Source: Ignavibacteriota bacterium
GTDB taxonomy: Bacteria; Bacteroidota; Ignavibacteria; SZUA-365
NCBI GenBank assembly: GCA_016218045.1
Contig: JACRFB010000013.1
Coordinates: 62,001 to 126,000, forward strand
Reading direction: 5' to 3'
DNA length: 64,000 bases
In this document: positions 1-64,000 of the stretch, piece by piece
How the letters are laid out: every line of letters begins with the position of its first letter
Position numbering within the stretch: the stretch's first letter is position 1
Notes under the pieces: model-generated
Database searches by the model: none
What the model was told of the DNA's origin: nothing
Seen by the model: only the letters and a program-made list of their open reading frames with translations
Position numbers and translations under genes: made by a program

Positions 1-88
1 TATAATTGTTCTGCTTCCGATGAGGGCGGGAATACCCAGCCTCCGCCGAATGGTGTGCTCGTCTACTTCCGTTGGAGAGACCGTCCGG
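1..88. other. Window-edge intergenic sequence
   Basis: Short stretch between the window edge and the end of the minus-strand lipoprotein gene. I see no convincing coding frame, RNA gene or strong terminator in it. Confidence 0.4.
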
Positions 89-673
89 TTAACGGATCTG
101 CACCGGGATGTTGCTGTTGATATCGGTATCGTACACCGTGTCGTTCTTATTGCCGCTGTCGTAATGTCGGAGCTGCACGTTGATGATACCCGTTGCGGAT
201 GGCCCGGCCGTTGTTTGCAGGAGGAACGTGAGGCCGACATCGAACCCCTTCGAGTCCTTGTCCTTGTCTGATATCAGAATCCGAGACGCGTCGAGGCCGC
301 CTCCCGGTGCAAATAAAAAGATGTGTCCGTCCTTTTCTTGCACGATCTCGCTGGTCACATTTTCGGCCAGCGATTTTGATTCATCATACAGGGTGATGCT
401 GCCGCGGTATTGTACACCGGCGTCGAGTTGTAGCAGCCCTTCCACGCGTGCTTTCCCTTTCACAACCGTGGTATCACGCACGGTTGCCGTTGTTTTTTGA
501 GTCGTGGGATTCCCCGCTGCGTCGAGCGCAACAAGTTCGACCGTGATCGTTGTGGGAGGCGCATGTTCGTTGTCGACAGGAGGTGCCGTCGGATCGTCGC
601 TGCATGAAGCGAAGACGAGAGAAGCGAGCGCAAGGGCCGCGATAGTCAGGTTGCGTATGTGAGAAGTGTACAT
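89..673 (-). CDS. Lipoprotein paired with TonB receptor (194 aa)
   Basis: A small outer-envelope lipoprotein. The N-terminus is a lipoprotein signal peptide with the lipobox FASC followed by SDD, so the mature protein would begin at Cys24. The rest is a beta-rich domain of about 170 residues with a stretch reading SITLYDESKSLAENVT and then EKDGHIFLFAPGGG. This resembles the lipoprotein family often annotated in Flavobacteriia as 'type 1 periplasmic binding fold superfamily', which commonly sits beside TonB receptors. It lies 53 bp downstream of the TonB receptor gene on the same strand, so the two are probably co-transcribed. A role in binding or delivering the receptor's substrate, perhaps a metal, is inferred from this context. 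There are no catalytic motifs. The start fits the signal peptide and has a purine-rich GGAAG upstream. Confidence 0.7.
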   Translation of the reverse strand: MYTSHIRNLTIAALALASLVFASCSDDPTAPPVDNEHAPPTTITVELVALDAAGNPTTQKTTATVRDTTVVKGKARVEGLLQLDAGVQYRGSITLYDESKSLAENVTSEIVQEKDGHIFLFAPGGGLDASRILISDKDKDSKGFDVGLTFLLQTTAGPSATGIINVQLRHYDSGNKNDTVYDTDINSNIPVQIR

Positions 674-726
674 GATATCTTCCGTGAATTTTTGATGGAT
701 GCGAAATACAAATGGTGCGGCGGCGA

Positions 727-3132
727 TTATTCCCCGGTCTCGCCGGCACTGAGGCCGAAGGGAATCTGGAGACGCAGCACGATATCCCTGCCCGGTTCGT
801 CGACGTAATACCGGAAGCGGCTGAGATAGTCGCGATACGGAGTGTTGAAGAGATTGCGGACGTGCAGGCTTGCGCTGAGCCGTGTGCCCGCGAATTCCAC
901 GTCCGCACCTGCGCCGAGTTCCACGATCACATACCCCGGGGGTGGTGTGAGAACCAGCGGTGTTTGGCCCGGTGAAGCGAGCAGCAACTGGTCGGCAGCG
1001 CGGTATTGTCGTGCGACGGCAAGCACCGTGGCTTCGAGATATGGTTCGTGCAACGGTCCAAGCGCGGGCAAGTGAAAGTGATTCGTCAGGCGTGCACGTG
1101 GGGCTGGCATCTGATGCAGTGGCGCGGATCCGGGTAGCACTGCCGCATAAATGTGCGAGACGCTCAATCCGATTCGATAGTATTCCGCCACGCGCTGTTC
1201 CAGGGACGCGTCCACCGCCTGGAGGAATATCCGGTTGTACTGCATGTATCGGAAGGTGGGGAAGAGGCCGCGCAGTGTGAGCGTGGGTTCGGCTTCGTGG
1301 ACCAGCGAAATAAAATCGGCGAAGAGAGACTGGCTCGCATTCAGCTCGAACATTGTGCTCTCACCGCCATGACGCAATGTGAAATCGATAGAGGTGCTCC
1401 GCTCTCCCGCGAGTCGCCCGTCACCTATCTCGAACTGCGCGGTGCCATGATGGACGCCATTGCTGTACAGCTCATTCACGCTGGGCGGACGCCACGCAGC
1501 AGCCGCATTTACCGCAATCGACCAATCCGGGGCGAAGGCCCACCGCGCCCCGAGAGCCGCGGAATAGCCGGCGTATTTGTGTGTGGTGTCGGGCACGTTT
1601 TTCGGAGCGTAGGCGAAAACCTGTGTCGTGAGATAATCAACCCTGGCACCTGCCTCGAAAAACCAATCATCGACGGTTGCACTTTCCAGAACATGAACGC
1701 CTGCACCGTAACTCCTGAAATTCGGGATGAGGAAGGAAAGACTGTTGCCGATGTTTGTCTGCCGCAGCCCGTTGATTCCCATCGATCCCGAAAAAATGCT
1801 GCCGGGTTCGCGACGAAAGCGCAGGTCCACCGTCTGCGTCTCGAGAGTCAGATCGAAGGCCGGACGTGGATCGGCGGCGCTTGTATCGAACCAGCGACGA
1901 TGCACATCGAATTCCTGCCGGTGATTTGTTTGAAATCCCGCCTGAAAGTCGATCACCCCGAATCCGCTCTTATGATACGATCCTGTGAGTGATGCAACAT
2001 CGTGCCGGATATGTTGTTTTGGTGCGGCGATATCGTAGGTGAAGTTGTAGTCCGTCAATGGATGACCCGCGGTGATTGCGCGGAGCAGATCATCGTAGTT
2101 TCCGATGTGTGAGCCGCGATAGATCCCGAGTGTCGTTTCAAAGAGGCGGTACGCTGCCTCGAATCCGAGCGGACCCCGGTCATAGCGCACGGCGCCGGAT
2201 GCCGTGCTTTCTTCGAAGCCGGAGTTGCCGATCACATACCCGGGCGCGTGTGCCGACCCGGCCTTGCGTGCTCCGCCCTGTGCGCGCCATGCGAGTCCGG
2301 GTACGGCCTCATGGCGGCCTTCCACCATGAGGGACACCGCACCCTGCATATTATTCGAAAATGCATTCAGGGCCAGTTTTCCACCGATACCGTCGGCGTT
2401 TGGGAATGGGCGCGGATCGAGACGCACAACGCCGCCGATGGCACCGGCCCCGTATTCAACCCCTGCCGCTCCTTTCACGACTTCGATGCGGTCTGCATCA
2501 AAGGGATCGATTTCCGGCGCATGTTCACCGCCCCACTGTTGACCCTCCTGGGCAATGCCGTCGTTGACGATTTTGATCCGCTGACTGTGCAAACCGCGGA
2601 TCACCGGTTTTGAAATCGACGGTCCGGTTTGAAGAACGGTGACGCCGGGGATGTCCTCGAGTGTTTCGCCGAGTGTCTGTCCCCTGTGGCGGTCCAGCTC
2701 AGCAGGAGTCATGATCTCACGTGCCTGGGTGCCGGAGGATTCGCGGAAACGTGATATGCTTGCAGTCACATCCACTTCGGCCAACAGCACGGGGGCTGGC
2801 GCGAGTGCGAGCGTCAGTCGCATGCTTTCACGTACGAATACAACCTGGGTTTTTTCCAAATAGCCGATGTAGCGAACCTGTAGTGTGTATCTGCCTGGGG
2901 GAACATCGTCGAAGGCGAACCCGCCGTCAACGCGCGAGAATTGTCCTGTACCGCGCTCCTTCAGAAAAATGGAGGCGCCGACAAGCGGTTCGCCCGTGCT
3001 GCTGTCTATTACCGTCCCCGAAAGCACAATGCGTGATGCACCTGCCGGCCGTGACTGATTCCGGCGCGGATAGGCGGCTCCTGCTGTGCACAGCAGCAGG
3101 ATCATCGCGAGCGACACGAATACATTTTTCAT
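727..3132 (-). CDS. TonB-dependent outer-membrane receptor, ZnuD-like (801 aa)
   Basis: TonB-dependent receptor that imports a scarce nutrient across the outer membrane using energy passed on by TonB. The open frame extends to 3432, but the start at 3132 gives a proper signal peptide (MKNVFVSLAMILLLCTAGAA) preceded by GAGGAAG, so I use it. After the signal peptide comes a carboxypeptidase-D regulatory-like domain (about residues 33-115, with SGTVIDSSTGEPLVGASIFL). It is followed by the plug domain (GETLEDIPGVTVLQTG, PVIRGLHSQRIKIVNDG, RIEVVKGAAGVEYG, GAIGGVV) and a long beta-barrel that ends in a strand finishing near the C-terminus. The plug sequence and the EIDPFDADRIEV segment are like zinc/copper receptors of the ZnuD group. 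It is flanked by a small His/Cys secreted protein upstream and a lipoprotein downstream. The exact substrate is not determinable. Confidence 0.85.
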   Translation of the reverse strand: MKNVFVSLAMILLLCTAGAAYPRRNQSRPAGASRIVLSGTVIDSSTGEPLVGASIFLKERGTGQFSRVDGGFAFDDVPPGRYTLQVRYIGYLEKTQVVFVRESMRLTLALAPAPVLLAEVDVTASISRFRESSGTQAREIMTPAELDRHRGQTLGETLEDIPGVTVLQTGPSISKPVIRGLHSQRIKIVNDGIAQEGQQWGGEHAPEIDPFDADRIEVVKGAAGVEYGAGAIGGVVRLDPRPFPNADGIGGKLALNAFSNNMQGAVSLMVEGRHEAVPGLAWRAQGGARKAGSAHAPGYVIGNSGFEESTASGAVRYDRGPLGFEAAYRLFETTLGIYRGSHIGNYDDLLRAITAGHPLTDYNFTYDIAAPKQHIRHDVASLTGSYHKSGFGVIDFQAGFQTNHRQEFDVHRRWFDTSAADPRPAFDLTLETQTVDLRFRREPGSIFSGSMGINGLRQTNIGNSLSFLIPNFRSYGAGVHVLESATVDDWFFEAGARVDYLTTQVFAYAPKNVPDTTHKYAGYSAALGARWAFAPDWSIAVNAAAAWRPPSVNELYSNGVHHGTAQFEIGDGRLAGERSTSIDFTLRHGGESTMFELNASQSLFADFISLVHEAEPTLTLRGLFPTFRYMQYNRIFLQAVDASLEQRVAEYYRIGLSVSHIYAAVLPGSAPLHQMPAPRARLTNHFHLPALGPLHEPYLEATVLAVARQYRAADQLLLASPGQTPLVLTPPPGYVIVELGAGADVEFAGTRLSASLHVRNLFNTPYRDYLSRFRYYVDEPGRDIVLRLQIPFGLSAGETGE

Positions 3133-3326
3133 ACTTCCTCGGCGGTAATGTAGGAATACACCCGGCACGTCCGGGATCCGGCTACATCGCTTCTTGAGCG
3201 GTCGTGCGGATACGTAATCAGCGGAGGAAAAACTCCGAGTCACACGATCACATGCGGAAGAGCGTCGAGTGGCGTCTTCCGTATTCTCGAGCGGCACACA
3301 CGGGAGGCGTCCCTGCCTCCATCCGC

Positions 3327-3656
3327 TTATGCCGAGGGGGGGCCGCGGAGGAAAATCGAGTGGGCATCCGCGTGCAGTATCCGGTCCCGCACGGGTGTGC
3401 TGCTGCTGCCCACGGAGACAAACATCCGGCACGTGTGCGCGGACTCTATCCCGTCGGCCTGAGCATCACTGCGCAGAACACAGACCGAACACACCGACGA
3501 CGCATGCGCCGCCTCCTGTCCCGAAGAGGGAAGAGCGCGGTATTCCGTCCTGTGCAACGCAGCCAGATGGAAATGCGGAATCGTCACTACAACCAGCAGA
3601 AGCTGAGTGACGAGCAGCAGCGTGGACAGGGCGTTATGGTGTTGGTGCAATTTCAC
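3327..3656 (-). CDS. Small secreted His/Cys protein, DUF2946-like (109 aa)
   Basis: Short exported protein at the head of the TonB-receptor cluster. It starts with GTG and has a hydrophobic segment (residues about 10-26, TLLLVTQLLLVVVTIP) followed by His28-Phe-His30 and later a Cys56-x-x-Cys59 pair (CSVCVL). This layout, a signal/membrane segment then HxH then CxxC in about 100 residues, is typical of small hypothetical proteins, some classed as DUF2946, found next to metal-related TonB receptors. The pattern suggests metal binding, but no function is established. The gap to the receptor is 194 bp, and no good Shine-Dalgarno sequence precedes the GTG. It is short and could be missed or spurious, but the context and motif argue that it is real. 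Confidence 0.55.
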   Translation of the reverse strand: MKLHQHHNALSTLLLVTQLLLVVVTIPHFHLAALHRTEYRALPSSGQEAAHASSVCSVCVLRSDAQADGIESAHTCRMFVSVGSSSTPVRDRILHADAHSIFLRGPPSA

Positions 3657-3691
3657 GGTGGATGTAACTCACAGTATAAAACACAGTATCT

Positions 3692-3707
3692 TGCAAGAAA
3701 AGTTGCA
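3692..3707. promoter_or_regulatory. Candidate operator palindrome upstream of metal-receptor cluster
   Basis: Perfect inverted repeat TGCAA-N6-TTGCA in the divergent region between the small His/Cys gene and the FtsX-type permease gene. Its size and symmetry fit a Fur-family (Fur/Zur/Mur) operator, which would suit a metal-uptake cluster. The identity of the regulator is inferred only from position. Confidence 0.4.
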
Positions 3708-3767
3708 TGCGGGATTTTTCCCCGGAATTTTCTCCACTGTTTCATCCCCCGATTTTGGACAGAACAC

Positions 3768-5003
3768 ATGAAGACGATCGACTTCCGTGAAACTGTCGGT
3801 CTCGCGCTCGCCGCGCTGAAGGCCAACAAACTCCGCGCATTCCTGACCCTGCTCGGTGTTGTCATCGGCGTGTTTTCCTTCATCGGGGTGATGACCGCGA
3901 TCAGCGTCCTGCAGGATACGATTGTGTCGAGCTTCGACATTCTCGGCTCGAATACATTGAATGTGCAGAAATATCCCGCGATGCAGCATGGTCCCGAAAC
4001 ACGTATGAAATACCGGAACCGCAAGGACATCACGGTGGAACAGGGCATGTACATACGCGACGCGTCGCGCCTCGCCGAACACGTGTGCGTCCAATCGTCC
4101 TACTGGCCGGTGCAGATAACATATAAGAACCGCAAAACCGAGCCGAACATCGGTCTCGACGGCACCACGCCCGAGATTATTTACACGGAGAATCGTGTCA
4201 TCGCCGACGGGCGCATGTTCACCGAACAGGAACTGCAGTACGGAAAGAACGTTATTGTACTCGGCCCGAAAATCACCGAGCGCCTCTTCCCCCGCGAAGA
4301 TCCGCTCGGGAAAACGGTGCGTGTCGACAACATCAGTTTTATGGTTGTTGGTGTGACCGAATCGAAAGGCGGCCTCTTCGGCAGTCAGATGGACAATTTT
4401 GCGGCTGTGCCGCTGACCACCTTCCTGGATCATTTCGGGAAAACCCGATGGGTGGGCATACAGGCCAAAGCCGCCAGTCCCGACACCTACGACGCGATGA
4501 CCGACGAGGTTATCGGCCTGCTCCGCGCTATCCGGAAAGTGCCTGCCGGCGATGAGAATGATTTCGAGATTGTGTCCAACGAGACGCTCATCTCGGAGGT
4601 GAACAACATGACGCTGCAGATTCGCATCGGTTCAGGCGCGGTGTCGGCCATTGCCCTGCTCGCCGCGGGTATCGGCATCATGAATATCATGCTCGTTTCC
4701 GTCACCGAGCGCACGCGGGAAATCGGCGTGCGAAAAGCCGTCGGTGCGACACGCAACAGCATTCTGCGGCAGTTCCTCATCGAGGCGATCGTGATTTGCC
4801 AGCTCGGCGGCTTTATCGGCATCATCGTCGGTCTGGGCGGTGGGAATCTGGTTGCCTTTCTGCTGGAAATCCCTCCGGTCCTTCCGATCGGGTGGGCCCT
4901 GCTCGGCCTCTTCGTCACGACACTCATTGGTGTTATTTTTGGCGTGTATCCCGCCTGGAAGGCCGCGAACCTCGATCCTATCGAAGCACTGCGCTACGAA
5001 TAG
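3768..5003 (+). CDS. ABC transporter permease, MacB/FtsX family (411 aa)
   Basis: Inner-membrane permease of the MacB/FtsX type, which uses energy from a cytoplasmic ATPase for work in the periplasm rather than moving substrate through the membrane. I chose the ATG at 3768 because MKTIDFRETVGLALAALKAN then enters the first membrane helix (FLTLLGVVIGVFSFIGVMTA, about residues 24-45). A periplasmic MacB_PCD-like domain follows (about 50-270). Three C-terminal helices carry the family signature TERTREIGVRKAVGA and end at VYPAWKAANLDPIEALRYE. No ATPase or membrane-fusion gene adjoins it, so the partner must lie elsewhere. The open frame upstream of 3768 overlaps the opposite-strand cluster and shows no homology-like features. 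Confidence 0.88.
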   Translation: MKTIDFRETVGLALAALKANKLRAFLTLLGVVIGVFSFIGVMTAISVLQDTIVSSFDILGSNTLNVQKYPAMQHGPETRMKYRNRKDITVEQGMYIRDASRLAEHVCVQSSYWPVQITYKNRKTEPNIGLDGTTPEIIYTENRVIADGRMFTEQELQYGKNVIVLGPKITERLFPREDPLGKTVRVDNISFMVVGVTESKGGLFGSQMDNFAAVPLTTFLDHFGKTRWVGIQAKAASPDTYDAMTDEVIGLLRAIRKVPAGDENDFEIVSNETLISEVNNMTLQIRIGSGAVSAIALLAAGIGIMNIMLVSVTERTREIGVRKAVGATRNSILRQFLIEAIVICQLGGFIGIIVGLGGGNLVAFLLEIPPVLPIGWALLGLFVTTLIGVIFGVYPAWKAANLDPIEALRYE

Positions 5004-5061
5004 ATAGAACGCAGAACACGGAATACAGCAGCATTCACGCACGCAATCCGTCTCACGTCAC

Positions 5062-5117
5062 CTTCTGCTTTCTACTTTCTACTTTCCACCTTCTACTTTC
5101 CACTTTCCACTTTCCCC
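5062..5117. repeat. Heptamer tandem tract (8 units)
   Basis: Eight consecutive 7-bp units of the form YTTCYRC (CTTCTGC, TTTCTAC, TTTCTAC, TTTCCAC, CTTCTAC, TTTCCAC, TTTCCAC, TTTCCCC) between the permease and peptidase T genes. A second 7-bp-period block (GAACGCA, GAACACG, GAATACA) lies just upstream at 5007-5027. It is one of five such arrays in the window and resembles the short tandemly repeated repetitive (STRR) sequences known from cyanobacteria. Confidence 0.8.
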
Positions 5118-5157
5118 CGACCCCACGCATCCAACCCACAACAGGCTCAGACCCAGC

Positions 5158-6411
5158 ATGATACCCACCGACTTAACCTTCACCTGTGTTGATCGCTTTC
5201 TGAAATACGTGAAATACGATACGCAGTCGTCTGAAACGTCAGAAACGTTTCCCAGTACGTTGAAGCAGCTCATTCTTGGCGAAGAACTTGTGAAGGAACT
5301 GCGCGAGATGGGGCTCGAAGATGCGGACATGGACGAGCACGGCTACGTGATGGCCACCATTCCCGCAACCACCGACAAGCCCGACATCCCGATCATCGGA
5401 TTTATCGCGCACATGGACACGTCGCCCGAGGTGAGCGGCGAAAACGTGAAGCCCGTGCTGCACGAGAATTACGACGGCAACGACATCGTGCTTCCCGCGG
5501 ATCCTTCCATTGTGATCACGGTGGAGGACAATCCCGAACTCGCGCACAAGAAGGGCGAAACCATCATCACCGCCGACGGAACGACGCTGCTCGGCGCCGA
5601 CAACAAGTCGGGCATCGCCGAAATTTTCGACGCGGCGCACTACTTCATCACACATCCCGAAATCGAACACGGTACCATACGCATCTGCATCACCCCCGAC
5701 GAAGAAGTGGGGCAGGGCACGAAGTACTTCGACGTGGCGCGCTTCGGCGCGGCCTACGCGTACACGATCGACGGCGAACAGCTCGGCTCCATCGAGAACG
5801 AAACGTTCTGCGCCGACAGCATGACCGTGATATTCAAAGGTGTGAACATCCATCCCGGATTCGCCAAGGGCAAGATGGTGAACAGCATCAAGCTCGCGGC
5901 CGAATTCATCGATGCACTGCCCAAGGGCCGCCTCTCACCCGAAACAACCGCCGACAAGGAAGGATACGTGCATCCGTACGTGCTCAACGGCGGCATCGAG
6001 GAGACGAGCATCAAGTTCCTTCTCCGCTCCTTTGAAACGGCCGAACTTCGTGAACAGGAAGCGATGCTCCGCACGCTCGCCGAGGAAGTGTGCGCCCGTC
6101 ACCCGAAATCGTCGGTCGAATTCAAGGTCGACGAATCGTACCGGAATATGCGGTTTGTGCTCGACGAACACCCGACCGTCCTCGAAAATGCGCGTATCGC
6201 CATGGAGCGTGTTAACATCACGCCGCATTTCGGCAGCATCCGCGGCGGCACCGACGGCGCGCGGCTTTCGTATATGGGACTTCCCTGTCCGAATATCTTT
6301 GCCGGTGAACACAGCTTCCACAGCAAACGCGAGTGGATCAGCGTGCAGGACATGCACAAGGCCGTGCTTACCATCATCAACATCGCCCTCGTCTGGGCGG
6401 AAAAGGCCTAA
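5158..6411 (+). CDS. pepT: Peptidase T (tripeptide aminopeptidase)
   Basis: Zinc-dependent M20 family exopeptidase that removes the N-terminal residue from tripeptides in the cytoplasm. Its 417 residues match the usual PepT length. Visible motifs are HMDTSPEVSG (zinc ligand His85 and neighbouring Asp87), LLGADNKSG (bridging Asp148), CITPDEEVGQG (catalytic and ligand Glu182/183), TIDGEQLGSIENETF (Asp205), RGGTDGARLSYMGLP and GEHSFHSKREW (last His ligand). All expected catalytic residues are present. The gene stands between heptamer tracts and is probably transcribed alone or with the following AhpD-like gene. No signal peptide is present. Confidence 0.95.
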   Translation: MIPTDLTFTCVDRFLKYVKYDTQSSETSETFPSTLKQLILGEELVKELREMGLEDADMDEHGYVMATIPATTDKPDIPIIGFIAHMDTSPEVSGENVKPVLHENYDGNDIVLPADPSIVITVEDNPELAHKKGETIITADGTTLLGADNKSGIAEIFDAAHYFITHPEIEHGTIRICITPDEEVGQGTKYFDVARFGAAYAYTIDGEQLGSIENETFCADSMTVIFKGVNIHPGFAKGKMVNSIKLAAEFIDALPKGRLSPETTADKEGYVHPYVLNGGIEETSIKFLLRSFETAELREQEAMLRTLAEEVCARHPKSSVEFKVDESYRNMRFVLDEHPTVLENARIAMERVNITPHFGSIRGGTDGARLSYMGLPCPNIFAGEHSFHSKREWISVQDMHKAVLTIINIALVWAEKA

Positions 6412-6418
6412 GGTAAAA

Positions 6419-6516
6419 AGGGGGAAGGGGGAAAAGAGATGTAACATCGATTCGTTCCCAGTTTCCCATTTCTCTCTCCCCGTTCCCCGTTCCCCGTACC
6501 CCGTACCCCATTCACG
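6419..6516. repeat. Two heptamer tracts of opposite strand bias
   Basis: A purine run of three 7-mers (AGGGGGA, AGGGGGA, AAAGAGA; 6419-6439) is followed by a pyrimidine run of nine 7-mers (GTTCCCA, GTTTCCC, ATTTCTC, TCTCCCC, two GTTCCCC, two GTACCCC, ATTCACG; 6454-6516). The two runs are partly complementary and could fold as a hairpin in the pepT 3' region. The tract ends two bases before the next start codon. Confidence 0.75.
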
Positions 6517-6518
6517 AC

Positions 6519-6893
6519 ATGCCCCATTCCATCTCCCATACCCGCCTCTACCGCACCGAGATGAACGAAAAGATTCTCGGAGAAGGCATGAAGGAATTCA
6601 ACCGCTTCTTTGCGCTCGACACGGCCGCGTACCGCGAAGGGGCGCTCCCCGTGAAAATGAAGGAGTTGATGGGGCTTGTCGGTTCGATGGTGCTGCGCTG
6701 CAACGACTGCATCTTCTATCACCTCGACCGCTGTGTGACGGAAGGTGCCTCGCGGCAGGAAATCATGGAGGCGATGAATATTTCACTCGTCATCGGTGGT
6801 TCGATCGTGATCCCGCATCTGCGGTACGCCTTCGAGATGCTCGAGCAGCTCGAAGCGGAACCGGAGACAGAAAAGCCCTCAAAATCGACTTGA
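6519..6893 (+). CDS. Carboxymuconolactone decarboxylase / AhpD-like protein (124 aa)
   Basis: Small all-alpha protein of the CMD/AhpD superfamily. The redox motif C61-N-D-C64-I-F-Y-H68 (CxxCxxxH) is intact, the hallmark of AhpD-type peroxidase/disulfide-reductase members. It is followed by GASRQEIMEAMNISLVIGGS, a typical helix pair of the family. The likely role is thiol-based peroxide defence or a related redox reaction in the cytoplasm, but the partner and substrate are unknown. The start at 6519 lies directly after the heptamer tract; Met15 (6561, MNEKIL) is an alternative start. The stop codon falls within a strong -35-like TTGACT. Confidence 0.85.
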   Translation: MPHSISHTRLYRTEMNEKILGEGMKEFNRFFALDTAAYREGALPVKMKELMGLVGSMVLRCNDCIFYHLDRCVTEGASRQEIMEAMNISLVIGGSIVIPHLRYAFEMLEQLEAEPETEKPSKST

Positions 6894-6919
6894 CTTTTAC
6901 GGAGAATCGTGTAATTTAG
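6890..6919 (+). promoter_or_regulatory. Candidate promoter for small RNA or leader
   Basis: TTGACT (6890-6895) and TAATTTAG (6912-6919) are separated by 16 bp. The second element fits both a sigma70 -10 (TAATTT) and the Bacteroidota -7 form TAnnTTTG (7 of 8). It overlaps the end of the AhpD-like gene. Confidence 0.45.
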
Positions 6920-6923
6920 CCCG

Positions 6924-7009
6924 TGCCACTAGCCCCGATCTCGGCCCTCCCTACCGGGATCGGAACAAACGCTTGGCAACCGCTCCTTCCCCAGGAGCGG
7001 TTTTTTTTT
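6924..7009 (+). ncRNA. Candidate small RNA (about 86 nt) ending in a terminator
   Basis: This interval lies between a promoter-like element and an intrinsic terminator and contains no plausible reading frame. It can form a first hairpin pairing CCGATC (6935-6940) with GATCGG (6958-6963), then the terminator hairpin. It does not match 4.5S SRP RNA, tmRNA or RNase P RNA signatures that I know. It could instead be an attenuated leader for the sigma factor gene at 7100. Confidence 0.35.
6978..7009 (+). terminator. Intrinsic terminator
   Basis: A 10-bp perfect stem AACCGCTCCT / AGGAGCGGTT with a TCCCC loop runs into nine T residues. It lies downstream of the AhpD-like gene and upstream of the sigma factor gene. 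Confidence 0.9.
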
Positions 7010-7099
7010 GTACGGGAATCACGCAAATAGCAGAGAAACAAATACCTCCGCGCGGTGTCATTGATGGTGGCGGATCCTGTGGTCCGCGCCGCACATGCC

Positions 7100-7702
7100 A
7101 TGAAAACTCCTTCGAAGAAAATACCCGCCGCCGCCGATCCGATTCCGGATTGCCGCCGTATGGGCGACGAGGAGCTGTTCGGACGTCTGTCGGCCGAAAA
7201 AAGTGAAGCCGACCGTGCCTTCGCCGAATTGTACGCCCGGCATTCGGCGCGCGTCTGGGCGTATTGCCGCTGTGTGTTCGGGGATGCGGTACGCGCCGAG
7301 GATGTGTTTCAGGACACCTTTGCACGTTTTTTCGAGCGTGGACAACAGAAGACGCATGTGCGCAACGTGCCCGCATATCTGCTGATTACCGCGCGCAACC
7401 TCTGCCTGAACGCCAAGCGCGACACCAAACCCAGCATTTCCATCGAGGATCTGCAACTGACGGTTCACGACCGGCCTTTCGAGAACCGGGAACTGCTCGA
7501 ACTCGTCAATACCGCCATGGCCTTGCTGCCCGCCGAGCAACGCGAGGCGTTTTTCTTGCGGGAGTACGAGGATTTGTCCTACGACGACATCGGCGGCATT
7601 CTCTCCTGTACGGCGCTGTCTGCGCGTATCCGCGTGTCGCGGGCGCGAAAGAAACTGCGCGAAATTCTCCACCCGTATGTCGTCGAATTGACGCAACCAT
7701 AA
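7100..7702 (+). CDS. ECF-type RNA polymerase sigma factor (200 aa)
   Basis: Extracytoplasmic-function sigma factor that directs RNA polymerase to a small regulon. Region 2 reads AFAELYARHSARVWAYCRCV followed by AEDVFQDTFARFF, which is the -10-recognition core. Region 4 reads LLPAEQREAFFLREYEDLSY, DDIGGIL and ARIRVSRARKKLREIL, the -35-binding helix-turn-helix. I chose ATG 7100 (MKTPSKK); ATGs at 7055 and 7064 are in frame but add only an atypical tail. It is followed after 24 bp by a probable membrane-spanning anti-sigma gene, the usual ECF arrangement, so its activity is probably controlled by sequestration. The conserved region-2 and region-4 motifs are all recognisable. Confidence 0.9.
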   Translation: MKTPSKKIPAAADPIPDCRRMGDEELFGRLSAEKSEADRAFAELYARHSARVWAYCRCVFGDAVRAEDVFQDTFARFFERGQQKTHVRNVPAYLLITARNLCLNAKRDTKPSISIEDLQLTVHDRPFENRELLELVNTAMALLPAEQREAFFLREYEDLSYDDIGGILSCTALSARIRVSRARKKLREILHPYVVELTQP

Positions 7703-7726
7703 AGCCCCCGAGCGCGAGGCATCGTC

Positions 7727-9196
7727 ATGGAACATCAGGATTTTGACCAATATCAACGGCTCGTGGACGCCGCCCTCGACGGCGAACTCGACGCCGCGCG
7801 CGAGTCGCAGCTCTACGAGCAGCTCGCGGCGGATGCGGCGCTGCGCGATACTCTCCGCGGCGCGCAGGCGATCCGCAGCGCAACACGCGCGTACTCGTCC
7901 GCCATGACTCCGCCCGCCGATCTCGGCGCCGCGCTCTTCGCGCGCCTCGGCATCGATACTGCCGCCACGGTCACCACAAAAAAGGGACACAAGAATCCGA
8001 TACTTGGCCGCATGGGACTTCTCCCCGCTATCGGCCTCGTGCTTCTGCTTTCCGGCGGCGTTTTTCTGTATTTCTTCTCCTCGTCCAATTCCTCGAATCC
8101 GGCAGCCCCTTCCGTCTCAACGCACACGGTTCCCGCAGTCCCCGCTCCCGCACGTACGGTACCTGCTGCACCGGCTCCTGCTTCTACACGCATGGATCAC
8201 GAAGGTTCACTCGCGGAAAGAGCACCAGCGGAATCCGCAGGACGTGTGCAGTCCGCCGATACACGCACATTCTCCGCACAACATACGGCGCCCGCATCGG
8301 CACCCGCTCCGCGCGAAAAATCGCAAGCATCCGACAACACGTCCGCGACCGTTCGCGACGCACGCGCACAGGAAACAAGCGGTGCTGTGGGTACAGGCAT
8401 ACATTCCACATCCGTCACACACGCCGCGACGCGGTCCGGCACCGGCGGCGATTCGGGCAGCGGCGCGCTCGGAACGCACGACAATGCAGCGCCTCTTGTT
8501 CCACCCGACAAAGCCGCGGCAGCACAGGCGAAGATGGAGGAAACCCTTCCGGCATCCGCGTCGACGACACCAGCCCTGACTGCGCAGGACATTCCCGCGC
8601 ATCAATCGCTCGTACCGATCGGCACCTCGCCCGTGATTCAGGGCCGCGGGACCGACTTTATTCGCGACCTCCGTGCATCGTATCCTCTGCGCAGCGGACT
8701 CGCCACGCACCGCCTCCTTCTGCGGCTTCGCGGCTACGGCCTTTCTCCCTCCCCCTCGACCGACATCGGCCCTCGTTCCTCCCCGTTTGTGAACAACATG
8801 GCTGCGTCGTTGATGTACAACCTCGGGAGTGAACACGCCTTGGGCCTCGAAGGCGGACAGGAGGCGTACCCGCAGGAATACGAGGGCACAGAGAACGGAC
8901 GCACTGTTCGATATCAGCAGAATCTTCTGACGCCGTGGATCGGTGTCGCCTACCGGTACCGTCCGCTCTGGGCACGCTCCGAGGCGGGGGTTTCAGGCAG
9001 CATCGCCACACATGCGGGAATCACGCGCGAGTATTGGCCGCAACTGCGTTTGGCCGTGGGGCTGCAATATGCGGTCATCCCGCCGCTCTCCCTTGAACTA
9101 GGAATCGAAGGATTGCTCGTCGCATATCCGTTTCAGGACCGCTGGTTCACCACAAGAAAAATCGGTGTGACGTATGGCCTGCTCGTTGCGTTCTGA
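7727..9196 (+). CDS. Probable dual-membrane-spanning anti-sigma factor (489 aa)
   Basis: Partner of the preceding sigma factor. Residues 1-80 form a cytoplasmic helical domain resembling anti-sigma N-termini (LVDAALDGELDAARESQLYE) but without the zinc-finger Cys/His. A single transmembrane helix follows at about 96-117. Next is a long Ala/Pro/Thr/Ser-rich linker of about 180 residues that could cross the periplasm. From about residue 304 to the end is a beta-barrel-like domain with alternating strands and a C-terminal Phe, as in BAM substrates. This order matches the Dma-type dual-membrane anti-sigma factors described in Bacteroides, where a C-terminal barrel sits in the outer membrane. The assignment rests on architecture, not close similarity. 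An inner-membrane sensor with a soluble beta domain is the alternative. Confidence 0.6.
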   Translation: MEHQDFDQYQRLVDAALDGELDAARESQLYEQLAADAALRDTLRGAQAIRSATRAYSSAMTPPADLGAALFARLGIDTAATVTTKKGHKNPILGRMGLLPAIGLVLLLSGGVFLYFFSSSNSSNPAAPSVSTHTVPAVPAPARTVPAAPAPASTRMDHEGSLAERAPAESAGRVQSADTRTFSAQHTAPASAPAPREKSQASDNTSATVRDARAQETSGAVGTGIHSTSVTHAATRSGTGGDSGSGALGTHDNAAPLVPPDKAAAAQAKMEETLPASASTTPALTAQDIPAHQSLVPIGTSPVIQGRGTDFIRDLRASYPLRSGLATHRLLLRLRGYGLSPSPSTDIGPRSSPFVNNMAASLMYNLGSEHALGLEGGQEAYPQEYEGTENGRTVRYQQNLLTPWIGVAYRYRPLWARSEAGVSGSIATHAGITREYWPQLRLAVGLQYAVIPPLSLELGIEGLLVAYPFQDRWFTTRKIGVTYGLLVAF

Positions 9197-9809
9197 CGCT
9201 GCTCCGCGGCGGGCCGCCGCGCAACGAGTCGGTGTGTTGCTGCTCGGACTCTGCGCTCTCGGCGTGGTCATGTCCTGCGTGTCACCTCTCGAACCCGATA
9301 CTCCCCGCCGGCGCACGGTACTCGGCGATACAACGAATCCCGTCGACACGAAGCCGAAATGGATCACCACCGATGTTGATTTCAGCGCCACCGAGAATCA
9401 AATGACCTGGGAGCCCGTCCTCGATACGGTGCGTGCCGATGTTGATACGAGCGGCGGCCGCACCCTTCTTCGATTCCACGTCACAGCCCATCTTGCGCCA
9501 CCCTACTATCCTGTAAAAGCTTTGTACGCGGTGACGGTGGTCGATTCGCTCGCCATCGACAACACCACACGCGATCTCACAACCGATCCGGCATCAGGCA
9601 GCGGCGCCTCGTTTCAGTTTGCCAAAGGCAAGGACTCACTTTCCGTCACACCGACCGAACGTATTGTGACGAGTAGCCCGAATATCGGCGTCACCAATCT
9701 CGTGCTTCGAAGGAGTGGACCGGAACGTATCGTCACCGGTGTGCTCACCGCGACATTCATGCAGGGAACACGCACCTATTTCCAGGCCACGCTCCGTTTC
9801 ACCTGGTAA
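9174..9809 (+). CDS. Lipoprotein of unknown function (211 aa)
   Basis: Not a recognised family. The N-terminus has a signal peptide whose hydrophobic core (VGVLLLGLCALGVVMS) ends at Cys35, giving a lipoprotein. The mature part is beta-rich with no catalytic motif. It overlaps the preceding anti-sigma gene by 23 bp, so the two are translationally coupled, and it may be the third member of the sigma/anti-sigma operon. A role as an envelope ligand or as a target of the same signalling system is possible but unsupported. A GTG about 57 bp further in could also serve as start while keeping the signal peptide. Confidence 0.65.
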   Translation: MACSLRSDAAPRRAAAQRVGVLLLGLCALGVVMSCVSPLEPDTPRRRTVLGDTTNPVDTKPKWITTDVDFSATENQMTWEPVLDTVRADVDTSGGRTLLRFHVTAHLAPPYYPVKALYAVTVVDSLAIDNTTRDLTTDPASGSGASFQFAKGKDSLSVTPTERIVTSSPNIGVTNLVLRRSGPERIVTGVLTATFMQGTRTYFQATLRFTW

Positions 9810-9890
9810 TATCACGTTGATCGTACAAGAACCAAGACCCGTTTCCATCACCAAGATTTCCCGTTCATACACAGCACCGGAGAACACACC

Positions 9891-11768
9891 ATGACCATGT
9901 TTCGACTCTGGACCGGAGCACTTCTGCTGGCGATCGTTGTCGCTTGCGGCAGTGCCCACACTCTCAACGAAGCGCAGCGCGGTGGCGTGCGTTTTACATC
10001 GACTCCCCCATCAACGGCACAGATCGGTATTGAATACGTGTATGATGCCAATGCCGAAGGACCTCCATCAGACGTTGTTCTCTACAGGTCCATTCTCCTT
10101 CCATCGGGCGCGACGCTCGATTCGTTGACCGGCGAAGTTCGCTGGACACCCGCGGCAAACGGTAAGGTCACATTCAAGATTGCTGCGTATCTGCAATCGA
10201 ATCCCACCATCACAGCGCAGCAGTCGTGGTACGTCATGGTGGGGCAGGACAGCGTGTCGAATCCCGGCAAATGTGCCATCATCACCGGCACGGTGTTCGA
10301 TCAGAACAACACGCCGATGTACGGCACGGTGTACGTGAAACGGATCGATCTCCCGCCCGCGCTCACCTTCAGCGGACAGTTGAAAAACGGTTCTTTCGCC
10401 GTGGCGGTATCCGACAGCGGCATGTACATCGTCAAGGCCTACGGCGCCGGCTTCACCACGGAATGGTATCTGGATGCTGCAGATGAGGCATCGGCTACTG
10501 CCGTCACCGTGCGCTGCAACGATTCCACATCGGTGAACATGATCGTCGCGTCCCAGACAACCGCAACCAAAACCATCACCGGAACCGTGGTCACCGCAGG
10601 TACGAATCAGCCCATCGCCACCGCAAAGGTGATTGCGATGAACACGAACACGCGGCAGTCGTACACCGCGCGCATCGACGCCAACGGCACGTACACGCTC
10701 GTGCTTCCCGAGAACGAAACCTATCTGCTGCAGGCCGTGGATCTTGCAGGCGGGCATGAGTCGCGCTACTATGACAATACACCCGACCCGAACCTTGCCA
10801 CGTTGATCACGTTGACCGTGGATCGCAGCGGCATCGATTTCCTGCTTCCCACAACAAGGACGTATAACGGCAGCATCAGCGGTTCCGTGGTCGACAGCGC
10901 TTCAGCGCCGCTCATCGCGATGCTCAAACTGTATCGGATCGAAACAGTGGCCCAGTCGCCGATACTCGTCAAAGCGGGCGGCTTCATCACCGACAGCACC
11001 GGATCGAGCATCGGTAATTTTGAATTCCTCAACCTGAAGCCCGGCGAGTATGTGATCTACGCGATGCCGTACACACGCGAACATGTGCCGGGCTACTACA
11101 AGGCGCAGGATGTCGCGGTTCCCGATTGGACGCAGGCCACACGCATCAGCGTCGATTCGGCGAGCACCATCAGCGGCATCGTCATCTCGCTGCAGAAACG
11201 CTGGGGCCTCACCGGCGGCAAGATTGTTCGTGGCACCATCCGCGCGAAGATCGGCGGCTTTGCACTCGGCGGCACGCCGCTGCCCGAAGCCACCGCGATT
11301 CTCTACGATGCCTCGGGCCGTGTCAGTGATTATGCGGTGTCGGATGCCAACGGATTGTACGAGATGAACGAAGCGCCCACCGGTACTGTCACGCTGTTCT
11401 TCCACGCTCCGGGATACGTGTCGCAGAGCAATACCTTCCAGATCAGCGCGGGCTCTGGTCCCGTCGAACGCTCGGTCGAAGTAACACCGTCGTCACCGAC
11501 CTCGGTCGACCGGCCCGTTGCGACCGATCTCACGTTCACCGTCTATCCGAATCCCGCGACCGATCGTCTCGTGCTGTCGGTCTCGGCGCCGGCGCAGATC
11601 AACCGCAACATCACGATCTACTCGCTGCTCGGCGCGCGCCTCTCGACGCATACTCTCACAGCGGGAGCAACGCATCTCACCGTGCCGCTCGGCTCCCTCT
11701 CACCCGGCACCTACATCGCCGCCTTCGACAACAACACGCAGGCCCTGCGCTTCCGCGTCACGCGCTGA
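9891..11768 (+). CDS. T9SS-secreted protein with carboxypeptidase-regulatory-like repeats (625 aa)
   Basis: Exported protein with an N-terminal signal peptide (LWTGALLLAIVVACGS, possibly a lipobox). It has an Ig-like putative domain (about residues 30-120, GATLDSLTGEVRWTPAANG). Several carboxypeptidase-regulatory-like beta-sandwich repeats follow (ITGTVFDQNNTPMYGTVYV, ITGTVVTAGTNQPIATAKVI, ISGSVVDSASAPLIAMLKL, and ATAILYDASGRVSDYAVSD). The C-terminal type A sorting domain (FTVYPNPATDRLVLSVSAPA, then IYSLLGARL, then PGTYIAAF) directs secretion by the type IX system and anchoring at the cell surface. No enzyme domain is seen, so an adhesive or structural surface role is likely. GGAG lies eight bases before the ATG. 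A strong terminator follows the gene. Confidence 0.8.
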   Translation: MTMFRLWTGALLLAIVVACGSAHTLNEAQRGGVRFTSTPPSTAQIGIEYVYDANAEGPPSDVVLYRSILLPSGATLDSLTGEVRWTPAANGKVTFKIAAYLQSNPTITAQQSWYVMVGQDSVSNPGKCAIITGTVFDQNNTPMYGTVYVKRIDLPPALTFSGQLKNGSFAVAVSDSGMYIVKAYGAGFTTEWYLDAADEASATAVTVRCNDSTSVNMIVASQTTATKTITGTVVTAGTNQPIATAKVIAMNTNTRQSYTARIDANGTYTLVLPENETYLLQAVDLAGGHESRYYDNTPDPNLATLITLTVDRSGIDFLLPTTRTYNGSISGSVVDSASAPLIAMLKLYRIETVAQSPILVKAGGFITDSTGSSIGNFEFLNLKPGEYVIYAMPYTREHVPGYYKAQDVAVPDWTQATRISVDSASTISGIVISLQKRWGLTGGKIVRGTIRAKIGGFALGGTPLPEATAILYDASGRVSDYAVSDANGLYEMNEAPTGTVTLFFHAPGYVSQSNTFQISAGSGPVERSVEVTPSSPTSVDRPVATDLTFTVYPNPATDRLVLSVSAPAQINRNITIYSLLGARLSTHTLTAGATHLTVPLGSLSPGTYIAAFDNNTQALRFRVTR

Positions 11769-11793
11769 CCTCACACGAAGAACACCGTAACCA

Positions 11794-11834
11794 GAACGCA
11801 GAACACGTTGCCGTGTTCTGCGTTCACTTTTTTA
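11794..11834 (+). terminator. Intrinsic terminator
   Basis: A 14-bp perfect stem GAACGCAGAACACG / CGTGTTCTGCGTTC with a TTGC loop is followed by six T residues (11828-11833). Its left arm is itself two heptamers of the same GAACGCA/GAACACG kind seen at 5007. Confidence 0.9.
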
Positions 11835-11854
11835 TCGCCGTCCCAATCCCACCC

Positions 11855-11938
11855 CTTCCCTCTTCTCTCTTCTCTCTTCTCTCTTCCCCCTTCCCCCTTC
11901 CCCTTTCTACCTTCTACTTTCCACCTTCTACTTTCCAC
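11855..11938. repeat. Heptamer tandem tract (12 units)
   Basis: Twelve consecutive 7-bp units: CTTCCCT, three CTTCTCT, three CTTCCCC, TTTCTAC, CTTCTAC, TTTCCAC, CTTCTAC, TTTCCAC. The last four units share their sequence with the tract at 5062. The right end lies inside the 3' end of the minus-strand glycosidase-like gene and supplies its last codons and stop. Confidence 0.85.
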
Positions 11939-13689
11939 CGCCCAACAACAACCCTCACACTCCTCATCCCGCCACCACTCTCGAGTAACACCACATACAC
12001 TCCCGCCTCGATCCCCGTCCATCGGATGTCGATTTCTCCGGCAGATGCGGACCAGCGGATCGGGATCGATCTGCCGAGAATGTCGACGAGACGCACTGCG
12101 TGCGGAGACGTCTCGCCCGTCCCGAGTTCTATCCTGACGCTGCCATGCGCCGGCTGCGGGAAGGCACGCAATACGGCATCATCGGGACGCGCGGTGCCGG
12201 CGATGCCCGTGCTGCTGGTATCGCGAAGAATGACACAATCACACGAGGGAACTGTCACGCTGTGACCCGCGGGTGTGTACTCGACGGAATATGACGGAAG
12301 GGAGCCGTCCGCGCGAACATCGCCGCCACCGACGGGCCGGACGATGCTCCACGACGAGCCCGCGAGGAGGTAGCCGGCTTCAGTGTCCGCAGTGTTACAG
12401 AGCACCATGCCCCGCGAATAGAGGCGGCGCCACAGCGAGTTTGCTCCGGTGCCCTGTTCGCGAAGTGGATCGAGCGTCGCGGGGCAGGGACTCTGTTCCC
12501 CGAGATCGATCTCGTATGCCGCATACCATTCGACACCCTGATTGCCGAGAAAATTCACGTAGCTGTTTTCGTTTTTAACAAGCATGAACATGCCGATGAG
12601 CCGGGCCGCCTCCTCGGGCTGCGCAGGATACGCCTGAGCGAGAAGAATTTTCCCGCGGCCCGTCACATGCCGCACGATACGTTCCAGAGTCAGATACATG
12701 TCGCCGATTGTGGCCTGTCCGAAACTCTCCACCATGACACCGTCCACTGTCTCGCCCTGCGCGTCACCATCGAGCCACACGGGATCATACACCGTGGTGA
12801 TCATCTGATCCGTGTTCGGCAGAACAAGGAAAGCCGTGTCCGCCGCATGAAACGCGCGGTACACATGCTGGAAATAGCTCCGGTACGTGTTGTTCATGTA
12901 CTGCGAGAATTTTGTGCGCGAGTCCATCGTCCCCGCGTATCCGTACGGTTTGTGCGGCGCCATCCACCAGTCGAAGTTCCCCGGCTGCGGATTCCAGACG
13001 TTCGGGTTGAACAACGAGGCGTTGGTCTCGACAGCCACATCGAAGAACATGCCCTGATTGCCGTTGCCCGACATCCACTCCAACGACACCGCGCTCAGGT
13101 ACGCCCGCCAATGCGCATCGTCCATGTTCATCAGCCAGTACGGATCGCGATGCCACACACGTTTCGCGGGCAGCACCTCGTCGTAGTGCTGGAACATCGC
13201 CTCGAAGGAGGGACTGTTCTCGGCAATGCCGCGGTCCACAAGCCAGGGCCGGAAATACTCGGTGTATTCGGACACATAACGCTTGGGTGTGACGACACCG
13301 ATGAAGTCGCTGCCGGAATTGTCCTTGGGATCCGGACAGTCGCTGTTGTGCGCGGGATTGAGTCCGGCCGCCAAGTGATACGACACCGCCATAAAATTCG
13401 AATTCACGGCTTCGAACTCCGCGAGCTGATCGCGGAATATCTTTTGTGTGCCGATGTAGTTCCTCGCCGCAAAACCCACCTGCGCGGGTGTCACCCATTG
13501 CGGCACGATTTGATCGGCCCAGACGAGATTCCAGCGCAGCGACGAGGGCAGCACCTTCCCGCCGGGCAGCCGCAGCGTCCGCATGATCGGCGCGGGTCCC
13601 GGATTACTGGGCGGCCATGTATGGGACTGTGCGGCGGCGATGACGCTGATACAACAGATCACTGGACCCAATACCAGATATCGTTTCAT
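11914..13689 (-). CDS. Putative glycoside hydrolase (GHL15-like) with T9SS sorting domain (591 aa)
   Basis: Secreted protein with a signal peptide (about residues 1-20, ending AAAQS). It then has a catalytic-barrel-like region of about 450 residues with aromatic-rich motifs such as GNQGMFFDVAVET, NFDWWMAPH and DGVMVESFG. The closest family I can name is the hypothetical glycosyl hydrolase GHL15 group; activity and substrate are unproven. The C-terminus is a T9SS-type sorting domain (AFPQPAHGSVRIELGTG, then LVDILGRSIPI, then GVYVVLLES). The final residues RWKVEGGK and the stop codon are read from an intergenic heptamer repeat, suggesting that the original stop was lost. AGGAG precedes the ATG by seven bases. 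Confidence 0.65.
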   Translation of the reverse strand: MKRYLVLGPVICCISVIAAAQSHTWPPSNPGPAPIMRTLRLPGGKVLPSSLRWNLVWADQIVPQWVTPAQVGFAARNYIGTQKIFRDQLAEFEAVNSNFMAVSYHLAAGLNPAHNSDCPDPKDNSGSDFIGVVTPKRYVSEYTEYFRPWLVDRGIAENSPSFEAMFQHYDEVLPAKRVWHRDPYWLMNMDDAHWRAYLSAVSLEWMSGNGNQGMFFDVAVETNASLFNPNVWNPQPGNFDWWMAPHKPYGYAGTMDSRTKFSQYMNNTYRSYFQHVYRAFHAADTAFLVLPNTDQMITTVYDPVWLDGDAQGETVDGVMVESFGQATIGDMYLTLERIVRHVTGRGKILLAQAYPAQPEEAARLIGMFMLVKNENSYVNFLGNQGVEWYAAYEIDLGEQSPCPATLDPLREQGTGANSLWRRLYSRGMVLCNTADTEAGYLLAGSSWSIVRPVGGGDVRADGSLPSYSVEYTPAGHSVTVPSCDCVILRDTSSTGIAGTARPDDAVLRAFPQPAHGSVRIELGTGETSPHAVRLVDILGRSIPIRWSASAGEIDIRWTGIEAGVYVVLLESGGGMRSVRVVVGRWKVEGGK

Positions 13690-13724
13690 GGTGCATCTCC
13701 TCTGTCGAACGAAAACTACGGGAA

Positions 13725-13752
13725 GAGAATACGAAATGCACCTGATAACAAA
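13725..13752 (-). promoter_or_regulatory. Candidate promoter of the GHL15-like gene
   Basis: On the minus strand TTTG is followed after 17 bp by TATTCTC, close to the Bacteroidota -33/-7 layout, about 40 bp before the start codon. The -7 element is imperfect. Confidence 0.35.
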
Positions 13753-13786
13753 ATTTTGTGTGTGGGTGTACAGATCGTCCGCCGGA

Positions 13787-16159
13787 TCACCGCGGCGTTT
13801 TCTGCGCCGCGATCGAATCCACTCGCTGCATGTAGCGGCGGTTCATCGTCGGATTCGTGGCAAACGATGTTCCGTTCCAGTACCTGACCAGGGGTACAAG
13901 CCGCCGGGCATATTCCACGCGCGGAACAGGGGGGATACGCTGCTTCGACACGAACCAGTCATAGGCATCTTCAAATGTAGAAGTTGTCTTGGCCGAGAGA
14001 CAGCGCATTGTGCGTGGATCAAACGAATAGTGCAGGGAAATGTGTTCAAATCTCTTGCCTGTTACATCGTCGCGCACGATTCCATGCAGGCAGTTGACGG
14101 TTACGATCGAGTCGTTCGCAGCCATTATTTCAGCGCCTTGATACGATTCTTGTCCGTACCGGGCAATGATGTCGGGAATGGGAAACAGGATGTAATACAT
14201 CTCCGGCGCGGGAGGAAGCACAGGTTGCAGAAGTGTGTGTAACGGGCTCTGAGGCGATACACCGTATACGTGGTCCGGATCCAACACTACCAGAACCGGC
14301 TGCATGTACCCGTTCAAAGTGCCGGCCGCAAGAATTTTCAGGCGGCGGTCCTGGCCGACACGCGCTGTGCGCAACGCCTTGAGATTGCCGATGTGCAGAT
14401 ATCGCCCGAGGAAATTGCCGCCGGTATCAACAACCGACACGGTGCAACTGTAGGCATCGTTTGTTGCCGCCACAACAATGCGCGGCGGATGAACTGCATC
14501 ACGTTCGAGAACTTGTAGCGCGTTGAGTCGAAAGCGCGAACACGTCAAGTAGTTCCCCTCGAGTGTTTCGAGCGGGAAGCCCAGATACGCGCGCCACTGC
14601 TCCTCTTTCTCGGGGTTGTAACAATAGATGTAGTCCGAAAATCCATCCTTGGGCCTGGGATGCCCAAAAACCACCTCGTTCCTTCCGTCCCCATTCAAAT
14701 CGACGATGGCTGCCGACGACCACGTGCGCCCGTTTTGTTGTATGTCGAACTCGTGTATCGGCTCCTCATCCGGACCGTGCGGCACCGACCACAGTTCCTT
14801 CCCGCGTGCATTCATCACCACTATCTGATTATCGCGTGTAACATAGGTGGAAGGATTCGTGTCGAAATCCGCGATGAACATCAACCAGGTGCTCAGCAGC
14901 GATATTGTCAACAGACTCGACACAATCGCGATGTTGCGCATATTCCGCCGAAGCGTCAACCGGACACGCTCGCGCATCGGGCGGCGGCGTGTGTGAATGG
15001 TGACACGGTTGTTGAACACGTCGCGAAGCGAACGCACAGGCACCACTTCAAACGACCGCCGCGGATGTGCTGCGCGAAGTGTGTCGAGCCGCTGCTGGAC
15101 GGCGGCTTCGTTCTCTCGCGGCAGCGCCAGGACACTGAACGGCGAGTACCACAGCGACTCGGCCTTCAACACGCAATGAGTTACCTCGAGCGGCAGTACG
15201 GTTCCGTCGCCTGTTATGCGTCCTGTAAACACTGTGCCCGCGGGAACGGTGAAGTATTCGGCATTGTCCCGCGTGCGGCTCCACTCCGCCAGTCCGCACA
15301 CGGCCGCTCCCAGGCCGAGCGAACGCCCTTCGATCGCCATGTTATTTTCGGAGAAGGACACGTCGAGCGTGAGGCGTTCCTGTGCCTGCGACCCGTGCTG
15401 CAGCCACGCGGCGCCGCTACGTATAGCGTGCAGCGCTTCGTGCAGCTCGATGTTCACATCGGCGGGCAGTGGTGAATCGCCGCTGTGACTTACGCCATCG
15501 TCGTCGCTGCTGCCTTCGTGTCGAAACACACGCATATGTAATTGCGCACACGAACCGTATGGAACAAAGCCGCGCAGTGCGCCGTGTGTTGTGTCGTTTT
15601 CCAGAACGGGGATAGAGACGACTCCCGGCGGCCGCAGCAGCACCGCGTCCCACTCCGCGGCAATGCCGCGGTACACGTCGACGAGTCCGGGAGCACTGCC
15701 GTCAAGATGTTCGAGATACGCGTCGAGGATCTCACGCGCGCCCGCACCTGCCGGCGCGTTGTCCCACCCGCCGTCAGGTGCGCCGGGTTTGCCCAGCCAA
15801 CTCTCGAGCCGTCGGATTTGCCCGAGAAGGTGTGTATCGAGTTTCTGTATGTCGCTGCTCGTGAGTCCCGAGTCGGCGACTGATTGCAGCCAGGCAAGGT
15901 CCGCGCGAAGCAGCGCGTAATATTCTGGCGCACAGCCGAGAGCGCTCAATTTCGGAATCACCGAAACGAATTGTGCGTACGCTTCCACGAGGAAACTCCG
16001 CGCCTTCCCGGGATCCGATTGTACACGGAGTGTCTCGAGCCATTCATGTAAAACCCGTGCCTGATTGCGCGGACTGTGATGCAGGTAGTACAACGATTCG
16101 TGCACCAACTCCTGTGTGTGGTGCAATTCCGCAGTGCTCAGCATTTCACGTCGTGCCAC
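13787..16159 (-). CDS. Membrane protein with Lon-protease-like domain and FG-GAP-like exodomain, copy 2 (790 aa)
   Basis: No named family fits the whole protein. Residues 1-170 are helical, starting with a segment shared with the upstream paralogue (STAELHH, YYLHHSPRNQA). Residues about 265-385 look like the Lon (S16) proteolytic domain: EGRS280-LGLGAAV matches the Ser motif, FTGRITGDGTVLPLE matches the conserved TG-x-I...VxP strand, LK332-AESL matches the Lys motif, and LALPREN matches the following strand. A transmembrane helix lies at about 409-429. The C-terminal 360 residues are extracytoplasmic, with DLNGDGRNEVVFGHP (487-501), an FG-GAP calcium-binding-type repeat. The start codon is GTG; ATG at 16144 (MLSTAEL) aligns better with the paralogue. 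It is the last gene of a four-gene run, 46 bp after its paralogue. Confidence 0.7.
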   Translation of the reverse strand: MARREMLSTAELHHTQELVHESLYYLHHSPRNQARVLHEWLETLRVQSDPGKARSFLVEAYAQFVSVIPKLSALGCAPEYYALLRADLAWLQSVADSGLTSSDIQKLDTHLLGQIRRLESWLGKPGAPDGGWDNAPAGAGAREILDAYLEHLDGSAPGLVDVYRGIAAEWDAVLLRPPGVVSIPVLENDTTHGALRGFVPYGSCAQLHMRVFRHEGSSDDDGVSHSGDSPLPADVNIELHEALHAIRSGAAWLQHGSQAQERLTLDVSFSENNMAIEGRSLGLGAAVCGLAEWSRTRDNAEYFTVPAGTVFTGRITGDGTVLPLEVTHCVLKAESLWYSPFSVLALPRENEAAVQQRLDTLRAAHPRRSFEVVPVRSLRDVFNNRVTIHTRRRPMRERVRLTLRRNMRNIAIVSSLLTISLLSTWLMFIADFDTNPSTYVTRDNQIVVMNARGKELWSVPHGPDEEPIHEFDIQQNGRTWSSAAIVDLNGDGRNEVVFGHPRPKDGFSDYIYCYNPEKEEQWRAYLGFPLETLEGNYLTCSRFRLNALQVLERDAVHPPRIVVAATNDAYSCTVSVVDTGGNFLGRYLHIGNLKALRTARVGQDRRLKILAAGTLNGYMQPVLVVLDPDHVYGVSPQSPLHTLLQPVLPPAPEMYYILFPIPDIIARYGQESYQGAEIMAANDSIVTVNCLHGIVRDDVTGKRFEHISLHYSFDPRTMRCLSAKTTSTFEDAYDWFVSKQRIPPVPRVEYARRLVPLVRYWNGTSFATNPTMNRRYMQRVDSIAAQKTPR

Positions 16160-16205
16160 TGTCCTTGATACATCTTATACCGGCCATCTCTCTGCGGCTG
16201 TTCTC

Positions 16206-18536
16206 TCATTGAATCCTGTATCCCGGCTTCAACTTCCGCCACGTGTTGTAGTCGACAAACGACTGTCCCGTCCAATAGCGGATCCCGCGCAGGAACTCCT
16301 CTTTCTCATCCCCTCGAGGCCAAGGTTTTCGCTCGATGATGAAGCCTCTGCGGTTGTCGTATTGCGACGACGTCCTCACTTTCATTGGTCGTAACGACCA
16401 GTCGAGATCAAAATCGATCCAGGCCCATTCTCCCGCGTACGACGGTGCATCGTCGGGTATCATCACACTGAACAGTTTTATCGTGATGGTGCTGTCGGTT
16501 CTGTTTGCAACAATAGCGTAGGGAATCCGCCCATCCCCTACAACCCGCGCGAGTGTGGTTTGTGGTAGCAGGAGATACGCATCCTCCCGGTTCCGCCGTA
16601 ATACCGGCCAGATGAGGTCGTGTGAGAGCGTTTGTGGGCAGGTACCGTTGATACTATCGGGATCGAGCACGGCAACGATTGCGCCCTCGAAGCCGTTGTG
16701 CTGACCTGCAAGCACGATTTTTCCGCTCCTGCCGCGACGCGGAGGGAGCACGATGTAATTTCGTATCGCTCCGATATGGATATACCTGCCCTGCACATTC
16801 AACGCGGTGTCCATAAGCGTCAGCGCATGAGGATAGTAGTTTTTTCCCACGTTCACGAGAACACTCTTCTGTCCGGTGGATTTCAGCATCCCATCCCATA
16901 GGTGTGTTATCGTTACCGGATCTTCGCGGTAATCACCTTCCTTGGTGCGCACTCCGAAAAAGAGATCGCGTTTCCACCGCACCGTGCCGTCGCTATTGTA
17001 ACACGTCAGCCATTCCGAACGACCGCGCTGAAGCCCGTATGTACTGGTCAGAACCTCGTTTCTTCCATCATCATCGAGATCCACGCACCGTGCATACATC
17101 GTGTCGACGCTATGCACGATGGTTTCCTCCGTCAGTCCCCTGCGGGACACTTTCGTGGGATACCCCGCCGGTGCGCGCCAGAGTTCTTTCCCGTTTTTAT
17201 TCCAGACGACAAACTCGTTTTCCATCAGGGTTGTCCTGTATGGATTCGTATCGAGGTCCACATTGAAGATGTACCACGCTGCAACGGTGCAGAGCAGCAG
17301 CATGGTGGATACGATCGCGAGGACGGTGGCGTGTCTTCGTGCGGCGCGACCCGCGCGTTCCGCAACACTCCGCGTCCGGATGTCGATCACGGCCCGGCTG
17401 TTGTACACATCGGCGAGTTCCCGCGCGGGATACAGGCGCGCGTGCCGCTGCGGGTGCAGCGTCTGCAATGTGTCGAGGCGCGCCTGCGCAATTGCCTCGT
17501 TCGCCTTGGGCAGCACAAGGGCCTGATACGGAGAGTAGTGCAGCAGCTCCGCCTTGCGCGCGATGTGTTCCTCGTCGAGTGCGATCGTGTTTCCGTCGCG
17601 TGTGATACGGCCTGTGAAAAGCACCCCCGCGCGCAACTGCACGTGATTGCGGCGGTGAATCTCCTCGCTCCATGCGGCGAGCATTCCCGCGGCGGCGCCA
17701 AGCCCGACGGAACGACCGACGAGACGCAGGTCGCCGTTCGAACTCGCAATGTCGACGATCAGTCGCCCGCCATCCGTATGCCGTTCGAATTGCGCCAGTG
17801 TCGCACGCATGGCCGCGAGTGCCGCTGTTACTTCGTCGAACGTCTCCGGTGTCGCCTGCTGCGCGTCCGCGAAACGCAGCACATCTTGTTCCTCGCCGCC
17901 TGTCGCCCGACGCATGCGCACATGCAACTGCCCTATCGCGCCGAAGGGGTGGAAGTCGCGTATCTCTCCTTCCGTGAGATCGTGTTCCAGGAGGGGAATG
18001 AACACGGTATCGGCGGCCGCTTGTACCTGGGCGTCCCATTCGTCCGCGATCCTGCGATACTCCTCGGCGCGTGTGTCAGTCTGTGCCTCAAGCCGTGTGA
18101 TGTATTCCTCGAGCCGTTCACGTTCGGTGCCTCCCTCACGTCCAGTGACGGCATCTACGGCGTTACCACTCTCCACCTCGCCCAGCCAGGCAAGGACGCT
18201 TCTCTGCAGATACACCAGACGTGCGTCCGCGCGTGATACATCGGCCGCGTCGAAGGCGTCCGGCACTGCGGATACGGCGCGCCGCACGGTGTCATGCAAC
18301 TGTGCTGGAAACGACGGCGGACAGCCAATGGCGGTCAGTGCCGGGATCACTTCAAACAGTTGTGCGGTGGCCTCGAGGATGAAGCTCCGCGCCCGCGCGC
18401 CGTGCGCGGGTGCGAGAATACGATCGATCCAGTCGTGCAGAATCAGCGCGCGATTGCGCGGGCTGTGCTGCAGGTACAGCAACTGCTCCCTGATGTGCTG
18501 CTGCTCGTGATGCAGTTCCGCGGTTGTGAGTGGCAT
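16206..18536 (-). CDS. Membrane protein with Lon-protease-like domain and FG-GAP-like exodomain, copy 1 (776 aa)
   Basis: Tandem paralogue of the downstream gene with the same order of parts. The N-terminal helical domain (TTAELHHEQQHIREQLLYLQ, HSPRNRALILHDW) runs to about residue 170 with a coiled-coil-like stretch near 135-170. The Lon-like domain spans about 260-385: VGRS276-VGLGAAAG, FTGRITRDGNTIALD, ARK328-AELL and LVLPKANEA. The presumptive catalytic Ser and Lys are 52 residues apart in both copies. A transmembrane helix lies at about 403-424. The exodomain has CVDLDDDGRNEVLTSTYG (FG-GAP-like) and further beta-propeller-type strands. The orientation puts the protease-like part in the cytoplasm and the propeller outside. 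It starts 6 bp after the zinc-finger gene. A proteolytic signalling role is inferred from these domains. Confidence 0.72.
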   Translation of the reverse strand: MPLTTAELHHEQQHIREQLLYLQHSPRNRALILHDWIDRILAPAHGARARSFILEATAQLFEVIPALTAIGCPPSFPAQLHDTVRRAVSAVPDAFDAADVSRADARLVYLQRSVLAWLGEVESGNAVDAVTGREGGTERERLEEYITRLEAQTDTRAEEYRRIADEWDAQVQAAADTVFIPLLEHDLTEGEIRDFHPFGAIGQLHVRMRRATGGEEQDVLRFADAQQATPETFDEVTAALAAMRATLAQFERHTDGGRLIVDIASSNGDLRLVGRSVGLGAAAGMLAAWSEEIHRRNHVQLRAGVLFTGRITRDGNTIALDEEHIARKAELLHYSPYQALVLPKANEAIAQARLDTLQTLHPQRHARLYPARELADVYNSRAVIDIRTRSVAERAGRAARRHATVLAIVSTMLLLCTVAAWYIFNVDLDTNPYRTTLMENEFVVWNKNGKELWRAPAGYPTKVSRRGLTEETIVHSVDTMYARCVDLDDDGRNEVLTSTYGLQRGRSEWLTCYNSDGTVRWKRDLFFGVRTKEGDYREDPVTITHLWDGMLKSTGQKSVLVNVGKNYYPHALTLMDTALNVQGRYIHIGAIRNYIVLPPRRGRSGKIVLAGQHNGFEGAIVAVLDPDSINGTCPQTLSHDLIWPVLRRNREDAYLLLPQTTLARVVGDGRIPYAIVANRTDSTITIKLFSVMIPDDAPSYAGEWAWIDFDLDWSLRPMKVRTSSQYDNRRGFIIERKPWPRGDEKEEFLRGIRYWTGQSFVDYNTWRKLKPGYRIQ

Positions 18537-18542
18537 GTGTCG

Positions 18543-19400
18543 TCAGTACACCGTCAGGTGACCTCCCTTCGTGAGTGTCGCCGCGGGCAACATCGCCTCA
18601 CCTTGGGTGAATGGTACCAGATGCCTGCCGCCGTCGGGAGTTTCCACCAACAGGGCGTGATCGTCCACGGCCGCGTCCGCGCCGCGGTGCCGTATGCGTA
18701 GTGTGCCCGCCGCTTCACCCGCGCTTGTTTCGAGCGTGCTTCCGTCGTCGAGCGACAGGATACCGGTCAACTCGCCCGCCTCCATGCGCCCACGTGCCCG
18801 CTGCGCGTGCAGCCGTGCAACACCACCGGTCAACGTCGATGCGGACGAGTGGGGCAGCCGTACCTCGCCCGTCGCGTCGGTGATATACATCCCGCGGCCA
18901 CCGCTGAATTCCAGCACGACATCCGACATGTAGACCTCGTAATCGGAGACGATCTGAAGAATGGTCCCGTGTTCGACATTGTCGGCCATGATGCGGAGCA
19001 ACGTCGATTCGTCGCCGGTGGCAAGTGTTTGAATGGCGACAAAGCGCGGCTTCCGATCCACATCCTGCGCGGCGAGGGCGATGGTGGGCGGTGGAGCGCC
19101 GTGTATTGTACGCCTGCGCTGCACCGGCAGCATTTCTAACGTGGTGGCATGCGACTGCGGCGTAATGGCCCCGATGGCCTCCAGTTCTGCGAATACTGCT
19201 GCCGGCGGTTCCTGCGCGAGTGTCTCGCTCAGCGCCGCGTGAGCGGCGCGAAATACGTCGGCCGTCTCGGCACAGAACGAGCACTCCGCAAGATGCGCGC
19301 GTACGAGACCGGACTGTTCCGAGTCGGAGATACCCAGCACAAAACGCTCGATCTCGCGTTCGGGAGGATGTTCGGAGGGTTGTGAATGTGTATGTGTCAT
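18543..19400 (-). CDS. Soluble anti-sigma-like zinc-finger protein (285 aa)
   Basis: The N-terminal 60 residues hold an HxxxCxxC zinc-binding motif (H36-L-A-E-C40-S-F-C43) as in ZAS/zf-HC2 anti-sigma factors, with the typical preceding acidic helix (EREIERFVLGI). Unlike most ZAS proteins there is no transmembrane helix. After a linker, residues about 105-285 are beta-strand-rich (LLRIMADNVEHGTILQIVSD, LSLDDGSTLETSAG) without a catalytic motif. The gene lies 6 bp upstream of the Lon/FG-GAP pair and 59 bp after the helical gene at 19460, so it probably couples a transcription-related regulator to those membrane proteins. The binding partner is inferred from gene order only. Confidence 0.65.
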   Translation of the reverse strand: MTHTHSQPSEHPPEREIERFVLGISDSEQSGLVRAHLAECSFCAETADVFRAAHAALSETLAQEPPAAVFAELEAIGAITPQSHATTLEMLPVQRRRTIHGAPPPTIALAAQDVDRKPRFVAIQTLATGDESTLLRIMADNVEHGTILQIVSDYEVYMSDVVLEFSGGRGMYITDATGEVRLPHSSASTLTGGVARLHAQRARGRMEAGELTGILSLDDGSTLETSAGEAAGTLRIRHRGADAAVDDHALLVETPDGGRHLVPFTQGEAMLPAATLTKGGHLTVY

Positions 19401-19459
19401 GGCTGTCTGTTTCTTTGTACCGTCATGTCGAGCCCGTTGCCGAAAAACTTTTCAAAATG

Positions 19460-20527
19460 TCACGGGAGAAGGTGATCCCTGCCCACACGGAAGAGATATT
19501 CCACCTTCGACCGCCAGAGGTCGCGGTATTCGATGTAGGAATCCGTGCCGAATGCGGCATGGTAGTAATCGTACAAGGCTCTGCATTCGCCGTCGGCCAT
19601 GTCCTCGAACACGCGGCGCATCATCAGGCGCAGCGCCCCCGCCCGCTCGCGCGGCACACTGCCGCGTTGTGTGTAGCGCAGGAGTATTTCGCCCACATGT
19701 TCCACCGCGCGATCCACGCGGCGCTGCACCCCTTCACGCTCCATTGACACGGTGGTCGGATCGTTCACCTGCTCGACAGCGGGTTTGTGCAGAGCGTGGA
19801 AATCGCGCAGTAGCGCGGCAAGCCCCAGCAGCGGATACAGACGCCGGTATTCCGTCTGCGCCGAAAAAATATCGAACACCGCGTCCACCAGATGTGACGC
19901 GGCGTCACCCGCACGTCCTCTTTCCGCAAGCAGCCGCAGAAGTTCGTCACCGGGCATCTCCGCCCTTTCACGGAGCGGAATGTGTGCGTTGACGCGTAAC
20001 ACAAGCAGCCCGTGTACACTGTGCACAAGTGTATAGCCGCCTGATCCTTTCACATGCCGCAGGATGTTGCGCAGCAGGCGCCGGAAGTCCGGATCCAGCT
20101 CGCCGTAGATTTCGGGAATTGTTTGTGACACTTTTTTACTCACCACCATGCGCAGCGCAATAGCCGCTTCTTCCGCGGTACATAACGACGGATCGGCGAA
20201 GCGCTGGCGCAGAAAGGTCCGCAGCTCGTAACAGCTTTCCCCGTCGCGCGGAAGAAAGAGGTCAGTGATACAGCGCCACGCGAAACTCTCCGTCGAATAC
20301 TCCGCGAGCGAAAAGTGCCGCAGGTGCCGCGTGTGGAACGAGGTGATGAGCGACTTCGCAAGCGCGTGACACGTATGCGCAAGCCGCGCGATGTCGCGGT
20401 CTCGTGCGCGGTCGGTCAGCAGTAGGACGATGAGTTCCTTAATGTCCACGGGCGGCTCGGACGGTGAAGGTGTCCCGTTGTCGATGTCAATCGACGTAAT
20501 AGTACGCGACGACGCGGAGAGGCGCAA
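19460..20527 (-). CDS. Unrecognised helical protein, possible divergent sigma-like regulator (up to 355 aa)
   Basis: I do not recognise this protein. It is almost entirely helical, with no membrane segment or signal peptide. The segment from about residue 45 to 125 (STESFAWRCITDLFLPRDGE, then YELRTFLRQRF) and the C-terminal IEYRDLWRSKVEYLFR loosely recall the spacing of sigma regions 2 and 4, but no diagnostic motif is present. It is the first gene of the run that includes the zinc-finger anti-sigma-like gene, which is where a sigma factor would be expected. The longest reading starts at TTG 20527 without a ribosome site; GTG at 20449 (VDIKELIVLL) is an equally plausible start. A DNA-binding or regulatory function remains a guess. 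Confidence 0.55.
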   Translation of the reverse strand: MRLSASSRTITSIDIDNGTPSPSEPPVDIKELIVLLLTDRARDRDIARLAHTCHALAKSLITSFHTRHLRHFSLAEYSTESFAWRCITDLFLPRDGESCYELRTFLRQRFADPSLCTAEEAAIALRMVVSKKVSQTIPEIYGELDPDFRRLLRNILRHVKGSGGYTLVHSVHGLLVLRVNAHIPLRERAEMPGDELLRLLAERGRAGDAASHLVDAVFDIFSAQTEYRRLYPLLGLAALLRDFHALHKPAVEQVNDPTTVSMEREGVQRRVDRAVEHVGEILLRYTQRGSVPRERAGALRLMMRRVFEDMADGECRALYDYYHAAFGTDSYIEYRDLWRSKVEYLFRVGRDHLLP

Positions 20528-20704
20528 GTGGGATGTGAGGTCCGCCGCAGCGACGCCCTCCGGTCGGTGGATTTTCTGCAGGGGTCACCGCATGAAGGTA
20601 TGGTAGGGAAAGAGATATCGTGCGCTTGCGCACATATCGCATGCGGCGGAGTCTGCCTGACCGGCTTCCGACGCGGTTTCCGACACACTCACCATCGCAA
20701 ATTC

Positions 20705-20995
20705 ATGGAATCGTTCCTGCACGGAATACTCGAGGAAATCCTCGAGATCATGTTTGTGGATAACCACATCGAGATCGGCAGCGAAGACGGTCTTCAGTAC
20801 TGCGAGCTTGCGCTCACTACCTCACGCGACTCTCTCCGCACCGCCATCATCAGCGGCACACACCGACTGCCTGCCGGCGAGTACCGCGTCCGGAAAAGCA
20901 GTACCGTCTTCCTTGCAGACTCGACCAATCGCAACAACTTCCGCAACGCCTACGTCGCCGCGGCCTACGATGTTGAGGCGTTGTTGAGGCGGTGA
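20705..20995 (+). CDS. Small hypothetical protein (96 aa)
   Basis: Short protein of unknown function, divergent from the operon at 20527. I use ATG 20705 because the sequence from MESFLHGILEEILEIMFVDN onward has a regular helix-then-strand pattern, while the upstream in-frame extension is Cys/His-rich and looks non-coding. The sequence has no signal peptide or metal motif and ends in VEALLRR. It may be a small cytoplasmic partner of the neighbouring regulatory locus, but only proximity suggests this. Confidence 0.45.
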   Translation: MESFLHGILEEILEIMFVDNHIEIGSEDGLQYCELALTTSRDSLRTAIISGTHRLPAGEYRVRKSSTVFLADSTNRNNFRNAYVAAAYDVEALLRR

Positions 20996-21517
20996 AGGGG
21001 GATATCCACTCTTATATCGGCTTTCCTCGAATGTGGAATCAGGCCGAGAATCGTGTGGTGAAACCTAGCGAGAGCGGAATCGATTGCATTCCGTGATTTA
21101 ATCGTAGTGAAACACGCGATCCCCAACGGGTGGAGATCTTTGCAATCCCACAGGAAACTCGTAGGAGTCATAATGTTTTTTTTAATCGGCATTTCGGAGG
21201 TATCAACAAATATTTTCACCGAACACAGGAAAATCTCTGCAGGAAGATGTCCTTGCACCTACCATATCCAAAAGATTGAGGACGACAACTTTGTCACACC
21301 TATTCGTGTTACCTGACTCACTTGCCCTAAAATGATCTGTATGTAAATATTGAATGCAAGTACGACAATACTCGTCATCAACGCCAAGGATCACATGACA
21401 CGGAGCCATGTCACGCGAACAACTCAATCCAGAAATGGTCACGTAGGACGCGTTAACCGTATCGCGCTCGTTCAATCAATCATCCACGTAAATAACCACA
21501 TTCAATGGAATCTCAAC
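20996..21517. other. Intergenic region without recognised gene
   Basis: About 520 bp, AT-richer than its surroundings. Short reading frames exist on both strands, but none has a ribosome site, signal peptide or family resemblance. I found no tRNA-like TPsiC motif and no terminator hairpin with a T-run. Confidence 0.5.
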
Positions 21518-22408
21518 ATGCGAAAATTTCATTTCACTATCCTCATTCTAGCCCTTTCTACCATAGCCGCACACGCTCGCATTCGATGGGTCGATGGTAA
21601 AGGTGGTACTGCACCTGATGGGTTCCCTAAATACCACACGATTCATGATGCCATATCTGCATCTAACGACACGCAGCCACCATCCGTCCCGATTGATACA
21701 GTGAGGATCCTGCCGGGCATATATTCTGAATCAATCACAATAGATAAAAATGTAATTGTGCAAGGTGGCGGCTTTCAGAATACTACGATTACGAGCGATG
21801 AAGAATATACCGTAACGATGAAAACCGGAAAACTGATGTGGGTAAAGATATCAAATACTGCTGGAAGCGGAGTACATATGATGGGTGGTATTCTGACTAA
21901 CTCGGTGGTAATGAACTGTGCAATTTCCGGGGTCGTCTTTGAGGGTGTTGCCAAGGCATATTTCACAATCAGCTTGATGAACGGCGGTGCGGGATTTCTC
22001 CAAAAACACAGTAGTCCAGAATGTTTCATTCTCGGATGCATTTCTTACAAGAACTATTGTGGATGGAAGCAGGAATATGCCGGCGGTCCAATTCATTTTC
22101 AGTATTCTTGTAATTACGGAAATACAGTTGAAAAAGAATACTCCGGGTGGAGCTATTCCTATTATTATGACAACAATGAGAACAGCGATCCCTTGTTCTC
22201 CTCTGATGGAAGTCTTAGGCCTGGGAATGCAAAATTGTACGGGAAGGGGCCGGGAGGGCTTGTCGATTGGGATGGATCCTTGTGCGATATGGGATATTAT
22301 GGTGGCCTAGACGCACCGCTCCTTCCCTACGTAGATCTTCCAGGTTCCATCAAACTCAATACTGATGGCACGATTCAATTCGAAATGTCCGGTCGGGTCG
22401 GATATTAA
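21518..22408 (+). CDS. Secreted right-handed beta-helix-like protein (296 aa)
   Basis: Exported protein; ATG 21518 gives a clear signal peptide (MRKFHFTILILALSTIAAHA). The mature part begins with IRWVDGKGG and YHTIHDAISA, which is typical of pectate-lyase-like beta-helix proteins that open with a 'time/index' segment. Ladder-like strands follow (TVRILPGIYSESITIDKNVI, VQGGGFQNTTITSDEEYTV). The C-terminal part is rich in Tyr, Gly and Asn. There is no obvious T9SS sorting domain, and the next gene, 24 bp downstream, does have one, so the pair may be exported or act together. No catalytic residues can be assigned. The region is more AT-rich than neighbouring housekeeping genes. Confidence 0.6.
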   Translation: MRKFHFTILILALSTIAAHARIRWVDGKGGTAPDGFPKYHTIHDAISASNDTQPPSVPIDTVRILPGIYSESITIDKNVIVQGGGFQNTTITSDEEYTVTMKTGKLMWVKISNTAGSGVHMMGGILTNSVVMNCAISGVVFEGVAKAYFTISLMNGGAGFLQKHSSPECFILGCISYKNYCGWKQEYAGGPIHFQYSCNYGNTVEKEYSGWSYSYYYDNNENSDPLFSSDGSLRPGNAKLYGKGPGGLVDWDGSLCDMGYYGGLDAPLLPYVDLPGSIKLNTDGTIQFEMSGRVGY

Positions 22409-22432
22409 AAACGCGAAAATAGGACGGCTAAC

Positions 22433-23572
22433 ATGAGACTAACACCTCTCCTTCTGACATGCATCGCGTTAACTATAGCGCATGCTCAAAAACAAACCAT
22501 AGACTCTGCAGAGTATTTTATCGGCCGCGATCCCGGCGAGGGACTGGGCATGCATCTCAGGATTCAAAGCGGTGACGCGACAGCACAGATCGACTGGCAA
22601 AACAGCGGAATTCCATTAATTAGCTCCAAAGACCTAGTGTACGTAAGAGTCAAGAGTTCCGGCTTCATCGACGTCAACGGCAATCCCGTTAGAGGAATGT
22701 GGAGTTTACCGGTGGGGATCAAGTTGCCTTCTACTAAGTATCATGGTGGCTCGTATATTGGCACTGCTGCAGTCATGAATGCTGAGATCCGCATCTTCCG
22801 ACCAGGCTTGGGATATCCACTGAAAAAACTGGTTGTACCGTCTGACGGTGCTTTTGATCAGGTCGTCGAACAGCTTCGTGTACGACTTCCGGTAGACAGC
22901 CTACAAGACGGTGACACGCTCATGGTCCGTTTGCAAGGTAAGGATGAAGTATGGGGAGAATGGAAACAGTTCGCTGTTCGCCGGGAGCATCTTCGACTCG
23001 CCAAACCGTACAATCTCAATGTCACGAAAACATCTTCAAATATTCCGTCTGCACACCTGGATTGGGAATGCACTACAAGTGGTTCACTTGGGTTTGCAAT
23101 AGAACGGCGCCGATCTACAGATAGCTGGACAGAGGTTGCCCGAGTATCTGTCAATAATACCAACTACACCGATAGCATAGGATTACTGTTGGGAGAAAAT
23201 TACTGCTGGCGCGTTCGTTCGGTCGGTATTACAACTGTGATGACCTCGGAGCCTTCGGAGGAAAGGTGCCTCACAATTCTCCAATCGAATACGCCTGAAC
23301 CTGCATTTGCACTCGCCCTCGCACAGAACCATCCGAATCCCTTTCCATACACAACAACGCTTCCCTTCCTGCTCGATGCATCGGACCGTGTGACGCTTAC
23401 CGTACACGATGCACTCGGCCGCGAGATAACCCGACTTCTTGCCAATGAGCAGCGCTCTCCCGGCCACCATGCCGTGACCTTCGATGGATCCGCACTCCCA
23501 CCCGGCGTGTATACGTACAGGTTAGCCACACCTGCGGGTGTCTTGTCGAAGACCATGGTCATCACACGATGA
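22433..23572 (+). CDS. T9SS-secreted protein with fibronectin III-like domain (379 aa)
   Basis: Signal peptide at residues 1-18 (LLLTCIALTIAHA). The first 185 residues are a beta-rich domain of unknown family (ERDPGE-like start, IDSAEYFIGRDPGEG). A fibronectin type III-like domain lies at about 190-275 (NVTKTSSNIPSAHLDWECTT, YCWRVRSVG). The C-terminal type A sorting domain is unmistakable: LAQNHPNPFPYTTTLPFLLD, then VHDALGREI and PPGVYTYRL. Such domains are cleaved during type IX secretion. It follows the beta-helix gene by 24 bp and may share its transcript. A GC-rich hairpin lies 79 bp beyond the stop. Confidence 0.75.
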   Translation: MRLTPLLLTCIALTIAHAQKQTIDSAEYFIGRDPGEGLGMHLRIQSGDATAQIDWQNSGIPLISSKDLVYVRVKSSGFIDVNGNPVRGMWSLPVGIKLPSTKYHGGSYIGTAAVMNAEIRIFRPGLGYPLKKLVVPSDGAFDQVVEQLRVRLPVDSLQDGDTLMVRLQGKDEVWGEWKQFAVRREHLRLAKPYNLNVTKTSSNIPSAHLDWECTTSGSLGFAIERRRSTDSWTEVARVSVNNTNYTDSIGLLLGENYCWRVRSVGITTVMTSEPSEERCLTILQSNTPEPAFALALAQNHPNPFPYTTTLPFLLDASDRVTLTVHDALGREITRLLANEQRSPGHHAVTFDGSALPPGVYTYRLATPAGVLSKTMVITR

Positions 23573-23650
23573 CACACTGATTTCCTACCGAAGGGGGCCG
23601 CGGGGGACGAATGACGACCGCGCCTCGGGACACTCCTTGTACTTGACCGA

Positions 23651-23672
23651 GAGGCCGCATACGTGCGGCCTC
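23651..23672 (+). terminator. GC-rich hairpin, possible terminator
   Basis: A 9-bp perfect stem GAGGCCGCA / TGCGGCCTC with a TACG tetraloop lies downstream of the T9SS gene. It is followed only by a weak T-containing stretch (CTTCGTTG), so termination would be inefficient. Confidence 0.45.
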
Positions 23673-23892
23673 CTTCGTTGTATGGCTGCGACCGAAGAAA
23701 TCCTCCAGCGGCACGCGGGGCCGGTTTGTACAGGAGGAACGGAGGAAACGGAGGTTTGACGAACGCGCGGTGAGGAGCGATTGCCAGGTGTTGAGCCGTT
23801 CCCACGGGGCCGAGTTCAAGGACATGGAGTGATTATCCCCGCAGCGGAGCGCCATGCCGCCGGCACAAATTCACACGCCCCCGGCAACTGAG

Positions 23893-24249
23893 GAGATGTC
23901 CTCTGTAAGGAGTGAATCACCTGCGGAACAGATGGAACTGGCTGCATAGGGCGGTGAAATATCGGTGGATGGGGATGAAATGCCACTGGAACGACTCGAA
24001 ATGCCCGCGGAAAGCGCTGAAACGCCGGCGGTACATGATGAAATGCCTCCGGAACGAATCGAAATGCATGCGGAACGCGCTGAAACGCCCGCGGCACAGG
24101 ATGAAATGCCTCTGGAACGAATCGAAAAGCATGCGGAACGCGCTGAAACGTCCGCGGCACTCGATGAAATGCCTCCGGAACGCGGTGAAATGACTCCGGA
24201 ACTGATTGAATCGTCACGGGAACCGACTGGAACGCTCGCGGCATCGGAC
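23893..24249. repeat. 21-bp tandem array (17 units, 63-bp higher order)
   Basis: Seventeen contiguous 21-bp units fit GAAAYGCCnnCGGAACGnnnn. The most regular part is 23977-24207, where units alternate in threes (endings near CTC/ATC, GCT and GAT), giving a 63-bp superunit. Because 21 is divisible by three, several frames are open. The plus frame from 23965 reads as an acidic repeat (EMPPERIEMHAERAETPA) and a minus frame reads as RVPHAFRFVPEAFH repeats. No ribosome site, signal peptide or known domain supports either frame. It may be a minisatellite or a repeat-protein gene. Confidence 0.85.
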
Positions 24250-24339
24250 GAATTGCAGGGGAGGGACAAATAACGACATGGAGGACTGTCGAAATGCAAA
24301 AAACGCTGTCGGCTATTTCAACATATCTACGGTGATTTT

Positions 24340-24382
24340 GCTGTTATTGCGCCGTTTTTCGCAATGTTTTTGCAAAAACAGC
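24340..24382. promoter_or_regulatory. Nested palindromes upstream of hypothetical gene
   Basis: TGTTTTTGCAAAAACA (24365-24380) is a perfect 16-bp palindrome. It is adjoined by ATTGCG / CGCAAT (24346-24351, 24360-24365), and the whole is enclosed by GCTGTT / AACAGC (24340-24345, 24377-24382). It may be an operator for the gene at 24589. Confidence 0.3.
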
Positions 24383-24588
24383 GCGGGGTGTCTCCACGTC
24401 CCGGTACTCACAGAAAAAAACTGAAAATAATTTCAAAAATCCGGGAACATTATTCGAGTTCGGCGCATATAAAGGGAAATCGCGCCTGAATGACAGTGAG
24501 AAAGGGCGCGATTCCTTCGGTGAGACCATTCCCACGGCCGTGGATGGACATACAGTATCTCCCACTTTTCTCCAGAAGGATTACCACA

Positions 24589-25362
24589 ATGAAAGAACGC
24601 GAACAAAACCGGCTGAACATGTACAAGGCAGTGCAGAACTTCCTTGCCGAGAACCAGGCGACCACCGCCACAGTGCCCGCCTTTGCCGAGATCATCCGCA
24701 ACTTCGATGCGCGCATCGCCGCCATCGAGGATGCAGCGGTGACACACGCAACAGCGACGCTTGGAAAAACCGACAGGAAACACGACGCCGAACAAAATCT
24801 GATTGCGCTGCTGTTGCGCATCAAAGCAGCGGCCTACGCCTGTGCGCGGACCACGGGAAACCATGAAGTGCGCGCCGCCACCGCGCTGTCGGAATCGGAA
24901 CTCCGACACCTGCGTGACAGCGAGTTGCTCCGTGTCGCGGGCATCATTACAGATCACGCATCCTCGATTCCTGGCATCGACCGCTTCGGCGGGACGCCGG
25001 AATTGCTGGCCGCCGTGCGTGAGGCAATCTCCGCGTTCTCGTCGGCGCTCAACACCCGCGAGGCCAGTGTCAAACACCGCACAGTGACGCGGTCGGATCT
25101 CAGCGAGTTGTTCCGCGATGCGGAGGAGACACTCGCCGAGGATCTCGATTCTCTCGTCGAACTGTTCCGCGATGACGATCCGGTCTTCTACGACAGTTAC
25201 CACGCCGCTCGAATCGCCCGCGCGGTAATGTCCAAAACTCGCAACGGCAACGGACTCCCTGAAGCCACGGCTGCACCGGGCGTCTCGGCATCCGTCACTA
25301 CACCAACAAACGTCCAACCGCCTGCCATCACATCGGCAGTGGGTACACCCGCAACCGTGTAA
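24589..25362 (+). CDS. Conserved hypothetical protein of a Bacteroidota family (257 aa)
   Basis: Cytoplasmic helical protein. ATG 24589 has AGAAGGA eight bases upstream, which decides the start over the longer frame from 24490. It opens with REQNRLNMYKAVQNFLAENQ, continues with an array of amphipathic helices (EIIRNFDARIAAIEDAAV, LLLRIKAAAYACARTTGN) and ends with an Ala/Pro/Thr tail. I know similar proteins in many Bacteroidota genomes starting 'NRLxMYLxVQxFL', with no assigned function. There are no membrane segments or catalytic motifs. It is a single gene ended by a strong hairpin terminator. Confidence 0.7.
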   Translation: MKEREQNRLNMYKAVQNFLAENQATTATVPAFAEIIRNFDARIAAIEDAAVTHATATLGKTDRKHDAEQNLIALLLRIKAAAYACARTTGNHEVRAATALSESELRHLRDSELLRVAGIITDHASSIPGIDRFGGTPELLAAVREAISAFSSALNTREASVKHRTVTRSDLSELFRDAEETLAEDLDSLVELFRDDDPVFYDSYHAARIARAVMSKTRNGNGLPEATAAPGVSASVTTPTNVQPPAITSAVGTPATV

Positions 25363-25423
25363 AATCTCGGATCGACGAATCACCGCCGCGCGGCCAGGGG
25401 AAACCGCCGGAGACGCAGCATCA

Positions 25424-25479
25424 TAGGGAGATGGGGACAGGGAGATAGGGAGAACGTTGTAGGGAGATGGGGAGAGAGT
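25424..25479. repeat. Heptamer tandem tract (8 units, purine strand)
   Basis: Eight 7-bp units TAGGGAG, ATGGGGA, CAGGGAG, ATAGGGA, GAACGTT, GTAGGGA, GATGGGG, AGAGAGT lie just before the terminator between two convergent genes. It belongs to the same family as the other tracts, here in the opposite orientation. Confidence 0.65.
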
Positions 25480-25486
25480 GGAACAG

Positions 25487-25522
25487 CACAGCGGAGCCCG
25501 ACGGGGCTCCGCTGTGATTTTT
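25487..25522 (+). terminator. Intrinsic terminator between convergent genes
   Basis: A 13-bp perfect stem CACAGCGGAGCCC / GGGCTCCGCTGTG with a 4-base loop is followed by ATTTTT on the plus strand. It ends the hypothetical gene at 24589 and could also serve the minus-strand gene stopping at 25534. Confidence 0.9.
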
Positions 25523-25533
25523 CCGGGAAGTCA

Positions 25534-26487
25534 TCAGCGGATGTTTGGATCACTGCCCTTTGGGACAAGAAGTTTCCGCCCTGAACCGTCGGGATTCATT
25601 TCCCACAGCGCAGGAGTGCTCCCTGGTACTGACGACATGTTCATGAATACAATTTTTTTCAAGTCCTGGGTATAAGCCGGCGCATAGTCGAGACTTCCTT
25701 GGGCCTTTCCTGCCGAGAGATCGGTTTTCCCATTTCCATCAAGTGTAATCGTGAAGATATGCGTGTCGAGCTGACGTCCGCTCGTTTCTTCGTGACCGGA
25801 AACATCGTACATGTACGCGATCCTGCTGCCGTCAGGCAGGAAAGCACCTAGATGCATGGCTCCGGGTTCGTCGTTCACGATCAGAGTGGGTGAACTGCCA
25901 TCGGCATTGAGAACATAAAGTTCCGAGTCGTACGCCCACGGGCCCTGTGTGAAAACAGCGATCCGGTCACCATTGGGAGAGCAACGGACGCCGCTCAGGT
26001 TTCGCCCCTGTGGCGCTGTATAGAGCACACTTTCCTGTGATCCGTCGGAGTTGCAGCGCATGAGCTTGTCGGAGCGTGTAAATAAAATTCGCCCATCAGG
26101 CATCCAATCAGCGACACCGCCGCTGGTCCCGTATTGACCTCCGAGCGTCCCACCGGTGGTCACCTGGGTAACATTCTTCCCGTCCATGCCCATGGTGTAC
26201 ACTTCGTACGAATCGCTCCGTTTCGAAACAAAGGCGATGCGCGATTTCGAGGCGTTGATGCGTGGACAGTAATCTTCCGCCGAGTTGTTTGTCAGTCGTG
26301 TCTTTCCACTTCCGTCAGTGTTCGCGATGTAGATTTCGAAATTGCCGTCTTCGTCCGAGACGTACACGAGCTTCTGCGTTGAAGTACCCGGTTTCACCGG
26401 ATCGTCGTCCTTGCTACACCCCCCGACGAGAACAAGTATCCCAATCAGGCAGAAACTTTCGAAGATGTGCGCGAACGAGGCTTTCAT
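25534..26487 (-). CDS. TolB-like beta-propeller lipoprotein (317 aa)
   Basis: Envelope lipoprotein. The signal peptide ends in the lipobox LVGGC with Cys24 followed by SKDDD. The mature protein consists of WD40-like PD40 repeats typical of TolB-type propellers: LVYVSDEDGNFEIYIANTDG, SRIAFVSKRSDSYEVYTMGM, ADWMPDGRILFTRSD, SPNGDRIAVFTQG, LPDGSRIAYMYD and KKIVFMNMSS. These form a six-bladed propeller likely to bind a peptide or protein. It lacks the N-terminal domain of true TolB, so it is not the Tol-Pal subunit. It is a single gene with AAGGAG seven bases before the ATG. Confidence 0.8.
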   Translation of the reverse strand: MKASFAHIFESFCLIGILVLVGGCSKDDDPVKPGTSTQKLVYVSDEDGNFEIYIANTDGSGKTRLTNNSAEDYCPRINASKSRIAFVSKRSDSYEVYTMGMDGKNVTQVTTGGTLGGQYGTSGGVADWMPDGRILFTRSDKLMRCNSDGSQESVLYTAPQGRNLSGVRCSPNGDRIAVFTQGPWAYDSELYVLNADGSSPTLIVNDEPGAMHLGAFLPDGSRIAYMYDVSGHEETSGRQLDTHIFTITLDGNGKTDLSAGKAQGSLDYAPAYTQDLKKIVFMNMSSVPGSTPALWEMNPDGSGRKLLVPKGSDPNIR

Positions 26488-26789
26488 CGCGGTGCTCCTT
26501 CATTGTTGGTCATTGCGTTCAAGTACTGGAAACTGTACCAACAAACGTGCACGGGTGCAGAATCTGCTGCTATGGTATCTCAACGAGCCGTTTCCAGGAG
26601 ACGCGAGTACGCTGTTTTTCGAATGGTGCCATGCGGGAGAGCACACAGTGATTTTTTTCTGCACCCGTCATGGTTTGCTCCTATAGGTTCAAGACAGCCC
26701 TTTCGTGTGACCATCGAAAAGACCCTCTTTGAGTCCACCCCCGCATCGATTAGTCACTGATCATCCACATCCTGAACTCGGGAGATGAC
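26488..26789. other. Divergent intergenic region
   Basis: About 300 bp between the divergent TolB-like gene and the 2000-residue protein gene. It should hold both promoters, but I could not identify clear -35/-10 or -33/-7 pairs. The short frames present have no support. GGAG at 26781-26784 is the ribosome site of the plus-strand gene. Confidence 0.5.
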
Positions 26790-29700
26790 ATGTGTACACC
26801 TCGTTTTGTTCTTATCTTCCTCATGGTTTCGGCAACGAGTCTCGCTCAGATACCGACGAACGGGCTCGTCGCGTATTACCCGTTTAATGGAAACGCAGCC
26901 GATGAAAGCGGATATGGAAACCATGGCACGATTCATGGAGCAACTCCATCCACGGATCGGTTCGGTAATCCGAACAAAGCATATCTATTCAACGGGACAT
27001 CGAATTATATTGAATGCGGATTGATGACAAACATAAATTCGCAATTCACGAATGAGATCACCGTTTCAGCGTGGGTGTTTTTCGAAAATGTCAGCGGAAA
27101 TCAATTCGTTGCGGGGAAATGGGGAACGGGCGGCAAATCTGCTGTTTCTTATTACATAGGCAAAGACGCGGCAAACCGAGTGATATTTAATGTTGATTGG
27201 GATGCGGCAACAGAAGCGAAAGCTGTGTATCCTTTTGTGACTGGAAGGTGGTATCATCTCCTCGGTAAAGCAAATGCTTCTGGCGTCTATGTCTACGTAG
27301 ATGGATCTCAGGTTGCTGCATCTCCAAGCGGCATTTCCTATGTCAACGTCGGGTCTCAACCCTTTAGAATTGGGTATGAGACCTCTGCAGCAAGCAGCTA
27401 TTTCAACGGTAAAATTGATGATGTACGTCTGTACAGTCGTTCCCTGATACAATCAGAGATTCTGGCGTTAGCCAATGAAACGGCTTCAACCGTTCCGACA
27501 GGAGGTTTGGTGGCATGGTACCCCTTCAACGGGAACGCTGCGGATGAGAGTGGCAATGGATGGCATGGGACAGTCAACGGTGCAATACTAACAAATGACC
27601 GGCTAGGAAGAACCGGTAAGGCCTATGAATTCAATAGCGGAGCAGCTCAAACTATCGATACACAGTATCCTTGTATTCTAGGAAGTGCTGAACGGTCGTT
27701 CTCCTTCTGGCAGACTTCAGACAATACGACAGCAAGCCAAACAATGTCATATGGTGCCGGTGCAAGTCATCCCAGTGTACCAGGGTGTACATTTCTCATC
27801 TCTGTCATTCGTGCGAATGCAACACAAATAGGGGTAGGTATTGATCTACGGCATGGTGGAGTGCAATATCTTGTGGATGACATAGGGTCGGGTTGGCATC
27901 ACTACTGTGTGGTCGTTCCTGCAATGGCACAACCCAGAACACGCGATGTGAAGGTATATAGGGATGGGACGCTATTGACGAATGAAGGCAGCATGTGGGG
28001 AGACGTTCCTGTTAACACACTTGCCGGTGCCAACCTGCGCTTCGGTCAATTTATTAATAGCGCAAACTTTGGAGCGAAACTGGACGACATCCGGATCTAC
28101 AATCGCGCCCTATCCACAGCGGAAATCCAGGCCCTGAGCAACGAAGGAAGCGGCACAACAAATCCCATGGCTGCACCGAACCTCCTAGAAGCAACTGCAC
28201 GCAGTCATGCAGAAGTCTTCCTCCGCTGGTCGGACAACGCAACTGCCGAGGACAATTACGAGGTGGAGCGCCGCCTCGTGGGTGGCAATTGGCAGAAGAT
28301 CGCCACGCTCCCTGCAAACAGCTCGGAGCATCTCGACAACACCGGCCTGCAGGCCACAACGATCTATCAGTATCAGGTGCGCGCGACAAAGGGAACGACA
28401 TTCTCCGCGTACTCGAATATCAGAACCGTGACAACACTCAAGCAGGTCGCCGGTTCCATGACGTTTAAGGTGCGCGACTCGGTGACAAAAAATCCTATCG
28501 AAGGTGCTACTGTGTACCTCCTCGACGCCCAGTACGCAGTGAAACAGACGCCCCTCGAAACGGGTACAACCGGACCCGATGGTTCCATCACACTCCCGAC
28601 ACCTCCACGTGTGATCATGGCGGCGGAGAACTACGCCATCCGTGTGGAGAAAAGCGGTTTCGACACGCATCTGCCTGTCTACATGTTCGGAAGCGCGCTT
28701 GTGCAAACACAGTTCGTCGATTTGAAACCTCGCATCATCGCACCGAAGTGGGTGGGAATCGAAGACGAATGCAAAGGGACGGGGTCAGTACTGTTTACCT
28801 GGTCGCACTCGGCGCCGCAAGCGATTACCGGCTTCCTTATCGAGATCGGCGAGAATGGGAAAAACTGGCGACCGCTGGTGACAGCGATCGGCCCCGGAGA
28901 AACGATGCGCTCGGTGCAGGCAATACCTGCAGGAAAACATGATTACAGAATCTTCGCGCTTCGCGGCACGCTGCGTTCCTCCGCGCCCGTGCTGACACAT
29001 GACCATCTGCCTGTACCGCCGCAGCCGAAGGATTTCCAACTTTCGTGGGATTACACGAAGCCCGATGAGGTGATAGTGTCGTGGCCAGTACCACCTACGG
29101 GAATCTGCAGCGTTAAAGTCGAATATTATAACAATGCTGTCACAAAGTGGATCGAAATTTACAAGGGAATAGCAAACACATCATTGAGTACAATTTTTCA
29201 GGATCAGACAATTACCAAAGACCGTTGGTACTACTTCAGGTTATCATTCGGTAACGATCTGCACTGGTCAAAGCCCTTGGAAAAAATCTTGTCAACCTAC
29301 AAATACACATACGACGTGGATGTTGAAGTTAAGATGGGTAATTCCTCTCAAACTATTCCGGGTGCAACAGTCCGAGTCTATGGATCAAAAAATGGTCCCG
29401 ATGCCGGGAAGCTCATTCGCACGGGAACATCTGATCCAAATGGCAAGATTCTCTTTCGGGGAATTCCCGACAATGCTGAATTCGAGGCGGAGAAGATTGT
29501 GTTCTCAAAGCCAGGGTGGAGAAATCCCTCGTCAGCACGAAACTTGTATAGCATTTACGCGGATTCAAGAATACTAGTCAGTATGCCCAATGGTAGCTTT
29601 GAGTACGCAAGAAAACCGTTCACAGCCGCGATAGATGGTGGTTTAATTACCTTATCACTTGCACAGCCCATTATTCGATATAATCTTTGTGTTTTCGTTC

Positions 29701-32700
29701 AGCGTGATCTCTCAACCGTTATGGGTAGCTATCTGCCTCGACTTAATTCTTCATTCAACGAGGTATCAAAACAATTGTTCGAGCTCTCAGATGGCCAAAT
29801 ACAAATCGACAGCGTTTTCGTCTTCGACAAACAGGATCCACCTCGAACAAACGGTAACGCGCAAAAATGTGATATATATTTATTTGAGACCGGGAAACTT
29901 CCGACCGGATGGAGGGTGCAAGGAGATTTGGGCGGTGCATATCAGAGTAAACCACTGTTCGGTCTATCTGGGCTCTCCGACGGCCAGATATGGATTAGTG
30001 AAGAAATTCCTGACCTTCCCTCGAGTAACGTAAGCAGTGCTAGCAGTTGGAATTCAGTGATGTACGGTTCTGCTGTAGCGCATGAAATCTGTCATTACGC
30101 TCTTGAGCTTGATGATGAATACGATAATATCTTAAATAGCATCCAAAAAATCATCCATCAATGCCCATCAAACATATATCCCGAACTCGGTGCGATGGAA
30201 CACTACGGCAAAAGATATCTCTCTAATAAAAGTCATTACCCGGATATGTCGACAATCAATAACGCTTGCTATACGAGCCAGTGGCATAGGTACAAGCAAC
30301 CCTGCTGGGGAACACTATCTGCTCTCCTTTCTCGTTTACTAGCACAAGTTCCAGGAAACTCCACAGCTCCATGGTTGAAATTCAGCGTTCCGGTCAATCC
30401 CTTAACAACACCACCATATGCACCTGGTAGAGCCACCATCCACCGAGTAGGTCCAGCACACAATCATACTATCGTATTCAAGTATGAAGGACGTTCACCT
30501 TTTTCTCCTGACGAAATCTCCCAAAATCTCGTCCGACGAAACAATAGTCCCACCGAATTCCGTAATAAATCGTTATCTAAGCCATTCTCGAACAGTGGAT
30601 TAGTCCTCGATGCAGGTATCCACCGCATGAACGACACGATCATGCTGACTTTTCATAATGAAAATTCGTCAGCGAACAGAACGATTGTCTCGGCGTATCT
30701 CGAGGGATCTGGAGTAACATGCAATGCATCTATCAAAAATGAAATAAGTCATGTTTCTATGTTGTTTGCAATACCCATATCTGAGTATACTCTCTATGGT
30801 CAAGGTAGCATGTCATGCATTTCGTCGATTGATGGTGGGACAGATACAACTCACGTTCATTACACCATCGGTTTTCTCCCAACTATGTCACCGTCTGTAA
30901 CATATACGATCGCGCCGGACGGAGAACACGGCACACAATACATCGTGCGCGACATAATATCGAATCAATATGTGCTTCAGTATGATCAATTTACTTTAGC
31001 TGAAGTGAATGATTCTCTGATACAGCTCTCCTATCCAACAGCATTCCGGCTTGAGAAAGATGCGATTCTATCCTTCTCTTGCCGGATCGTTCTCCCGATC
31101 AGGCGCACTCTCCTAGGCATCGACATGACCACCCTCGCCATCCATCGCTACGATTCCACGTCGGGAAGTTGGGTGCGGCTTGCAGATTCCTACATGTACC
31201 CCGGAGGGCAACAGATAACCGCAACGTCGGACCGGACAGGTATCTTCTGCGTCTTCGCACCCGGCTTTTCAAGCGACGCCACACCTCCCGCTGCAGTGGA
31301 CGATGCGACCGCTGCGACGGACTCGATACCAGGAGGCGTACGGTACAGCTTTACCGCACCGGGTGATGACGACTTGTCGGGCACCGCATATATCTATGAG
31401 GTCCGGTATGCGACGGAACCGATCGACGAAGATACATGGGCGAGCGCGATTCCGCTTCCGGTATACACACGTCCGGCTGCAGCAGGAACAGTGGAGCAGC
31501 TCACCTTCACCATGCCTCAGCCAGGGGTCACCTACCACTTCGCGATGAAGACCACGGACGAGTCTGGAAATGTCTCGGCCCTGTCCAATGGGGCGGCGGC
31601 GGAGAGTGGTTTAATACGCACGGGCAATCACCGTCCGTCGCTGCTGGCTTCTCCTCGCAGTCGCACGCTGCAGGAGTTGCAGCCCTACGCCGAGGTGGTG
31701 ATTGCGGAGGATCGCGACGGCGACGCGCTTTCGATGAGCGGACATCGTCTCCCTCCCGGCGCGCGGATCGATTCCACCGGGTATAACGAGTGGACGCTCC
31801 GCTGGACTCCGACCGTCTCACAGGCAGGCGTATACCCGAACATTAGCATTGTGGTTACGGACGGTGTCGATGCCGATTCCGCATCCTTCATGCTGACGGT
31901 TACCGATGTCAATCAGCGTCCCGTCTTTGCAGTCGCATCGAGTGACACCACCATTAGCGAGATGCAGCATCTCTCGCTCGCGGTCCGCGCACATGATCCG
32001 GAAGGCGCCGCCCTCACGTACCGCGCGCCCACCATCCCCTCAGGTGCAACGTACGACGCAGCCACTTCGACTTTCGAATGGACCCCTTCGTACGAGCAGG
32101 CGGGCCCCTATACCGGAATCCGCATCATCGCTTCCGACGGTGCTGCGGAAGACACTGCGACTCTTTCCATCACGGTTCTGAATGTCAACCGCGCGCCGAG
32201 TTCATTCTCGCTCATCGCTCCGGTGGAAAAGGACACAGTACAACCGAAGCAGACGCCCATCAGCATTGTCTTTTCCTGGCAGCCGTCTACAGATCCTGAC
32301 AAAGACCCGGTGCGATACCGTTTCCTCCTGCGTGATCCTTTGTCGGTGATGCTGCGTGACACGGTTGTGTTGCTGCCATCTGTGACAGTCACCGACGTGT
32401 TCCAGGAGCAAAACAGATACACCTGGTCGGTGACTGCGTCGGATGGAGCCGACTCAACAACGGCTACTTCGTTCTTTCATACGGGACGGGATTCAACAAC
32501 CTCGGTGGACAGGGATGTCGCTCAGGCAAACACGGTTTTTCTTGAACAAAACCACCCGAATCCTTTCTCGAGCAGCACAACGGTCGTATACCGCACCGCA
32601 TCGGCACACATGGTCAGCATCTTCGTGTACGATCTGCTCGGTCGTAACGTGGCGACTCTCTTCGATGGTGAATCCTCTCCGGGCTCTCATGCTGTCTTCT

Positions 32701-32792
32701 TCCACAGGGGATCGCTGCCTGCAGGGAACTACGTTATCCGCCTCGAATCCGATGGCCGGACCTCCACGCGCCTGATGTCGATTCTGCAGTAA
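26790..32792 (+). CDS. Giant modular T9SS surface protein with LamG, FN3 and HExxH region (2000 aa)
   Basis: Signal peptide at residues 1-19. Two LamG/concanavalin-like lectin domains lie at about 25-228 and 233-455, both with GLVAxYPFNGNAADESG and IDDVRLYSRSL / LDDIRIYNRAL. An FN3 domain is at about 458-553, and carboxypeptidase-regulatory-like domains start at about 556 and 843. The central region contains AVAHEICHYALELDDEYD, in which H1098-E-I-C-H1102 is an HExxH zinc motif followed by DE-Y as in M64-type metallopeptidases. Ig/cadherin-like putative repeats are at about 1613-1800 (LRWTPTVSQAGVYPNISIVV). The sorting domain begins near 1916 (FLEQNHPNPFSSSTTVVY, VYDLLGRNVATL). The protein is probably a surface adhesin with a possible protease module. 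The LamG and central parts are AT-richer than the ends. Confidence 0.8.
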   Translation: MCTPRFVLIFLMVSATSLAQIPTNGLVAYYPFNGNAADESGYGNHGTIHGATPSTDRFGNPNKAYLFNGTSNYIECGLMTNINSQFTNEITVSAWVFFENVSGNQFVAGKWGTGGKSAVSYYIGKDAANRVIFNVDWDAATEAKAVYPFVTGRWYHLLGKANASGVYVYVDGSQVAASPSGISYVNVGSQPFRIGYETSAASSYFNGKIDDVRLYSRSLIQSEILALANETASTVPTGGLVAWYPFNGNAADESGNGWHGTVNGAILTNDRLGRTGKAYEFNSGAAQTIDTQYPCILGSAERSFSFWQTSDNTTASQTMSYGAGASHPSVPGCTFLISVIRANATQIGVGIDLRHGGVQYLVDDIGSGWHHYCVVVPAMAQPRTRDVKVYRDGTLLTNEGSMWGDVPVNTLAGANLRFGQFINSANFGAKLDDIRIYNRALSTAEIQALSNEGSGTTNPMAAPNLLEATARSHAEVFLRWSDNATAEDNYEVERRLVGGNWQKIATLPANSSEHLDNTGLQATTIYQYQVRATKGTTFSAYSNIRTVTTLKQVAGSMTFKVRDSVTKNPIEGATVYLLDAQYAVKQTPLETGTTGPDGSITLPTPPRVIMAAENYAIRVEKSGFDTHLPVYMFGSALVQTQFVDLKPRIIAPKWVGIEDECKGTGSVLFTWSHSAPQAITGFLIEIGENGKNWRPLVTAIGPGETMRSVQAIPAGKHDYRIFALRGTLRSSAPVLTHDHLPVPPQPKDFQLSWDYTKPDEVIVSWPVPPTGICSVKVEYYNNAVTKWIEIYKGIANTSLSTIFQDQTITKDRWYYFRLSFGNDLHWSKPLEKILSTYKYTYDVDVEVKMGNSSQTIPGATVRVYGSKNGPDAGKLIRTGTSDPNGKILFRGIPDNAEFEAEKIVFSKPGWRNPSSARNLYSIYADSRILVSMPNGSFEYARKPFTAAIDGGLITLSLAQPIIRYNLCVFVQRDLSTVMGSYLPRLNSSFNEVSKQLFELSDGQIQIDSVFVFDKQDPPRTNGNAQKCDIYLFETGKLPTGWRVQGDLGGAYQSKPLFGLSGLSDGQIWISEEIPDLPSSNVSSASSWNSVMYGSAVAHEICHYALELDDEYDNILNSIQKIIHQCPSNIYPELGAMEHYGKRYLSNKSHYPDMSTINNACYTSQWHRYKQPCWGTLSALLSRLLAQVPGNSTAPWLKFSVPVNPLTTPPYAPGRATIHRVGPAHNHTIVFKYEGRSPFSPDEISQNLVRRNNSPTEFRNKSLSKPFSNSGLVLDAGIHRMNDTIMLTFHNENSSANRTIVSAYLEGSGVTCNASIKNEISHVSMLFAIPISEYTLYGQGSMSCISSIDGGTDTTHVHYTIGFLPTMSPSVTYTIAPDGEHGTQYIVRDIISNQYVLQYDQFTLAEVNDSLIQLSYPTAFRLEKDAILSFSCRIVLPIRRTLLGIDMTTLAIHRYDSTSGSWVRLADSYMYPGGQQITATSDRTGIFCVFAPGFSSDATPPAAVDDATAATDSIPGGVRYSFTAPGDDDLSGTAYIYEVRYATEPIDEDTWASAIPLPVYTRPAAAGTVEQLTFTMPQPGVTYHFAMKTTDESGNVSALSNGAAAESGLIRTGNHRPSLLASPRSRTLQELQPYAEVVIAEDRDGDALSMSGHRLPPGARIDSTGYNEWTLRWTPTVSQAGVYPNISIVVTDGVDADSASFMLTVTDVNQRPVFAVASSDTTISEMQHLSLAVRAHDPEGAALTYRAPTIPSGATYDAATSTFEWTPSYEQAGPYTGIRIIASDGAAEDTATLSITVLNVNRAPSSFSLIAPVEKDTVQPKQTPISIVFSWQPSTDPDKDPVRYRFLLRDPLSVMLRDTVVLLPSVTVTDVFQEQNRYTWSVTASDGADSTTATSFFHTGRDSTTSVDRDVAQANTVFLEQNHPNPFSSSTTVVYRTASAHMVSIFVYDLLGRNVATLFDGESSPGSHAVFFHRGSLPAGNYVIRLESDGRTSTRLMSILQ

Positions 32793-33137
32793 TCACATGG
32801 CTGTGATTCCAGCCTGACCCTTCATCGGTAACGCAGGATGGGCGATCGCTGACTCCCGAACCGTTTCATTCACCTCTTCGCACAATGCACCGGCACAACC
32901 TCGCATGAAATAACGCGATGTTGTGCCGGTTCCATTCCATACACACCGGACGTCTGAACGGCATGTCCTCTTTGGGCGAAATTTCACTGGCCTCGCGGTT
33001 TCCCTCCGTCCGTATTTCAGCACTTCGCCGCAATTGCAGGTATCTATGTAGGACTTCGGGATCCTTTTCACAGCGATCTGCAGTTCTCACACATCACTCC
33101 CGTCCCCCCCTCTCCCTCCACTCATTCAGGGATTCAC
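32793..33137. other. Intergenic region with hairpin
   Basis: About 345 bp with no supported gene. It contains an 11-bp inverted repeat ACCGGCACAAC (32889-32899) / GTTGTGCCGGT (32920-32930) with a further TCGC/GCGA pairing in the loop, but no T-run follows. This could be a weak terminator or a repeated structural element. Confidence 0.5.
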
Positions 33138-34019
33138 ATGGATACTTTCCATCCTCCCTCTGTACGCCTATGCACCGCCCTGTGGTGCTGGGGCATGGTC
33201 GTTTTTTTGAATCTGCTGCTGGCCCTGCCCACCGCCGCTCAGCCGTGTACGTCGTGCCCCGATTCGCTCGCTTTCTACGACAAGGTCGTGCGGCTGAAGG
33301 ACGGTGGCGTTATCAAGAACACAGAAGTCGGATACGAACGTGTCGAAGGCCAATACGAGCGCTACTTCATCAAGACACGCGATGGCGAGCTGATACGCCG
33401 CCTGCCGGCCGACATCCTCGTCATCGAATCACACGCGCGCACCTTCCTCCCGCCGCTGTACCAGCCCGTGCGGGCGGTGTACCCCTGCGACGACCGCCAG
33501 CGCGAGCGGCAGTGGTACTTCGTCGAACTGCGCGGATGGATGCTCCTCACCGGCGAGGATACCTCGCGGAATATCATCGGTCTCGAACCGACGACGTTCG
33601 GACCCGAGGCCGTCTTTGGCCTGCGCTTCGGGCGCTGGGGTGTCGGCATAGGTGGCGGATGGTTCCGCGCCCGCGACATCAACCGTTTTCCGCTCTTCCT
33701 CCACGGCCGCTACCAGCTTAGCTTGGACTGTTTCTCGCCTTTCCTCTATGTGCAGGCAGGCACGGTGTTCGACGACCAGTCGGGCGAGATGCTCGCCCTG
33801 AACACACTCTTCCACCCCGCACCCAAACTCGCGGGGCTGGGAATCGGCGTGGACTGGGCCGTTGCGTCGTGGCTCGATATTTCGGCCGACGTCGGCTACC
33901 GCTACATGCAGCTCCCGACCGAGGTGCCCTGCGACTGTTCCAACGCGCCCGATCAACGGGTGTCGGTGTATCACAACGAAAGCCACGGGCTGCTTGTGCG
34001 CCTGGGCGTCACTTTCTGA
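33138..34019 (+). CDS. Outer-membrane beta-barrel-like protein (293 aa)
   Basis: Exported protein with a long N-terminal region and a hydrophobic signal core (MVVFLNLLLALPTAAQ). The first mature part has CTSCPDSLAFYDKVVRLKDG and a short RxxPADILVIES strand segment, possibly periplasmic. From about residue 125 it forms alternating amphipathic strands (WYFVELRGWMLLTG, AVFGLRFGRWGVGIGGGWF, YQLSLDCFSPFLYVQAG, DISADVGYRYMQL) ending in LLVRLGVTF, a C-terminal aromatic as expected for BAM-inserted barrels. It heads a three-gene operon with a lipoprotein and a PorE-like protein, so it may be the outer-membrane member of that set. The family is not named. Confidence 0.65.
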   Translation: MDTFHPPSVRLCTALWCWGMVVFLNLLLALPTAAQPCTSCPDSLAFYDKVVRLKDGGVIKNTEVGYERVEGQYERYFIKTRDGELIRRLPADILVIESHARTFLPPLYQPVRAVYPCDDRQRERQWYFVELRGWMLLTGEDTSRNIIGLEPTTFGPEAVFGLRFGRWGVGIGGGWFRARDINRFPLFLHGRYQLSLDCFSPFLYVQAGTVFDDQSGEMLALNTLFHPAPKLAGLGIGVDWAVASWLDISADVGYRYMQLPTEVPCDCSNAPDQRVSVYHNESHGLLVRLGVTF

Positions 34020-34031
34020 GGAGATGACGGA

Positions 34032-35975
34032 ATGCAACGAATCATCCATCCCCTGACGCCTCTCGCGGCATTGCTCTTCGCAGCATTATTCTTTGTCTCG
34101 TGTCAATCACCTACCGAAACGCCCCCCGCGGAACAGCGCGCCGTCACAGTGCAAGTGCAGAACGACCGCACCGAGCCGCTCGCGCTGGTCCCAGTGGAGA
34201 TGTACGACGGAACACGCGGTGAAATACCCGGGGCTCTCCTCGACCGCGCCGTCACCGATCAGAGCGGACGCGTCCTGTTCCGCCACACCATCCCCACGAC
34301 AGGCGCCAACATGCTCTTTGTTGTGGGCGACGAGAACACGGGAAAAATCCGCGTATCGGCCAACCTGCTCTGCCGCGACACTGTGCTTGTCATCCCCTTT
34401 GTGTCGCAGGATCTTCCGTGTACGGGAATATTCAACCAGCTTCTCTCGCTCAAGGCCTGTTCACCAAACCGCAGCGGCGCCACCTTCTCGGATTCGTCGT
34501 CCATGCTCTTCCGATCGAGCTGTGTCGAGGCGCTGTCGATCTCGTATACGACCGCAACGCCCATCCCTGGCGTGCGGATGATCGTGCTCGACAAGGATGG
34601 CAGGGAGGTGACCGACAATCCCTTCCTCCTGCCGCCACGCGGCTCGTTCAGCGTTCGCGCAATTGGCACACCGGGAGACAGTGGGTCGTTCACGCAGACC
34701 ACGATATTCCATGCGACTGGCCCCAACAACGCCGACATCACCCTCAATGTGCGCGTGGATCTCATCGGCGACAACTGCAACAAGTGCGACTGCCCGAAGG
34801 ATACCACGATACTCAATTTCGGCCTCGTGCAGGTGGCACCAGAAAAACAGACCAAAGTGCAGCAAGTGGCTCTTGCTGTGAACACCTGCCAGATCACGCG
34901 CAGGGATGTTTTGGAAAAGGGACCGTCGAACACAGTTGTGTTCGCCCTGCGCTCCACGCTCATCCCCGAGATCCGTCCGCAGGAGCGGCAGTTCCTCAGC
35001 GTGGAATTCATGCCGAAGGAACAGCGCGTGTACCGCGACACGATTATCATCCGGCATACCTACCAGGAGGAAAACAAGACGTGTCTCACGCGGATCATTT
35101 TGACGGGCGAGGGGTGCGGACCGATCTGCCAGGTGGAGCCGGGCGACAGTCTCTTCCCTGCGAGCGGACGGTACACACACCGCCTTGGTCTCGAGCGGGC
35201 GCGCGCCTATGAGGGCAGCATTGGAGAAATCTGTCTGCGCAATACCGGGAAATGCGGTACGCTGCGCGTGACGGGCGCATTCGACAATCCCCCGCCGGGA
35301 TTTTCCGTGGCGGGTGGCGCACTTGACATCACCCCGGGCAGCGTGCGCTGTTTCTCCATCCGATTCGATGCGCGCGACGAGGTCGTGTGGCCGAACGGGC
35401 ACGGCCAACCGGCGAGAATCGACCACAACGCCGAATTCCTCGTCAACTCGTGCAACGGCATCAGCCGTGTGAATGTGACCGTGCGTGTCGACACGATTCC
35501 CATCCTCTTCTCGCGCTGTGTGTACCAGTGGAATCAGAACGGTATGTACGGCTACAACTTCACTCCGGTCGAGGGCAAGGGTGAGGATCGTTACGATCCC
35601 GGCTTCCCGAACACACAGCTCTCCGACATCGTGGTGGATTCGGTTATGGTGGCGCTCGGCCAGGCCGGCGTTCATGTGAAAAGCGGATGGAAGCCGATCA
35701 AATCCGGAGTGACGGAGGCGCAGTTCAACTTCGACGACATGTCGAAGGCGCGAAACGGATGGACGCGTGCGCAGTATCTATCCATCACAGACGAGACCGG
35801 ATTCACTCTCACTCCCGTGAACACGACGTTTGTTCTCCGATCCGTGTACTCCATCCGCGTCGAGCGCGGCGGAGTCGTCACGTACGCGTGCATCCGCGTT
35901 CGCGAGATCAGCGAGGACGGCGATGGAAAGCGGAAGATCTGCATCGACGTACTCTATCCCATGATCAACGAGTGA
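34032..35975 (+). CDS. Large lipoprotein of unknown function (647 aa)
   Basis: Lipoprotein with signal core LAALLFAALFFVSC, giving a lipid-modified Cys24. The mature part opens with a carboxypeptidase-regulatory-like beta-sandwich (VTVQVQNDRTEPLALVPVEM) and continues as several Ig-like/ASH-type domains with recurrent phrases (LNFGLVQVAPEKQTKVQQVA, FGLVQ and RVTGAFDNPPPGFSV). Cysteine pairs such as CNKCDC and CGPIC are unusual and may form disulfides. The ribosome site GAGGAG lies eight bases upstream, overlapping the preceding stop codon region, so the gene is operonic with the barrel gene. No enzymatic motif is visible. Confidence 0.65.
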   Translation: MQRIIHPLTPLAALLFAALFFVSCQSPTETPPAEQRAVTVQVQNDRTEPLALVPVEMYDGTRGEIPGALLDRAVTDQSGRVLFRHTIPTTGANMLFVVGDENTGKIRVSANLLCRDTVLVIPFVSQDLPCTGIFNQLLSLKACSPNRSGATFSDSSSMLFRSSCVEALSISYTTATPIPGVRMIVLDKDGREVTDNPFLLPPRGSFSVRAIGTPGDSGSFTQTTIFHATGPNNADITLNVRVDLIGDNCNKCDCPKDTTILNFGLVQVAPEKQTKVQQVALAVNTCQITRRDVLEKGPSNTVVFALRSTLIPEIRPQERQFLSVEFMPKEQRVYRDTIIIRHTYQEENKTCLTRIILTGEGCGPICQVEPGDSLFPASGRYTHRLGLERARAYEGSIGEICLRNTGKCGTLRVTGAFDNPPPGFSVAGGALDITPGSVRCFSIRFDARDEVVWPNGHGQPARIDHNAEFLVNSCNGISRVNVTVRVDTIPILFSRCVYQWNQNGMYGYNFTPVEGKGEDRYDPGFPNTQLSDIVVDSVMVALGQAGVHVKSGWKPIKSGVTEAQFNFDDMSKARNGWTRAQYLSITDETGFTLTPVNTTFVLRSVYSIRVERGGVVTYACIRVREISEDGDGKRKICIDVLYPMINE

Positions 35976-35982
35976 GGCCGAC

Positions 35983-37884
35983 ATGAAAACACATCTTCTC
36001 CCCTTCGTGACGGCTTCGGCGCTGTGTCTGCTCCTCGTATCATGCGCGTCGACCGAAGAAACCGTGGTGCCGCCAAGACCCGCGGCCGACAATCCATCCT
36101 TCACCGCGGTGACCAACTGCCGCGTACTCAACTCCGAAGAAGACGATTTCGCCCCCTGGGTGTCGCGTGATGGAAAACACGCCATTGTCACTTCGAACAG
36201 GCGGCTCGCTGCCGCCGATCGGAAGTTCAGCCCGGAATTCCTCTACGGCGAAAAACTGCTTGTGACCGAACGGACAGCCGCTGGAACCGGCGAGAACACG
36301 GGGCTCGGTCTGCATCGCACGGAACGTTGGACCCCACTCTCGCCTCTGCAGGAAGGCGCATTTAGTGTGGTCAACACGGGTACCGCCATGTTCGACGATG
36401 GCACGGTCACGTATTTCAGCACAACGTACGCTGCCGGAGGCCGCGGCGGCGCGGATATCTGGCTGCACGGTCCGTCAGGTGCTACGCCTGTCGACGGGAT
36501 CAATTCATCTTGGTGGGACGCACAGCCGGCGTTGTCGCCGGATGGAATGATGCTGGTATTTGCGTCCGACCGCGTCTCGCGCGACCCCAGTGTCAGCGAT
36601 ACGGGACGCCGCACGCCACATTTGTACTACGCGATAAAATCAGGCGAGGGCGCCTGGTCCGATCCGCAGCCGCTTCCCGCGCCGGTCAATTCGAGCAGCG
36701 CGGAGATCTCGCCCTGGTTCGACAGCGACGGCACGTTGTACTTCGCCACCGCGCGACGCGGGTCCTTCGACATCGCGACGACGCGGCTCCTCTCCGACAA
36801 CATCTGGTCCGAGCCCTCTTTCTTCAAGGAGCCAATCAACACCGCCGCTAACGATTGTTTTGCGGTGCTCTCGCCCGACCGTACGGAGATGTTGTTCGCG
36901 AGTGATCGCGAAGGCGGATTGGGAGGGTACGACATCTGGTCCGCCGACAGGCCCACCTGCGTACGCTTCGAGGGCGCGGTGCGACTCGTGTCCATCGGGA
37001 AGAAGGGCGACACCATCGTCGCACCGGGATCGAACATCCGCATGACGGTGAAGGACGATGCGACCGGGCGTGTGCTCGATGTCGGAAGCACCGATGCGAG
37101 GGGTGTGTACACAGCATCGAGCTGCCTCCGGCCGAAAACGGCGGTAACCGTCTCGAGCGAGAGCATGAACTGTTTTACCACCGGCAATGACCTGCATCTC
37201 AAAGTCCCGGTACCGACCGGCACCGAGGACATGCTTCGGGGAACAATCACTCTCGTCCGTCAACCGCTCCCCGTTTTCGAACCGAAGAACGATTCGATCC
37301 CGTTTTTCGTCACCGGCTACTGGTATCCGAACACAACGACGAATCTCGATCGCATGTTGAGTGAGTGGCCCAAGGGCCGCTTGCGAAATGCCAACTACAT
37401 CGAACCCGACAGTTTCAATTACCGTCAGTCGGCCGTTGTCGTCGAACAGTGGTTCGAGAAGCTATACGGTGATATCGAGAGCATGCTTCTTCCCATGCTG
37501 GACACGTGTTACGCCAACAATGACACACTCGTGCTGCACGTATACGGATATGTCGATCCACGCGGGCTGGCTTGGGGACTCTATGAAGATGAGGCTACTG
37601 CCCGCACCGCGGAAATGACAATTGAACCCGGAACCGTCATGCAGCAGCAAGACGGAAACAAGAAACTCGCAAACCTCCGCGGGTATTACTCCATGATGAT
37701 GATCGACCGCGATATGATGAGCCGATCGTCTCGATACACCGATCTGCGCAAGCAGAACCGCGTGCAGCTCCGCGCACACGGCGAGTACATCGGCTTCGGG
37801 AAGGATGGGACGCAGGGTGGACCGCTCGACGATCCGTACAAGCGCAAATTCCTCGTGCGAGTCACCCTTCACGAGGGGAAGTAG
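35983..37884 (+). CDS. PorE-like propeller/OmpA-type lipoprotein (633 aa)
   Basis: Lipoprotein (LLLVSC, Cys21). The first 330 residues contain PD40 beta-propeller blades (DDFAPWVSRDGKHAIVTSN, AQPALSPDGMMLVFASDR, ISPWFDSDGTLYFATARR, AVLSPDRTEMLFASDREG, GGYDIWSADRP). A carboxypeptidase-regulatory-like domain follows at about 340-400 (RMTVKDDATGRVLDVGSTDA). The C-terminal about 200 residues have an OmpA-like layout (LVLHVYGYVDPRG, NRVQLRAHGEYIGFG), though the canonical peptidoglycan-binding residues are diverged. Propeller plus CRD plus OmpA-like is the domain order of PorE, the peptidoglycan-anchoring T9SS component, but without its N-terminal TPR. The gene lies 7 bp after the preceding lipoprotein gene. 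The PorE relationship is an inference from architecture. Confidence 0.65.
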   Translation: MKTHLLPFVTASALCLLLVSCASTEETVVPPRPAADNPSFTAVTNCRVLNSEEDDFAPWVSRDGKHAIVTSNRRLAAADRKFSPEFLYGEKLLVTERTAAGTGENTGLGLHRTERWTPLSPLQEGAFSVVNTGTAMFDDGTVTYFSTTYAAGGRGGADIWLHGPSGATPVDGINSSWWDAQPALSPDGMMLVFASDRVSRDPSVSDTGRRTPHLYYAIKSGEGAWSDPQPLPAPVNSSSAEISPWFDSDGTLYFATARRGSFDIATTRLLSDNIWSEPSFFKEPINTAANDCFAVLSPDRTEMLFASDREGGLGGYDIWSADRPTCVRFEGAVRLVSIGKKGDTIVAPGSNIRMTVKDDATGRVLDVGSTDARGVYTASSCLRPKTAVTVSSESMNCFTTGNDLHLKVPVPTGTEDMLRGTITLVRQPLPVFEPKNDSIPFFVTGYWYPNTTTNLDRMLSEWPKGRLRNANYIEPDSFNYRQSAVVVEQWFEKLYGDIESMLLPMLDTCYANNDTLVLHVYGYVDPRGLAWGLYEDEATARTAEMTIEPGTVMQQQDGNKKLANLRGYYSMMMIDRDMMSRSSRYTDLRKQNRVQLRAHGEYIGFGKDGTQGGPLDDPYKRKFLVRVTLHEGK

Positions 37885-37911
37885 TGTAGCGAGAGTGTAA
37901 TTGCGTGCATG

Positions 37912-37949
37912 AACGGGCGGTTGCCTTCGCAGCCGCCCGTTTCCGTTTT
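37912..37949 (+). terminator. Intrinsic terminator of the PorE-like operon
   Basis: A 9-bp stem AACGGGCGG / CCGCCCGTT extended by TGC/GCA around a CTTC loop is followed by TTCCGTTTTG. It lies 28 bp after the stop codon. Confidence 0.8.
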
Positions 37950-38061
37950 GGTGATGGCGCAAACTGTCGCGACCTGCTCGGATCGGCGTACGAAGGTGAA
38001 TCATTTTTCAGCTCCCAGTGTTTAATGCGATAGATTCTCCCTCCCATCCCCCGAGGCTCTC

Positions 38062-39510
38062 ATGCGCTCACATATACGTGTTCCATTATCCGCTGTCCTC
38101 CTGCTCCTTCTCGCCTCCTGCGCCACCCGGGCGCAAGTGGGCTATGAACCCGCCTTCCCGACGCTGTCGTTCGACCGCCCCGTCGATCTGCAGCACGCAG
38201 GCGATGGCACCTCCCGCCTGTTTGTTGTCGAACAGCAGGGCATCATCCGCGTCTTCGATCCTTCCTCTTCGGCGCCGTCCGCGAATGTGTTCCTCGATAT
38301 CCGCGGCCGCGTCAACGACAGCGGGAATGAGGAGGGTCTGCTCGGACTCGCCTTCCATCCGAACTTCGAACAGAACGGATTCTTCTACGTGAACTACACG
38401 GCCAATCCGCCCCGCCGCACTATGATTTCACGCTTCAAAGTGTCGGCCGCGGATCCGAATCGCGCTGATTCCAGCAGTGAATCGCTCGTGCTCATGTTCC
38501 CGCAGCCGTACAGCAATCACAACGGCGGTGCGCTTGCCTTCGGTCCGGACGGCTACCTCTATATCGCCACGGGTGACGGCGGATCCGGCGGCGACCCTCA
38601 GGGCAACGGCCAGAACCGCAAGACGCTGCTCGGAAAATTTCTCCGCATCGATGTGAATTCGCAGTCGCCGGGTCTTGTCTACGGCATCCCCGCCGACAAT
38701 CCCTTCGTCGGCAATACAGAGGGCTACCGCGAGGAGATCTATGCCTGGGGCATGCGCAATCCCTGGCGCTTCAGCTTCGATCCCGAAACGGGCCGCATGT
38801 GGACGGGCGATGTGGGGCAGGGTAAGTTCGAGGAGATCGATATCATCGAGAAGGGAAAAAATTATGGATGGAACATCATGGAGGGTTCCGTCTGTTACCA
38901 GCCGGCTTCCGGATGTGATACGACCGGATTGACTCTGCCCGTCGTCAGCTATGGCCGCACGCTCGGCGTCTCCGTTACCGGAGGCCACGTGTACCGCGGC
39001 ACAGGTGTCCCGTCGCTTGTGGGCAAGTACATCTATGCCGATTTCGGGACGGGCCGTATCTGGACGCTCTCCTACACGCCCGGCAGTGCGGTCACAAATA
39101 CGGAGCTGCTCAACACCGGAAAAAATATTTCCACCTTCGGTGTGGATCGCAACAACGAGCTGTATTTCTGCGCCTTCGACGGAAAAATCTATCGCTTCAC
39201 CTCCGGACCCACATCCGTGTCTCCGCGCGAAGCGTCTTCCGACAGGATCACTCTCGAAGCACCGGCGCCGCAGCCAGCGTCCGCGGCCTCCGTCCTGTAT
39301 CAGACGTTGCGTCTGGAAAAAGACTCCGACGTCCGATTATTTATTGCCGATGCGCTCGGTCGTGAAGTGGTCCGCGTTTTCGAGGGCCGCCTTGTGTCCG
39401 GTCAACATCGATTTGTGCTTCCGGCAGCCGGACTCCGACCTGGCACCTATTTCTCAACACTCGAACGAGGCGAACAGCGCCTGGCCCAGCCCCTGCTCCT
39501 CCTGCGCTGA
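38062..39510 (+). CDS. PQQ-type soluble sugar dehydrogenase with T9SS sorting domain (482 aa)
   Basis: Secreted quinoprotein of the soluble glucose/sorbosone dehydrogenase family (six-bladed propeller), expected to oxidise an aldose using PQQ and calcium. Signal peptide residues 1-24. Family landmarks: PVDLQHAGDGTSRLFVVEQQ, SGNEEGLLGLAFHPNFEQNG, YSNHNGGALAFGPDGYLYIA (the His of NHNGG is the catalytic base), GDGGSGGDPQGNGQN, GMRNPWRFSFDPETG, GDVGQGKFEEIDII and NYGWNIMEG. Residues about 400-482 are a T9SS-like sorting domain (LFIADALGREVVRVFEGRL, PGTYFSTLER). No PQQ biosynthesis gene is present here. A short CATC/GAGG region upstream is the only ribosome-site hint. Confidence 0.85.
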   Translation: MRSHIRVPLSAVLLLLLASCATRAQVGYEPAFPTLSFDRPVDLQHAGDGTSRLFVVEQQGIIRVFDPSSSAPSANVFLDIRGRVNDSGNEEGLLGLAFHPNFEQNGFFYVNYTANPPRRTMISRFKVSAADPNRADSSSESLVLMFPQPYSNHNGGALAFGPDGYLYIATGDGGSGGDPQGNGQNRKTLLGKFLRIDVNSQSPGLVYGIPADNPFVGNTEGYREEIYAWGMRNPWRFSFDPETGRMWTGDVGQGKFEEIDIIEKGKNYGWNIMEGSVCYQPASGCDTTGLTLPVVSYGRTLGVSVTGGHVYRGTGVPSLVGKYIYADFGTGRIWTLSYTPGSAVTNTELLNTGKNISTFGVDRNNELYFCAFDGKIYRFTSGPTSVSPREASSDRITLEAPAPQPASAASVLYQTLRLEKDSDVRLFIADALGREVVRVFEGRLVSGQHRFVLPAAGLRPGTYFSTLERGEQRLAQPLLLLR

Positions 39511-39614
39511 TCGTGTCACACCCGGCGCGTCCCTGCTCGAGCATCGGGCGCCTGCTGCCGACCGACTCCGCGTGAGTCCACGCGTGCGTCCGCCGCATCA
39601 TCCGCTCTGTTGCC

Positions 39615-40646
39615 TTAGCGCTCCCCGTTGCCTATGATGAACTGTGCGGCGGCAGGCAGAACCTGCACCGACACGCGTACGGCATCTTCCGCGACGAGTT
39701 CCCCGTCGAGATGAACGGGCACGGGGCGATCGAGCATCACCTCAACGTTGCGCACACGCTCATAGCGCACTTCCGGCGCTGAAAGATGGTGGCCCGTCAA
39801 CGCGCTGGGAAGTACCTGGAGGATGCGGCGAACAGGTGTACCGCGGACAAGGCAGAGGTCGAGCATTCCGTCGTCAACCAAGGCATGAGGCGTGAGACGG
39901 AAGCCGCCGCCGCTAGTCCGGCCGTTGCCGATGCAGGCCAACAGGAGTGTGCTTTCGATAAGATAGTCGCCGATCAAAACGCGGGCGTTTGCAGGGGTGA
40001 ATGTGCGCAACGTCGCAAACACCCCGAGCAAGTAGGGAAGTATACCGCTGCCGAATTTCATGCGTGAAGCCCTGTACCCGACGGCCGCGTCGAATCCGAT
40101 CCCGAGTGCATTGACAAACAGCCGCTGCTCCTCGGTGCCTCGAGCGGTCTGTATGTGTGCCCGCGCGAGGTCGATCGTGCTTTCTATTCCTGCTGCCAGG
40201 GCCTCGACGCCGTGTCGCGGATTTTTCACCCCGATCATGCGGGCAAAATCGTTGCCTGTTCCCGACGGAATAAGAGCCAGTGTTGCACGCCCGCCGTATG
40301 TGCCGTTTACGATTTCGTGTATCGTCCCGTCTCCGCCGAGTCCCGCGATCACCGATTCGGTGCCGTTCAGTTCACGCGCGATGTCGATTGCGTGACCGAT
40401 GCCGGCAGTGTCGATCCGCGTCACGTCGAGACCCATCTCCGTGCAGTGTCGTACAACAGAATCAGCGACTCGCGCCGTTCTGCCCTTGGCGGAGTGGGGA
40501 TTCACAATCAGTGTGATTGGCGGCACGGAGCTATCGGCGTGGGGAAATGCGTGAAGGAGGTTGATGATGTATCCGGTCGTCAAGATGAAGAATTCGGCAT
40601 ACAGAATCCAGACTCCATTCACAGCTTCCTTTCGCCCGCGGTCCAT
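39615..40646 (-). CDS. Diacylglycerol kinase-like lipid kinase (YegS/BmrU family)
   Basis: Cytoplasmic or membrane-associated lipid kinase of the DAGK catalytic family. Signatures: PPITLIVNPHSAKGRTARVA (N-terminal strand), SVIAGLGGDGTIHEIVNGTY (nucleotide-binding GGDGT), LALIPSGTGNDFARMIGV and LACIGNGRTSGGGFRLTP. The C-terminal domain has VPVHLDGELVAEDAVRVS. I use ATG 40646 (MDRGRKEAV), giving 343 residues; an in-frame GTG at 40694 would lengthen it by 16. The conserved domain starts about 40 residues after my start. The substrate lipid is unknown. It is divergent from purC across a short promoter region. Confidence 0.85.
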   Translation of the reverse strand: MDRGRKEAVNGVWILYAEFFILTTGYIINLLHAFPHADSSVPPITLIVNPHSAKGRTARVADSVVRHCTEMGLDVTRIDTAGIGHAIDIARELNGTESVIAGLGGDGTIHEIVNGTYGGRATLALIPSGTGNDFARMIGVKNPRHGVEALAAGIESTIDLARAHIQTARGTEEQRLFVNALGIGFDAAVGYRASRMKFGSGILPYLLGVFATLRTFTPANARVLIGDYLIESTLLLACIGNGRTSGGGFRLTPHALVDDGMLDLCLVRGTPVRRILQVLPSALTGHHLSAPEVRYERVRNVEVMLDRPVPVHLDGELVAEDAVRVSVQVLPAAAQFIIGNGER

Positions 40647-40704
40647 CCCCCGGATCGATGTGTCGCCGTGAACTGCGGTCCTACGGCTTTTCACCCGAAA
40701 ATCG

Positions 40705-40712
40705 TACCTTTG
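40705..40712 (+). promoter_or_regulatory. Bacteroidota-type -7 element upstream of purC
   Basis: TACCTTTG is a perfect TAnnTTTG, 27 bp before the purC ATG. No good TTTG -33 partner is seen at 17-23 bp, so the call rests on one box. Confidence 0.4.
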
Positions 40713-40738
40713 TCAAGAACCGAGCTTGAGAGGAGCCC

Positions 40739-41629
40739 ATGAACGCCATATCAACAACCCATTTCCCGGATCTGAAACTGTTTCGGCGCGGCAAAGTACG
40801 CGATGTCTACGATTTTGAAGATGCCCTGCTGATTGTCGCCACCGATCGTTTATCGGCTTTCGATGTTGTGCTGCCTGATCCGATCCCCATGAAGGGTGCC
40901 GTGTTGACGGCCATGTCGCGTTTCTGGTTCGAGCGCAACGGCCACATCGTGCGCAATCACTGCATTTCGATGGATGTATCCGAATACCCCGCGGAATGTG
41001 CGCCGTACGCGGATCAACTCCGCGGCCGCAGCATGCTCGTGAAGAAAACGCGCCCGCTGCCGATCGAGTGTGTAGTGCGTGGGTATTTGACCGGCTCGGG
41101 CCTGAAGGAATACAACAAGACAAAATCGGTGTGCGGCATTCCTCTTCCCGACGGCCTTTCCGATGGGTCCATGCTGCCCGAACCTCTGTTCACTCCGTCG
41201 ACAAAGGCCGAAGTGGGTCACGATGAAAACATCACGGTGGAACAGGCCGCCGATCTCATCGGCGCCGACGCCGCGCGGAAAGTCGCCGATCTGAGTATCG
41301 CGCTGTACTCACATGCGCGTGATTATGCGCGTGAACGCGGTATCATCATTGCCGACACAAAATTCGAATTCGGTTACGACGGCGACGACATCATCGTCAT
41401 CGATGAAGTGCTCACGCCCGATTCGTCCCGGTTCTGGCCGATGAACGAGTGGGAGCCGGGCCGTCCTCAGCCGAGCTTCGACAAGCAGTACATCCGCGAC
41501 TACCTCGAATCCATCGGCTGGAACAAACAGCCGCCCGCGCCCGTGCTTCCTGCCGATGTCATCGCACGCACCACCGAAAAATATCTCGAGAGTTACACGC
41601 TTATCACCGGAAGCACGCTGTCTGCATAA
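40739..41629 (+). CDS. purC: Phosphoribosylaminoimidazole-succinocarboxamide synthase
   Basis: SAICAR synthetase, which joins aspartate to CAIR using ATP in step seven of de novo purine synthesis. The 296-residue protein is of the long (eukaryote/Bacteroidota) type. It shows FRRGKVRDVYDFEDALLIVA, TDRLSAFDVVLPDPIPMKG, ECVVRGYLTGSGLKEY, STKAEVGHDENIT, IIIADTKFEFGYDG and VIDEVLTPDSSRFWP, all matching active-site segments. AGAGGAG lies just upstream of the ATG. It is a single gene, unlinked to other pur genes in the window. Confidence 0.97.
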   Translation: MNAISTTHFPDLKLFRRGKVRDVYDFEDALLIVATDRLSAFDVVLPDPIPMKGAVLTAMSRFWFERNGHIVRNHCISMDVSEYPAECAPYADQLRGRSMLVKKTRPLPIECVVRGYLTGSGLKEYNKTKSVCGIPLPDGLSDGSMLPEPLFTPSTKAEVGHDENITVEQAADLIGADAARKVADLSIALYSHARDYARERGIIIADTKFEFGYDGDDIIVIDEVLTPDSSRFWPMNEWEPGRPQPSFDKQYIRDYLESIGWNKQPPAPVLPADVIARTTEKYLESYTLITGSTLSA

Positions 41630-41662
41630 TCGTAGCCACACCACTCATTACGAAGATCTCCT

Positions 41663-41697
41663 GTTTCCCGTTTCCCGTTCACCGGTTCACTCCTTCC
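41663..41697. repeat. Heptamer tandem tract (5 units)
   Basis: Units GTTTCCC, GTTTCCC, GTTCACC, GGTTCAC, TCCTTCC lie between purC and the next gene, the same repeat family as at 6454. The tract ends four bases before the next ATG. Confidence 0.65.
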
Positions 41698-41701
41698 CCG
41701 C

Positions 41702-42160
41702 ATGTCCGATACGCCCGAATTCGCCTTCACCGATTTCAAGCACAGCCCTTCGCGGCCGCAGATCGACGCCGCTCTCGGCGTGCTCCCGGCGATCGAGTTG
41801 AAGCACTTCGAGGAGAAACTCGACCTGCTCGAGCCGCGGGTGCAATGGGCGATGCATTGGTACGAGAATGGCAAAGGATGGGGATACCGGGTCTCGTACC
41901 GCACGCGTGTTGTGTGTGTCCTGCATTTCTCGAAAGGATTCTTCACTGCCGCCGTCTCCATTCCCGCGGTGCGTGAGGACGAGTTTGTCCGCATCCGGGA
42001 ATTGACCGAGGAGTTTCGCGAACAGTTCAAGTATTTCACGTTGTCGCCAAAGGTCAAGTGGGTCACCTTCCGCATTAAAAAACGGAGCGACACCGACTCC
42101 CTGCTCGCGCTTCTGCAGCTCAAGCTGATGGATCTGTATACGAAGACGGGCAGGCGCTAA
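41702..42160 (+). CDS. DUF3788-like protein (152 aa)
   Basis: Small cytoplasmic protein of uncharacterised family. The pattern LKHFEEKLDLLEPRVQWAMH, then WYENGKGWGYRVSYRTRVVC and VLHFSKGFFTAAVSI, resembles the DUF3788 family as I remember it: a central aromatic/Lys strand pair with a 'K-W-x-Y-K' face. There is no catalytic motif, signal peptide or membrane helix. The gene immediately follows a heptamer tract, and its stop codon lies in the loop of a 13-bp hairpin. DUF3788 has no established function. Confidence 0.65.
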   Translation: MSDTPEFAFTDFKHSPSRPQIDAALGVLPAIELKHFEEKLDLLEPRVQWAMHWYENGKGWGYRVSYRTRVVCVLHFSKGFFTAAVSIPAVREDEFVRIRELTEEFREQFKYFTLSPKVKWVTFRIKKRSDTDSLLALLQLKLMDLYTKTGRR

Positions 42161-42174
42161 TCCTGCCCGTCTTC
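42142..42174. terminator. Hairpin between convergent genes
   Basis: A 13-bp perfect stem GAAGACGGGCAGG / CCTGCCCGTCTTC whose 7-base loop contains the stop codon of the DUF3788-like gene. No T-run follows on either strand, so it may act as a weak bidirectional terminator or mRNA end protector. Confidence 0.6.
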
Positions 42175-42206
42175 AATACGGCACGTCGCGTGTGTGCCGG
42201 TTCGTG

Positions 42207-45200
42207 CTATCGGACGAGCACAAGCACGCGCGTCACCGTGCTGTTGTCCCGCACGATACAACAGTAGGTGCCGGCCGCAACGCGTCTGCCGGCCGCGTCG
42301 AGGACGTCCCATTCCGTTGCGTGTGTATCCTCGTTTATCCGAGACAGCGCAAGGACGCGCACAGTGCGCCCGAGCAGATCGTGGATGTACGCGTGCACCC
42401 GCTCACCAACAGTGTATCCGCGCAACAGGAAACGTGTCGCGTGTACCACGGGCTGCGGATATGCCTGCAGCGATGGCGTCGTTGGCGCGATACCCGTCGC
42501 CGACACGCCGACTGTACTGCCCGAAAGCGGCACATCGAGGAGAGGCGCCACGGCATCGTTGGAGATGATGCGGAAGAACGCGCTCTTGGATCCGGGTGTG
42601 ATGGGAGATAATCGGATGTACACGTCCGATGATGCTCCCGTCGCGAGTGGAGTTGCCGCGGCGCGTATGATGCTGAACGACCCCGCCTCCGGTCCATGCA
42701 GAAGTTGCTGCTGCAGGATCAGCGATGCGGCCCCGATGCTTGTCACTCTCAGCGTCTCTTCGCGCGATGTGAACATCGGCACGGTACCGAAAGGTATGGA
42801 GTTGCGGCTGAGTTGAAGGGCGGCACCGTCGCTGTGCGCACAGATCCCCGACAGCGGTACGGCGATGCCGGGCGTCTGTGGATCGCTGCTCGCGATGTCG
42901 ATCCGTGCGGCATGAACACCGAGGGCAAGCGGTGCGTACAACACACGAATCGAGTCGATGCCTCCTGGACCGAGCGGCGTTTGTGCCGGGTGTACGATGG
43001 TGAACACTGCCGAGTCTTGACCGCCGATGAGCTGCGTGTTGATGGTGAGCGCGGCTCCCCCGGTATTTTCCACACGCACGCTTCTGATCGCACTCCCCGC
43101 GGGTATAACACGTCCAAAGACGAGAGAGCTGGGTGTCACGCTGATACGCGCCGTCTGCGGCGCCACACCGACACCCCGCAGGGCGAGATCCGTCGAAGGA
43201 GTAACGGGATCATTGCTCGTGAATCGTAGCGCGGCGTTTTTTACACCCGTGCTGCCTGGCGCGAATCGCACACGCACTGTATCTGTTCCTCCGGGCGCGA
43301 GCGCAGCAGCGCAGAAACGTGTGATTGTGAATTCGGCGGTGTCCGCGCCGATCAATTGTTGCGACGTGATCGAGAGGGTTGCCGTTCCAGTATTTGTTAC
43401 GACGGCGCTCCGTTCTCGCTGCGATCCGACAATCACTGTGTCGAACGACAGCGCCGACGGCTGCACCGATAGTGCGGGCTGCTGCGCAGTGCCTGTGCCG
43501 CGCAATGGTACACGCGCCAATGGGAGATTCGGATCGTTGCTTCCCAGTGCAAGCACCGCCTGCTTTATTCCTGTCGATGCGGGCCTGAATCGTACACGCA
43601 CCGAATCGACGGCGCCGGCCTGCACGCGGATAGGAATCGCGGAAGAGACGGAATATTGCAGCGAATCAGTACCGAGCAGTTGAAGTATGGATACTGTGAG
43701 TGCGGCATTGCCTGTGTTTGAAAACACTGCGAAGCGCGATCCCGAGTCGCCCACGGCGACGAGTCCGAAATCGAGACCCGATGCTGCACCCGACATCGTG
43801 AACTCCGCAGCCGAGTCCACGCCTATGCCGCTCAACGGAATGCCAAGAACGGGCGCATTCGCTGCGTTGCTGGTAATTGTACAGATCCCGGCTGACACTC
43901 CCGCCGAGCTGGGACCGTACCGAAGGAGCAATGTCGCCGAGTCGGCCGCGGGGATGGTAATGGGAATGGGCCCGGACAGTATGCTGAAATCCGGTGGAGC
44001 ACAGGTGATGCTGCTCAGTACCAGTGTGGATGCACCCGTGTTCCGCACTATCGCACTGCGTGTTGTGCTGCGGCCGACGATGACGGTGCCGAATGACACG
44101 AGAGACGGCCCACTAATCACGGGCCCATTCACCGGAAAGGGTGCCGAGAATTCTGACGTGTTGTTCTGCACATCGATCACCGTTGCCACCACAGTGTCGG
44201 TTGCAGTTAGTGTGCCCGCTCCAGTGAGCGACCAATTACCGGCCGCATCCGGCGTTGTGATGCCGAGCAAGATGCGCCCCTGCGCCGTGCCAGGCGGAAG
44301 CCAGGACGCGATGAACACTTCGACCACTGCCTGCGCTGGATTCGTATCGATGGTGATGTTCCCGCGAACCATGTACGCACCCCCTGAAGAGGTGGCGTTC
44401 GTGATCACGGGCATGTTCAGCGTTTGATTGGCGCCTGCATCGAGGTCTCCCGGATCGTTGATCGAGATTCCGTTATTGTCCAGATCGATGCCTTGGCGCC
44501 TGTTGGCGTACATGCTGTTGGATGAGATACGGTTCTTATCTGCATTGTTTTGGTTGAGAGGATGCTCCCATACCACCACGCCGTTGCCGCCGTTGTATGC
44601 GATGTGATTGATCGACACATCGTTCGACGGCGCAAAGCCAAGCAGCCAAATGCTGCCATACATTCCTATGCAGACGCCATGACGCCCGTTCGGCAGCGGT
44701 GTGTTTCCATCCGCGGCGAGTCCGATCAGATTTCCGATGACATGGTTCGAGTGTGTGTACCACTGCACATGCGCATCCACGTACCCGACGATACTCACAC
44801 CGTCGGTATCATTGGCGGAGATGACATTATGCCGTATGAAGTTGTCGTGCGCGGCTTCACCGATGTACACACCGTCGTGACGGTTCCCCAGAGCGAGCAT
44901 CCCCGAGACATCGGTGCCGATCCGGTTACTGTCGACATGATTGAAGGAAACATCGGCGGGTGGACAACTCGAGATGCTCACTCCTTGCGCGAAGTTTCCG
45001 GAAATCAGATTGCGGCGCACGATATTGTTCGTGGCCGTGCCGAGCTTCATCGGATCCGCGAGAATGTCAACTCCCGCCCACGGCCGCAGCATGTTGAGCC
45101 CGTTGGGCATAGCCGCCACTCCCGTATGTGTTGTACCGACGAAGTTACCGAAGATCACGTTGTTGAATGTCCCGGCAGTTGTGGCCTCGATCCGGATCCC

Positions 45201-45647
45201 ATCCTGTTGAAAATTTCGGATGTTCATGCCGCGAATCGTGTTGTTGCTGCACGTGATCACGAAACCGTGCGCTGCGCCGGCCAGAGCCCCGTCGATCACG
45301 ATCAGAATGACACTTGTTGATGGCGGATTTGCGCCGGGACTGCTGCCCGGCTGTGAATATCCGTCGATGTACACACCCGCCGGATCCACCAGGGGCGGAA
45401 GCTGCGACAGAGGCAGAATCACGAAAGGACCGCTGCCGGGAAGCGTGAACAGAATTGTATCAGGTCCCGAAAACGGAGCGTTCGCTTGCTGCAGTGCCCA
45501 GCGAAGTGTGCCGATGCCTGCGTCACCCGTGTTGCTTACGGGGAAGATGGTCGCGTATGACAGTGAGGATCTCGAAAATCCGAGTATGATGATCGCGATG
45601 AGTGCGGCCCATTTGAACCGCCGGGTTGACTGTGTTGCATGATTCAT
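42207..45647 (-). CDS. Giant T9SS protein: beta-helix plus five choice-of-anchor D repeats (1146 aa)
   Basis: Secreted protein with a signal segment (KWAALIAIIILGFSRSSLSY). Residues about 35-480 are a right-handed parallel beta-helix starting with FPVSNTGDAGIGTLRWALQQ, the CSLREA-like opening, and many NxI/NxV coils (NTIRGMNIRNFQQDGIRIEA, SFNHVDSNRIGTDVSG). Five immunoglobulin-like repeats of about 105 residues follow, of the ASPM/SPD-2/Hydin 'choice-of-anchor D' type. Each contains F-G-x-V followed by N-T-G-x-x-x-L (SLVSFGTVIVGRSTTRSAIV; SALSFDTVIVGSQRERSAVV; SSLVFGRVIPAGSAIRSVRV). The C-terminus is a T9SS sorting domain (AYIHDLLGRTVRVLALS, AAGTYCCIV). GGAGGT lies five bases before the ATG. 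A surface adhesin or polysaccharide-binding role is likely. Confidence 0.8.
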   Translation of the reverse strand: MNHATQSTRRFKWAALIAIIILGFSRSSLSYATIFPVSNTGDAGIGTLRWALQQANAPFSGPDTILFTLPGSGPFVILPLSQLPPLVDPAGVYIDGYSQPGSSPGANPPSTSVILIVIDGALAGAAHGFVITCSNNTIRGMNIRNFQQDGIRIEATTAGTFNNVIFGNFVGTTHTGVAAMPNGLNMLRPWAGVDILADPMKLGTATNNIVRRNLISGNFAQGVSISSCPPADVSFNHVDSNRIGTDVSGMLALGNRHDGVYIGEAAHDNFIRHNVISANDTDGVSIVGYVDAHVQWYTHSNHVIGNLIGLAADGNTPLPNGRHGVCIGMYGSIWLLGFAPSNDVSINHIAYNGGNGVVVWEHPLNQNNADKNRISSNSMYANRRQGIDLDNNGISINDPGDLDAGANQTLNMPVITNATSSGGAYMVRGNITIDTNPAQAVVEVFIASWLPPGTAQGRILLGITTPDAAGNWSLTGAGTLTATDTVVATVIDVQNNTSEFSAPFPVNGPVISGPSLVSFGTVIVGRSTTRSAIVRNTGASTLVLSSITCAPPDFSILSGPIPITIPAADSATLLLRYGPSSAGVSAGICTITSNAANAPVLGIPLSGIGVDSAAEFTMSGAASGLDFGLVAVGDSGSRFAVFSNTGNAALTVSILQLLGTDSLQYSVSSAIPIRVQAGAVDSVRVRFRPASTGIKQAVLALGSNDPNLPLARVPLRGTGTAQQPALSVQPSALSFDTVIVGSQRERSAVVTNTGTATLSITSQQLIGADTAEFTITRFCAAALAPGGTDTVRVRFAPGSTGVKNAALRFTSNDPVTPSTDLALRGVGVAPQTARISVTPSSLVFGRVIPAGSAIRSVRVENTGGAALTINTQLIGGQDSAVFTIVHPAQTPLGPGGIDSIRVLYAPLALGVHAARIDIASSDPQTPGIAVPLSGICAHSDGAALQLSRNSIPFGTVPMFTSREETLRVTSIGAASLILQQQLLHGPEAGSFSIIRAAATPLATGASSDVYIRLSPITPGSKSAFFRIISNDAVAPLLDVPLSGSTVGVSATGIAPTTPSLQAYPQPVVHATRFLLRGYTVGERVHAYIHDLLGRTVRVLALSRINEDTHATEWDVLDAAGRRVAAGTYCCIVRDNSTVTRVLVLVR

Positions 45648-45891
45648 TGTACACCTCCGGAATGAGAGGCCTCACGGAATACGCCGCAGTGCGGGCGCAT
45701 CGTGGGAATATGACGGGGGAAAGCCCGTCGATAATACACGCGAACACGATGTGGAGGTTGTCACGCGAAACTTCGTCTATTTGCGCCTGTGCTTCAAGAA
45801 AAATCTTTCCAATCGTTGATTCTCACATTCCTTTTCCCCTATTTGCTAGGGATTTGATCCTATTATCGACTTCACCGATTTGCCGCCATTC

Positions 45892-47088
45892 ATGCGTTCT
45901 CCCATAGAGGTTCTTTCGTCGCTTGTCCACAGCCCGACGCGCCTGATCTGCGGGATCATGTCCGGCACTTCTGTCGATGCTGTTGATGTCGGACTGGTGC
46001 GCGTAACGGGCAGCGGTCCGGCGACCTCGGTGGATTTAGTGCATTACTCCGAAACGCTCTACGCGGAGGAGATACAGCAGCGCATTTTCGATTGTATGGA
46101 AGCGAGCACGAGCAACGTCTTCGACATCTGCGTACTCGACGCGCTGCTCGCCCATGTCTACGCCGATGCCGTGCGCCAGACGTGCACGGAAGCGGGTTTC
46201 GCGATTCGCGAAGTGGATCTCATCGGAATGCACGGACAGACGCTTCATCATGTGCCGGAGCCGGTTCTGACGGGTCAATACGCGGTACGATCTTCTTTCC
46301 AGGCGGGAAGTGGCGCCGTTCTTGCGGCCCTGACTGGCGTGCCTGTTGTTTCCGATTTTCGTGTCGCCGATATGGCGCTGGGTGGACAGGGCGCACCGTT
46401 AGTTCCGTATGTCGATTATCTCCTCTTTCGTTCCGATGAAGAAGACCGGATCCTTCTGAATATCGGCGGCATAGCAAACATGACCTGGCTCCCCGCTGCC
46501 TGCACTGAAGCCGAAGTGGTTGCATGGGATCTTGGGCCAGGCAACATGGTTGTTGATGCACTGATGCGCCAATTTTTTGGACGCGAGTTCGATGAGAGCG
46601 GTGAAGTCGCGGCCTCGGGCCGTGTGAATGCCGACCTGCTTTCGTGGATGATGAGCCATTCCTTTTTCAGAGAACCTGCTCCGAAATCTACCGGGCGTGA
46701 GGCCTTTGGACGATATTATGTCGAGACGCTGCTGCAGATTGCGCGCGATCTCGAGATCAACAGCCCCACCGATCTCGTCGCAACTGCATCGGAGTGTACG
46801 GTCCGTTCTATCATTCGCGAACTCGCCCCTCTCGTCGCACGGAGCGCTGCATGCAGCGTCTATATCAGCGGCGGTGGAGTAAAGAACAACTTCTTTCTCG
46901 CAGGCCTGCGCCATGGGCTTTCGAACGCGGAGCTCTTCGACGCAACCGCACTCGGCGTACCCGCCGATGCGAAGGAGGCGGTGTCTTTTGCAGTGCTCGC
47001 CAATGAATGGTTGCACGGAAATTGTGCGAATCTCCCGAAAGTTACCGGTGCATCGAGGCGCGCCATTCTTGGTTCTTTTTCCGTGTAA
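45892..47088 (+). CDS. anmK: Anhydro-N-acetylmuramic acid kinase
   Basis: Enzyme of cell-wall recycling that hydrolyses and phosphorylates 1,6-anhydro-MurNAc to MurNAc-6-phosphate. Signature segments: LICGIMSGTSVDAVDVGLVR (ATP/phosphate loop), DLIGMHGQTLHHVPEP (catalytic Asp region), VVSDFRVADMALGGQGAPLV, RILLNIGGIANMTWLP and AWDLGPGNMVVDALMR. Near the end are VYISGGGVKNNFFLAGL and DAKEAVSFAVLANEWLHG. I chose ATG 45892 (MRSPIEVL); the longer frame begins with TTG at 45880. It is a single gene, not in an operon with other recycling genes. Confidence 0.95.
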   Translation: MRSPIEVLSSLVHSPTRLICGIMSGTSVDAVDVGLVRVTGSGPATSVDLVHYSETLYAEEIQQRIFDCMEASTSNVFDICVLDALLAHVYADAVRQTCTEAGFAIREVDLIGMHGQTLHHVPEPVLTGQYAVRSSFQAGSGAVLAALTGVPVVSDFRVADMALGGQGAPLVPYVDYLLFRSDEEDRILLNIGGIANMTWLPAACTEAEVVAWDLGPGNMVVDALMRQFFGREFDESGEVAASGRVNADLLSWMMSHSFFREPAPKSTGREAFGRYYVETLLQIARDLEINSPTDLVATASECTVRSIIRELAPLVARSAACSVYISGGGVKNNFFLAGLRHGLSNAELFDATALGVPADAKEAVSFAVLANEWLHGNCANLPKVTGASRRAILGSFSV

Positions 47089-47143
47089 CCCTCGAAAAAA
47101 GCCCTGTTTTCCGCGTTCCTTTTAGGTCACTGAAAAATCTCCA

Positions 47144-47220
47144 TACTTCAAGTAAAACGCGAGATTTAAACGCCGCGCATCGCGTTGTATAACAGCGAGT
47201 TACGGGCGTCGCTTCAAGTA
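47144..47220. promoter_or_regulatory. Paired palindromic motif upstream of the nrdJ promoter
   Basis: TACTTCAAGTA (47144-47154) is an 11-bp palindrome, and CTTCAAGTA recurs at 47212-47220, 66 bp apart, both just upstream of the nrdJ promoter. The pairing suggests a regulator binding site. It is not an NrdR box. Confidence 0.35.
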
Positions 47221-47248
47221 TCGCAGTAAAAACGTCTGCGGATTTTTC

Positions 47249-47277
47249 TTGACAAAGCACGGGGTCGTACGTATATT
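47249..47277 (+). promoter_or_regulatory. Sigma70-type promoter of nrdJ
   Basis: TTGACA (47249-47254) and TATATT (47272-47277) with a 17-bp spacer, close to consensus. Predicted start near 47284, leaving a 5' untranslated region of about 200 nt. Confidence 0.75.
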
Positions 47278-47283
47278 TCTTTG

Positions 47284-47483
47284 CGGTTGATGTCCCCGCC
47301 ACCCCGATACGCACCCATAGAGCAAGCTGCACGTTTCCCTGCGTGAGAAGGCACAGGGAGGGCGGCGTATCCCCCGGACGACAACACCTGCTCCCCTTAC
47401 AATTTTGCCAGTGAATGCCTCCCTCGGGATGCCGTGGATGGATACGCGCTATTCCACCGGAGGGAAAATCGAAGGTCATAGAT
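47284..47483 (+). other. Long structured leader of nrdJ mRNA
   Basis: About 200 nt before the start codon with no supported reading frame. It contains TCCCTG/CAGGGA (47336-47341, 47354-47359) and GTGGA/TCCAC (47434-47438, 47453-47457) hairpins. GCGTATC (47365-47371) can pair either with GATACGC (47306-47312) or, as 8 bp, with GGATACGC (47440-47447), so two folds exclude each other. I do not see the conserved cores of a cobalamin riboswitch. A cis-regulatory function is plausible but unproven. Confidence 0.45.
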
Positions 47484-50400
47484 ATGAAGATTCAGCGCCG
47501 ATTCACAAAACCGGGCCAGAGCGCGTACGACTGTTTCTCGTACACCCGTCGCTCTTCGGTCATGCGGAATCCCGATGGCAGTGTGGTGTTTGAGCTGCAC
47601 AATATCGAGGTGCCTTCGCATTGGTCCCAGATGGCAACGGACATATTGGCGCAGAAATATTTCCGTAAGGCTGGGGTGCCTCAGTATAACGAGGACGGCA
47701 CGATCGCACTTCATCCCGACGGCACGCCGCGAATGGGAGGAGAAACGAGCATCAAGCAGGTGGTGCACCGTATGGTCGGCTGCTGGATGGATTGGGGCAA
47801 GCAGTACGGCTACTTCGACGCGGATGAGGATGCTGCGAATTATTACGACGAGATGGCCTTCACCCTGTTGCAACAGATGGCGGCACCGAATTCGCCGCAG
47901 TGGTTCAACACGGGCCTGAGTTATGCGTATGGCATCAAGGGCCAGGCACAGGGCCATTATTACGCGGATCCTAGCACAGGCGAAATCACGCTTTCGGACG
48001 ATGCCTATACACGGCCTCAGCCGCATGCGTGTTTTATTCAATCTGTCAACGACGACCTCGTCAATGAAGGCGGCATCTTCGACCTCGTGACACGAGAAGC
48101 ACGCATTTTTAAATACGGCTCTGGGACTGGAACAAACTTCAGCAATCTTCGTGGAAAGGATGAGCGCCTCTCGGGAGGAGGAAAATCCTCGGGACTGATG
48201 TCTTTCCTCAAGATCAACGATCGCGCCGCCGGGGCAATCAAATCCGGCGGAACAACCCGCCGCGCCGCGAAGATGGTCATCATCAATGTCGACCATCCGG
48301 ATATCGAAGATTTTGTGGACTGGAAGGTCATCGAAGAACAGAAGGTCGCGGCACTTGTTACCGGAAGCCGTATCAACAAAATGCACCTCGACGCGATAAT
48401 GCAAGCCGCGATCGAAGGGAAGTCGACGGACGTACGATCCAACCTCGCTCTGGGCCGTGCTGTTCGGAAGGCAAAGGCGGCGAAGGTACACGAGAATTAT
48501 CTCTACCGCGCGCTGCAACTCGTGGAACAGGGAGTATCGGAGTTTGATATCCGTGAATTCGACACGCATTATGAATCGGACGCCTACGTCACCGTTAGCG
48601 GACAGAATTCGAACAATACCGTGCGCGTCACGAACGACTTCCTCCACGCCGTGGAGAAGGGCAGCACTTGGAATCTGATCCGCCGCACCGACGGAGCTCC
48701 CCATCGAACAGTGAATGCACGTGATTTGTGGGACCGCATTTCGTACGCCGCGTGGAGCTCCGCAGACCCTGGTCTTCAGTATGATACGACTATCAACGAA
48801 TGGCATACATGCCCTGAAGACGGTCGAATCAATGCGAGCAATCCGTGCTCCGAATACATGTTTCTGGACGATACGGCATGCAATCTCGCTTCGATCAATT
48901 TGAAGTATTTCTGGAACGAGAAGAATCACGAATTCGACGTTGAGGCCTTTAGGCATGCGGTCAGGATCTGGACTCTGACACTCGAAATCTCCGTTCTCAT
49001 GGCACAGTTCCCAAGCCACTCCATCGCTCTCGGAAGCTACAACTTCCGCACGCTCGGACTGGGTTACGCGAACTTGGGAACGGTGCTCATGATCGCAGGT
49101 GTCCCCTACGATAGTGAAAAGGGCCGCGCGATTGCAGGCGGAATCACCGCCCTTATGACCGGAGAGGCGTATGCCAGCTCCGCGGAGATCGCCTCTACGG
49201 TTGGACCCTTCGCTCGCTACCAGGCGAACCGCGAGCATATGCTGCGTGTGATTCGCAATCATCGCCGCGCATCGTACAACGTGCCGCCCGCGCAATACGA
49301 GGGACTGACCATGCTCCCCGTGGGCATCGATGCAAATCTTTGCCCCGAGTCGCTTCTTCGCGCCGCGCGTGAAAGCTGGGATCGCGCGTTGGAGCTGGGC
49401 GAAGTGCACGGGTATCGAAATGCACAGGTCAGTGTCCTTGCCCCGACCGGGACCATCGGCTTGGTAATGGATTGTGACACCACGGGTGTCGAGCCCGATT
49501 TTGCTATCGTCAAATTCAAGAAGCTCGCGGGCGGCGGGTACTTCAAGATCGTCAACCAATCCGTCCCGAAGGCACTCGAGTACCTCGGCTACACACAGAA
49601 ACAGATCGAGGAAATCGAGAAGTATGTCAAGGGCCACGGCACGCTGGCCGGCTGCCCCGACATCAATCGCGAATCGTTGCTGGCGAAGGGCTTCACAAAC
49701 GACATGGTCGAAAAAATCGAGTCGCATCTCGATTCCGTCTTCGATCTGAAGTTCGCCTTTAATCGATGGATCCTCGGAGAGGATGCTTGCTATTCGCTGG
49801 GCCTGACGGCCGATCAACTCAACGATCCTTCCTTTGACATGCTCCGAGCTATCGGCTTCTCAACGGATGAGATCGAGCGCGCAAACGAATACGTCTGCGG
49901 TACAATGATGATCGAAGGCGCGCCGAACTTGCGCGCCAGTGATCTTCCCGTGTTCGACACGGCAAACAAGTGCGGCCGCCGCGGCAAGCGTTTTATTTCC
50001 TTTGAAGGTCATATCCGTATGATGGCCGCTGTGCAGCCCTTCATTTCGGGTGCCATTTCGAAGACCATCAACATGCCTTCGGATGCCACGATTGAAGATG
50101 TGAAGCGCGCATACACACTGTCGTGGAAGCTGATGCTGAAGGCAAATGCCTTGTATCGCGATGGTTCAAAACTCTCCCAACCGTTGAATACAGTCAGCGA
50201 TCCCGACGCGGAAGCACTCGCGGAGATCGGCGACGAGAGCGACTTCAATGAATCCATCGGCCCGAAAGAAGTCCAGGAACTGGTGGAGAAATCCATCTTC
50301 CGCGCGCAGCGCAGGAAGCTCCCGGCAAAGAGGCATGGCTTCGTACGCGAAGCGGTGGTCGGAGGACACAAGGTGTTTCTCCGTACCGGCGAGTACGAGG

Positions 50401-50921
50401 ACGGTGCTCTCGGCGAAATCTTCATCGACATGTACAAGGAAGGTGCATCGTTCAAAGGCCTGTTGAACTGCTTCGCTGTTCTTGCATCAAAATCGCTGCA
50501 GTACGGCATGCCGCTCGAGGAGCTTGTTGATTCGTTTACCTTCACACGTTTTGAGCCCGCCGGCGTTGTTATCGGACACGAGGCAATTCGAAACGCGACA
50601 TCAATTCTGGATTACGTGTTCCGCGTCCTCGGGTACGAGTATCTTGGCCGCACGGATTTTGTCCATGTTAAATCTGTCGACGAGCCGGTAGACAAACCTT
50701 TTGCCACCTCCGGCACTCCACCGACGCTTCTCCGGCGTGAAGAACTCCCTGCCGTTGAAACCGCCCGCATCAGCGTCAATAAGGATTCAAACGCGGTACT
50801 GATTGCACGTGCACAAGGGTACACTGGCGAAATGTGCACAAGCTGCGGCTCTTCGCGGGTGAAGCGCAACGGTACTTGCACGGTGTGTGAAGACTGCGGA
50901 ACAACGAGCGGCTGTTCCTGA
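47484..50921 (+). CDS. nrdJ: Vitamin B12-dependent (class II) ribonucleotide reductase
   Basis: Reduces ribonucleotides to deoxyribonucleotides using an adenosylcobalamin-generated thiyl radical. ATG 47484 ([11 protein letters not shown]) has GAAGG eight bases upstream and fits homologues, giving 1145 residues. Segments include [75 protein letters not shown] and [20 protein letters not shown]. The C-terminal [16 protein letters not shown] and CTVCEDCG are the zinc-ribbon-like redox tail of this subclass. Cytoplasmic; independent of oxygen, so it serves both aerobic and anaerobic growth. The promoter and leader suggest mRNA-level control. A strong terminator follows. Confidence 0.95.
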
Positions 50922-50984
50922 ACACGAGAGTATCCATGCGTATGAGCTGATCTTTCCTTACAACAATCCCACCTCAACACCCCG

Positions 50985-51020
50985 GAACGGCGAAGCAGGC
51001 ACCTTCGCCGTTCTTCTTTT
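50985..51020 (+). terminator. Intrinsic terminator of nrdJ
   Basis: An 11-bp perfect stem GAACGGCGAAG / CTTCGCCGTTC with a 7-base loop is followed by TTCTTTT. It lies 64 bp after the nrdJ stop. Confidence 0.9.
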
Positions 51021-51036
51021 ATGGCGTACTGCGGAC

Positions 51037-51068
51037 TTGCGTCGTATCACTTTTCTTCCGTAAGTTTT
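51037..51068 (+). promoter_or_regulatory. Candidate promoter of the rpmH operon
   Basis: TTGCGT (51037-51042) and TAAGTTTT (51061-51068, 7 of 8 to TAnnTTTG) with 18 bp between them, about 40 bp before rpmH. Moderate match. Confidence 0.4.
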
Positions 51069-51108
51069 TATCTGTTTTCTTTTCGAATCACTCACGACAG
51101 CAATATTC

Positions 51109-51264
51109 ATGAAACGGACATTCCAGCCCAGCGTACGCAAGAGACGAAACACACACGGATTCCGCGCCCGTATGGCATCAAAAAACGGTCGCAAGGTCCT
51201 TGCCCGCCGCCGCGCAAAAGGCCGGTGGAAACTGACAGTCAGCGACGAGCCACGCTACCGTTGA
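51109..51264 (+). CDS. rpmH: 50S ribosomal protein L34 (51 aa)
   Basis: Small basic large-subunit protein. The translation begins [20 protein letters not shown] and continues with [19 protein letters not shown], which is the diagnostic L34 sequence. It ends with a short TVSDEPRYR tail, giving 51 residues including a Bacteroidota-style C-terminus. The stop codon at 51262-51264 is one base from the rnpA start, so the two are co-translated. Gene order rpmH-rnpA-yidD-yidC is the conserved origin-region cluster. Confidence 0.97.
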
Positions 51265-51265
51265 T

Positions 51266-51664
51266 GTGACGCGCGCGTTCCGGTTGCCCAAATCGGAAAT
51301 ACTTCGCGGACGACGCGCATTCTCCGACATCATTGCCCAACACGCTTTGGTGCAAACAGCGGAGTTGCGCTGTTATTACACCCTCAGCTCTCAAATCCCA
51401 CCCTGTGTGTGCACGGTGGGATTTGCTGTCAAGAGAGCATCCGATTCAGTACGCCGAAATACGGCGAAGCGACTGCTTCGAGAAACATGGCGCTTGAACA
51501 GACAAAGCCTTGTGGATACATGCACGCACTATAATATCGGATTTCGTTGTGTTTTTTTGTACATACCGGGAGCCGAACCTCTTTCCTTTGCGCGAGCAAC
51601 AATGAATATGATTGACATCCTACAGGAAGTCCGCCAAAGGATAACAGAACGATGCGACGGCTAA
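51266..51664 (+). CDS. rnpA: Ribonuclease P protein component
   Basis: Protein subunit that helps RNase P RNA process tRNA 5' ends. It starts with GTG, one base after the rpmH stop. The family motif [20 protein letters not shown] (the RNR segment) is intact, and the preceding [10 protein letters not shown] strand also fits. At 132 residues it is of typical length. It overlaps yidD by 13 bp, showing translational coupling. Confidence 0.93.
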
Positions 51665-51873
51665 TTCAGCTACTGTTGATCTTTTTTGTTCGCGGATACC
51701 AAGTCCTCCTGTCACCACTCTTTCCGCCAAGCTGTCGGTATTATCCTACTTGCAGCAGTTATGCGATTGAATCCATCGAGAAGCATGGCCCGCTCAAAGG
51801 CCTTTACCTCGCGCTGAAGCGTATTCTCCGATGCAACCCCTGGGGTGGCAGCGGATATGATCCCGTACCATAA
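51652..51873 (+). CDS. yidD: Membrane protein insertion efficiency factor YidD (73 aa)
   Basis: Small amphipathic membrane-associated protein that aids YidC. Conserved core: [40 protein letters not shown] and [20 protein letters not shown], with the three family cysteines in the [11 protein letters not shown] and RCNPW contexts. It overlaps the end of rnpA and precedes yidC by 25 bp, the standard arrangement. Confidence 0.96.
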
Positions 51874-51898
51874 GTCCAATAATAACAAGATTAAAGCA

Positions 51899-53767
51899 AT
51901 GGACCGGCAAGCCACCATCGGTTTTGTTCTCATCGCACTGCTCTTCGTGGGCTGGATGATCTATACCAGCATGCAGACGCCTCCACCGTCGGAGGCATCC
52001 ACTGCAACCGACACCACTGTGGTCGCTTCAAACAGGCCCCAGAATCCGTCGACCGAATCAAAAGTAAAAACCCAGGAATCGGCAGCCCCGGGCGCGATCC
52101 CGGCTTCTACCGAACCCGACAGCGCTCGGTTTGACGCAGCTCGTCTCCGCTTCGGACAGTTTTTCGCCGGATCGGCCCGCGGCGAGGATAATCGACTGAC
52201 CATTGAAACGAGCAAATACACCGCGGTCTTTTCTACTCGGGGTGGAGGCATCAAGCGATGGACCCTGAAGAATTTTTCCACGTGGAACAATGAACCGTTA
52301 CAACTTATCGATTGGTCGATTCCTTCCGATCTCAATCTGTTTTTTATTACGCGCGAAGGTAAAGAGATAAAGACGGAAGATCTGTATTTCCAGATTCCCG
52401 AACTGGCGAACAGAAAACTTGTCACTGTTGAAGATTCGTCTCGCTTCTCGTTTTCCGCAATCCTCCCCAGCGCCAATGGCGGCAGTATCGTGAAGACGTT
52501 TACCATCAAAGGCGGTCAGTTTGCTATCGACATAGATATCGAAACAAAAGGCCTATCAGGCGTCATCGCGAACAATGAGTACCAGGTAACCATCAACTCT
52601 CCCGCACTCACAGAGCTTAATACCGTCGACGAAGCCACGTTTGCCGAGGCGAGTGCATTCATCGAAGACGAACGCCAGTCTCTTGATGTATCGTCAATGG
52701 GGGATGTGAAGGATCTGACAACGAACGGAAAAACTCACTGGGTATCTGCCCACAACAAGTACTTTATTACGGCTCTGATCTGCAGGAACGATTTTACGGG
52801 CAACGGCGCATATATCAAGGGAGAACACATTCCGCTGCCTTTCGAAGGCGCCCGCGAACTGTACCAGGCAAGTATGAAGGTGCGTTTTCGTGAAACAGAG
52901 AATGAAAGGAGCGCCTTTTCTCTCTACCTCGGACCAATGGACTACGATCTTCTAAAGGATCAGCACCCCGGACTCGAGCAGACTATCAGCCTCGGCTGGG
53001 CTTTCATCGTCCGTCCCTTCTCTGAATACCTCGTCATTCCGCTTTTTTCCTTCCTGCATACGTTTATCCCAAACTACGGCATTGTCATTCTCCTCTTTAC
53101 CTTGATCATCAAGCTGCTTCTGTACCCGCTCACAAAGAGCAGCACCGATTCGATGAAGAAGATGCAGGCATTGCAGCCGATGATCAACGATCTACGAGAG
53201 AAGTACAAGGATGATCAGCAGCGTCTGAGCTCAGAGACCATGAAGCTCTATCGCGACTATGGAGTGAATCCTGCGGGCGGCTGCCTTCCCATGCTTCTTC
53301 AAATGCCTATACTATTCGCTCTATTCACCATATTCCGCTCCACCATTGATCTACGGCATGAACCGTTTGTTCTCTGGATCACCGACCTTTCTGCACCCGA
53401 TATCCTGTTCCATCTTCCCTTCAAAATCCCGCTCCTTGGAACAGACTTTGTCAGCGTACTCGCGCTTCTGATGTCTGTAACAATGTTCATCCAGCAAAAA
53501 CAGACCGTGAAGGATCCAAGACAGGCGGCCATGGTGTGGATGATGCCAATTATGTTCTTTGTGATGTTCAACGCCTTTCCCTCGGGCTTGAACCTCTACT
53601 ACTTCACGTTCAACCTGTTATCCATACTCCAGCAGTGGCACTCCACCAGAAAAACGGGCGAGTTCGAACTTAAAAAGGTGGCACAGAAAAAACGTCAGGG
53701 ATGGATGGAGCGCGCCATGAACTCTCTTGAAGACAAAGCAAAGCAGCAAAAGAAAATGAAGAAATAA
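51899..53767 (+). CDS. yidC: Membrane protein insertase YidC (622 aa)
   Basis: Inserts proteins into the inner membrane, alone or with Sec. ATG 51899 (MDRQATIGFVLIALLFVGWM) begins with the first transmembrane helix. The large periplasmic beta-supersandwich domain follows (about 85-365; YTAVFSTRGGGIKRWTLKNF). The conserved C-terminal five-helix core contains YGIVILLFTLIIKLLLYPLT, KMQALQPMINDLREKYKDD, YGVNPAGGCLPMLLQMPILF and MPIMFFVMFNAFPSGLNLYY. The tail is Lys-rich (EDKAKQQKKMKK), as in ribosome-binding YidC variants. A longer GTG frame upstream overlaps yidD and is rejected. The gene ends before a hairpin that contains parS. Confidence 0.96.
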   Translation: MDRQATIGFVLIALLFVGWMIYTSMQTPPPSEASTATDTTVVASNRPQNPSTESKVKTQESAAPGAIPASTEPDSARFDAARLRFGQFFAGSARGEDNRLTIETSKYTAVFSTRGGGIKRWTLKNFSTWNNEPLQLIDWSIPSDLNLFFITREGKEIKTEDLYFQIPELANRKLVTVEDSSRFSFSAILPSANGGSIVKTFTIKGGQFAIDIDIETKGLSGVIANNEYQVTINSPALTELNTVDEATFAEASAFIEDERQSLDVSSMGDVKDLTTNGKTHWVSAHNKYFITALICRNDFTGNGAYIKGEHIPLPFEGARELYQASMKVRFRETENERSAFSLYLGPMDYDLLKDQHPGLEQTISLGWAFIVRPFSEYLVIPLFSFLHTFIPNYGIVILLFTLIIKLLLYPLTKSSTDSMKKMQALQPMINDLREKYKDDQQRLSSETMKLYRDYGVNPAGGCLPMLLQMPILFALFTIFRSTIDLRHEPFVLWITDLSAPDILFHLPFKIPLLGTDFVSVLALLMSVTMFIQQKQTVKDPRQAAMVWMMPIMFFVMFNAFPSGLNLYYFTFNLLSILQQWHSTRKTGEFELKKVAQKKRQGWMERAMNSLEDKAKQQKKMKK

Positions 53768-53786
53768 TCCGCAGATTGCACCCTCC

Positions 53787-53829
53787 CGAGAAGCCGGATG
53801 TTCCACGTGGAACATCCGGCTTCTTCTTT
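53787..53829 (+). terminator. Intrinsic terminator of the rpmH-yidC operon, containing parS
   Basis: A perfect palindrome, GAAGCCGGATGTTCCACG and its complement (53789-53823 about a centre at 53806/53807), is followed by TTCTTTA. The stem is at least 17 bp, making a strong terminator that also embeds the ParB site. Confidence 0.8.
53799..53814. promoter_or_regulatory. parS centromere-like site
   Basis: TGTTCCACGTGGAACA is a 16-bp perfect palindrome matching the ParB-binding parS consensus TGTTNCACGTGNAACA at every fixed position. ParB binds and spreads here to recruit ParA and load SMC. Its place next to rpmH-yidC and 4 kb from smc fits an origin-proximal parS. No parA/parB is in the window. 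Confidence 0.85.
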
Positions 53830-53855
53830 ATCAGAAGAAGCTGTACCTTATAGGC

Positions 53856-55028
53856 ATGGAAACTCAAGCAAAAGCGATTCTTCGAAAAAAGGAAGACCGC
53901 CGGATACGCAGCGGTCATCTCTGGATATTTTCAAACGAGTTGGAGCGTATCGAGGGCACCCCCATCAACGGTGATTTTGTTGAAGTCATTGATCATTCGG
54001 GTCGCCTGCTAGGGATCGGTTTCTGGAACGGAAATTCACTAATTGCCATACGAATGATCTCCAGGAAACCATTCGATAGTTTCCGAGAACTTGTGAGAGG
54101 GAGAATGAGGAGAGCTGATGATTTTCGAGCCGCCGTTTCCTATGAAAACTCGTATCGACTTGTTTTTGGAGAATCCGATTTTCTTCCGGGCCTGGTGATT
54201 GATAGGTACAATGATGTCTTTGTATTGGAATCCTTCTCGGCAGGTGCAGACCGCATTGTTCCGATCGCAGTGGAGTGGCTTCAGGATACATTTTCACCAA
54301 AGAGCGTTTTCGAGAAAAGCGATTCGCAGTGGCGCTCCTACGAAGGACTTCAAGTTCAAACCGGCTTTCTTCTCGGAACCGATGGTGCAACAACCGTTAA
54401 CATTAACGGTATGTCGTATATTATCAATGTTTTAGCTGCACAGAAAACCGGATTCTTCCTCGATCAGCGTGAAAATCGCCTTCTTGTTGAGACGATTTCT
54501 CGAGGTAAACGCGTACTTGACTGTTTCTGCAATGATGGGGGATTTGCCCTCCATGCTACTCGAGGTGGGGCTATCTCGGTCGTTGGTCTCGACATCTCTT
54601 CAGACGCCGTGAAAAGGGCGGAGGCCAATGCAGGCCGCAACGGCATTGCGGGCGTAGCTTTCCATGTGGCTGATGTTTTTGAATCGCTTAACGCGTCATT
54701 AAAGGATAATTACGATATGATTATCCTGGATCCGCCGGCCTTTGTTCGGAGTAAAAATCGTCTTGCTTCAGGCTTGAAGGGCTATCAAAAGCTGAACGAA
54801 CGAGCAATGTGGCTGTTACCCGAAGGCGGAACATTGGTCACCTGCTCTTGTTCTCAGCATGTCACGGAAGATGTTTTTCTCGATATGTTGAAACGATCCG
54901 CTCGAAACCAAAATAAATATCTCCGAATTTTTGCTGTGAGAGGTGCCGCTCTCGACCATCCGGTGCTCGCATCAATGCCGGAGACGCAGTACCTCACGTT
55001 TGTAGCCACAACAGTTCATTCGCTCTAA
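53856..55028 (+). CDS. RlmI-like 23S rRNA (cytosine-C5) methyltransferase
   Basis: Class I SAM-dependent methyltransferase of the RlmI/YccW group. The N-terminal PUA domain reads KEDRRIRSGHLWIFSNELER. The middle region has NSYRLVFGESDFLPGLVIDR. The catalytic domain shows GFFLDQRENR, VLDCFCNDGGFALHATRGG (SAM motif I), VVGLDISSDAVKRAEANA, MIILDPPAFVRSK (DPPAF substrate motif) and LVTCSCSQHV (CSCS loop). 390 residues match the family length. It methylates 23S rRNA or a related RNA in the cytoplasm; the exact base is inferred. Confidence 0.88.
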   Translation: METQAKAILRKKEDRRIRSGHLWIFSNELERIEGTPINGDFVEVIDHSGRLLGIGFWNGNSLIAIRMISRKPFDSFRELVRGRMRRADDFRAAVSYENSYRLVFGESDFLPGLVIDRYNDVFVLESFSAGADRIVPIAVEWLQDTFSPKSVFEKSDSQWRSYEGLQVQTGFLLGTDGATTVNINGMSYIINVLAAQKTGFFLDQRENRLLVETISRGKRVLDCFCNDGGFALHATRGGAISVVGLDISSDAVKRAEANAGRNGIAGVAFHVADVFESLNASLKDNYDMIILDPPAFVRSKNRLASGLKGYQKLNERAMWLLPEGGTLVTCSCSQHVTEDVFLDMLKRSARNQNKYLRIFAVRGAALDHPVLASMPETQYLTFVATTVHSL

Positions 55029-55155
55029 ACCACACCACCGGCCCAGCAGGTTGGAACTTCTGCGCGTCTGTATTAGCTTGGGTGTTTGGTTAAAATCCGT
55101 CCATGGATTCCTCCCGACGGCAGCCCACCACCCTTACATTCAGCCCCTGCAAAGC

Positions 55156-57762
55156 ATGCGTGCCTCTGTTTTTGCGACTCTCTTTTTCGCGCTCGCATAC
55201 ACTGCGACAGCTCAGGTCGCATTTTTAGAATCAGGCCGACCCCTCTCGACTGAATCTTCAACCGGACTCCTCGCGGCTTCCCCAACCCGGGCCATTGTCG
55301 ATCTGAATGGCACATGGCAATATAAGACCGACGACGACGGTACATGGAGATCTGTACGGGTCCCTTCTTCATGCACTGAGATCGTTCCACTGACGTTTCG
55401 ACGTGATTTCGATGTTTCGGCGGCACTCGCGCGCAAGGCGGTTTTCCAGCTTGTGGCTTTGAGTATTTCGTATTACTGCGAAATCAGAATTAACGACAAG
55501 TTTATTGGCAAACATGCGGGTGAAACAACCTTCAGTTTCAAAATAGGACCTGGGATCATCAAACCGGGCCGCAACAGCATTGTCATCTCCATATCACCTT
55601 CGCTGAATGCGCAGGAAACCCTGCCTCTGCGTGAACAACTGTGGAATCGATTTCATTATGGCGGCATTCTTCAGGATATCGCACTCGTTGGGAATGGAGC
55701 CGTCTGGGTTCAGGAAACGGAAATTCAAACCTCGATTTCAGGCGAAGGCAAGGCGGCTTCAATCACGTATAAAGCACTCCTGAATTCCGGCCCCCTTCCC
55801 CTGCACCGCGCTGATTCTAACGAATCTTCCGGCTACGGGAAATCAACTGTAGAACACGTTGTAGAAGTCATCGACGCACAGAGCGGATCACTCGTCTACC
55901 GGAGTGAAGCGAAGCGGATAGACATTGAACAGGATCGCCTCGTTCCCGTTACAACATCCCTTTCCATTCCTGCCGCGAGACTGTGGTCTCCCGAAACTCC
56001 CTCGGTGTATACTCTTGTTCAGCGAACATACCGCGGCAGCGAACTTGTCGATGAATCGTACACACATGTCGGGCTCCGTCATTTCCAAACCGATGGCTCA
56101 AGGTTCTTGTTGAACGGCGCCCCTGTTCTTCTGAAGGGTGTTTCATATCTCGAGAGTTCACCCCTTCGTGGTCGTTCGCTCACCATGGACGATATCGAGC
56201 GCGACGTGTTGATCATGAAAAATCTCGGTGTCAATGCTGTGCGCATATTATCGGGTACCGTACATCCGTTCTTTCTGTCCTTGTGTGACAAGTACGGGCT
56301 GCTCGTGTTTCAGGACCTTCCTGTGTACGGCGTTCCGTCATCGATTCTCGAACGTCGCGCATTCCAAGCTAGTGCCCGAAATATGCTTCGGGAAATAATT
56401 ATCCGGGACGCCGCCCACCCCTGTATTGTGGCATACGGACTCGCTCAGGGCATCGATGGCGCGCACCCCGGATTTGCGCCGTATGGAGCAGCCCTGCTGC
56501 AATCACTGCGCGGAACAAACGGGCAGCTAACGTACATGTCGTTTATTCGTCCGCCACTCACCGCACTTCCCGATGGACTGTCCTTCGCATCATACGACCT
56601 CCTACCAGCTCCGGTTGAAAAGACGCGCGAGGTCCTGAATGACCTTCAGCGTGTAACCGAAAGCGGGCTTCTGTTGCTGTCGAGTCTCTCCTATCCGGTG
56701 GAAGTGGGCAACTATAACGGGTACAGCGATCCCAGATCGATAGATGCCCAAGCCCAATACTACCTCGAGATCTTTGCTGAAACAATGAACAGAAAGCTTG
56801 CCGGATTGTTCGTGCACAGTTTCGCCGACTGGCAACTGCGGCATCCCGTCATGTCGGTCGACAGAGTCCAGCAATTTATGGGAACCGCAGGAATCCTTGA
56901 TGCATATCGACAGAAACGGCTGGCCTACGAAGTACTGAAAGCGCGCTTCAACAACGAGAAGCCACCGGTACTGATGGTGGGCAACTACACACCGGAGCAT
57001 CCTGCATCTTTTGTTGTGGTTGGCATTCTGCTCATCCTCATTTTCGCCATCGTGTACAATGTGTTTCGACGATTCCGCGAAAATGTGGTTCGTGCATTCA
57101 TGCGGCCATTCAATTTTTTCAGCGATGTGCGCGACCAGCGCATGCTCTCAATTTTCCAAACCTCCGTTGTCGGGCTCATAGGCTCCTTCGGTTCCGCCCT
57201 TCTGTGCGCAAATCTCATGTACTTCTGGCGCACGAATATTTTTGCAGATGCCTTGATTCATCAGGTCGTGAGATCAATCTGGCTTAAACAGTGGTTGAAT
57301 TACGCGGCATGGAATCCGCTCTCAAATCTGCTTGTGACTGGCGTAATTTTGTTTCTGCTCCTTCTCGTCTACGCGGTGCTTCTCCGCGTCGCTGCGTTTT
57401 TTATGAAGCGTACGATCACACTGTTTGATTCATACAGCGTCTCGATGTGGTCCGTGCTCCCAATCATAATGCTCGCACCGTTGGGTCTGATTCTTTACCG
57501 CTTGATGGAATCGCCCGTGCTCGAATTTCTTGCGCTCGCAGCGAACATCGTTTTTCACGTGTGGATTTTCTCTCGTCTTCTTAAAGGAACAGCAATTGTT
57601 CTGGATGTGCGACCCGGCATCTTTTACCTCGGGGGTTATGCAGTGGCGATAGCGGCAGTGGTGTTCTGGATTCTGTCACTGAACGCCGAGTTTGAAACAC
57701 TCGCGTATCTGCGCTACCTCGCACATGCCTGGTGGTACATGCAAGGAATTCCCGCATCATAG
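55156..57762 (+). CDS. Membrane-anchored GH2-like protein, probably catalytically inactive (868 aa)
   Basis: Begins with a signal peptide (MRASVFATLFFALAYTATAQ, chosen start). Residues about 45-620 follow glycoside hydrolase family 2: sugar-binding jelly roll (IVDLNGTWQYKTDDDGTWRS, VPSSCTEIVPLTFRRDF), Ig-like domain, and TIM-barrel pieces (FLLNGAPVLLKGVSYLESS, MKNLGVNAVRILSGTVHPFF, GLLVFQDLPVYGVPS, RDAAHPCIVAYGLAQGID, FVHSFADWQ). The acid/base Glu expected after the AYGLAQG strand and the nucleophile Glu of the TEYG-type strand (here SLSYP) are both absent. Six transmembrane helices fill about 620-842, possibly a Yip1-like domain. The extracytoplasmic part may bind a glycan as a sensor. The function is unknown. 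Confidence 0.65.
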   Translation: MRASVFATLFFALAYTATAQVAFLESGRPLSTESSTGLLAASPTRAIVDLNGTWQYKTDDDGTWRSVRVPSSCTEIVPLTFRRDFDVSAALARKAVFQLVALSISYYCEIRINDKFIGKHAGETTFSFKIGPGIIKPGRNSIVISISPSLNAQETLPLREQLWNRFHYGGILQDIALVGNGAVWVQETEIQTSISGEGKAASITYKALLNSGPLPLHRADSNESSGYGKSTVEHVVEVIDAQSGSLVYRSEAKRIDIEQDRLVPVTTSLSIPAARLWSPETPSVYTLVQRTYRGSELVDESYTHVGLRHFQTDGSRFLLNGAPVLLKGVSYLESSPLRGRSLTMDDIERDVLIMKNLGVNAVRILSGTVHPFFLSLCDKYGLLVFQDLPVYGVPSSILERRAFQASARNMLREIIIRDAAHPCIVAYGLAQGIDGAHPGFAPYGAALLQSLRGTNGQLTYMSFIRPPLTALPDGLSFASYDLLPAPVEKTREVLNDLQRVTESGLLLLSSLSYPVEVGNYNGYSDPRSIDAQAQYYLEIFAETMNRKLAGLFVHSFADWQLRHPVMSVDRVQQFMGTAGILDAYRQKRLAYEVLKARFNNEKPPVLMVGNYTPEHPASFVVVGILLILIFAIVYNVFRRFRENVVRAFMRPFNFFSDVRDQRMLSIFQTSVVGLIGSFGSALLCANLMYFWRTNIFADALIHQVVRSIWLKQWLNYAAWNPLSNLLVTGVILFLLLLVYAVLLRVAAFFMKRTITLFDSYSVSMWSVLPIIMLAPLGLILYRLMESPVLEFLALAANIVFHVWIFSRLLKGTAIVLDVRPGIFYLGGYAVAIAAVVFWILSLNAEFETLAYLRYLAHAWWYMQGIPAS

Positions 57763-57817
57763 GCCACTCCGAGGGAGCTACCGTAGTAACGGTGTGAGGA
57801 CTTTTCATTCAACAACA

Positions 57818-57857
57818 ACGCGCGGGCGCTGTGACGGCAACCGCTGCCACCGCGCGT
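57818..57857 (+). promoter_or_regulatory. Hairpin just upstream of smc
   Basis: ACGCGCGG (57818-57825) can pair with CCGCGCGT (57850-57857) around a 24-nt loop, ending 14 bases before the smc ATG, which lacks a good ribosome site. It may limit translation; significance unclear. Confidence 0.25.
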
Positions 57858-57871
57858 AAGATCCCGACCCC

Positions 57872-60800
57872 ATGTATCTGAGCAAACTCGAAATACTCGG
57901 TTTCAAATCGTTCGCCAATAAAACCAATATCGCCCTGAACGATGGTGTCACTGCCATCGTGGGGCCGAACGGTTGCGGAAAAACAAACATTGTTGACGCG
58001 CTTCGCTGGGCCCTGGGAGAGCAACGCTACTCGACGCTTCGTAGCGACAAGATGGAGGATGTCATTTTCAACGGGAGTAAGTCCCGGAAACCCATTGGAG
58101 TCGCCGAAGTATCCCTGACCATTCAAAACAACAAGGGTATCCTGCCCGTCGAGTACAACGAGGTGACGATCACGCGCAGGGTCTTTCGTTCCGGCGAAAG
58201 CGACTACATGCTCAATCGCACCGTGTGCCGACTGAAGGACATCGTTTCTCTATTCATGGATACGGGGATGGGATCCAACGCGTATTCCGTCATTGAGCTG
58301 AAAATGGTAGAGACCATTCTCAGCGATAAGATGGAAGAACGACGCCGTCTCTTCGAAGAAGCTGCGGGTGTGACAAAGTACAAAAGCCGTCGCAAGGAGG
58401 CCCTCCGTCGTCTTGATGAAGTGGAGGCGGATTTGCTTCGTGTCGATGACATCATCGCCGAAGTCTCAAAGGCCGTGAACTCCTTGAATCGACAGGCAAA
58501 AAAGGCAGAGCGGTACAATCAGTATATCGACCGGCTCCGGGTGCTTGAGATCGATGTACTGCAGCGGGATTATACGAGCCTGCTTCTTCGTCTCGAACCA
58601 CTTGAGGAACGTCTGCGTACGGCGGTAGTCGAGCGGGATGCGAGCGAAGTCGAAGTCGAACGTGAGGAGGTCCTTCTGCATGAACACCGCGCGGGTGAGC
58701 GCGAAATCGAAGAACGACTCGAACAGGCTCGTCATGAACTGGGCGGATACATTGCGCGTATCGGCGAGTATGAGCAGGCCCTTGCCGTGAATATCGAGAG
58801 AGAGAAGGCGCTGCTCTCGAGCATCGAACGACTCACAGCCGCGGGAGAAACGTATACCGCGCGCCAGCACGAATCCGAAGCTGCACGAAATGCGGCAGCC
58901 GAACGACTGGGCACTGCACAGACCGAGCTGGGTGTTTTGGAGCAGGACTACGAAGAGCAACGAACCGCTCATGTGCAGCGGGAGGAAATCGTCTCTGCGA
59001 AAAAGCTCGAAATGGACAGTCGGCGCGCCGCACAAATGAGCACGATGCAGGAGCTATCGCGCACCACCGCCGAGTATGATCGACACGGAGGACGCATCGA
59101 GTCGATCGACAAGAATGTTCATAAACTCTCCCTTGAGGATGAGCAGGCTCGCAAAGCGCTGGCGGAACTGCGTGAACAGCTCACACACGAAGACGTAAAA
59201 CAGAGCCAGATTCTCGAAGCCGCGATCGCGGCAGAGCGGGAATTCCATTTGATGGAAGAGCGCCGCCAAACCATTCGCGGTGAGATTGACGTGTTGCAGA
59301 ATCAGGGATTCGAACTGCAGAGTGTGATCGGCGAAAAGATGACCAAGATCGATTTTCTCAGCGGATTGGTCGACAGGCTTGAGGGCTACTCCGAAAGCGT
59401 GCAGCATCTCTTACGTAACAGGGACTGGTCCGCCACCACCTACGGCACCATCGCCGATGCAGTAAACACCCGAGATGACCTCCGGGTAGCCGTCGAGGCG
59501 GCTCTGGGTGATGCTGCGCATTATGTTCTCGTCAATGATTTCACGGAAGCAATCAGCGGCCTTCATAATCTGAAACATCACCGCAAGGGTAAGGCGACGT
59601 TCGCCTGTCTCTCGCGGATGCCGAAAACGAAGGCGGTGCCCTTCCCCATTGCCGGCGACGGAGTGGTGGGCTGGGCTGCGGAACTGGTCTCGCACAGGCC
59701 TGAGCACGACGACCTTTTCCAATTCTTACTCCGGAACTGTCTTCTGGTCCGCGATGCGGAAGTTGCCCATCGATGCATACGTGAGTATCCGCAACTCCGC
59801 TGCGTGACAATCGACGGAGACGTGTTTGACAGCAACGGCATTGTCCGCGGCGGAAGCCATGGACAGGAAGAAGGCGGACTGATCGGGAAAAAAGACCAGA
59901 TTGCCCGATTAACAAGGGAAGTTGAGCAGTTGAAACAGCGTCTCGCCGAAAACCAGCGACTCCACGAAGAACGCAACGGGGAGTACAGTGATATCGATCT
60001 CCGTCTCTATGCCGACCATATGAAGCAGCGGCAGCAGGATTTGTCGGCGCACGAGCGGCGGGTTGCGCAAATGGTGTTCGAGGCCGAGAAGTACGAGCGT
60101 CAAATTCAGAAAAGCGGGGACGAACGCACAGCCCTTGCCGCGGAACGCGAACAGGCTGAGGAAGAGCGGGCAGGCCTTCTTCCGCGCATCGAAGAATTAC
60201 GGACACAGCTATCCGATATTGAACGTGCACTCGAAGCCGAGTCTCTGGCGCTCGCCGAGCTTGAACAGGAGTACGCCCGAAGTGCGGAATCACTCAATGC
60301 CCGCAACCTGGCACGCGTGCAAAAAATCGGAGAGATTCAAAACCTTCACAGCGAACAAGAACGGCTTGCCCGGACCTTGACCGAAACACTCGAATCGCTT
60401 GCTGCAACCGATCGCGAAATTGAGCACGCGCGCAGCGCCACGGAGGGTCTTGTTGAGGAACGCGCTCAACTCGAACGGAACATAGAGCAGTACGGAGCAG
60501 AACGGCAGCGGGCCGAAGAAATGGCCCGCGTCATCGAATCGGAGCTCGTGAACAAACGTAACACCGCTGAAAACATAGAGCGGCTGCTCACGGACGAACG
60601 GCATAAACATACGCAGTCCGTCACGGTGGTCCATGAAACCGAATTACGTATCAGCGAGATTCGTCACAGAATAGAGACTCTTGAGCAACGCGCGCGTGAA
60701 GAATACGAACTCACGCTCCAGCGTCAGGCATACACCGAGGAAGACGTTTTTGATCTTGCTCAAGCTCGAGAGGAAATCAACGACCTGCGCATGAAGGTGA

Positions 60801-61432
60801 AGGCACTCGGTCTCGTTAATCCTCTGGCATACGAGGAGTGGACGCGGGAGAAGGAGCGTTTCGACCTTCTCACAACACAGCGGGAAGACTTGGTCCAGTC
60901 GCGGCAGACACTCATCGACACAATCAAGGAAATCAACCAGACAGCGCAGGACAAGTTTGCCAGCACGTTCGAAGAAATCAGAAAGAACTTCATCACCATT
61001 TTCAAGTCGCTGTTTGACGAGGGCGACGAAGCTGATCTGATTCTCGGCGAAGGAGACGACCCACTCGAAGCACGCATCGATATCATCGCCAAGCCCCGCG
61101 GCAAGCGCCCGCATTCGATAGACATGCTGTCCGGCGGCGAGAAAACGCTCACGGCCATCGCGTTGCTTTTTGGTATTTATCTCGTCAAACCGAGTCCGTT
61201 TTGTATTCTCGACGAAGTCGACGCTCCGCTCGACGATGCAAACATCGATCGTTTCATCCGCATCCTTCGGAAGTTCTCCGCGAACACGCAATTCATTGTT
61301 GTCACGCACAATAAGCGCACCATGGCTGCGGCCGATACGCTTTATGGCGTAACAATGGAGGAAGAAGGAGTCTCCAAAATCGTCGCAGTCGATTTTGCGA
61401 AGGACTCGATGACTCGTTTCATGAATAATTGA
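57872..61432 (+). CDS. smc: Chromosome segregation protein SMC
   Basis: SMC ATPase that organises and segregates the chromosome, loaded at parS by ParB. Domains: N-terminal ATPase half with KLEILGFKSFANKT and Walker A GPNGCGKTN, then FMDTGMGSNAYSVIELKMVE. Long coiled coils at about 165-490 and 690-1020, rich in Glu/Arg, flank a hinge at about 500-680 (YGTIADAVNTRDDLRVAVEA, VTIDGDVFDSNGIVRGGSHG). The C-terminal half has signature SMLSGGEKT-type LSGGEKTLTAIALLFGIYL and Walker B CILDEVDAPLDDANIDRF. At 1186 residues it is normal length and complete. Confidence 0.97.
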   Translation: MYLSKLEILGFKSFANKTNIALNDGVTAIVGPNGCGKTNIVDALRWALGEQRYSTLRSDKMEDVIFNGSKSRKPIGVAEVSLTIQNNKGILPVEYNEVTITRRVFRSGESDYMLNRTVCRLKDIVSLFMDTGMGSNAYSVIELKMVETILSDKMEERRRLFEEAAGVTKYKSRRKEALRRLDEVEADLLRVDDIIAEVSKAVNSLNRQAKKAERYNQYIDRLRVLEIDVLQRDYTSLLLRLEPLEERLRTAVVERDASEVEVEREEVLLHEHRAGEREIEERLEQARHELGGYIARIGEYEQALAVNIEREKALLSSIERLTAAGETYTARQHESEAARNAAAERLGTAQTELGVLEQDYEEQRTAHVQREEIVSAKKLEMDSRRAAQMSTMQELSRTTAEYDRHGGRIESIDKNVHKLSLEDEQARKALAELREQLTHEDVKQSQILEAAIAAEREFHLMEERRQTIRGEIDVLQNQGFELQSVIGEKMTKIDFLSGLVDRLEGYSESVQHLLRNRDWSATTYGTIADAVNTRDDLRVAVEAALGDAAHYVLVNDFTEAISGLHNLKHHRKGKATFACLSRMPKTKAVPFPIAGDGVVGWAAELVSHRPEHDDLFQFLLRNCLLVRDAEVAHRCIREYPQLRCVTIDGDVFDSNGIVRGGSHGQEEGGLIGKKDQIARLTREVEQLKQRLAENQRLHEERNGEYSDIDLRLYADHMKQRQQDLSAHERRVAQMVFEAEKYERQIQKSGDERTALAAEREQAEEERAGLLPRIEELRTQLSDIERALEAESLALAELEQEYARSAESLNARNLARVQKIGEIQNLHSEQERLARTLTETLESLAATDREIEHARSATEGLVEERAQLERNIEQYGAERQRAEEMARVIESELVNKRNTAENIERLLTDERHKHTQSVTVVHETELRISEIRHRIETLEQRAREEYELTLQRQAYTEEDVFDLAQAREEINDLRMKVKALGLVNPLAYEEWTREKERFDLLTTQREDLVQSRQTLIDTIKEINQTAQDKFASTFEEIRKNFITIFKSLFDEGDEADLILGEGDDPLEARIDIIAKPRGKRPHSIDMLSGGEKTLTAIALLFGIYLVKPSPFCILDEVDAPLDDANIDRFIRILRKFSANTQFIVVTHNKRTMAAADTLYGVTMEEEGVSKIVAVDFAKDSMTRFMNN

Positions 61433-61476
61433 TCCGGAGCCCGCTCGATGCTTCGGAATCAGAATGATATCAGCGA

Positions 61477-62268
61477 ATGATACCCCTCCCGCGAAACGGT
61501 CCTCCACTTCAACGACATCGCGGCATTCTCTTTGCCGCGGTTCTGATAGGTTTTACTACTGCGACGGTATCCGCTCAAACCCCCGAGTCGATCGCTGATA
61601 TCGATCGAGTGTTCCGCGATATTTACGAGTTGCGGGCCTCCCGGAAAGATGCAGCCGCACGGATGAAGGCAGTCGCCGCATTCCTTAAAAGGCATGCTGT
61701 GGCGATGACCTCGACCGCCGCGCCTCGTTCGTCGTGGGTTTTTCCCTTACGTGGCTATGGACCTGCTGCTATAGGAGGAAAGAACGGAGAAGGGTATCGC
61801 GCAGCAGCGTCATACGATTTCTTTGACGGCAATTCGCACGGCGGACACCCGGCACACGACGTGTTTATTCGCGACCGCGATTACGATGACAAGGATGACC
61901 GCACAAAGCAGCCGGTTGAAGTCTTATCGATAACTAGTGGCGTGGTTGTATGTATCAATCGTGAATGGACACCGGACAGTATGGATTCGAAACGCCGCCA
62001 ATCCATTCGTGGAGGCAAGTATGTGTGGGTGTACGATCCTGGCTCCGACGGCCTGATGTACTACGCGCATCTACGAGAAGTTTCCTGTGTGATTGGGCAA
62101 TTCGTTGGACCGGGTGATCTGCTCGGTACTGTTGGACGAACTGGAAAAAATGCTTTTCCGCACAGATCTCCGACACATCTGCATTTGATGTTTCTTGCGA
62201 TGAACAACGGTCACCCACGACCAGAGGATATTTTCGCCGATCTCAAAAAGGCGATGCTCGCACGTTGA
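61477..62268 (+). CDS. M23 family metallopeptidase (263 aa)
   Basis: Exported peptidoglycan-endopeptidase-like protein. Signal peptide at about residues 13-33 (GILFAAVLIGFTTATVSAQ). The LytM/M23 domain contains the zinc-ligand motif H124-x-x-x-D128 (GHPAHDVFIRD), VLSITSGVVVCINREW, GLMYYAHLREV and GDLLGTVGRTGKNA. The final THLHLMF supplies the HxH pair near residue 240. All zinc and catalytic His residues are present, so it is probably an active peptidase cutting peptide cross-links, or a divisome-type regulator. It follows smc by 44 bp and precedes the NusG-domain protein. Confidence 0.85.
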   Translation: MIPLPRNGPPLQRHRGILFAAVLIGFTTATVSAQTPESIADIDRVFRDIYELRASRKDAAARMKAVAAFLKRHAVAMTSTAAPRSSWVFPLRGYGPAAIGGKNGEGYRAAASYDFFDGNSHGGHPAHDVFIRDRDYDDKDDRTKQPVEVLSITSGVVVCINREWTPDSMDSKRRQSIRGGKYVWVYDPGSDGLMYYAHLREVSCVIGQFVGPGDLLGTVGRTGKNAFPHRSPTHLHLMFLAMNNGHPRPEDIFADLKKAMLAR

Positions 62269-62356
62269 TTCGCCACAACGCGGCCTACTCGCACTGTCCG
62301 ACAACACCGACCGACAGACTACTGCAGACACGCTCAACACACACAGAGAACTCAGC

Positions 62357-62995
62357 ATGAACCGGCGACAGTTTTTCCGATTCGGGTTGTCCGGACTCAA
62401 AGAATCGGTCAAGAAATCCGCTCCGGAAATAGTGCGGCCCGCACTGGGCGTTTTGCCATTTGACGTGACTATCCTCACAGATAAACCCGAAGTTGCGGAG
62501 ACGGTCGCCGGCGAATTACTCCGAGAACATTTTGGTGAGCGGATGATTCGTCTCAAACAAAGCGTGTTATCTGGAGTCTACCCCGGTGGCGTGTTGCTTC
62601 ATGAACGGAACATTCTCCGATCGCACTACGATGGCGTCTCCCTCTTTCATGGCGCACTCGGGCTTCTGGAAAGGGAGCTTGGTCTTCCCGCGATGCAAAA
62701 CAATCCTACCTTGATCCGTTTTACGAATATCATGCCTCCGATGAGTAGAAGTGTCGAGGTGTTCCGCAGAGAGGAGATGTTGCTTGCACTCCCACTATCG
62801 GAAAACGGGAACTTCGATATCGAGGGCGAATGCGGTACGCTGCGGTTGACAGTGCATGCGGGCTCCTTTCGGATCTCCGATGCACAGTGCAGACATAAAA
62901 CCTGTATAGCACATCCCCCGATAATCACCCCGGGACAACGGATCACGTGCGTACCGAATGCAATAACCGCAATTGTTGGTGCACATTTGGGATAA
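62357..62995 (+). CDS. NusG domain II-containing protein (212 aa)
   Basis: Starts with MNRRQFFRFGLSGLKES, which looks like a short Tat-type or cytoplasmic leader. The N-terminal half has LPFDVTILTDKPEVAETVAG and HYDGVSLFHGALGLLERELG, not assigned. The C-terminal region matches the NusG_II (PF07009) domain: FDIEGECGTLRLTVHAGSFR, ISDAQCRHKTCIAHPPI and ITPGQRITCVPNAITAIVG, with the usual C-x4-C pair. NusG_II proteins are envelope or redox-associated proteins of unknown role. The gene lies 88 bp after the M23 gene. Confidence 0.7.
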   Translation: MNRRQFFRFGLSGLKESVKKSAPEIVRPALGVLPFDVTILTDKPEVAETVAGELLREHFGERMIRLKQSVLSGVYPGGVLLHERNILRSHYDGVSLFHGALGLLERELGLPAMQNNPTLIRFTNIMPPMSRSVEVFRREEMLLALPLSENGNFDIEGECGTLRLTVHAGSFRISDAQCRHKTCIAHPPIITPGQRITCVPNAITAIVGAHLG

Positions 62996-63128
62996 TTGAT
63001 CCTGACATCTTTTTTTAATCCTGTGTATCTTGCGCAGTTTCTTGGAGAGTCACGATGGCATCGTGCGGACCGCACTGCCGGGTTGGAGTGTTTCATCACA
63101 CTTGTTCAACGTCCCGCGAAATACCCCC

Positions 63129-64000
63129 ATGCTGAGAAGGCCGCTTCCTCTCGCAATTCTCTTTTTCTGTGCGACGCAGTGTACGTTCGCGCAGTATGAT
63201 GCCGACCATCCTGAGGATTCGGTCTATGCATCACCCGGTAGAATCGGGCTTGGTCTTCGCTTCGGTGCTGTGCGTTTTATCGGTGATGTCAAAGACAGGT
63301 CTGACTTCGAAGGAACAAGCACTCCTTTCCACCTCGGTGCCGATGTATTGCTCCATTACCGGTTGTGGCAAGCCGTCCAGGGAACAAACGCCATGCGGAT
63401 CGGCCTCGAAGCGGCCGCTGGATTCCGCGCGTTGGGTGCGTCGCACCGGACCTACGAGTTTCGCACCGATGTGTATCCGGTCAGCGGATCTGCAACCATC
63501 GAGTTTTACTCCATGGCAGCACTCCGGCCGTTTGTATCCGTTGGCATCGGTGCATTGCCGTACCGCATGAAGGAGGTTAGAAACATCCTTACTGGGGAGA
63601 GGGCGAAGGATGCCACCGGGACAAGCTCGGGTGTGGCATTCTGGGTACCACTGCGGATCGGTCTTCGATACACGATTTCACCGAGAATTGACGTGCTTGG
63701 AACAATTGAACGATCGGTCACCCTGACGGATCGTCTCGACGGTATTGCGAGCAGCAGTCTGGATTGGATGAACGACAATTTCGATTTTTTCTCCGTCGGC
63801 GTGGCGTGGTATTTCCTGAGCTCAAATAACACCGACCCATATGGCGACAACATCTATACTCAGCCGGTAGTGGTCGCCGTCGATCCGGCGCGTGATAGCG
63901 ATTCCGACGGGCTCCGAGACCTGGAGGAAATCACGGAATACAAGACCGATCCCTATAATGCGGATAGTGACGGAGACGGGTTGCGGGATGGCGAAGAAAT
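63129..64000 (+). CDS. Outer-membrane barrel protein with TSP3 repeats, 3' end truncated by window
   Basis: Partial gene, still open at the window edge (290 codons). Signal peptide (RPLPLAILFFCATQCTFAQ). An eight-stranded-type beta-barrel spans about residues 35-235 (GLGLRFGAVRFIGDVKDRSD, FHLGADVLLHYRLWQAV, LRPFVSVGIGALPYRMKEVR, RIGLRYTISPRIDVLGTIER, FFSVGVAWYFLSS). The last 30 residues are thrombospondin type 3 calcium-binding repeats (DSDSDGLRDLEEITEYKTDP, NADSDGDGLRDGEE). This is the start of an OmpA-family protein whose peptidoglycan-binding domain would lie beyond the window. Confidence 0.8.
   Translation, partial: MLRRPLPLAILFFCATQCTFAQYDADHPEDSVYASPGRIGLGLRFGAVRFIGDVKDRSDFEGTSTPFHLGADVLLHYRLWQAVQGTNAMRIGLEAAAGFRALGASHRTYEFRTDVYPVSGSATIEFYSMAALRPFVSVGIGALPYRMKEVRNILTGERAKDATGTSSGVAFWVPLRIGLRYTISPRIDVLGTIERSVTLTDRLDGIASSSLDWMNDNFDFFSVGVAWYFLSSNNTDPYGDNIYTQPVVVAVDPARDSDSDGLRDLEEITEYKTDPYNADSDGDGLRDGEE

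Follow-up and report, generated by a model that had tools for sequence, protein, structure and literature searches.

A sigma/anti-sigma locus of Ignavibacteriota with a predicted dual-membrane anti-sigma factor and a tagged lipoprotein

Introduction

Control of outer-membrane vesiculation is a trait of the Dma family of Bacteroides. Dma anti-sigma factors have been described only from Bacteroidota, where they are tied to ECF21 (PMC13088901), and a pair with a barrel-bearing anti-sigma factor in Phocaeicola is induced by an envelope-damaging toxin and envelope stress (PMC9308784). No paper on ECF and anti-sigma factors in Ignavibacteria, a group which the NCBI taxonomy treats as the phylum Ignavibacteriota, came up in our literature search. 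Here, we analysed a locus within a 64,000-nucleotide stretch of an Ignavibacteriota bacterium (GCA_016218045.1, contig JACRFB010000013.1, positions 62,001 to 126,000), which will be referred to as the window. The source genome comprises 4.77 Mb in 72 contigs; in the genome collection used, it shares the phylum of the Bacteroidales genomes taken for comparison and differs from them in class. A preliminary description made from the sequence had read the locus as an ECF sigma factor with a Dma-type anti-sigma partner outside Bacteroides.

Results

The Three-Gene Locus

The features of the locus are as follows, with positions in the window.

7100..7702, + strand: ECF sigma factor, 200 aa, with Sigma70_r2 and Sigma70_r4_2 above the Pfam cut-off; in the clade of barrel-anti-sigma-linked sigma factors
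7727..9196, + strand: dual-membrane-type anti-sigma factor, 489 aa (AlphaFold2 model; conservation in family and class genomes)
7727..7951, + strand: cytoplasmic head (residues 1-75); four helices and profile matches place it with the RseA/RsiW-like class I anti-sigma domains
8012..8080, + strand: transmembrane helix, residues ~96-118 (hydropathy 2.21 at residue 98; modelled helix 105-118)
8081..8701, + strand: Pro/Ala/Ser/Thr-rich disordered linker, predicted periplasmic, residues ~119-325 (composition, low pLDDT)
8702..9193, + strand: eight-stranded outer-membrane-type barrel, residues 326-489 (AlphaFold2 model, fold matches)
9170..9193, + strand: C-terminal beta-signal TYGLLVAF, matching the consensus polar-x-G-x-x-phi-x-phi
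9174..9809, + strand: tagged lipoprotein, third component, 211 aa (lipobox VMS-C35; 59 or more of 75 loci have a lipoprotein gene downstream)
9276..9308, + strand: lipoprotein N-terminal tag CVSPLEPDTPR, starting at the lipidated Cys (locus-specific occurrence)
9891..11768, + strand: possible fourth gene of uncertain membership, a CarboxypepD_reg protein with a T9SS sorting tail (PF18962, 7.2e-10) and a lipobox-like N-terminus

The order of an ECF sigma gene followed by an anti-sigma gene, as given in the preliminary description, was borne out: the sigma gene product matched Sigma70_r2 (3.2e-11) and Sigma70_r4_2 (9.1e-13). The anti-sigma and lipoprotein genes share the 23 bp that had been noticed (9174-9196). 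A gene with a T9SS tail was often found in fourth place, of the CarboxypepD_reg type in the window (9891-11768) and of the VWA type in the group B loci (L044:2736-3962; L035:7097-8320), where the lipoprotein was a VWA protein as well.

The Anti-Sigma Protein

An AlphaFold2 model of the 489-aa anti-sigma factor was built on a 33-row alignment of homologues and showed pLDDT values above 90 over most of the head and the barrel. The helical head with one transmembrane helix that had been read from the sequence reappeared in the model as four helices (residues 3-17, 23-35, 37-59 and 64-73) and a helix at the hydrophobic stretch. Searches of the PDB with the head profile returned anti-sigma domains as all of the top four matches (RseA 1or7, RsiW, MucA and another RseA) with E values of 0.0088-0.16, which are weak but specific. 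Scans of the individual family members added RseA_N matches in 10 out of 33 anti-sigma proteins and NCBIfam antisigma matches down to 8.8e-08. The helix number agrees with the four helices that define the ASDI, a definition which also includes a bundle of the first three and was compared here by count. The PDB and RseA_N matches together with the four helices identify the head, by sequence and helix count, as a class I anti-sigma domain, a type that binds sigma2 and sigma4, and it is predicted to bind the sigma factor here.

Behind the transmembrane helix, approximately 200 residues form a linker, most of them with pLDDT around or below 50; Pro, Ala, Ser and Thr account for 56% of residues 119-305. 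The low-complexity linker of the preliminary description is thus present and disordered, and its length is nearer 200-210 residues than the 180 originally given.

In the C-terminal part, the model places eight strands within residues 330-488; block means of pLDDT there are mostly 89-96. This part is therefore a barrel, as originally suspected, and not a soluble sandwich, and it ends on Phe within TYGLLVAF. Fold comparison (Foldseek, VIA-align) matched it to NspA, OmpA, PagL and OprF at Z 13-15, so that model and fold matches together describe an up-and-down, eight-stranded OmpA/NspA-like barrel. Soluble avidin-type barrels were matched in the same comparison at Z ~10, below the outer-membrane barrels, which was read as shared strand count. 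The beta-signal consensus was present in 59 of 75 family members versus 1 of 456 control ORFs. No Pfam barrel family was matched by any of the 33 anti-sigma members, and hydrophobic alternation along the barrel strands did not separate them from the head helices. Judged by its fold and C-terminus, the barrel is of the outer-membrane type and presumably sits in the outer membrane.

Distribution of the Locus

The anti-sigma protein was matched in all 12 genomes of the family, and the barrel architecture was detected in 49 out of 149 genomes of the class, representing 26 of 80 genera; the genomes compared were mostly metagenome assemblies. When 296 genomes were drawn from the phylum, all matches fell inside the same class. 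The window's genome itself holds four such anti-sigma paralogues. Among 75 loci read in detail, 72 had the sigma gene directly upstream, and the remaining three lie at contig ends. In at least 59, the anti-sigma gene was followed by a lipoprotein gene of the same orientation, lipoproteins being called by a simple lipobox rule. The layout conserved across the family, with the sigma gene upstream in 72 of 75 loci, argues against a chance architecture, and the recurrence of the lipoprotein gene agrees with its suggested place as a third component. An initial scan of named genomes with the single anti-sigma protein as query gave no match, nor did a scan of viral contigs. One match in Acidobacteria (L106) was rejected as spurious, since sigma gene, head and barrel were all missing at that locus.

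At the fourth paralogue found in the window's genome (L036:6676-7278; G000:C72), the lipoprotein gene is missing and a gene for a rhomboid protease (PF01694, 7.7e-23) follows. Relatives of its barrel clade carry a lipoprotein serpin at that downstream position.

Relation to the Dma Proteins of Bacteroides

For comparison, 21 Bacteroidales Dma proteins were recovered in this analysis. NigD as bait led to Dma1 loci (L185, L186), whereas DUF4943 as bait for Dma2 returned only an unrelated context and the ECF family NF058625 returned other sigma/anti-sigma pairs, which had no fused barrel. Profile searches in both directions between the window-type anti-sigma proteins and Dma did not detect direct homology. 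Likewise, hhalign against the 21 Dma proteins detected none, with probabilities of 4% for whole proteins, 4-16% for the barrels and 0.2% for the heads. OMP_b-brl_2 was matched by 19 of the 21 Dma barrels versus none of 33 window-type members; conversely, RseA_N was matched in window-type heads and not in Dma heads. The sigma factors of the two groups fell into separate clades (supports 87 and 100).

It is possible, if somewhat doubtful, that the window-type proteins do belong to the Dma family of Bacteroides and have diverged too far to be recognized by sequence, an ancestry compatible with the mechanism favoured below. The domain order is the same, the sigma gene lies upstream, and a lipoprotein gene is often found downstream of the Bacteroidales Dma genes too. 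In addition, a few single-sequence HMM matches of barrels to Dma were obtained, marginal at ~1e-4 in a small set, and the two sigma clades may still be sisters (support 38). Against such an ancestry stand the hhalign values for heads and barrels and the assignment of both parts to different Pfam families. The term "Dma-type" of the preliminary description thus fits as the name of an architecture, which does occur in another class; as a family assignment it is not supported by homology to the 21 Dma proteins. Since the parts look unrelated in sequence to those of Dma, the dual-membrane design may have arisen twice.

Two further arrangements were observed in the comparison genomes. Some Bacteroidia (L177-L181) possess an ECF sigma gene, an anti-sigma gene (270-372 aa) and then a gene for a separate protein of 274-376 aa, which resembles a small outer-membrane barrel and is perhaps a split counterpart. 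A 582-aa Bacteroidales barrel protein (L204:1117-2865), for which a separate upstream sigma gene was not found, is possibly Dma3-like.

The Lipoprotein and Its Tag

Directly after the lipidated Cys, the lipoproteins of many loci carry an 11-residue tag, C-x-S-P-[LT]-[DE]-x-[DE]-T-P-R, which reads CVSPLEPDTPR in the window and CDSPLDVETPR, CASPTDPDTPR or CTSPLDSDTPR elsewhere. A DNA pattern for the tag gave 31 matches in 12 genomes versus 5 for the reversed pattern. Seventeen of the 31 lay in a lipoprotein signal-peptide context, every one of them immediately downstream of a barrel anti-sigma gene; the remaining matches were not lipoproteins (30 of the 31 were inspected). Under a strict rule, the tag was present in 25 of 54 associated lipoproteins and in none of 16 other lipoproteins of the window's genome, the 16 being all that the lipobox rule found in a 457-kb sample of it.

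The tag is retained while the rest of the protein changes. In ten diverged lipoproteins, of which the others are 16-26% identical to that of the window, the only invariant columns were Met1 and the C, S, P, L and R of the tag. It is borne by unrelated bodies, namely VWA, Ig-like, a 390-residue type and the window's own type, which AlphaFold modelled as beta-rich at low confidence (pLDDT 48). Barrels that group with that of the window (support 90) have partner lipoproteins whose body is unlike the window's, yet whose tag is almost identical. Mapped onto the barrel tree, presence of the tag required 7 changes compared to a mean of 19.4 after shuffling, and none of 500 shuffles was as low.

Outside the nearer families, the tag weakens across the class. 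Two paralogous barrel clades of these genomes do not have it and are accompanied by SPPDD-type lipoproteins and by serpin lipoproteins (PF00079, 3e-114), respectively. Because these clades and the paralogue at L036 do without the tag, docking by it would not be universal.

Elsewhere in the window, two large adjacent lipoproteins (34032-35975 and 35983-37884) have loosely tag-like N-termini, CQSPTETPPAEQR and CASTEETVVPPR; the first showed weak Ig-like matches.

Discussion

The explanation that accounts best for the locus, and which we consider moderately probable, is a sigma/anti-sigma switch that bridges the two membranes and has a lipoprotein as its partner. Its RseA-like head would tie the sigma factor to the inner membrane, which the chain would cross once before spanning the periplasm with its long disordered linker; its own eight-stranded barrel would anchor it in the outer membrane. 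We propose that the lipoprotein, after delivery to the outer membrane, docks onto the barrel via its post-Cys tag, near the membrane surface, as an eight-stranded barrel is probably too narrow for threading. Its variable body would then sense or act at the envelope or the cell surface. Failure of barrel assembly or of lipoprotein docking, or perturbation by a ligand, could open the linker to a site-1 protease, and cleavage by an RseP-type M50 protease would be the second cut that frees the sigma factor. An M50 protease is encoded in the genome (1.9e-59). The Phocaeicola pair (PMC9308784), sensing of the outer membrane by RcsF and outer-membrane proteins (PMC4942254) and outer-membrane transducers that protect an anti-sigma factor from proteolysis (PMC11637429) provide precedents for such a mechanism.

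In a bolder version, put forward tentatively, the dual-membrane design had a second origin, among Ignavibacteria-like bacteria, from an RseA-type head and an unrelated barrel, and the barrel acts as a general docking port reading the post-Cys tag, so that VWA, Ig-like and other lipoprotein sensors could be swapped onto one sigma switch.

The barrel might instead be the input itself. Upon failure of BAM or of the outer membrane, its unfolded C-terminus (YGxxVxF) would activate a DegS/AlgW-like PDZ protease in cis; the protein would then combine an RseA with the very peptide that induces it, and the lipoprotein would be only a regulon member or assembly factor. An RseA-type head and an OMP-type C-terminus are indeed united in one chain, and AlgW/DegS-type proteases are activated by OMP C-termini (PMC8545111). 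We regard this reading as rather unlikely, for it leaves unexplained why 11 residues are kept in the neighbouring lipoprotein while the bodies change. That the tag serves surface export or sorting and has nothing to do with the barrel, on a lipoprotein that is simply a co-transcribed regulon product, appears improbable: its position just behind the lipidated Cys is indeed that of sorting signals, and a loose resemblance is seen in some other lipoproteins of the window (CQSPTETPPAEQR at 34032), but a general signal should mark lipoproteins other than those of the barrel anti-sigma loci, where all 17 lipoprotein-context matches in the 12 genomes were located, and presence of the tag follows the barrel tree.

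A widespread separate set with another head and another barrel, in a group ranked by NCBI as a phylum of its own, suggests that signalling the state of the outer membrane through a physical tether between the membranes is a recurrent solution. What the barrel may sense can be approached through the lipoprotein tag, whose 11 residues are directly testable by mutation. Many Bacteroidales Dma genes are likewise followed by a lipoprotein gene, which suggests that this question of sensing applies to them too.

Among known systems, Dma shares with the window-type loci the order of sigma and anti-sigma gene and that of a sigma-binding head, one transmembrane helix, a long disordered tether and a C-terminal barrel, and in both a lipoprotein gene is often adjacent. 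The window-type proteins differ in their RseA/RsiW-like head, in a barrel outside the Pfam barrel families and in a separate sigma clade; furthermore, Dma loci encode NigD or DUF4943 lipoproteins, whereas window-type lipoproteins carry one N-terminal tag on unrelated bodies. The class I anti-sigma factors RseA, RsiW and MucA are alike in the helical head, the single transmembrane helix and the upstream ECF sigma gene and differ in their periplasmic part, in place of which the window protein carries an outer-membrane-type barrel on a long linker. In E. coli, the N-terminal part of the lipoprotein RcsF reports the state of the outer membrane together with OmpA and other barrels (PMC4942254); its output, however, is a phosphorelay, whereas the window barrel is part of the anti-sigma factor and its contact with the lipoprotein is a prediction. 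Cell-surface signalling of the Fec/Fox type likewise conveys a signal from the outer membrane to an ECF sigma factor (PMC11637429), but it does so with receptor and anti-sigma factor as separate proteins, whereas the window operon contains no TonB-dependent receptor.

Follow-up and report, generated by a model that had tools for sequence, protein, structure and literature searches.

A conserved four-gene operon of Ignavibacteriota couples Lon-domain membrane receptors with a ZAS anti-sigma-type protein in a candidate transmembrane receptor-protease pathway

What could a bacterium do with two membrane proteins that seem to hold a protease domain inside the cell and a sensor-like domain outside it, encoded in one run of genes with a small zinc-finger protein and a helical protein of no named family? 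This question is raised by a locus of an Ignavibacteriota bacterium (contig JACRFB010000013.1), lying within the 64,000-nucleotide stretch of DNA analysed here (the window). The original prediction had described four collinear minus-strand genes separated by gaps of 59, 6 and 46 bp, and open reading frame calls in the window located the genes (A, B, C and D) exactly there:

19460..20527 (-): gene A, an ORF of 355 aa with a TTG start; candidate client of the anti-sigma-like B and possible diverged sigma factor
18543..19400 (-): gene B, 285 aa, soluble ZAS anti-sigma-type protein and proposed protease substrate
16206..18536 (-): gene C, 776 aa, receptor with a Lon domain, one transmembrane (TM) helix and an FG-GAP-like ectodomain
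13787..16159 (-): gene D, 790 aa, GTG start, paralogue of C with identical architecture
11914..13689 (-): GHL15-like glycoside hydrolase gene with a weak T9SS-tail match

The TTG start of A and the GTG start of D are predictions and their exact positions uncertain, the family alignment indicating that A possibly starts about 25 codons further in. As the GHL15-like gene is on the same strand and starts 97 bp downstream of D, it may be a fifth member of the operon, or it may be a plain neighbour.

The products of C and D are paralogous (34% identity, E 1.3e-131), and each had been expected to join a Lon (S16)-like domain, sought in residues 260-390, to one TM helix and an FG-GAP-like domain. All of these parts hold, at the following positions:

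17337..17849 (-): Lon/S16-like protease domain of C, residues 230-400, from the LonB profile and HMM-HMM comparison
17709..17711 (-): codon of Ser276 of C, putative catalytic nucleophile, aligned to the Lon Ser
17553..17555 (-): codon of Lys328 of C, putative catalytic base, aligned to the Lon Lys
14948..15460 (-): Lon/S16-like domain of D, residues 234-404, with Ser280 and Lys332
17268..17324 (-): TM helix of C, residues 405-423 (Kyte-Doolittle 2.22 at residue 405)
14870..14926 (-): TM helix of D, residues 412-430 (Kyte-Doolittle 1.98 at residue 412)
16209..17249 (-): predicted extracytoplasmic FG-GAP-like domain of C, residues 430-776, from matches of relatives and a conserved Asp/Gly motif
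13790..14854 (-): predicted extracytoplasmic FG-GAP-like domain of D, from family context (FG-GAP E 0.0064, below the curated cut-off)

A profile built from the Lon domain of the C family matched LonB of A. fulgidus (1z0e) with an E-value of 1.4e-7 (1.9e-6 in another profile search), and HMM-HMM comparison of the C domain with the genome's own Lon gave a probability of 95.9% (E 5.4e-9); Pfam Lon_C yielded weak matches only, in single sequences. Most relatives of C are merely 14-34% identical to it overall, yet among those with a letter at the respective column Ser276 is kept in 48 of 48 and Lys328 in 48 of 49. The two catalytic residues are 43 apart in E. coli Lon and, with 52 residues, further apart in C. 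Since Pfam matched no AAA+ ATPase in C, D or their aligned relatives, neither protein is a classical Lon by sequence. They share a homologous protease domain and its Ser-Lys dyad with Lon and LonB, but have it fused to a helical N-terminal region as well as to a TM helix and an ectodomain. On these comparisons of sequence profiles C and D carry a genuine Lon/S16-type protease domain with a putative catalytic dyad.

The Arg-rich stretch that precedes the TM helix of C places the N-terminus inside, and the predicted topology of C and D fits an outside ligand and an inside protease. Beyond the helix, Pfam matched FG-GAP_3 and FG-GAP in 7 and 6, respectively, of 23 aligned relatives of C, and some relatives of the receptors have LamG in place of FG-GAP. 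As the same kind of ectodomain is fused to a ZAS domain in relatives (see below) and, in an acidobacterium, to an HTH_17-TM segment, it looks like an input of signals to transcription.

B had been described as a ZAS-type HxxxCxxC protein lacking a membrane helix, and this description proved accurate: the zinc ligands (H...HxxxCxxC) are complete, and the best 19-residue Kyte-Doolittle segment reaches 0.88, so that no strong hydrophobic stretch is present.

19221..19400 (-): ZAS region of B, ligands H11, H36, C40 and C43, nearly invariant columns in the family alignment

The B family profile matches the anti-sigma factors RsiW (5wuq, E 1.5e-4) and 3hug (0.0079), and B itself resembles the NCBIfam anti-sigma factor model NF052375 (E 4.4e-8, below the curated cut-off). 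Of 60 relatives, 34 have all four ligands and 44 have HxxxCxxC; that many lack the zinc motif counts against the anti-sigma reading, although class I anti-sigma domains include both zinc and non-zinc forms (PMC7406223). Judged by its motif and profile matches, B is specifically of the class I (ZAS) anti-sigma type, which would make it a natural substrate for the protease. Its HxxxCxxC motif and N-terminal His ligand are those of RsiW, 3hug and ChrR; unlike these proteins, B is soluble, is paired with a separate Lon receptor and a partner that is no recognisable ECF sigma factor, and has an extra C-terminal region.

That partner, A, had been called an unrecognised helical protein, and it still is one, as no family in Pfam, NCBIfam or the PDB matched it. 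It belongs to a family of helical proteins of about 340 residues, represented in 53 of the 394 genomes sampled from the phylum. Neither sigma region 2 nor region 4 was detectable in its sequence, nor was there a Pfam sigma match, and single-sequence scans of 38 A proteins gave no sigma family among the Pfam matches listed; three sigma models were among their weak NCBIfam matches (best E 0.023). A sigma profile match was set aside because its alignment was out of register, and HMM-HMM comparison with ECF sigma factors, both the genome's own and those of related genomes, yielded probabilities of 1-6%, with a reversed control scoring higher. Structure prediction pointed elsewhere in one model:

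20093..20446 (-): sigma2-like helical domain of A, residues 28-145, in a low-confidence AF2 model (parts with pLDDT 70-83)

The best fold match of this low-confidence model by VIA-align was the sigma factor ShbA (9isn_F; Z 8.9, rmsd 2.7 over 92 residues). A domain-only AF2 model of A, itself of poor quality, neither repeated this match nor yielded any other to a sigma factor. A may thus be a diverged sigma factor on the strength of a fold model, a reading that the sequence tests do not support; it is probably a sigma-like client of B. No recognisable ECF sigma factor was found to replace A beside these receptors, the sole ECF match near any locus (L155) being additional to A.

The families are held together by their gene order. 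Homologues in many genera keep the order A-B-C, and this, together with co-occurrence across genomes, takes the linkage far beyond chance. The two outcomes that the original prediction had named as refuting it, no S16 fold and homologues scattered without linkage, are thus contradicted, the first by sequence profiles and the second by gene order. B follows immediately downstream at 57 of 70 A loci; 29 of the 70 consist of A, B and a Lon receptor, another 19 of A and a fused ZAS-TM-FG-GAP protein, with no Lon within 6 kb, and 10 have neither B nor Lon near A, several of these stopping at contig edges. Among loci retrieved through A alone (L148-L187), 33 of 38 have a B and/or Lon partner. The Lon receptor occurs in 41 of the 394 genomes, 39 of which also have A (expected 5.5; p 1.6e-39 if the genomes are taken as independent, which they are not). 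Soluble ZAS plus Lon receptor and fused ZAS-TM-FG-GAP protein are mutually exclusive partners of A, and on the A tree the architecture switches about three times. A scan of genome contigs gave four loci and a scan of viral contigs none.

Taken together, the four-gene operon is real, conserved and apparently undescribed, and we put at roughly 55% the probability that its products form a receptor-protease pathway across the membrane. The inner membrane would house C and D, their Lon-type Ser-Lys domain facing the cytoplasm and their FG-GAP domain projecting outward, and soluble B would hold A. A ligand bound by the ectodomain outside the cell (a carbohydrate or a surface polymer, perhaps) would activate or assemble the Lon domain, which would then cleave B; freed A would direct transcription, perhaps of genes for secreted T9SS-type proteins. 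The binding of A by B, the role of B as substrate, the nature of the ligand, the action of A as a sigma-like transcription factor and its targets are what we infer in this scheme.

That no described system has this composition, as had been claimed, is true of the gene combination and not of the principle. In type III CRISPR systems the Lon protease CalpL cuts the anti-sigma factor CalpT, which is bound to the ECF sigma factor CalpS (PMC11417357, PMC12751052). The three-part logic of a sensor-linked Lon protease, an anti-sigma and a sigma(-like) factor is closely similar, the genes for Lon protease and anti-sigma adjoin in the present operon too, and CalpT (33 kDa) is close in size to B. Unlike in CalpL, the sensor here is an extracellular FG-GAP or LamG domain behind a TM helix, so that sensing would take place across the membrane; A, unlike CalpS, is no recognisable ECF sigma factor, and there are two receptor paralogues. 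The fused relatives, with their extracellular sensor, single TM helix and cytoplasmic anti-sigma part, are akin to RsgI of the SigI/RsgI systems of clostridial carbohydrate sensing (PMC12203970, PMC4711584), and secreted polysaccharide enzymes are a likely common theme of control. ZAS replaces the N-terminal domain of RsgI, for which Pfam and NCBIfam scans of B, C and D gave no match, and the receptors differ from RsgI in having a built-in cytoplasmic Lon-type protease rather than relying on intramembrane proteolysis. A literature search for zf-HC2 or anti-sigma domains joined with FG-GAP returned nothing relevant.

The part of the pathway most exposed to another interpretation is A. It might be some other helical protein (say, a transcription regulator of another type, an adaptor or a protease-delivery factor), either sequestered by B or delivering B to Lon, leaving the receptor-protease and the anti-sigma-type B unchanged. 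Its lack of sigma similarity in sequence, a length beyond that of usual ECF sigmas and a C-terminal half with no recognised fold in the AF2 model speak for this. We nevertheless consider it unlikely, as ZAS/class I anti-sigma domains are known sigma binders (PMC7406223), the order A then B mirrors that of sigma and anti-sigma genes, and the better-modelled part of A, in a low-confidence model, best matches an ECF sigma fold; moreover, A persists where Lon is absent and is therefore not simply a Lon adaptor.

The fused relatives bear on the protease itself. Since no Lon receptor accompanies them in their operons, membrane holding of ZAS may suffice, and the Lon domain of C and D could then be a catalytically silent sensor or scaffold through which the ligand alters their hold on B without proteolysis, as in a split anchored anti-sigma factor; the lack of an ATPase domain to unfold a substrate points the same way. 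The near-invariance of the Ser-Lys dyad among such distant relatives and the precedent of CalpL as a Lon protease that cuts an anti-sigma factor (PMC11417357) make this distinctly improbable. The likeness to CalpL/T/S could also be taken to mean that the linked genes form a defence or stress module, for instance a CRISPR-type Calp relative, unrelated to outside sensing. To this we give hardly any weight: the four proteins A, B, C and D matched no PADLOC defence family, Pfam returned no SAVED domain for C, D and their aligned relatives, the ectodomains that follow the TM helix are of the FG-GAP or LamG kind, and T9SS-tail proteins are among the neighbours.

If the operon encodes a receptor-protease pathway, candidate targets of A lie close by, on the opposite strand:

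21350..22408 (+): beta-helix-homologous gene, facing away from A
22433..23572 (+): T9SS-tail protein gene (Pfam), facing away from A

Homologues of both adjoin A-B-C at loci L059 and L099, and both genes may be regulated by A. A promoter-like motif (T-rich N GTAT), picked after inspection, was enriched upstream of A, in 8 of 70 cases versus 7 of 647; it is missing in front of A in the window, its stricter form does not occur in the same genome, and it is only a lead.

At its broadest, and here we would offer somewhat less than even odds, the operon would exemplify a new class of transmembrane signalling, in which a receptor with its own cytoplasmic Lon protease needs a single step to cut a soluble anti-sigma factor and thereby frees a sigma factor of a new, unrecognised lineage (the A family of about 340 aa), represented in two or more classes of the phylum and evolutionarily interchangeable with an anchored ZAS-TM-sensor anti-sigma factor. 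Binding outside the cell would then lead directly to proteolysis of a cytoplasmic anti-sigma factor, with no need of further site-1 and site-2 proteases acting in series. The A family, absent from Pfam and NCBIfam though present in 53 of the 394 genomes, would gain a function and a testable partner, and would perhaps be a new branch of sigma factors. The Calp cascade of CRISPR immunity would turn out to be one instance of Lon proteases serving more widely as cutters of anti-sigma factors.

The window covers bases 62001-126000 of contig C13 (genome of 4.77 Mb), and the operon's four minus-strand ORFs agree exactly with the original prediction, including the intergenic gaps of 59, 6 and 46 bp (A-B, B-C and C-D). 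The genes and their neighbours are:

19460-20527, minus strand: gene A, helical protein
18543-19400, minus strand: gene B, ZAS zinc protein
16206-18536, minus strand: gene C, receptor paralogue
13787-16159, minus strand: gene D, receptor paralogue
11914-13689, minus strand, beginning 97 bp beyond D: GHL15-like glycoside hydrolase, whose T9SS-tail match is weak (E 1.9e-4, under the cut-off)
21350-22408, plus strand: homologue of a beta-helix protein, its own match being a weak Pectinesterase
22433-23572, plus strand: T9SS-tail gene

Pfam searches with the single sequences of the four operon proteins returned a weak FG-GAP match in D and nothing else. Relatives of C are present in 23 of 41 nearby genomes. 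A profile built from 23 relatives matched archaeal LonB in its proteolytic domain (1z0c, E 1.9e-6) as well as other Lons; with the Lon-like domain only, the profile reached E 1.4e-7, and HMM-HMM comparison with the genome's own two bona fide Lons gave 95.9% probability (E 5.4e-9). The GxS-loop serine (C Ser276, D Ser280; kept in 48/48 relatives) and a lysine (C Lys328, D Lys332; 48/49) align with the Lon catalytic dyad, and no ATPase domain was found in C or D. A single hydrophobic helix (C 405-423, D 412-430) follows the Lon-like domain, which should lie inside and the C-terminal domain outside, judging from charge, because an arginine-rich stretch precedes the helix and an acidic one follows it. 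The ectodomain has an FG-GAP match in some relatives and Laminin_G_3 in long ones (~1030 aa).

For B alone, the NCBIfam search gave an anti-sigma model at E 4.4e-8, below the curated cut-off, and a profile of its relatives matched two anti-sigma factors, RsiW (E 1.5e-4) and 3hug (E 0.0079), the latter annotated in the match only as a conserved membrane protein. The zinc ligands of B (H11, H36, C40 and C43) are spaced as in ChrR. The full set occurs in 34 of 60 relatives and the HxxxCxxC part in 44. Class I anti-sigma domains include zinc and non-zinc forms, and about one third are soluble (PMC7406223).

The proteins of family A (~340 aa), present in 53 of the 394 genomes sampled from the phylum and in 41 of 172 genera, matched nothing known in Pfam, NCBIfam or PDB searches. 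An AF2 model from two sequences had a pLDDT of 48 overall, with parts of residues 30-140 at 70-83. The best structural match of residues 28-145 in this low-confidence model was the sigma factor ShbA (Z 8.9, 2.7 Å over 92 residues) and sigma-S entries scored Z 5.6-6.5, values below the Z of 13 under which helical bundles may match by chance. As the ShbA/sigma match was not repeated with a domain-only model, and sequence tests for sigma identity were negative, the case for A as a sigma factor rests mainly on its ZAS partner. A could represent a new sigma lineage. A T-rich run separated by 15-18 bases from a GTAT lies ~40-95 bp before A in homologous loci of other genomes (L069, L071, L081, L091, L075, L097); this motif, picked after looking, precedes A in 8/70 loci versus 7/647 control genes and is absent upstream of A in the window.

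B lies directly downstream of A at 57 of 70 A loci, and A, B and a Lon receptor occur together at 29, a share inflated by loci retrieved through the C search; B, a Lon receptor or both accompany A at 33/38 of the loci retrieved solely through A. Of the 394 genomes, 41 have Lon receptors, and 39 of these also have A (expected 5.5; p 1.6e-39, a guide only, the genomes being related). In the two without A, and in a third with A, the Lon matches are all weak (E 1e-6 range). At 19 of the 70 loci, A is accompanied by one ZAS-TM-FG-GAP fusion protein, and no Lon receptor lies within 6 kb at any of them. In a further variant (L170, L174, L178, L186), the gene after A encodes a member of a 169-182-aa protein family, in one case weakly related to B, and the next 6 kb downstream contain no Lon receptor. 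At another homologous locus (L155:1-6688), A and B are followed by three consecutive genes for Lon-TM-FG-GAP receptors, compared with two in the window; extra receptor copies may broaden the range of ligands.

A tree of 46 A proteins shows about three changes of partner architecture. On an acidobacterial contig (L101:9740-11062), HTH_17, one TM helix and a similar FG-GAP ectodomain form one protein, which looks like a membrane-bound one-component regulator. ZAS, Lon and HTH are output modules exchanged naturally on one sensor, a pattern indicating that the ectodomain signals to transcription.

In the fused form, the effect of a ligand on ZAS must cross the membrane; the split form has a soluble ZAS protein and, in the receptor, a protease instead. 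In the simplest and most likely account, for which we infer ligand, substrate and targets, ligand would activate Lon, Lon would cut B, and A would be freed. This scheme is directly comparable to a known cascade in which cA4 activates the Lon protease CalpL, which cleaves CalpT, an anti-sigma factor in complex with the ECF sigma factor CalpS (PMC11417357, PMC12751052). Pfam found no SAVED domain in the receptors, and PADLOC no defence family among the four proteins. The S16, ZAS and FG-GAP domains are of known kinds, as are protease-anti-sigma cascades; for one receptor combining an extracellular sensor with an inside Lon domain, paired with a ZAS protein and family A, we found no description in the open-licence literature.

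The beta-helix homologue and the T9SS-tail gene adjoin the operon in the window, and homologues of both flank A-B-C in L059 and in the Melioribacter MAG locus L099, making this pair a candidate regulon; the GHL15-like hydrolase gene after D may belong to the operon as its fifth gene or may be one of the targets. Given these neighbours, the outputs of the system are likely secreted proteins.

What the first reader, a model, noticed from the sequence alone, without database searches (positions are those of the whole stretch)
55156..57762. Glycoside hydrolase 2 pseudoenzyme fused to six membrane helices
The GH2 scaffold is nearly complete, but both catalytic glutamates appear lost, and the protein continues into a polytopic membrane domain. 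An inactive lectin-like GH2 on a membrane stalk next to rlmI and smc would be an unusual sensor or structural protein.
Basis: partly seen in the sequence, partly recalled or inferred. Interest (0 to 1): 0.6.

Follow-up and report, generated by a model that had tools for sequence, protein, structure and literature searches.

The report
Dead glucuronidase membrane protein beside SMC
Nearly every member of a little-studied class of Bacteroidota-related bacteria carries one membrane protein whose outer part is a sugar-cutting enzyme that has lost its cutting residues, and its gene is almost always directly followed by the gene for SMC, the ring that organises the chromosome, so it may be an unrecognised link between cell envelope and chromosome.

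Summary
Window 55156-57762 (+) encodes 868 aa: export signal, complete beta-glucuronidase-like GH2 fold (model pLDDT 90; best PDB match Z 36), then six membrane helices with a divergent Yip1-type domain. The acid/base Asn-Glu reads Gln431-Gly432 and the nucleophile Ser510; twelve ordinary GH2 proteins of the same class show Asn-Glu and Glu in those columns. It is no oddity of one genome: 383 of 391 genomes searched in the class carry it, as do four further families of the phylum. Both Glu survive in 5 of 129 orthologue rows (all Kryptonia); elsewhere the pocket decays while the scaffold stays. The most conserved stretch is predicted to face the cytoplasm. The neighbour that matters is smc: directly downstream in 108 of 125 orthologues with readable sequence, median gap 9 nt, and in 14 of 14 orthologues outside the class. 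Where one family lost the GH2 part, the membrane part still precedes smc. I propose a non-enzymatic membrane partner of SMC, the dead GH2 being its envelope-side binding or support domain; interaction is inferred. The main rival is co-expression only. Nine searches of an open-access library found no description.

The parts
55156..57762 (+). Whole gene: pseudo-GH2 plus Yip1-like membrane protein, 868 aa, stop included
55156..55215 (+). Predicted export signal (residues 1-20, hydrophobic helix 2-17); recognised by eye, no signal-peptide program run
55282..55701 (+). GH2 N-terminal sugar-binding-like domain, residues 43-182
55702..56070 (+). GH2 Ig-like domain, residues 183-305
   Evidence: PF00703
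56071..56955 (+). GH2 TIM barrel, residues 306-600, eight strands modelled
   Evidence: PF02836
56251..56256 (+). Position of the conserved active-site His-Tyr (here S366-G367)
56446..56451 (+). Position of the acid/base Asn-Glu (here Q431-G432)
56683..56685 (+). Position of the nucleophile Glu (here S510)
56710..56769 (+). Family motif NGYSDPxSxxAQA region after strand 7, second most conserved 20-residue window
57004..57063 (+). First membrane helix (residues 617-636)
57067..57135 (+). Predicted cytoplasmic helices 638-660 (RRFRENVVRAFMRPFNFFSDVRD), most conserved stretch of the protein
57100..57672 (+). Yip1-like domain, residues 649-839 (below Pfam cut-off here, over it in five of ten relatives tested)
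57872..61432 (+). smc (TIGR02168, over cut-off), the conserved downstream partner gene; gap here 109 nt

Best explanation
The gene makes an inner-membrane protein that no longer cuts sugars. After export, the GH2 part sits in the periplasm, where its intact fold (not its chemistry) is used, most likely to bind an envelope glycan or a protein, or as a rigid support. The chain crosses the membrane into a Yip1-type bundle whose conserved arginine-rich helices (638-660) face the cytoplasm. There it works with the SMC condensin encoded by the next gene, most likely as a membrane anchor or regulator that ties SMC, or the DNA it holds, to the envelope. Shown by computation: fold, loss of both catalytic Glu, near-universal retention in the class, Yip1 similarity, tight and ancient smc adjacency. 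Inferred: which side each part faces, a shared mRNA, any contact with SMC, any ligand.
For: Fold: Z 36.4, rmsd 2.2, 531 residues aligned to 6ncw. Loss: in 124 non-Kryptonia rows H366, Y367, N431, E432, Y483, E510 and W554 survive in 6, 11, 7, 16, 15, 10 and 24, whereas scaffold positions N113, G170, W277, D299, N320, D558 and G579 survive in 121-124. Retention: 383 of 391 genomes. smc: start found downstream in 105 of 129 rows, median gap 9 nt, 93 at 30 nt or less, 24 with a 1-nt overlap; 14 of 14 out-of-class orthologues have smc next. The 17 rows with sequence but no smc next all lie in one 18-row clade. In family f12 the GH2 part is gone but the membrane part still precedes smc in 4 of 4 loci mapped. 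Most conserved window 638-657 at 3.01 bits; the catalytic positions have 1.04-1.37 against a median of 1.43. Two genomes lacking the protein, G136 and G138, also lack smc, as expected if one assembly gap took both.
Against: No interaction, localisation or phenotype data exist. Conserved adjacency is weak evidence of contact: in PMC2234087 only 17.1% of the conserved gene pairs tested are known interacting pairs in E. coli (section 10 read). The pair is broken in one clade that keeps both genes. Four f12 genomes have no match to the protein and all four keep smc, so SMC can work without it. ScpA is present in 21 of 21 relatives, so nothing is missing from that side of the known SMC complex. Neighbours beyond the pair include lipid A genes in some genomes, which fits an envelope role just as well.
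Confidence: 0.4

Rival explanations
1. Co-expression only: an envelope protein (glycan sensor, lipid or export factor of Yip1 type) whose gene sits in front of smc because both are needed in proportion to growth; it never touches SMC.
For: Persistent genes cluster without interacting (PMC2234087, abstract and section 10). In some genomes the same run continues into lipid A genes lpxB and lpxK and a phospholipid-methyltransferase-like gene. The broken pair in one clade is tolerated.
Against: The pair outlasts the other neighbours: by one script smc was next in 93 of 109 loci (95 with L045 and L056, which one search shows as smc), while the commonest upstream neighbour, tpiA, occurred in 39 of 109 and the commonest gene after smc in 50 of 83. 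In f12 only the membrane part is kept, still before smc.
Confidence: 0.4
2. Glycan-binding pseudoenzyme of envelope assembly: the old sugar pocket still binds a uronate-like or lipid A related sugar and the Yip1 bundle handles the lipid side.
For: Closest solved folds are beta-glucuronidases and a beta-galacturonidase. Some conserved GH2 residues are kept widely: R363 in 118 and D558 in 123 of 124 rows. Lipid A genes lie downstream of smc in some genomes.
Against: His366, Tyr367, Tyr483 and Trp554, conserved in the ordinary GH2 controls, are mostly gone. f12 keeps the membrane part without any GH2 part.
Confidence: 0.12
3. An active enzyme with relocated catalytic residues or other chemistry.
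For: Pseudoenzymes can use migrated residues (PMC10211241, passages). Kryptonia rows keep the full active site. Acidic residues remain at two positions conserved in GH2 (D387, D558).
Against: Replacements are heterogeneous: 39 different letter pairs at 431-432 and 14 letters at 510 across 129 rows, with conservation below the median. A relocated site should be conserved.
Confidence: 0.06

Closest known systems
GH2 beta-glucuronidase / beta-galacturonidase (6ncw, 6xxw, E. coli GUS)
   Same: Same three-domain fold over residues 30-602, Z 34-36; same order of domains; same scaffold residues.
   Different: Both catalytic Glu and five further active-site residues replaced; predicted to be exported; carries a six-helix membrane domain.
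Yip1 domain membrane proteins (PF04893; YIPF in eukaryotes)
   Same: Profile match in 19 of 28 members at E up to 1 and over cut-off in 5 of 10 tested.
   Different: Fused to one further helix and a GH2 fold; conserved RPYNFFADIRDQR helix. Yip1 homologues are reported from bacteria and archaea (PMC8327215, passages), but I saw no function for them there.
Known membrane links of bacterial chromosomes (RacA, RocS; seen only in a search listing)
   Same: Would connect nucleoid machinery to the membrane, if the proposal is right.
   Different: No relation was tested or found; this one is linked by gene order to SMC itself and has a predicted periplasmic domain.

Membership tests
Glycoside hydrolase family 2 | Sugar-binding, Ig-like and TIM-barrel domains with GH2 profile matches | tested here: met
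   PF02836 and PF00703 over cut-off; Z 36.4 to 6ncw
Glycoside hydrolase family 2 | Acid/base Asn-Glu after strand 4 | tested here: not met
   Q431-G432; controls 12 of 12 NE
Glycoside hydrolase family 2 | Nucleophile Glu after strand 7 | tested here: not met
   S510; controls 12 of 12 E
Glycoside hydrolase family 2 | Hydrolytic activity | not testable with these tools
   Needs a bench assay
Yip1 domain family | Match to PF04893 over its gathering score | tested here: inconclusive
   Window 16.6 bits against 28.6; five of ten relatives 28.7-33.2 bits
Yip1 domain family | Five-helix membrane bundle | tested here: met
   Model shows five long helices after the first membrane helix, pLDDT 93.4
Yip1 domain family | Fold match to a solved Yip1 protein | tested here: inconclusive
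   No Foldseek match at E 0.001 and best VIA-align Z 5.4; I do not know whether a Yip1 structure is in the library
SMC complex subunit | Gene coupled to smc | tested here: met
   108 of 125 rows; median gap 9 nt
SMC complex subunit | Physical interaction with SMC-ScpAB | not testable with these tools
   No complex prediction or bench assay available here
SMC complex subunit | Is the kleisin ScpA itself | tested here: not met
   ScpA is a separate gene in 21 of 21 relatives including this genome

The most novel reading that the evidence does not exclude
A dedicated transmembrane partner of the SMC condensin: a dead glucuronidase reads or grips the periplasmic envelope and, through a Yip1-type bundle, holds or regulates SMC on the other side, giving one branch of bacteria a direct envelope-to-chromosome coupling that predates the split between the window's class and at least four other families of the phylum.
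Probability: 0.3. Interest if true: 0.85.

Novelty: new variant of a known kind. Interest (0 to 1): 0.6.

Why it matters
A protein kept in about 98% of the genomes searched in a whole class, which by its domains would be named a glycoside hydrolase, is probably no enzyme in nearly all of them, so automatic annotation would mislead. If the smc link is functional it would be an unknown envelope partner of SMC, testable by one deletion. It also gives a natural series for how an enzyme turns into a scaffold: one clade (Kryptonia) keeps the full active site, most have lost it in many different ways, and one family has dropped the enzyme part and kept the membrane part.

Tried and rejected
Shifted catalytic Glu: rejected. 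Decaying pseudogene: rejected, since the frame is open, the scaffold is conserved between rows only 19-35% identical on average, and the gene is near-universal. Genome-specific fusion or assembly artefact: rejected, 129 aligned rows share the architecture (L046 and a few others are cut by contig ends). Replacement for a missing SMC subunit: rejected for ScpA; ScpB was not searched. Phage origin: no PHROG match. rlmI as partner: not conserved. Two weak out-of-class matches of the membrane profile (G406, G507) are not orthologues: no smc next, 112 and 56 bits. Fold search for the membrane domain gave no clear relative. Literature: nine searches of an open-access library found no description of this protein or of its smc pairing; subscription journals are mostly not held. 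Distribution outside this phylum could not be tested: the single genome-contig scan confirmed 331 of 340 stretches but shows only the best 80.

Limits of the counts: the 129 rows come from loci I had fetched, are not independent, and include two identical pairs (127 different rows); 13 repeats of the same contigs were dropped beforehand. The class sample (391) and phylum samples (148 and 296) were drawn by the tool; one search asked for completeness of 80 or more and for 95 or more. The tree is FastTree only and its own checks warn of long branches. The smc start was found by a short motif; for L013, L033 and L047, which the motif missed, I used the gene map (L055 is the wider locus of L013's genome). 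L040 (G039) is frame-broken and was left out of the alignment. Sidedness of the membrane part rests on the export signal and on where charged loops lie, not on a topology program.

Full report
What is there. Window 55156-57762 (+) is an open frame of 868 aa. Pfam finds the GH2 TIM barrel and Ig-like domain over cut-off, and a weak Yip1 match over residues 649-839. The closest solved sequences are GH2 enzymes, and with a 58-row profile 120 distinct PDB sequences match at 1e-20 or better, led by beta-glucuronidases. The predicted structure is confident almost throughout (pLDDT 90.4, pTM 0.88; only 216-227 is below 50) with an N-terminal helix 2-17, a full GH2 scaffold to about residue 600, and six long helices from 617 on. 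The GH2 part aligns over 531 residues to the beta-galacturonidase 6ncw at Z 36.4, rmsd 2.2. The membrane part folded alone is confident (pLDDT 93.4) but has no clear solved relative.

Is it dead? In GH2 the acid/base Glu follows Asn after strand 4 and the nucleophile Glu ends strand 7 (established GH2 knowledge, recalled). In the model these places are residues 431-432 and 510, reading Q-G and S. As a control I aligned 12 ordinary GH2 proteins from genomes of the same class: all 12 read N-E and E there. Across 129 orthologue rows both Glu survive in five, L018, L023, L083, L084 and L085, which form one clade; the three with named records are Candidatus Kryptonium, a Kryptonia bacterium and Candidatus Chrysopegis. 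Sixteen further rows keep only the acid/base Glu and ten only the nucleophile. The decay is aimed at the pocket: seven active-site positions survive in 6 to 24 of 124 other rows, while seven scaffold positions survive in 121 to 124. The window's genome has this single GH2 barrel match and so no ordinary GH2 enzyme was found in it. On the tree the full-site state needs one change, the nucleophile Glu seven and the acid/base Glu eleven. Whether Kryptonia kept the ancestral site or regained it is not settled; I think retention with repeated loss elsewhere is likelier.

Who has it. Of 61 close genomes 59 match; of 391 in the class 383 match. Of the eight without, four belong to family f12, and G136 and G138 lack smc as well, which looks like one missing stretch. 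Outside the class, 12 of 112 sampled genomes matched the membrane profile, ten of them strongly; a second sample with the whole-protein profile brought four more, G568, G582, G585 and G600. Named loci are Ignavibacteria, Kapaibacterium, Kryptonia, Chlorobi and unclassified Bacteroidetes genomes, with one record labelled Armatimonadetes that falls in the same class by its genome group. In one search full-length orthologues listed score 386 bits or more and the other GH2 proteins listed 230 or less, so the family is well separated.

The smc link. The downstream gene is smc (TIGR02168 over cut-off). In loci mapped across families, smc follows on the same strand in most. A motif search found the smc start behind 105 of 129 rows, with median gap 9 nt, 93 at 30 nt or less, and 24 with a 1-nt overlap. 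Of the other 24, four end at the contig edge and three have smc by the gene map, leaving 108 of 125. The remaining 17 all fall in one clade of 18 rows, whose last member L066 has smc next, so the link broke perhaps once or twice. All 14 out-of-class orthologues examined have smc next (in L216 the smc frame is cut by the contig end). As a yardstick, with one script on 109 loci, smc was next in 93, while the commonest upstream neighbour (tpiA) occurred in 39 of 109 and the commonest gene after smc in 50 of 83. In the window the gap is 109 nt and no terminator-like site was listed in it.

What the membrane part adds. Yip1 matches 19 of 28 members at E up to 1 and passes its cut-off in 5 of 10 tested. 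The best-conserved 20-residue window of the whole protein is 638-657, between the first and second membrane helices. With an exported GH2 domain this stretch would lie in the cytoplasm (inference from topology). Four f12 genomes keep only this membrane part, still before smc, and four others of f12 have no match at all; in the two whose smc surroundings were mapped, nothing like it lies upstream. So the membrane part is the element most tightly tied to smc, and the GH2 part is the more dispensable one.

How it probably works. I commit to a non-enzymatic membrane partner of SMC, with the pseudo-GH2 on the envelope side (confidence 0.4). Fold, dead site, spread, Yip1 likeness and gene order are shown by computation; sidedness, shared transcript, contact with SMC and any ligand are inferred. 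Co-expression without contact is about as likely: conserved gene pairs are often not interacting pairs (PMC2234087, abstract and section 10), and lipid A genes also lie nearby in some genomes.

Compared with what is known. It has the GH2 fold but fails the catalytic tests, so it should not be filed as a glycosidase, except perhaps in Kryptonia. Its membrane part looks like a divergent Yip1 domain. Yip1 homologues are known from bacteria and archaea (PMC8327215, passages). Nine searches of an open-access library found no account of this protein or its smc pairing.

Noticed in passing
L018:1570-4023, L023, L083-L085 (Kryptonia): These orthologues keep the complete GH2 active site (His-Tyr, Asn-Glu, Tyr, Glu, Trp), the only clade to do so; an active membrane-anchored glycosidase next to smc is likely there.
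   Followed up: partly
L041-L044 (family f12): Only the membrane domain remains, as a separate short gene directly before smc; four other f12 genomes have no match at all.
   Followed up: partly
L034:3107-3112: An smc start codon (TTG) can follow the stop codon of the upstream gene directly and in the same frame, so a single TGA separates the two proteins.
   Followed up: no
L040 (G039:C1:1985000-2003000): The orthologue is broken into three frames in this single-contig genome; decay or sequencing error was not decided.
   Followed up: no
L058:15459-18221: After smc come a phospholipid-methyltransferase-like gene (weak LmtA match), lpxB and lpxK, so the smc run joins lipid A genes in this genome.
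   Followed up: partly
window 62357-62995: A 212-aa protein with a NusG domain II match (PF07009) follows the M23 peptidase downstream of smc.
   Followed up: no
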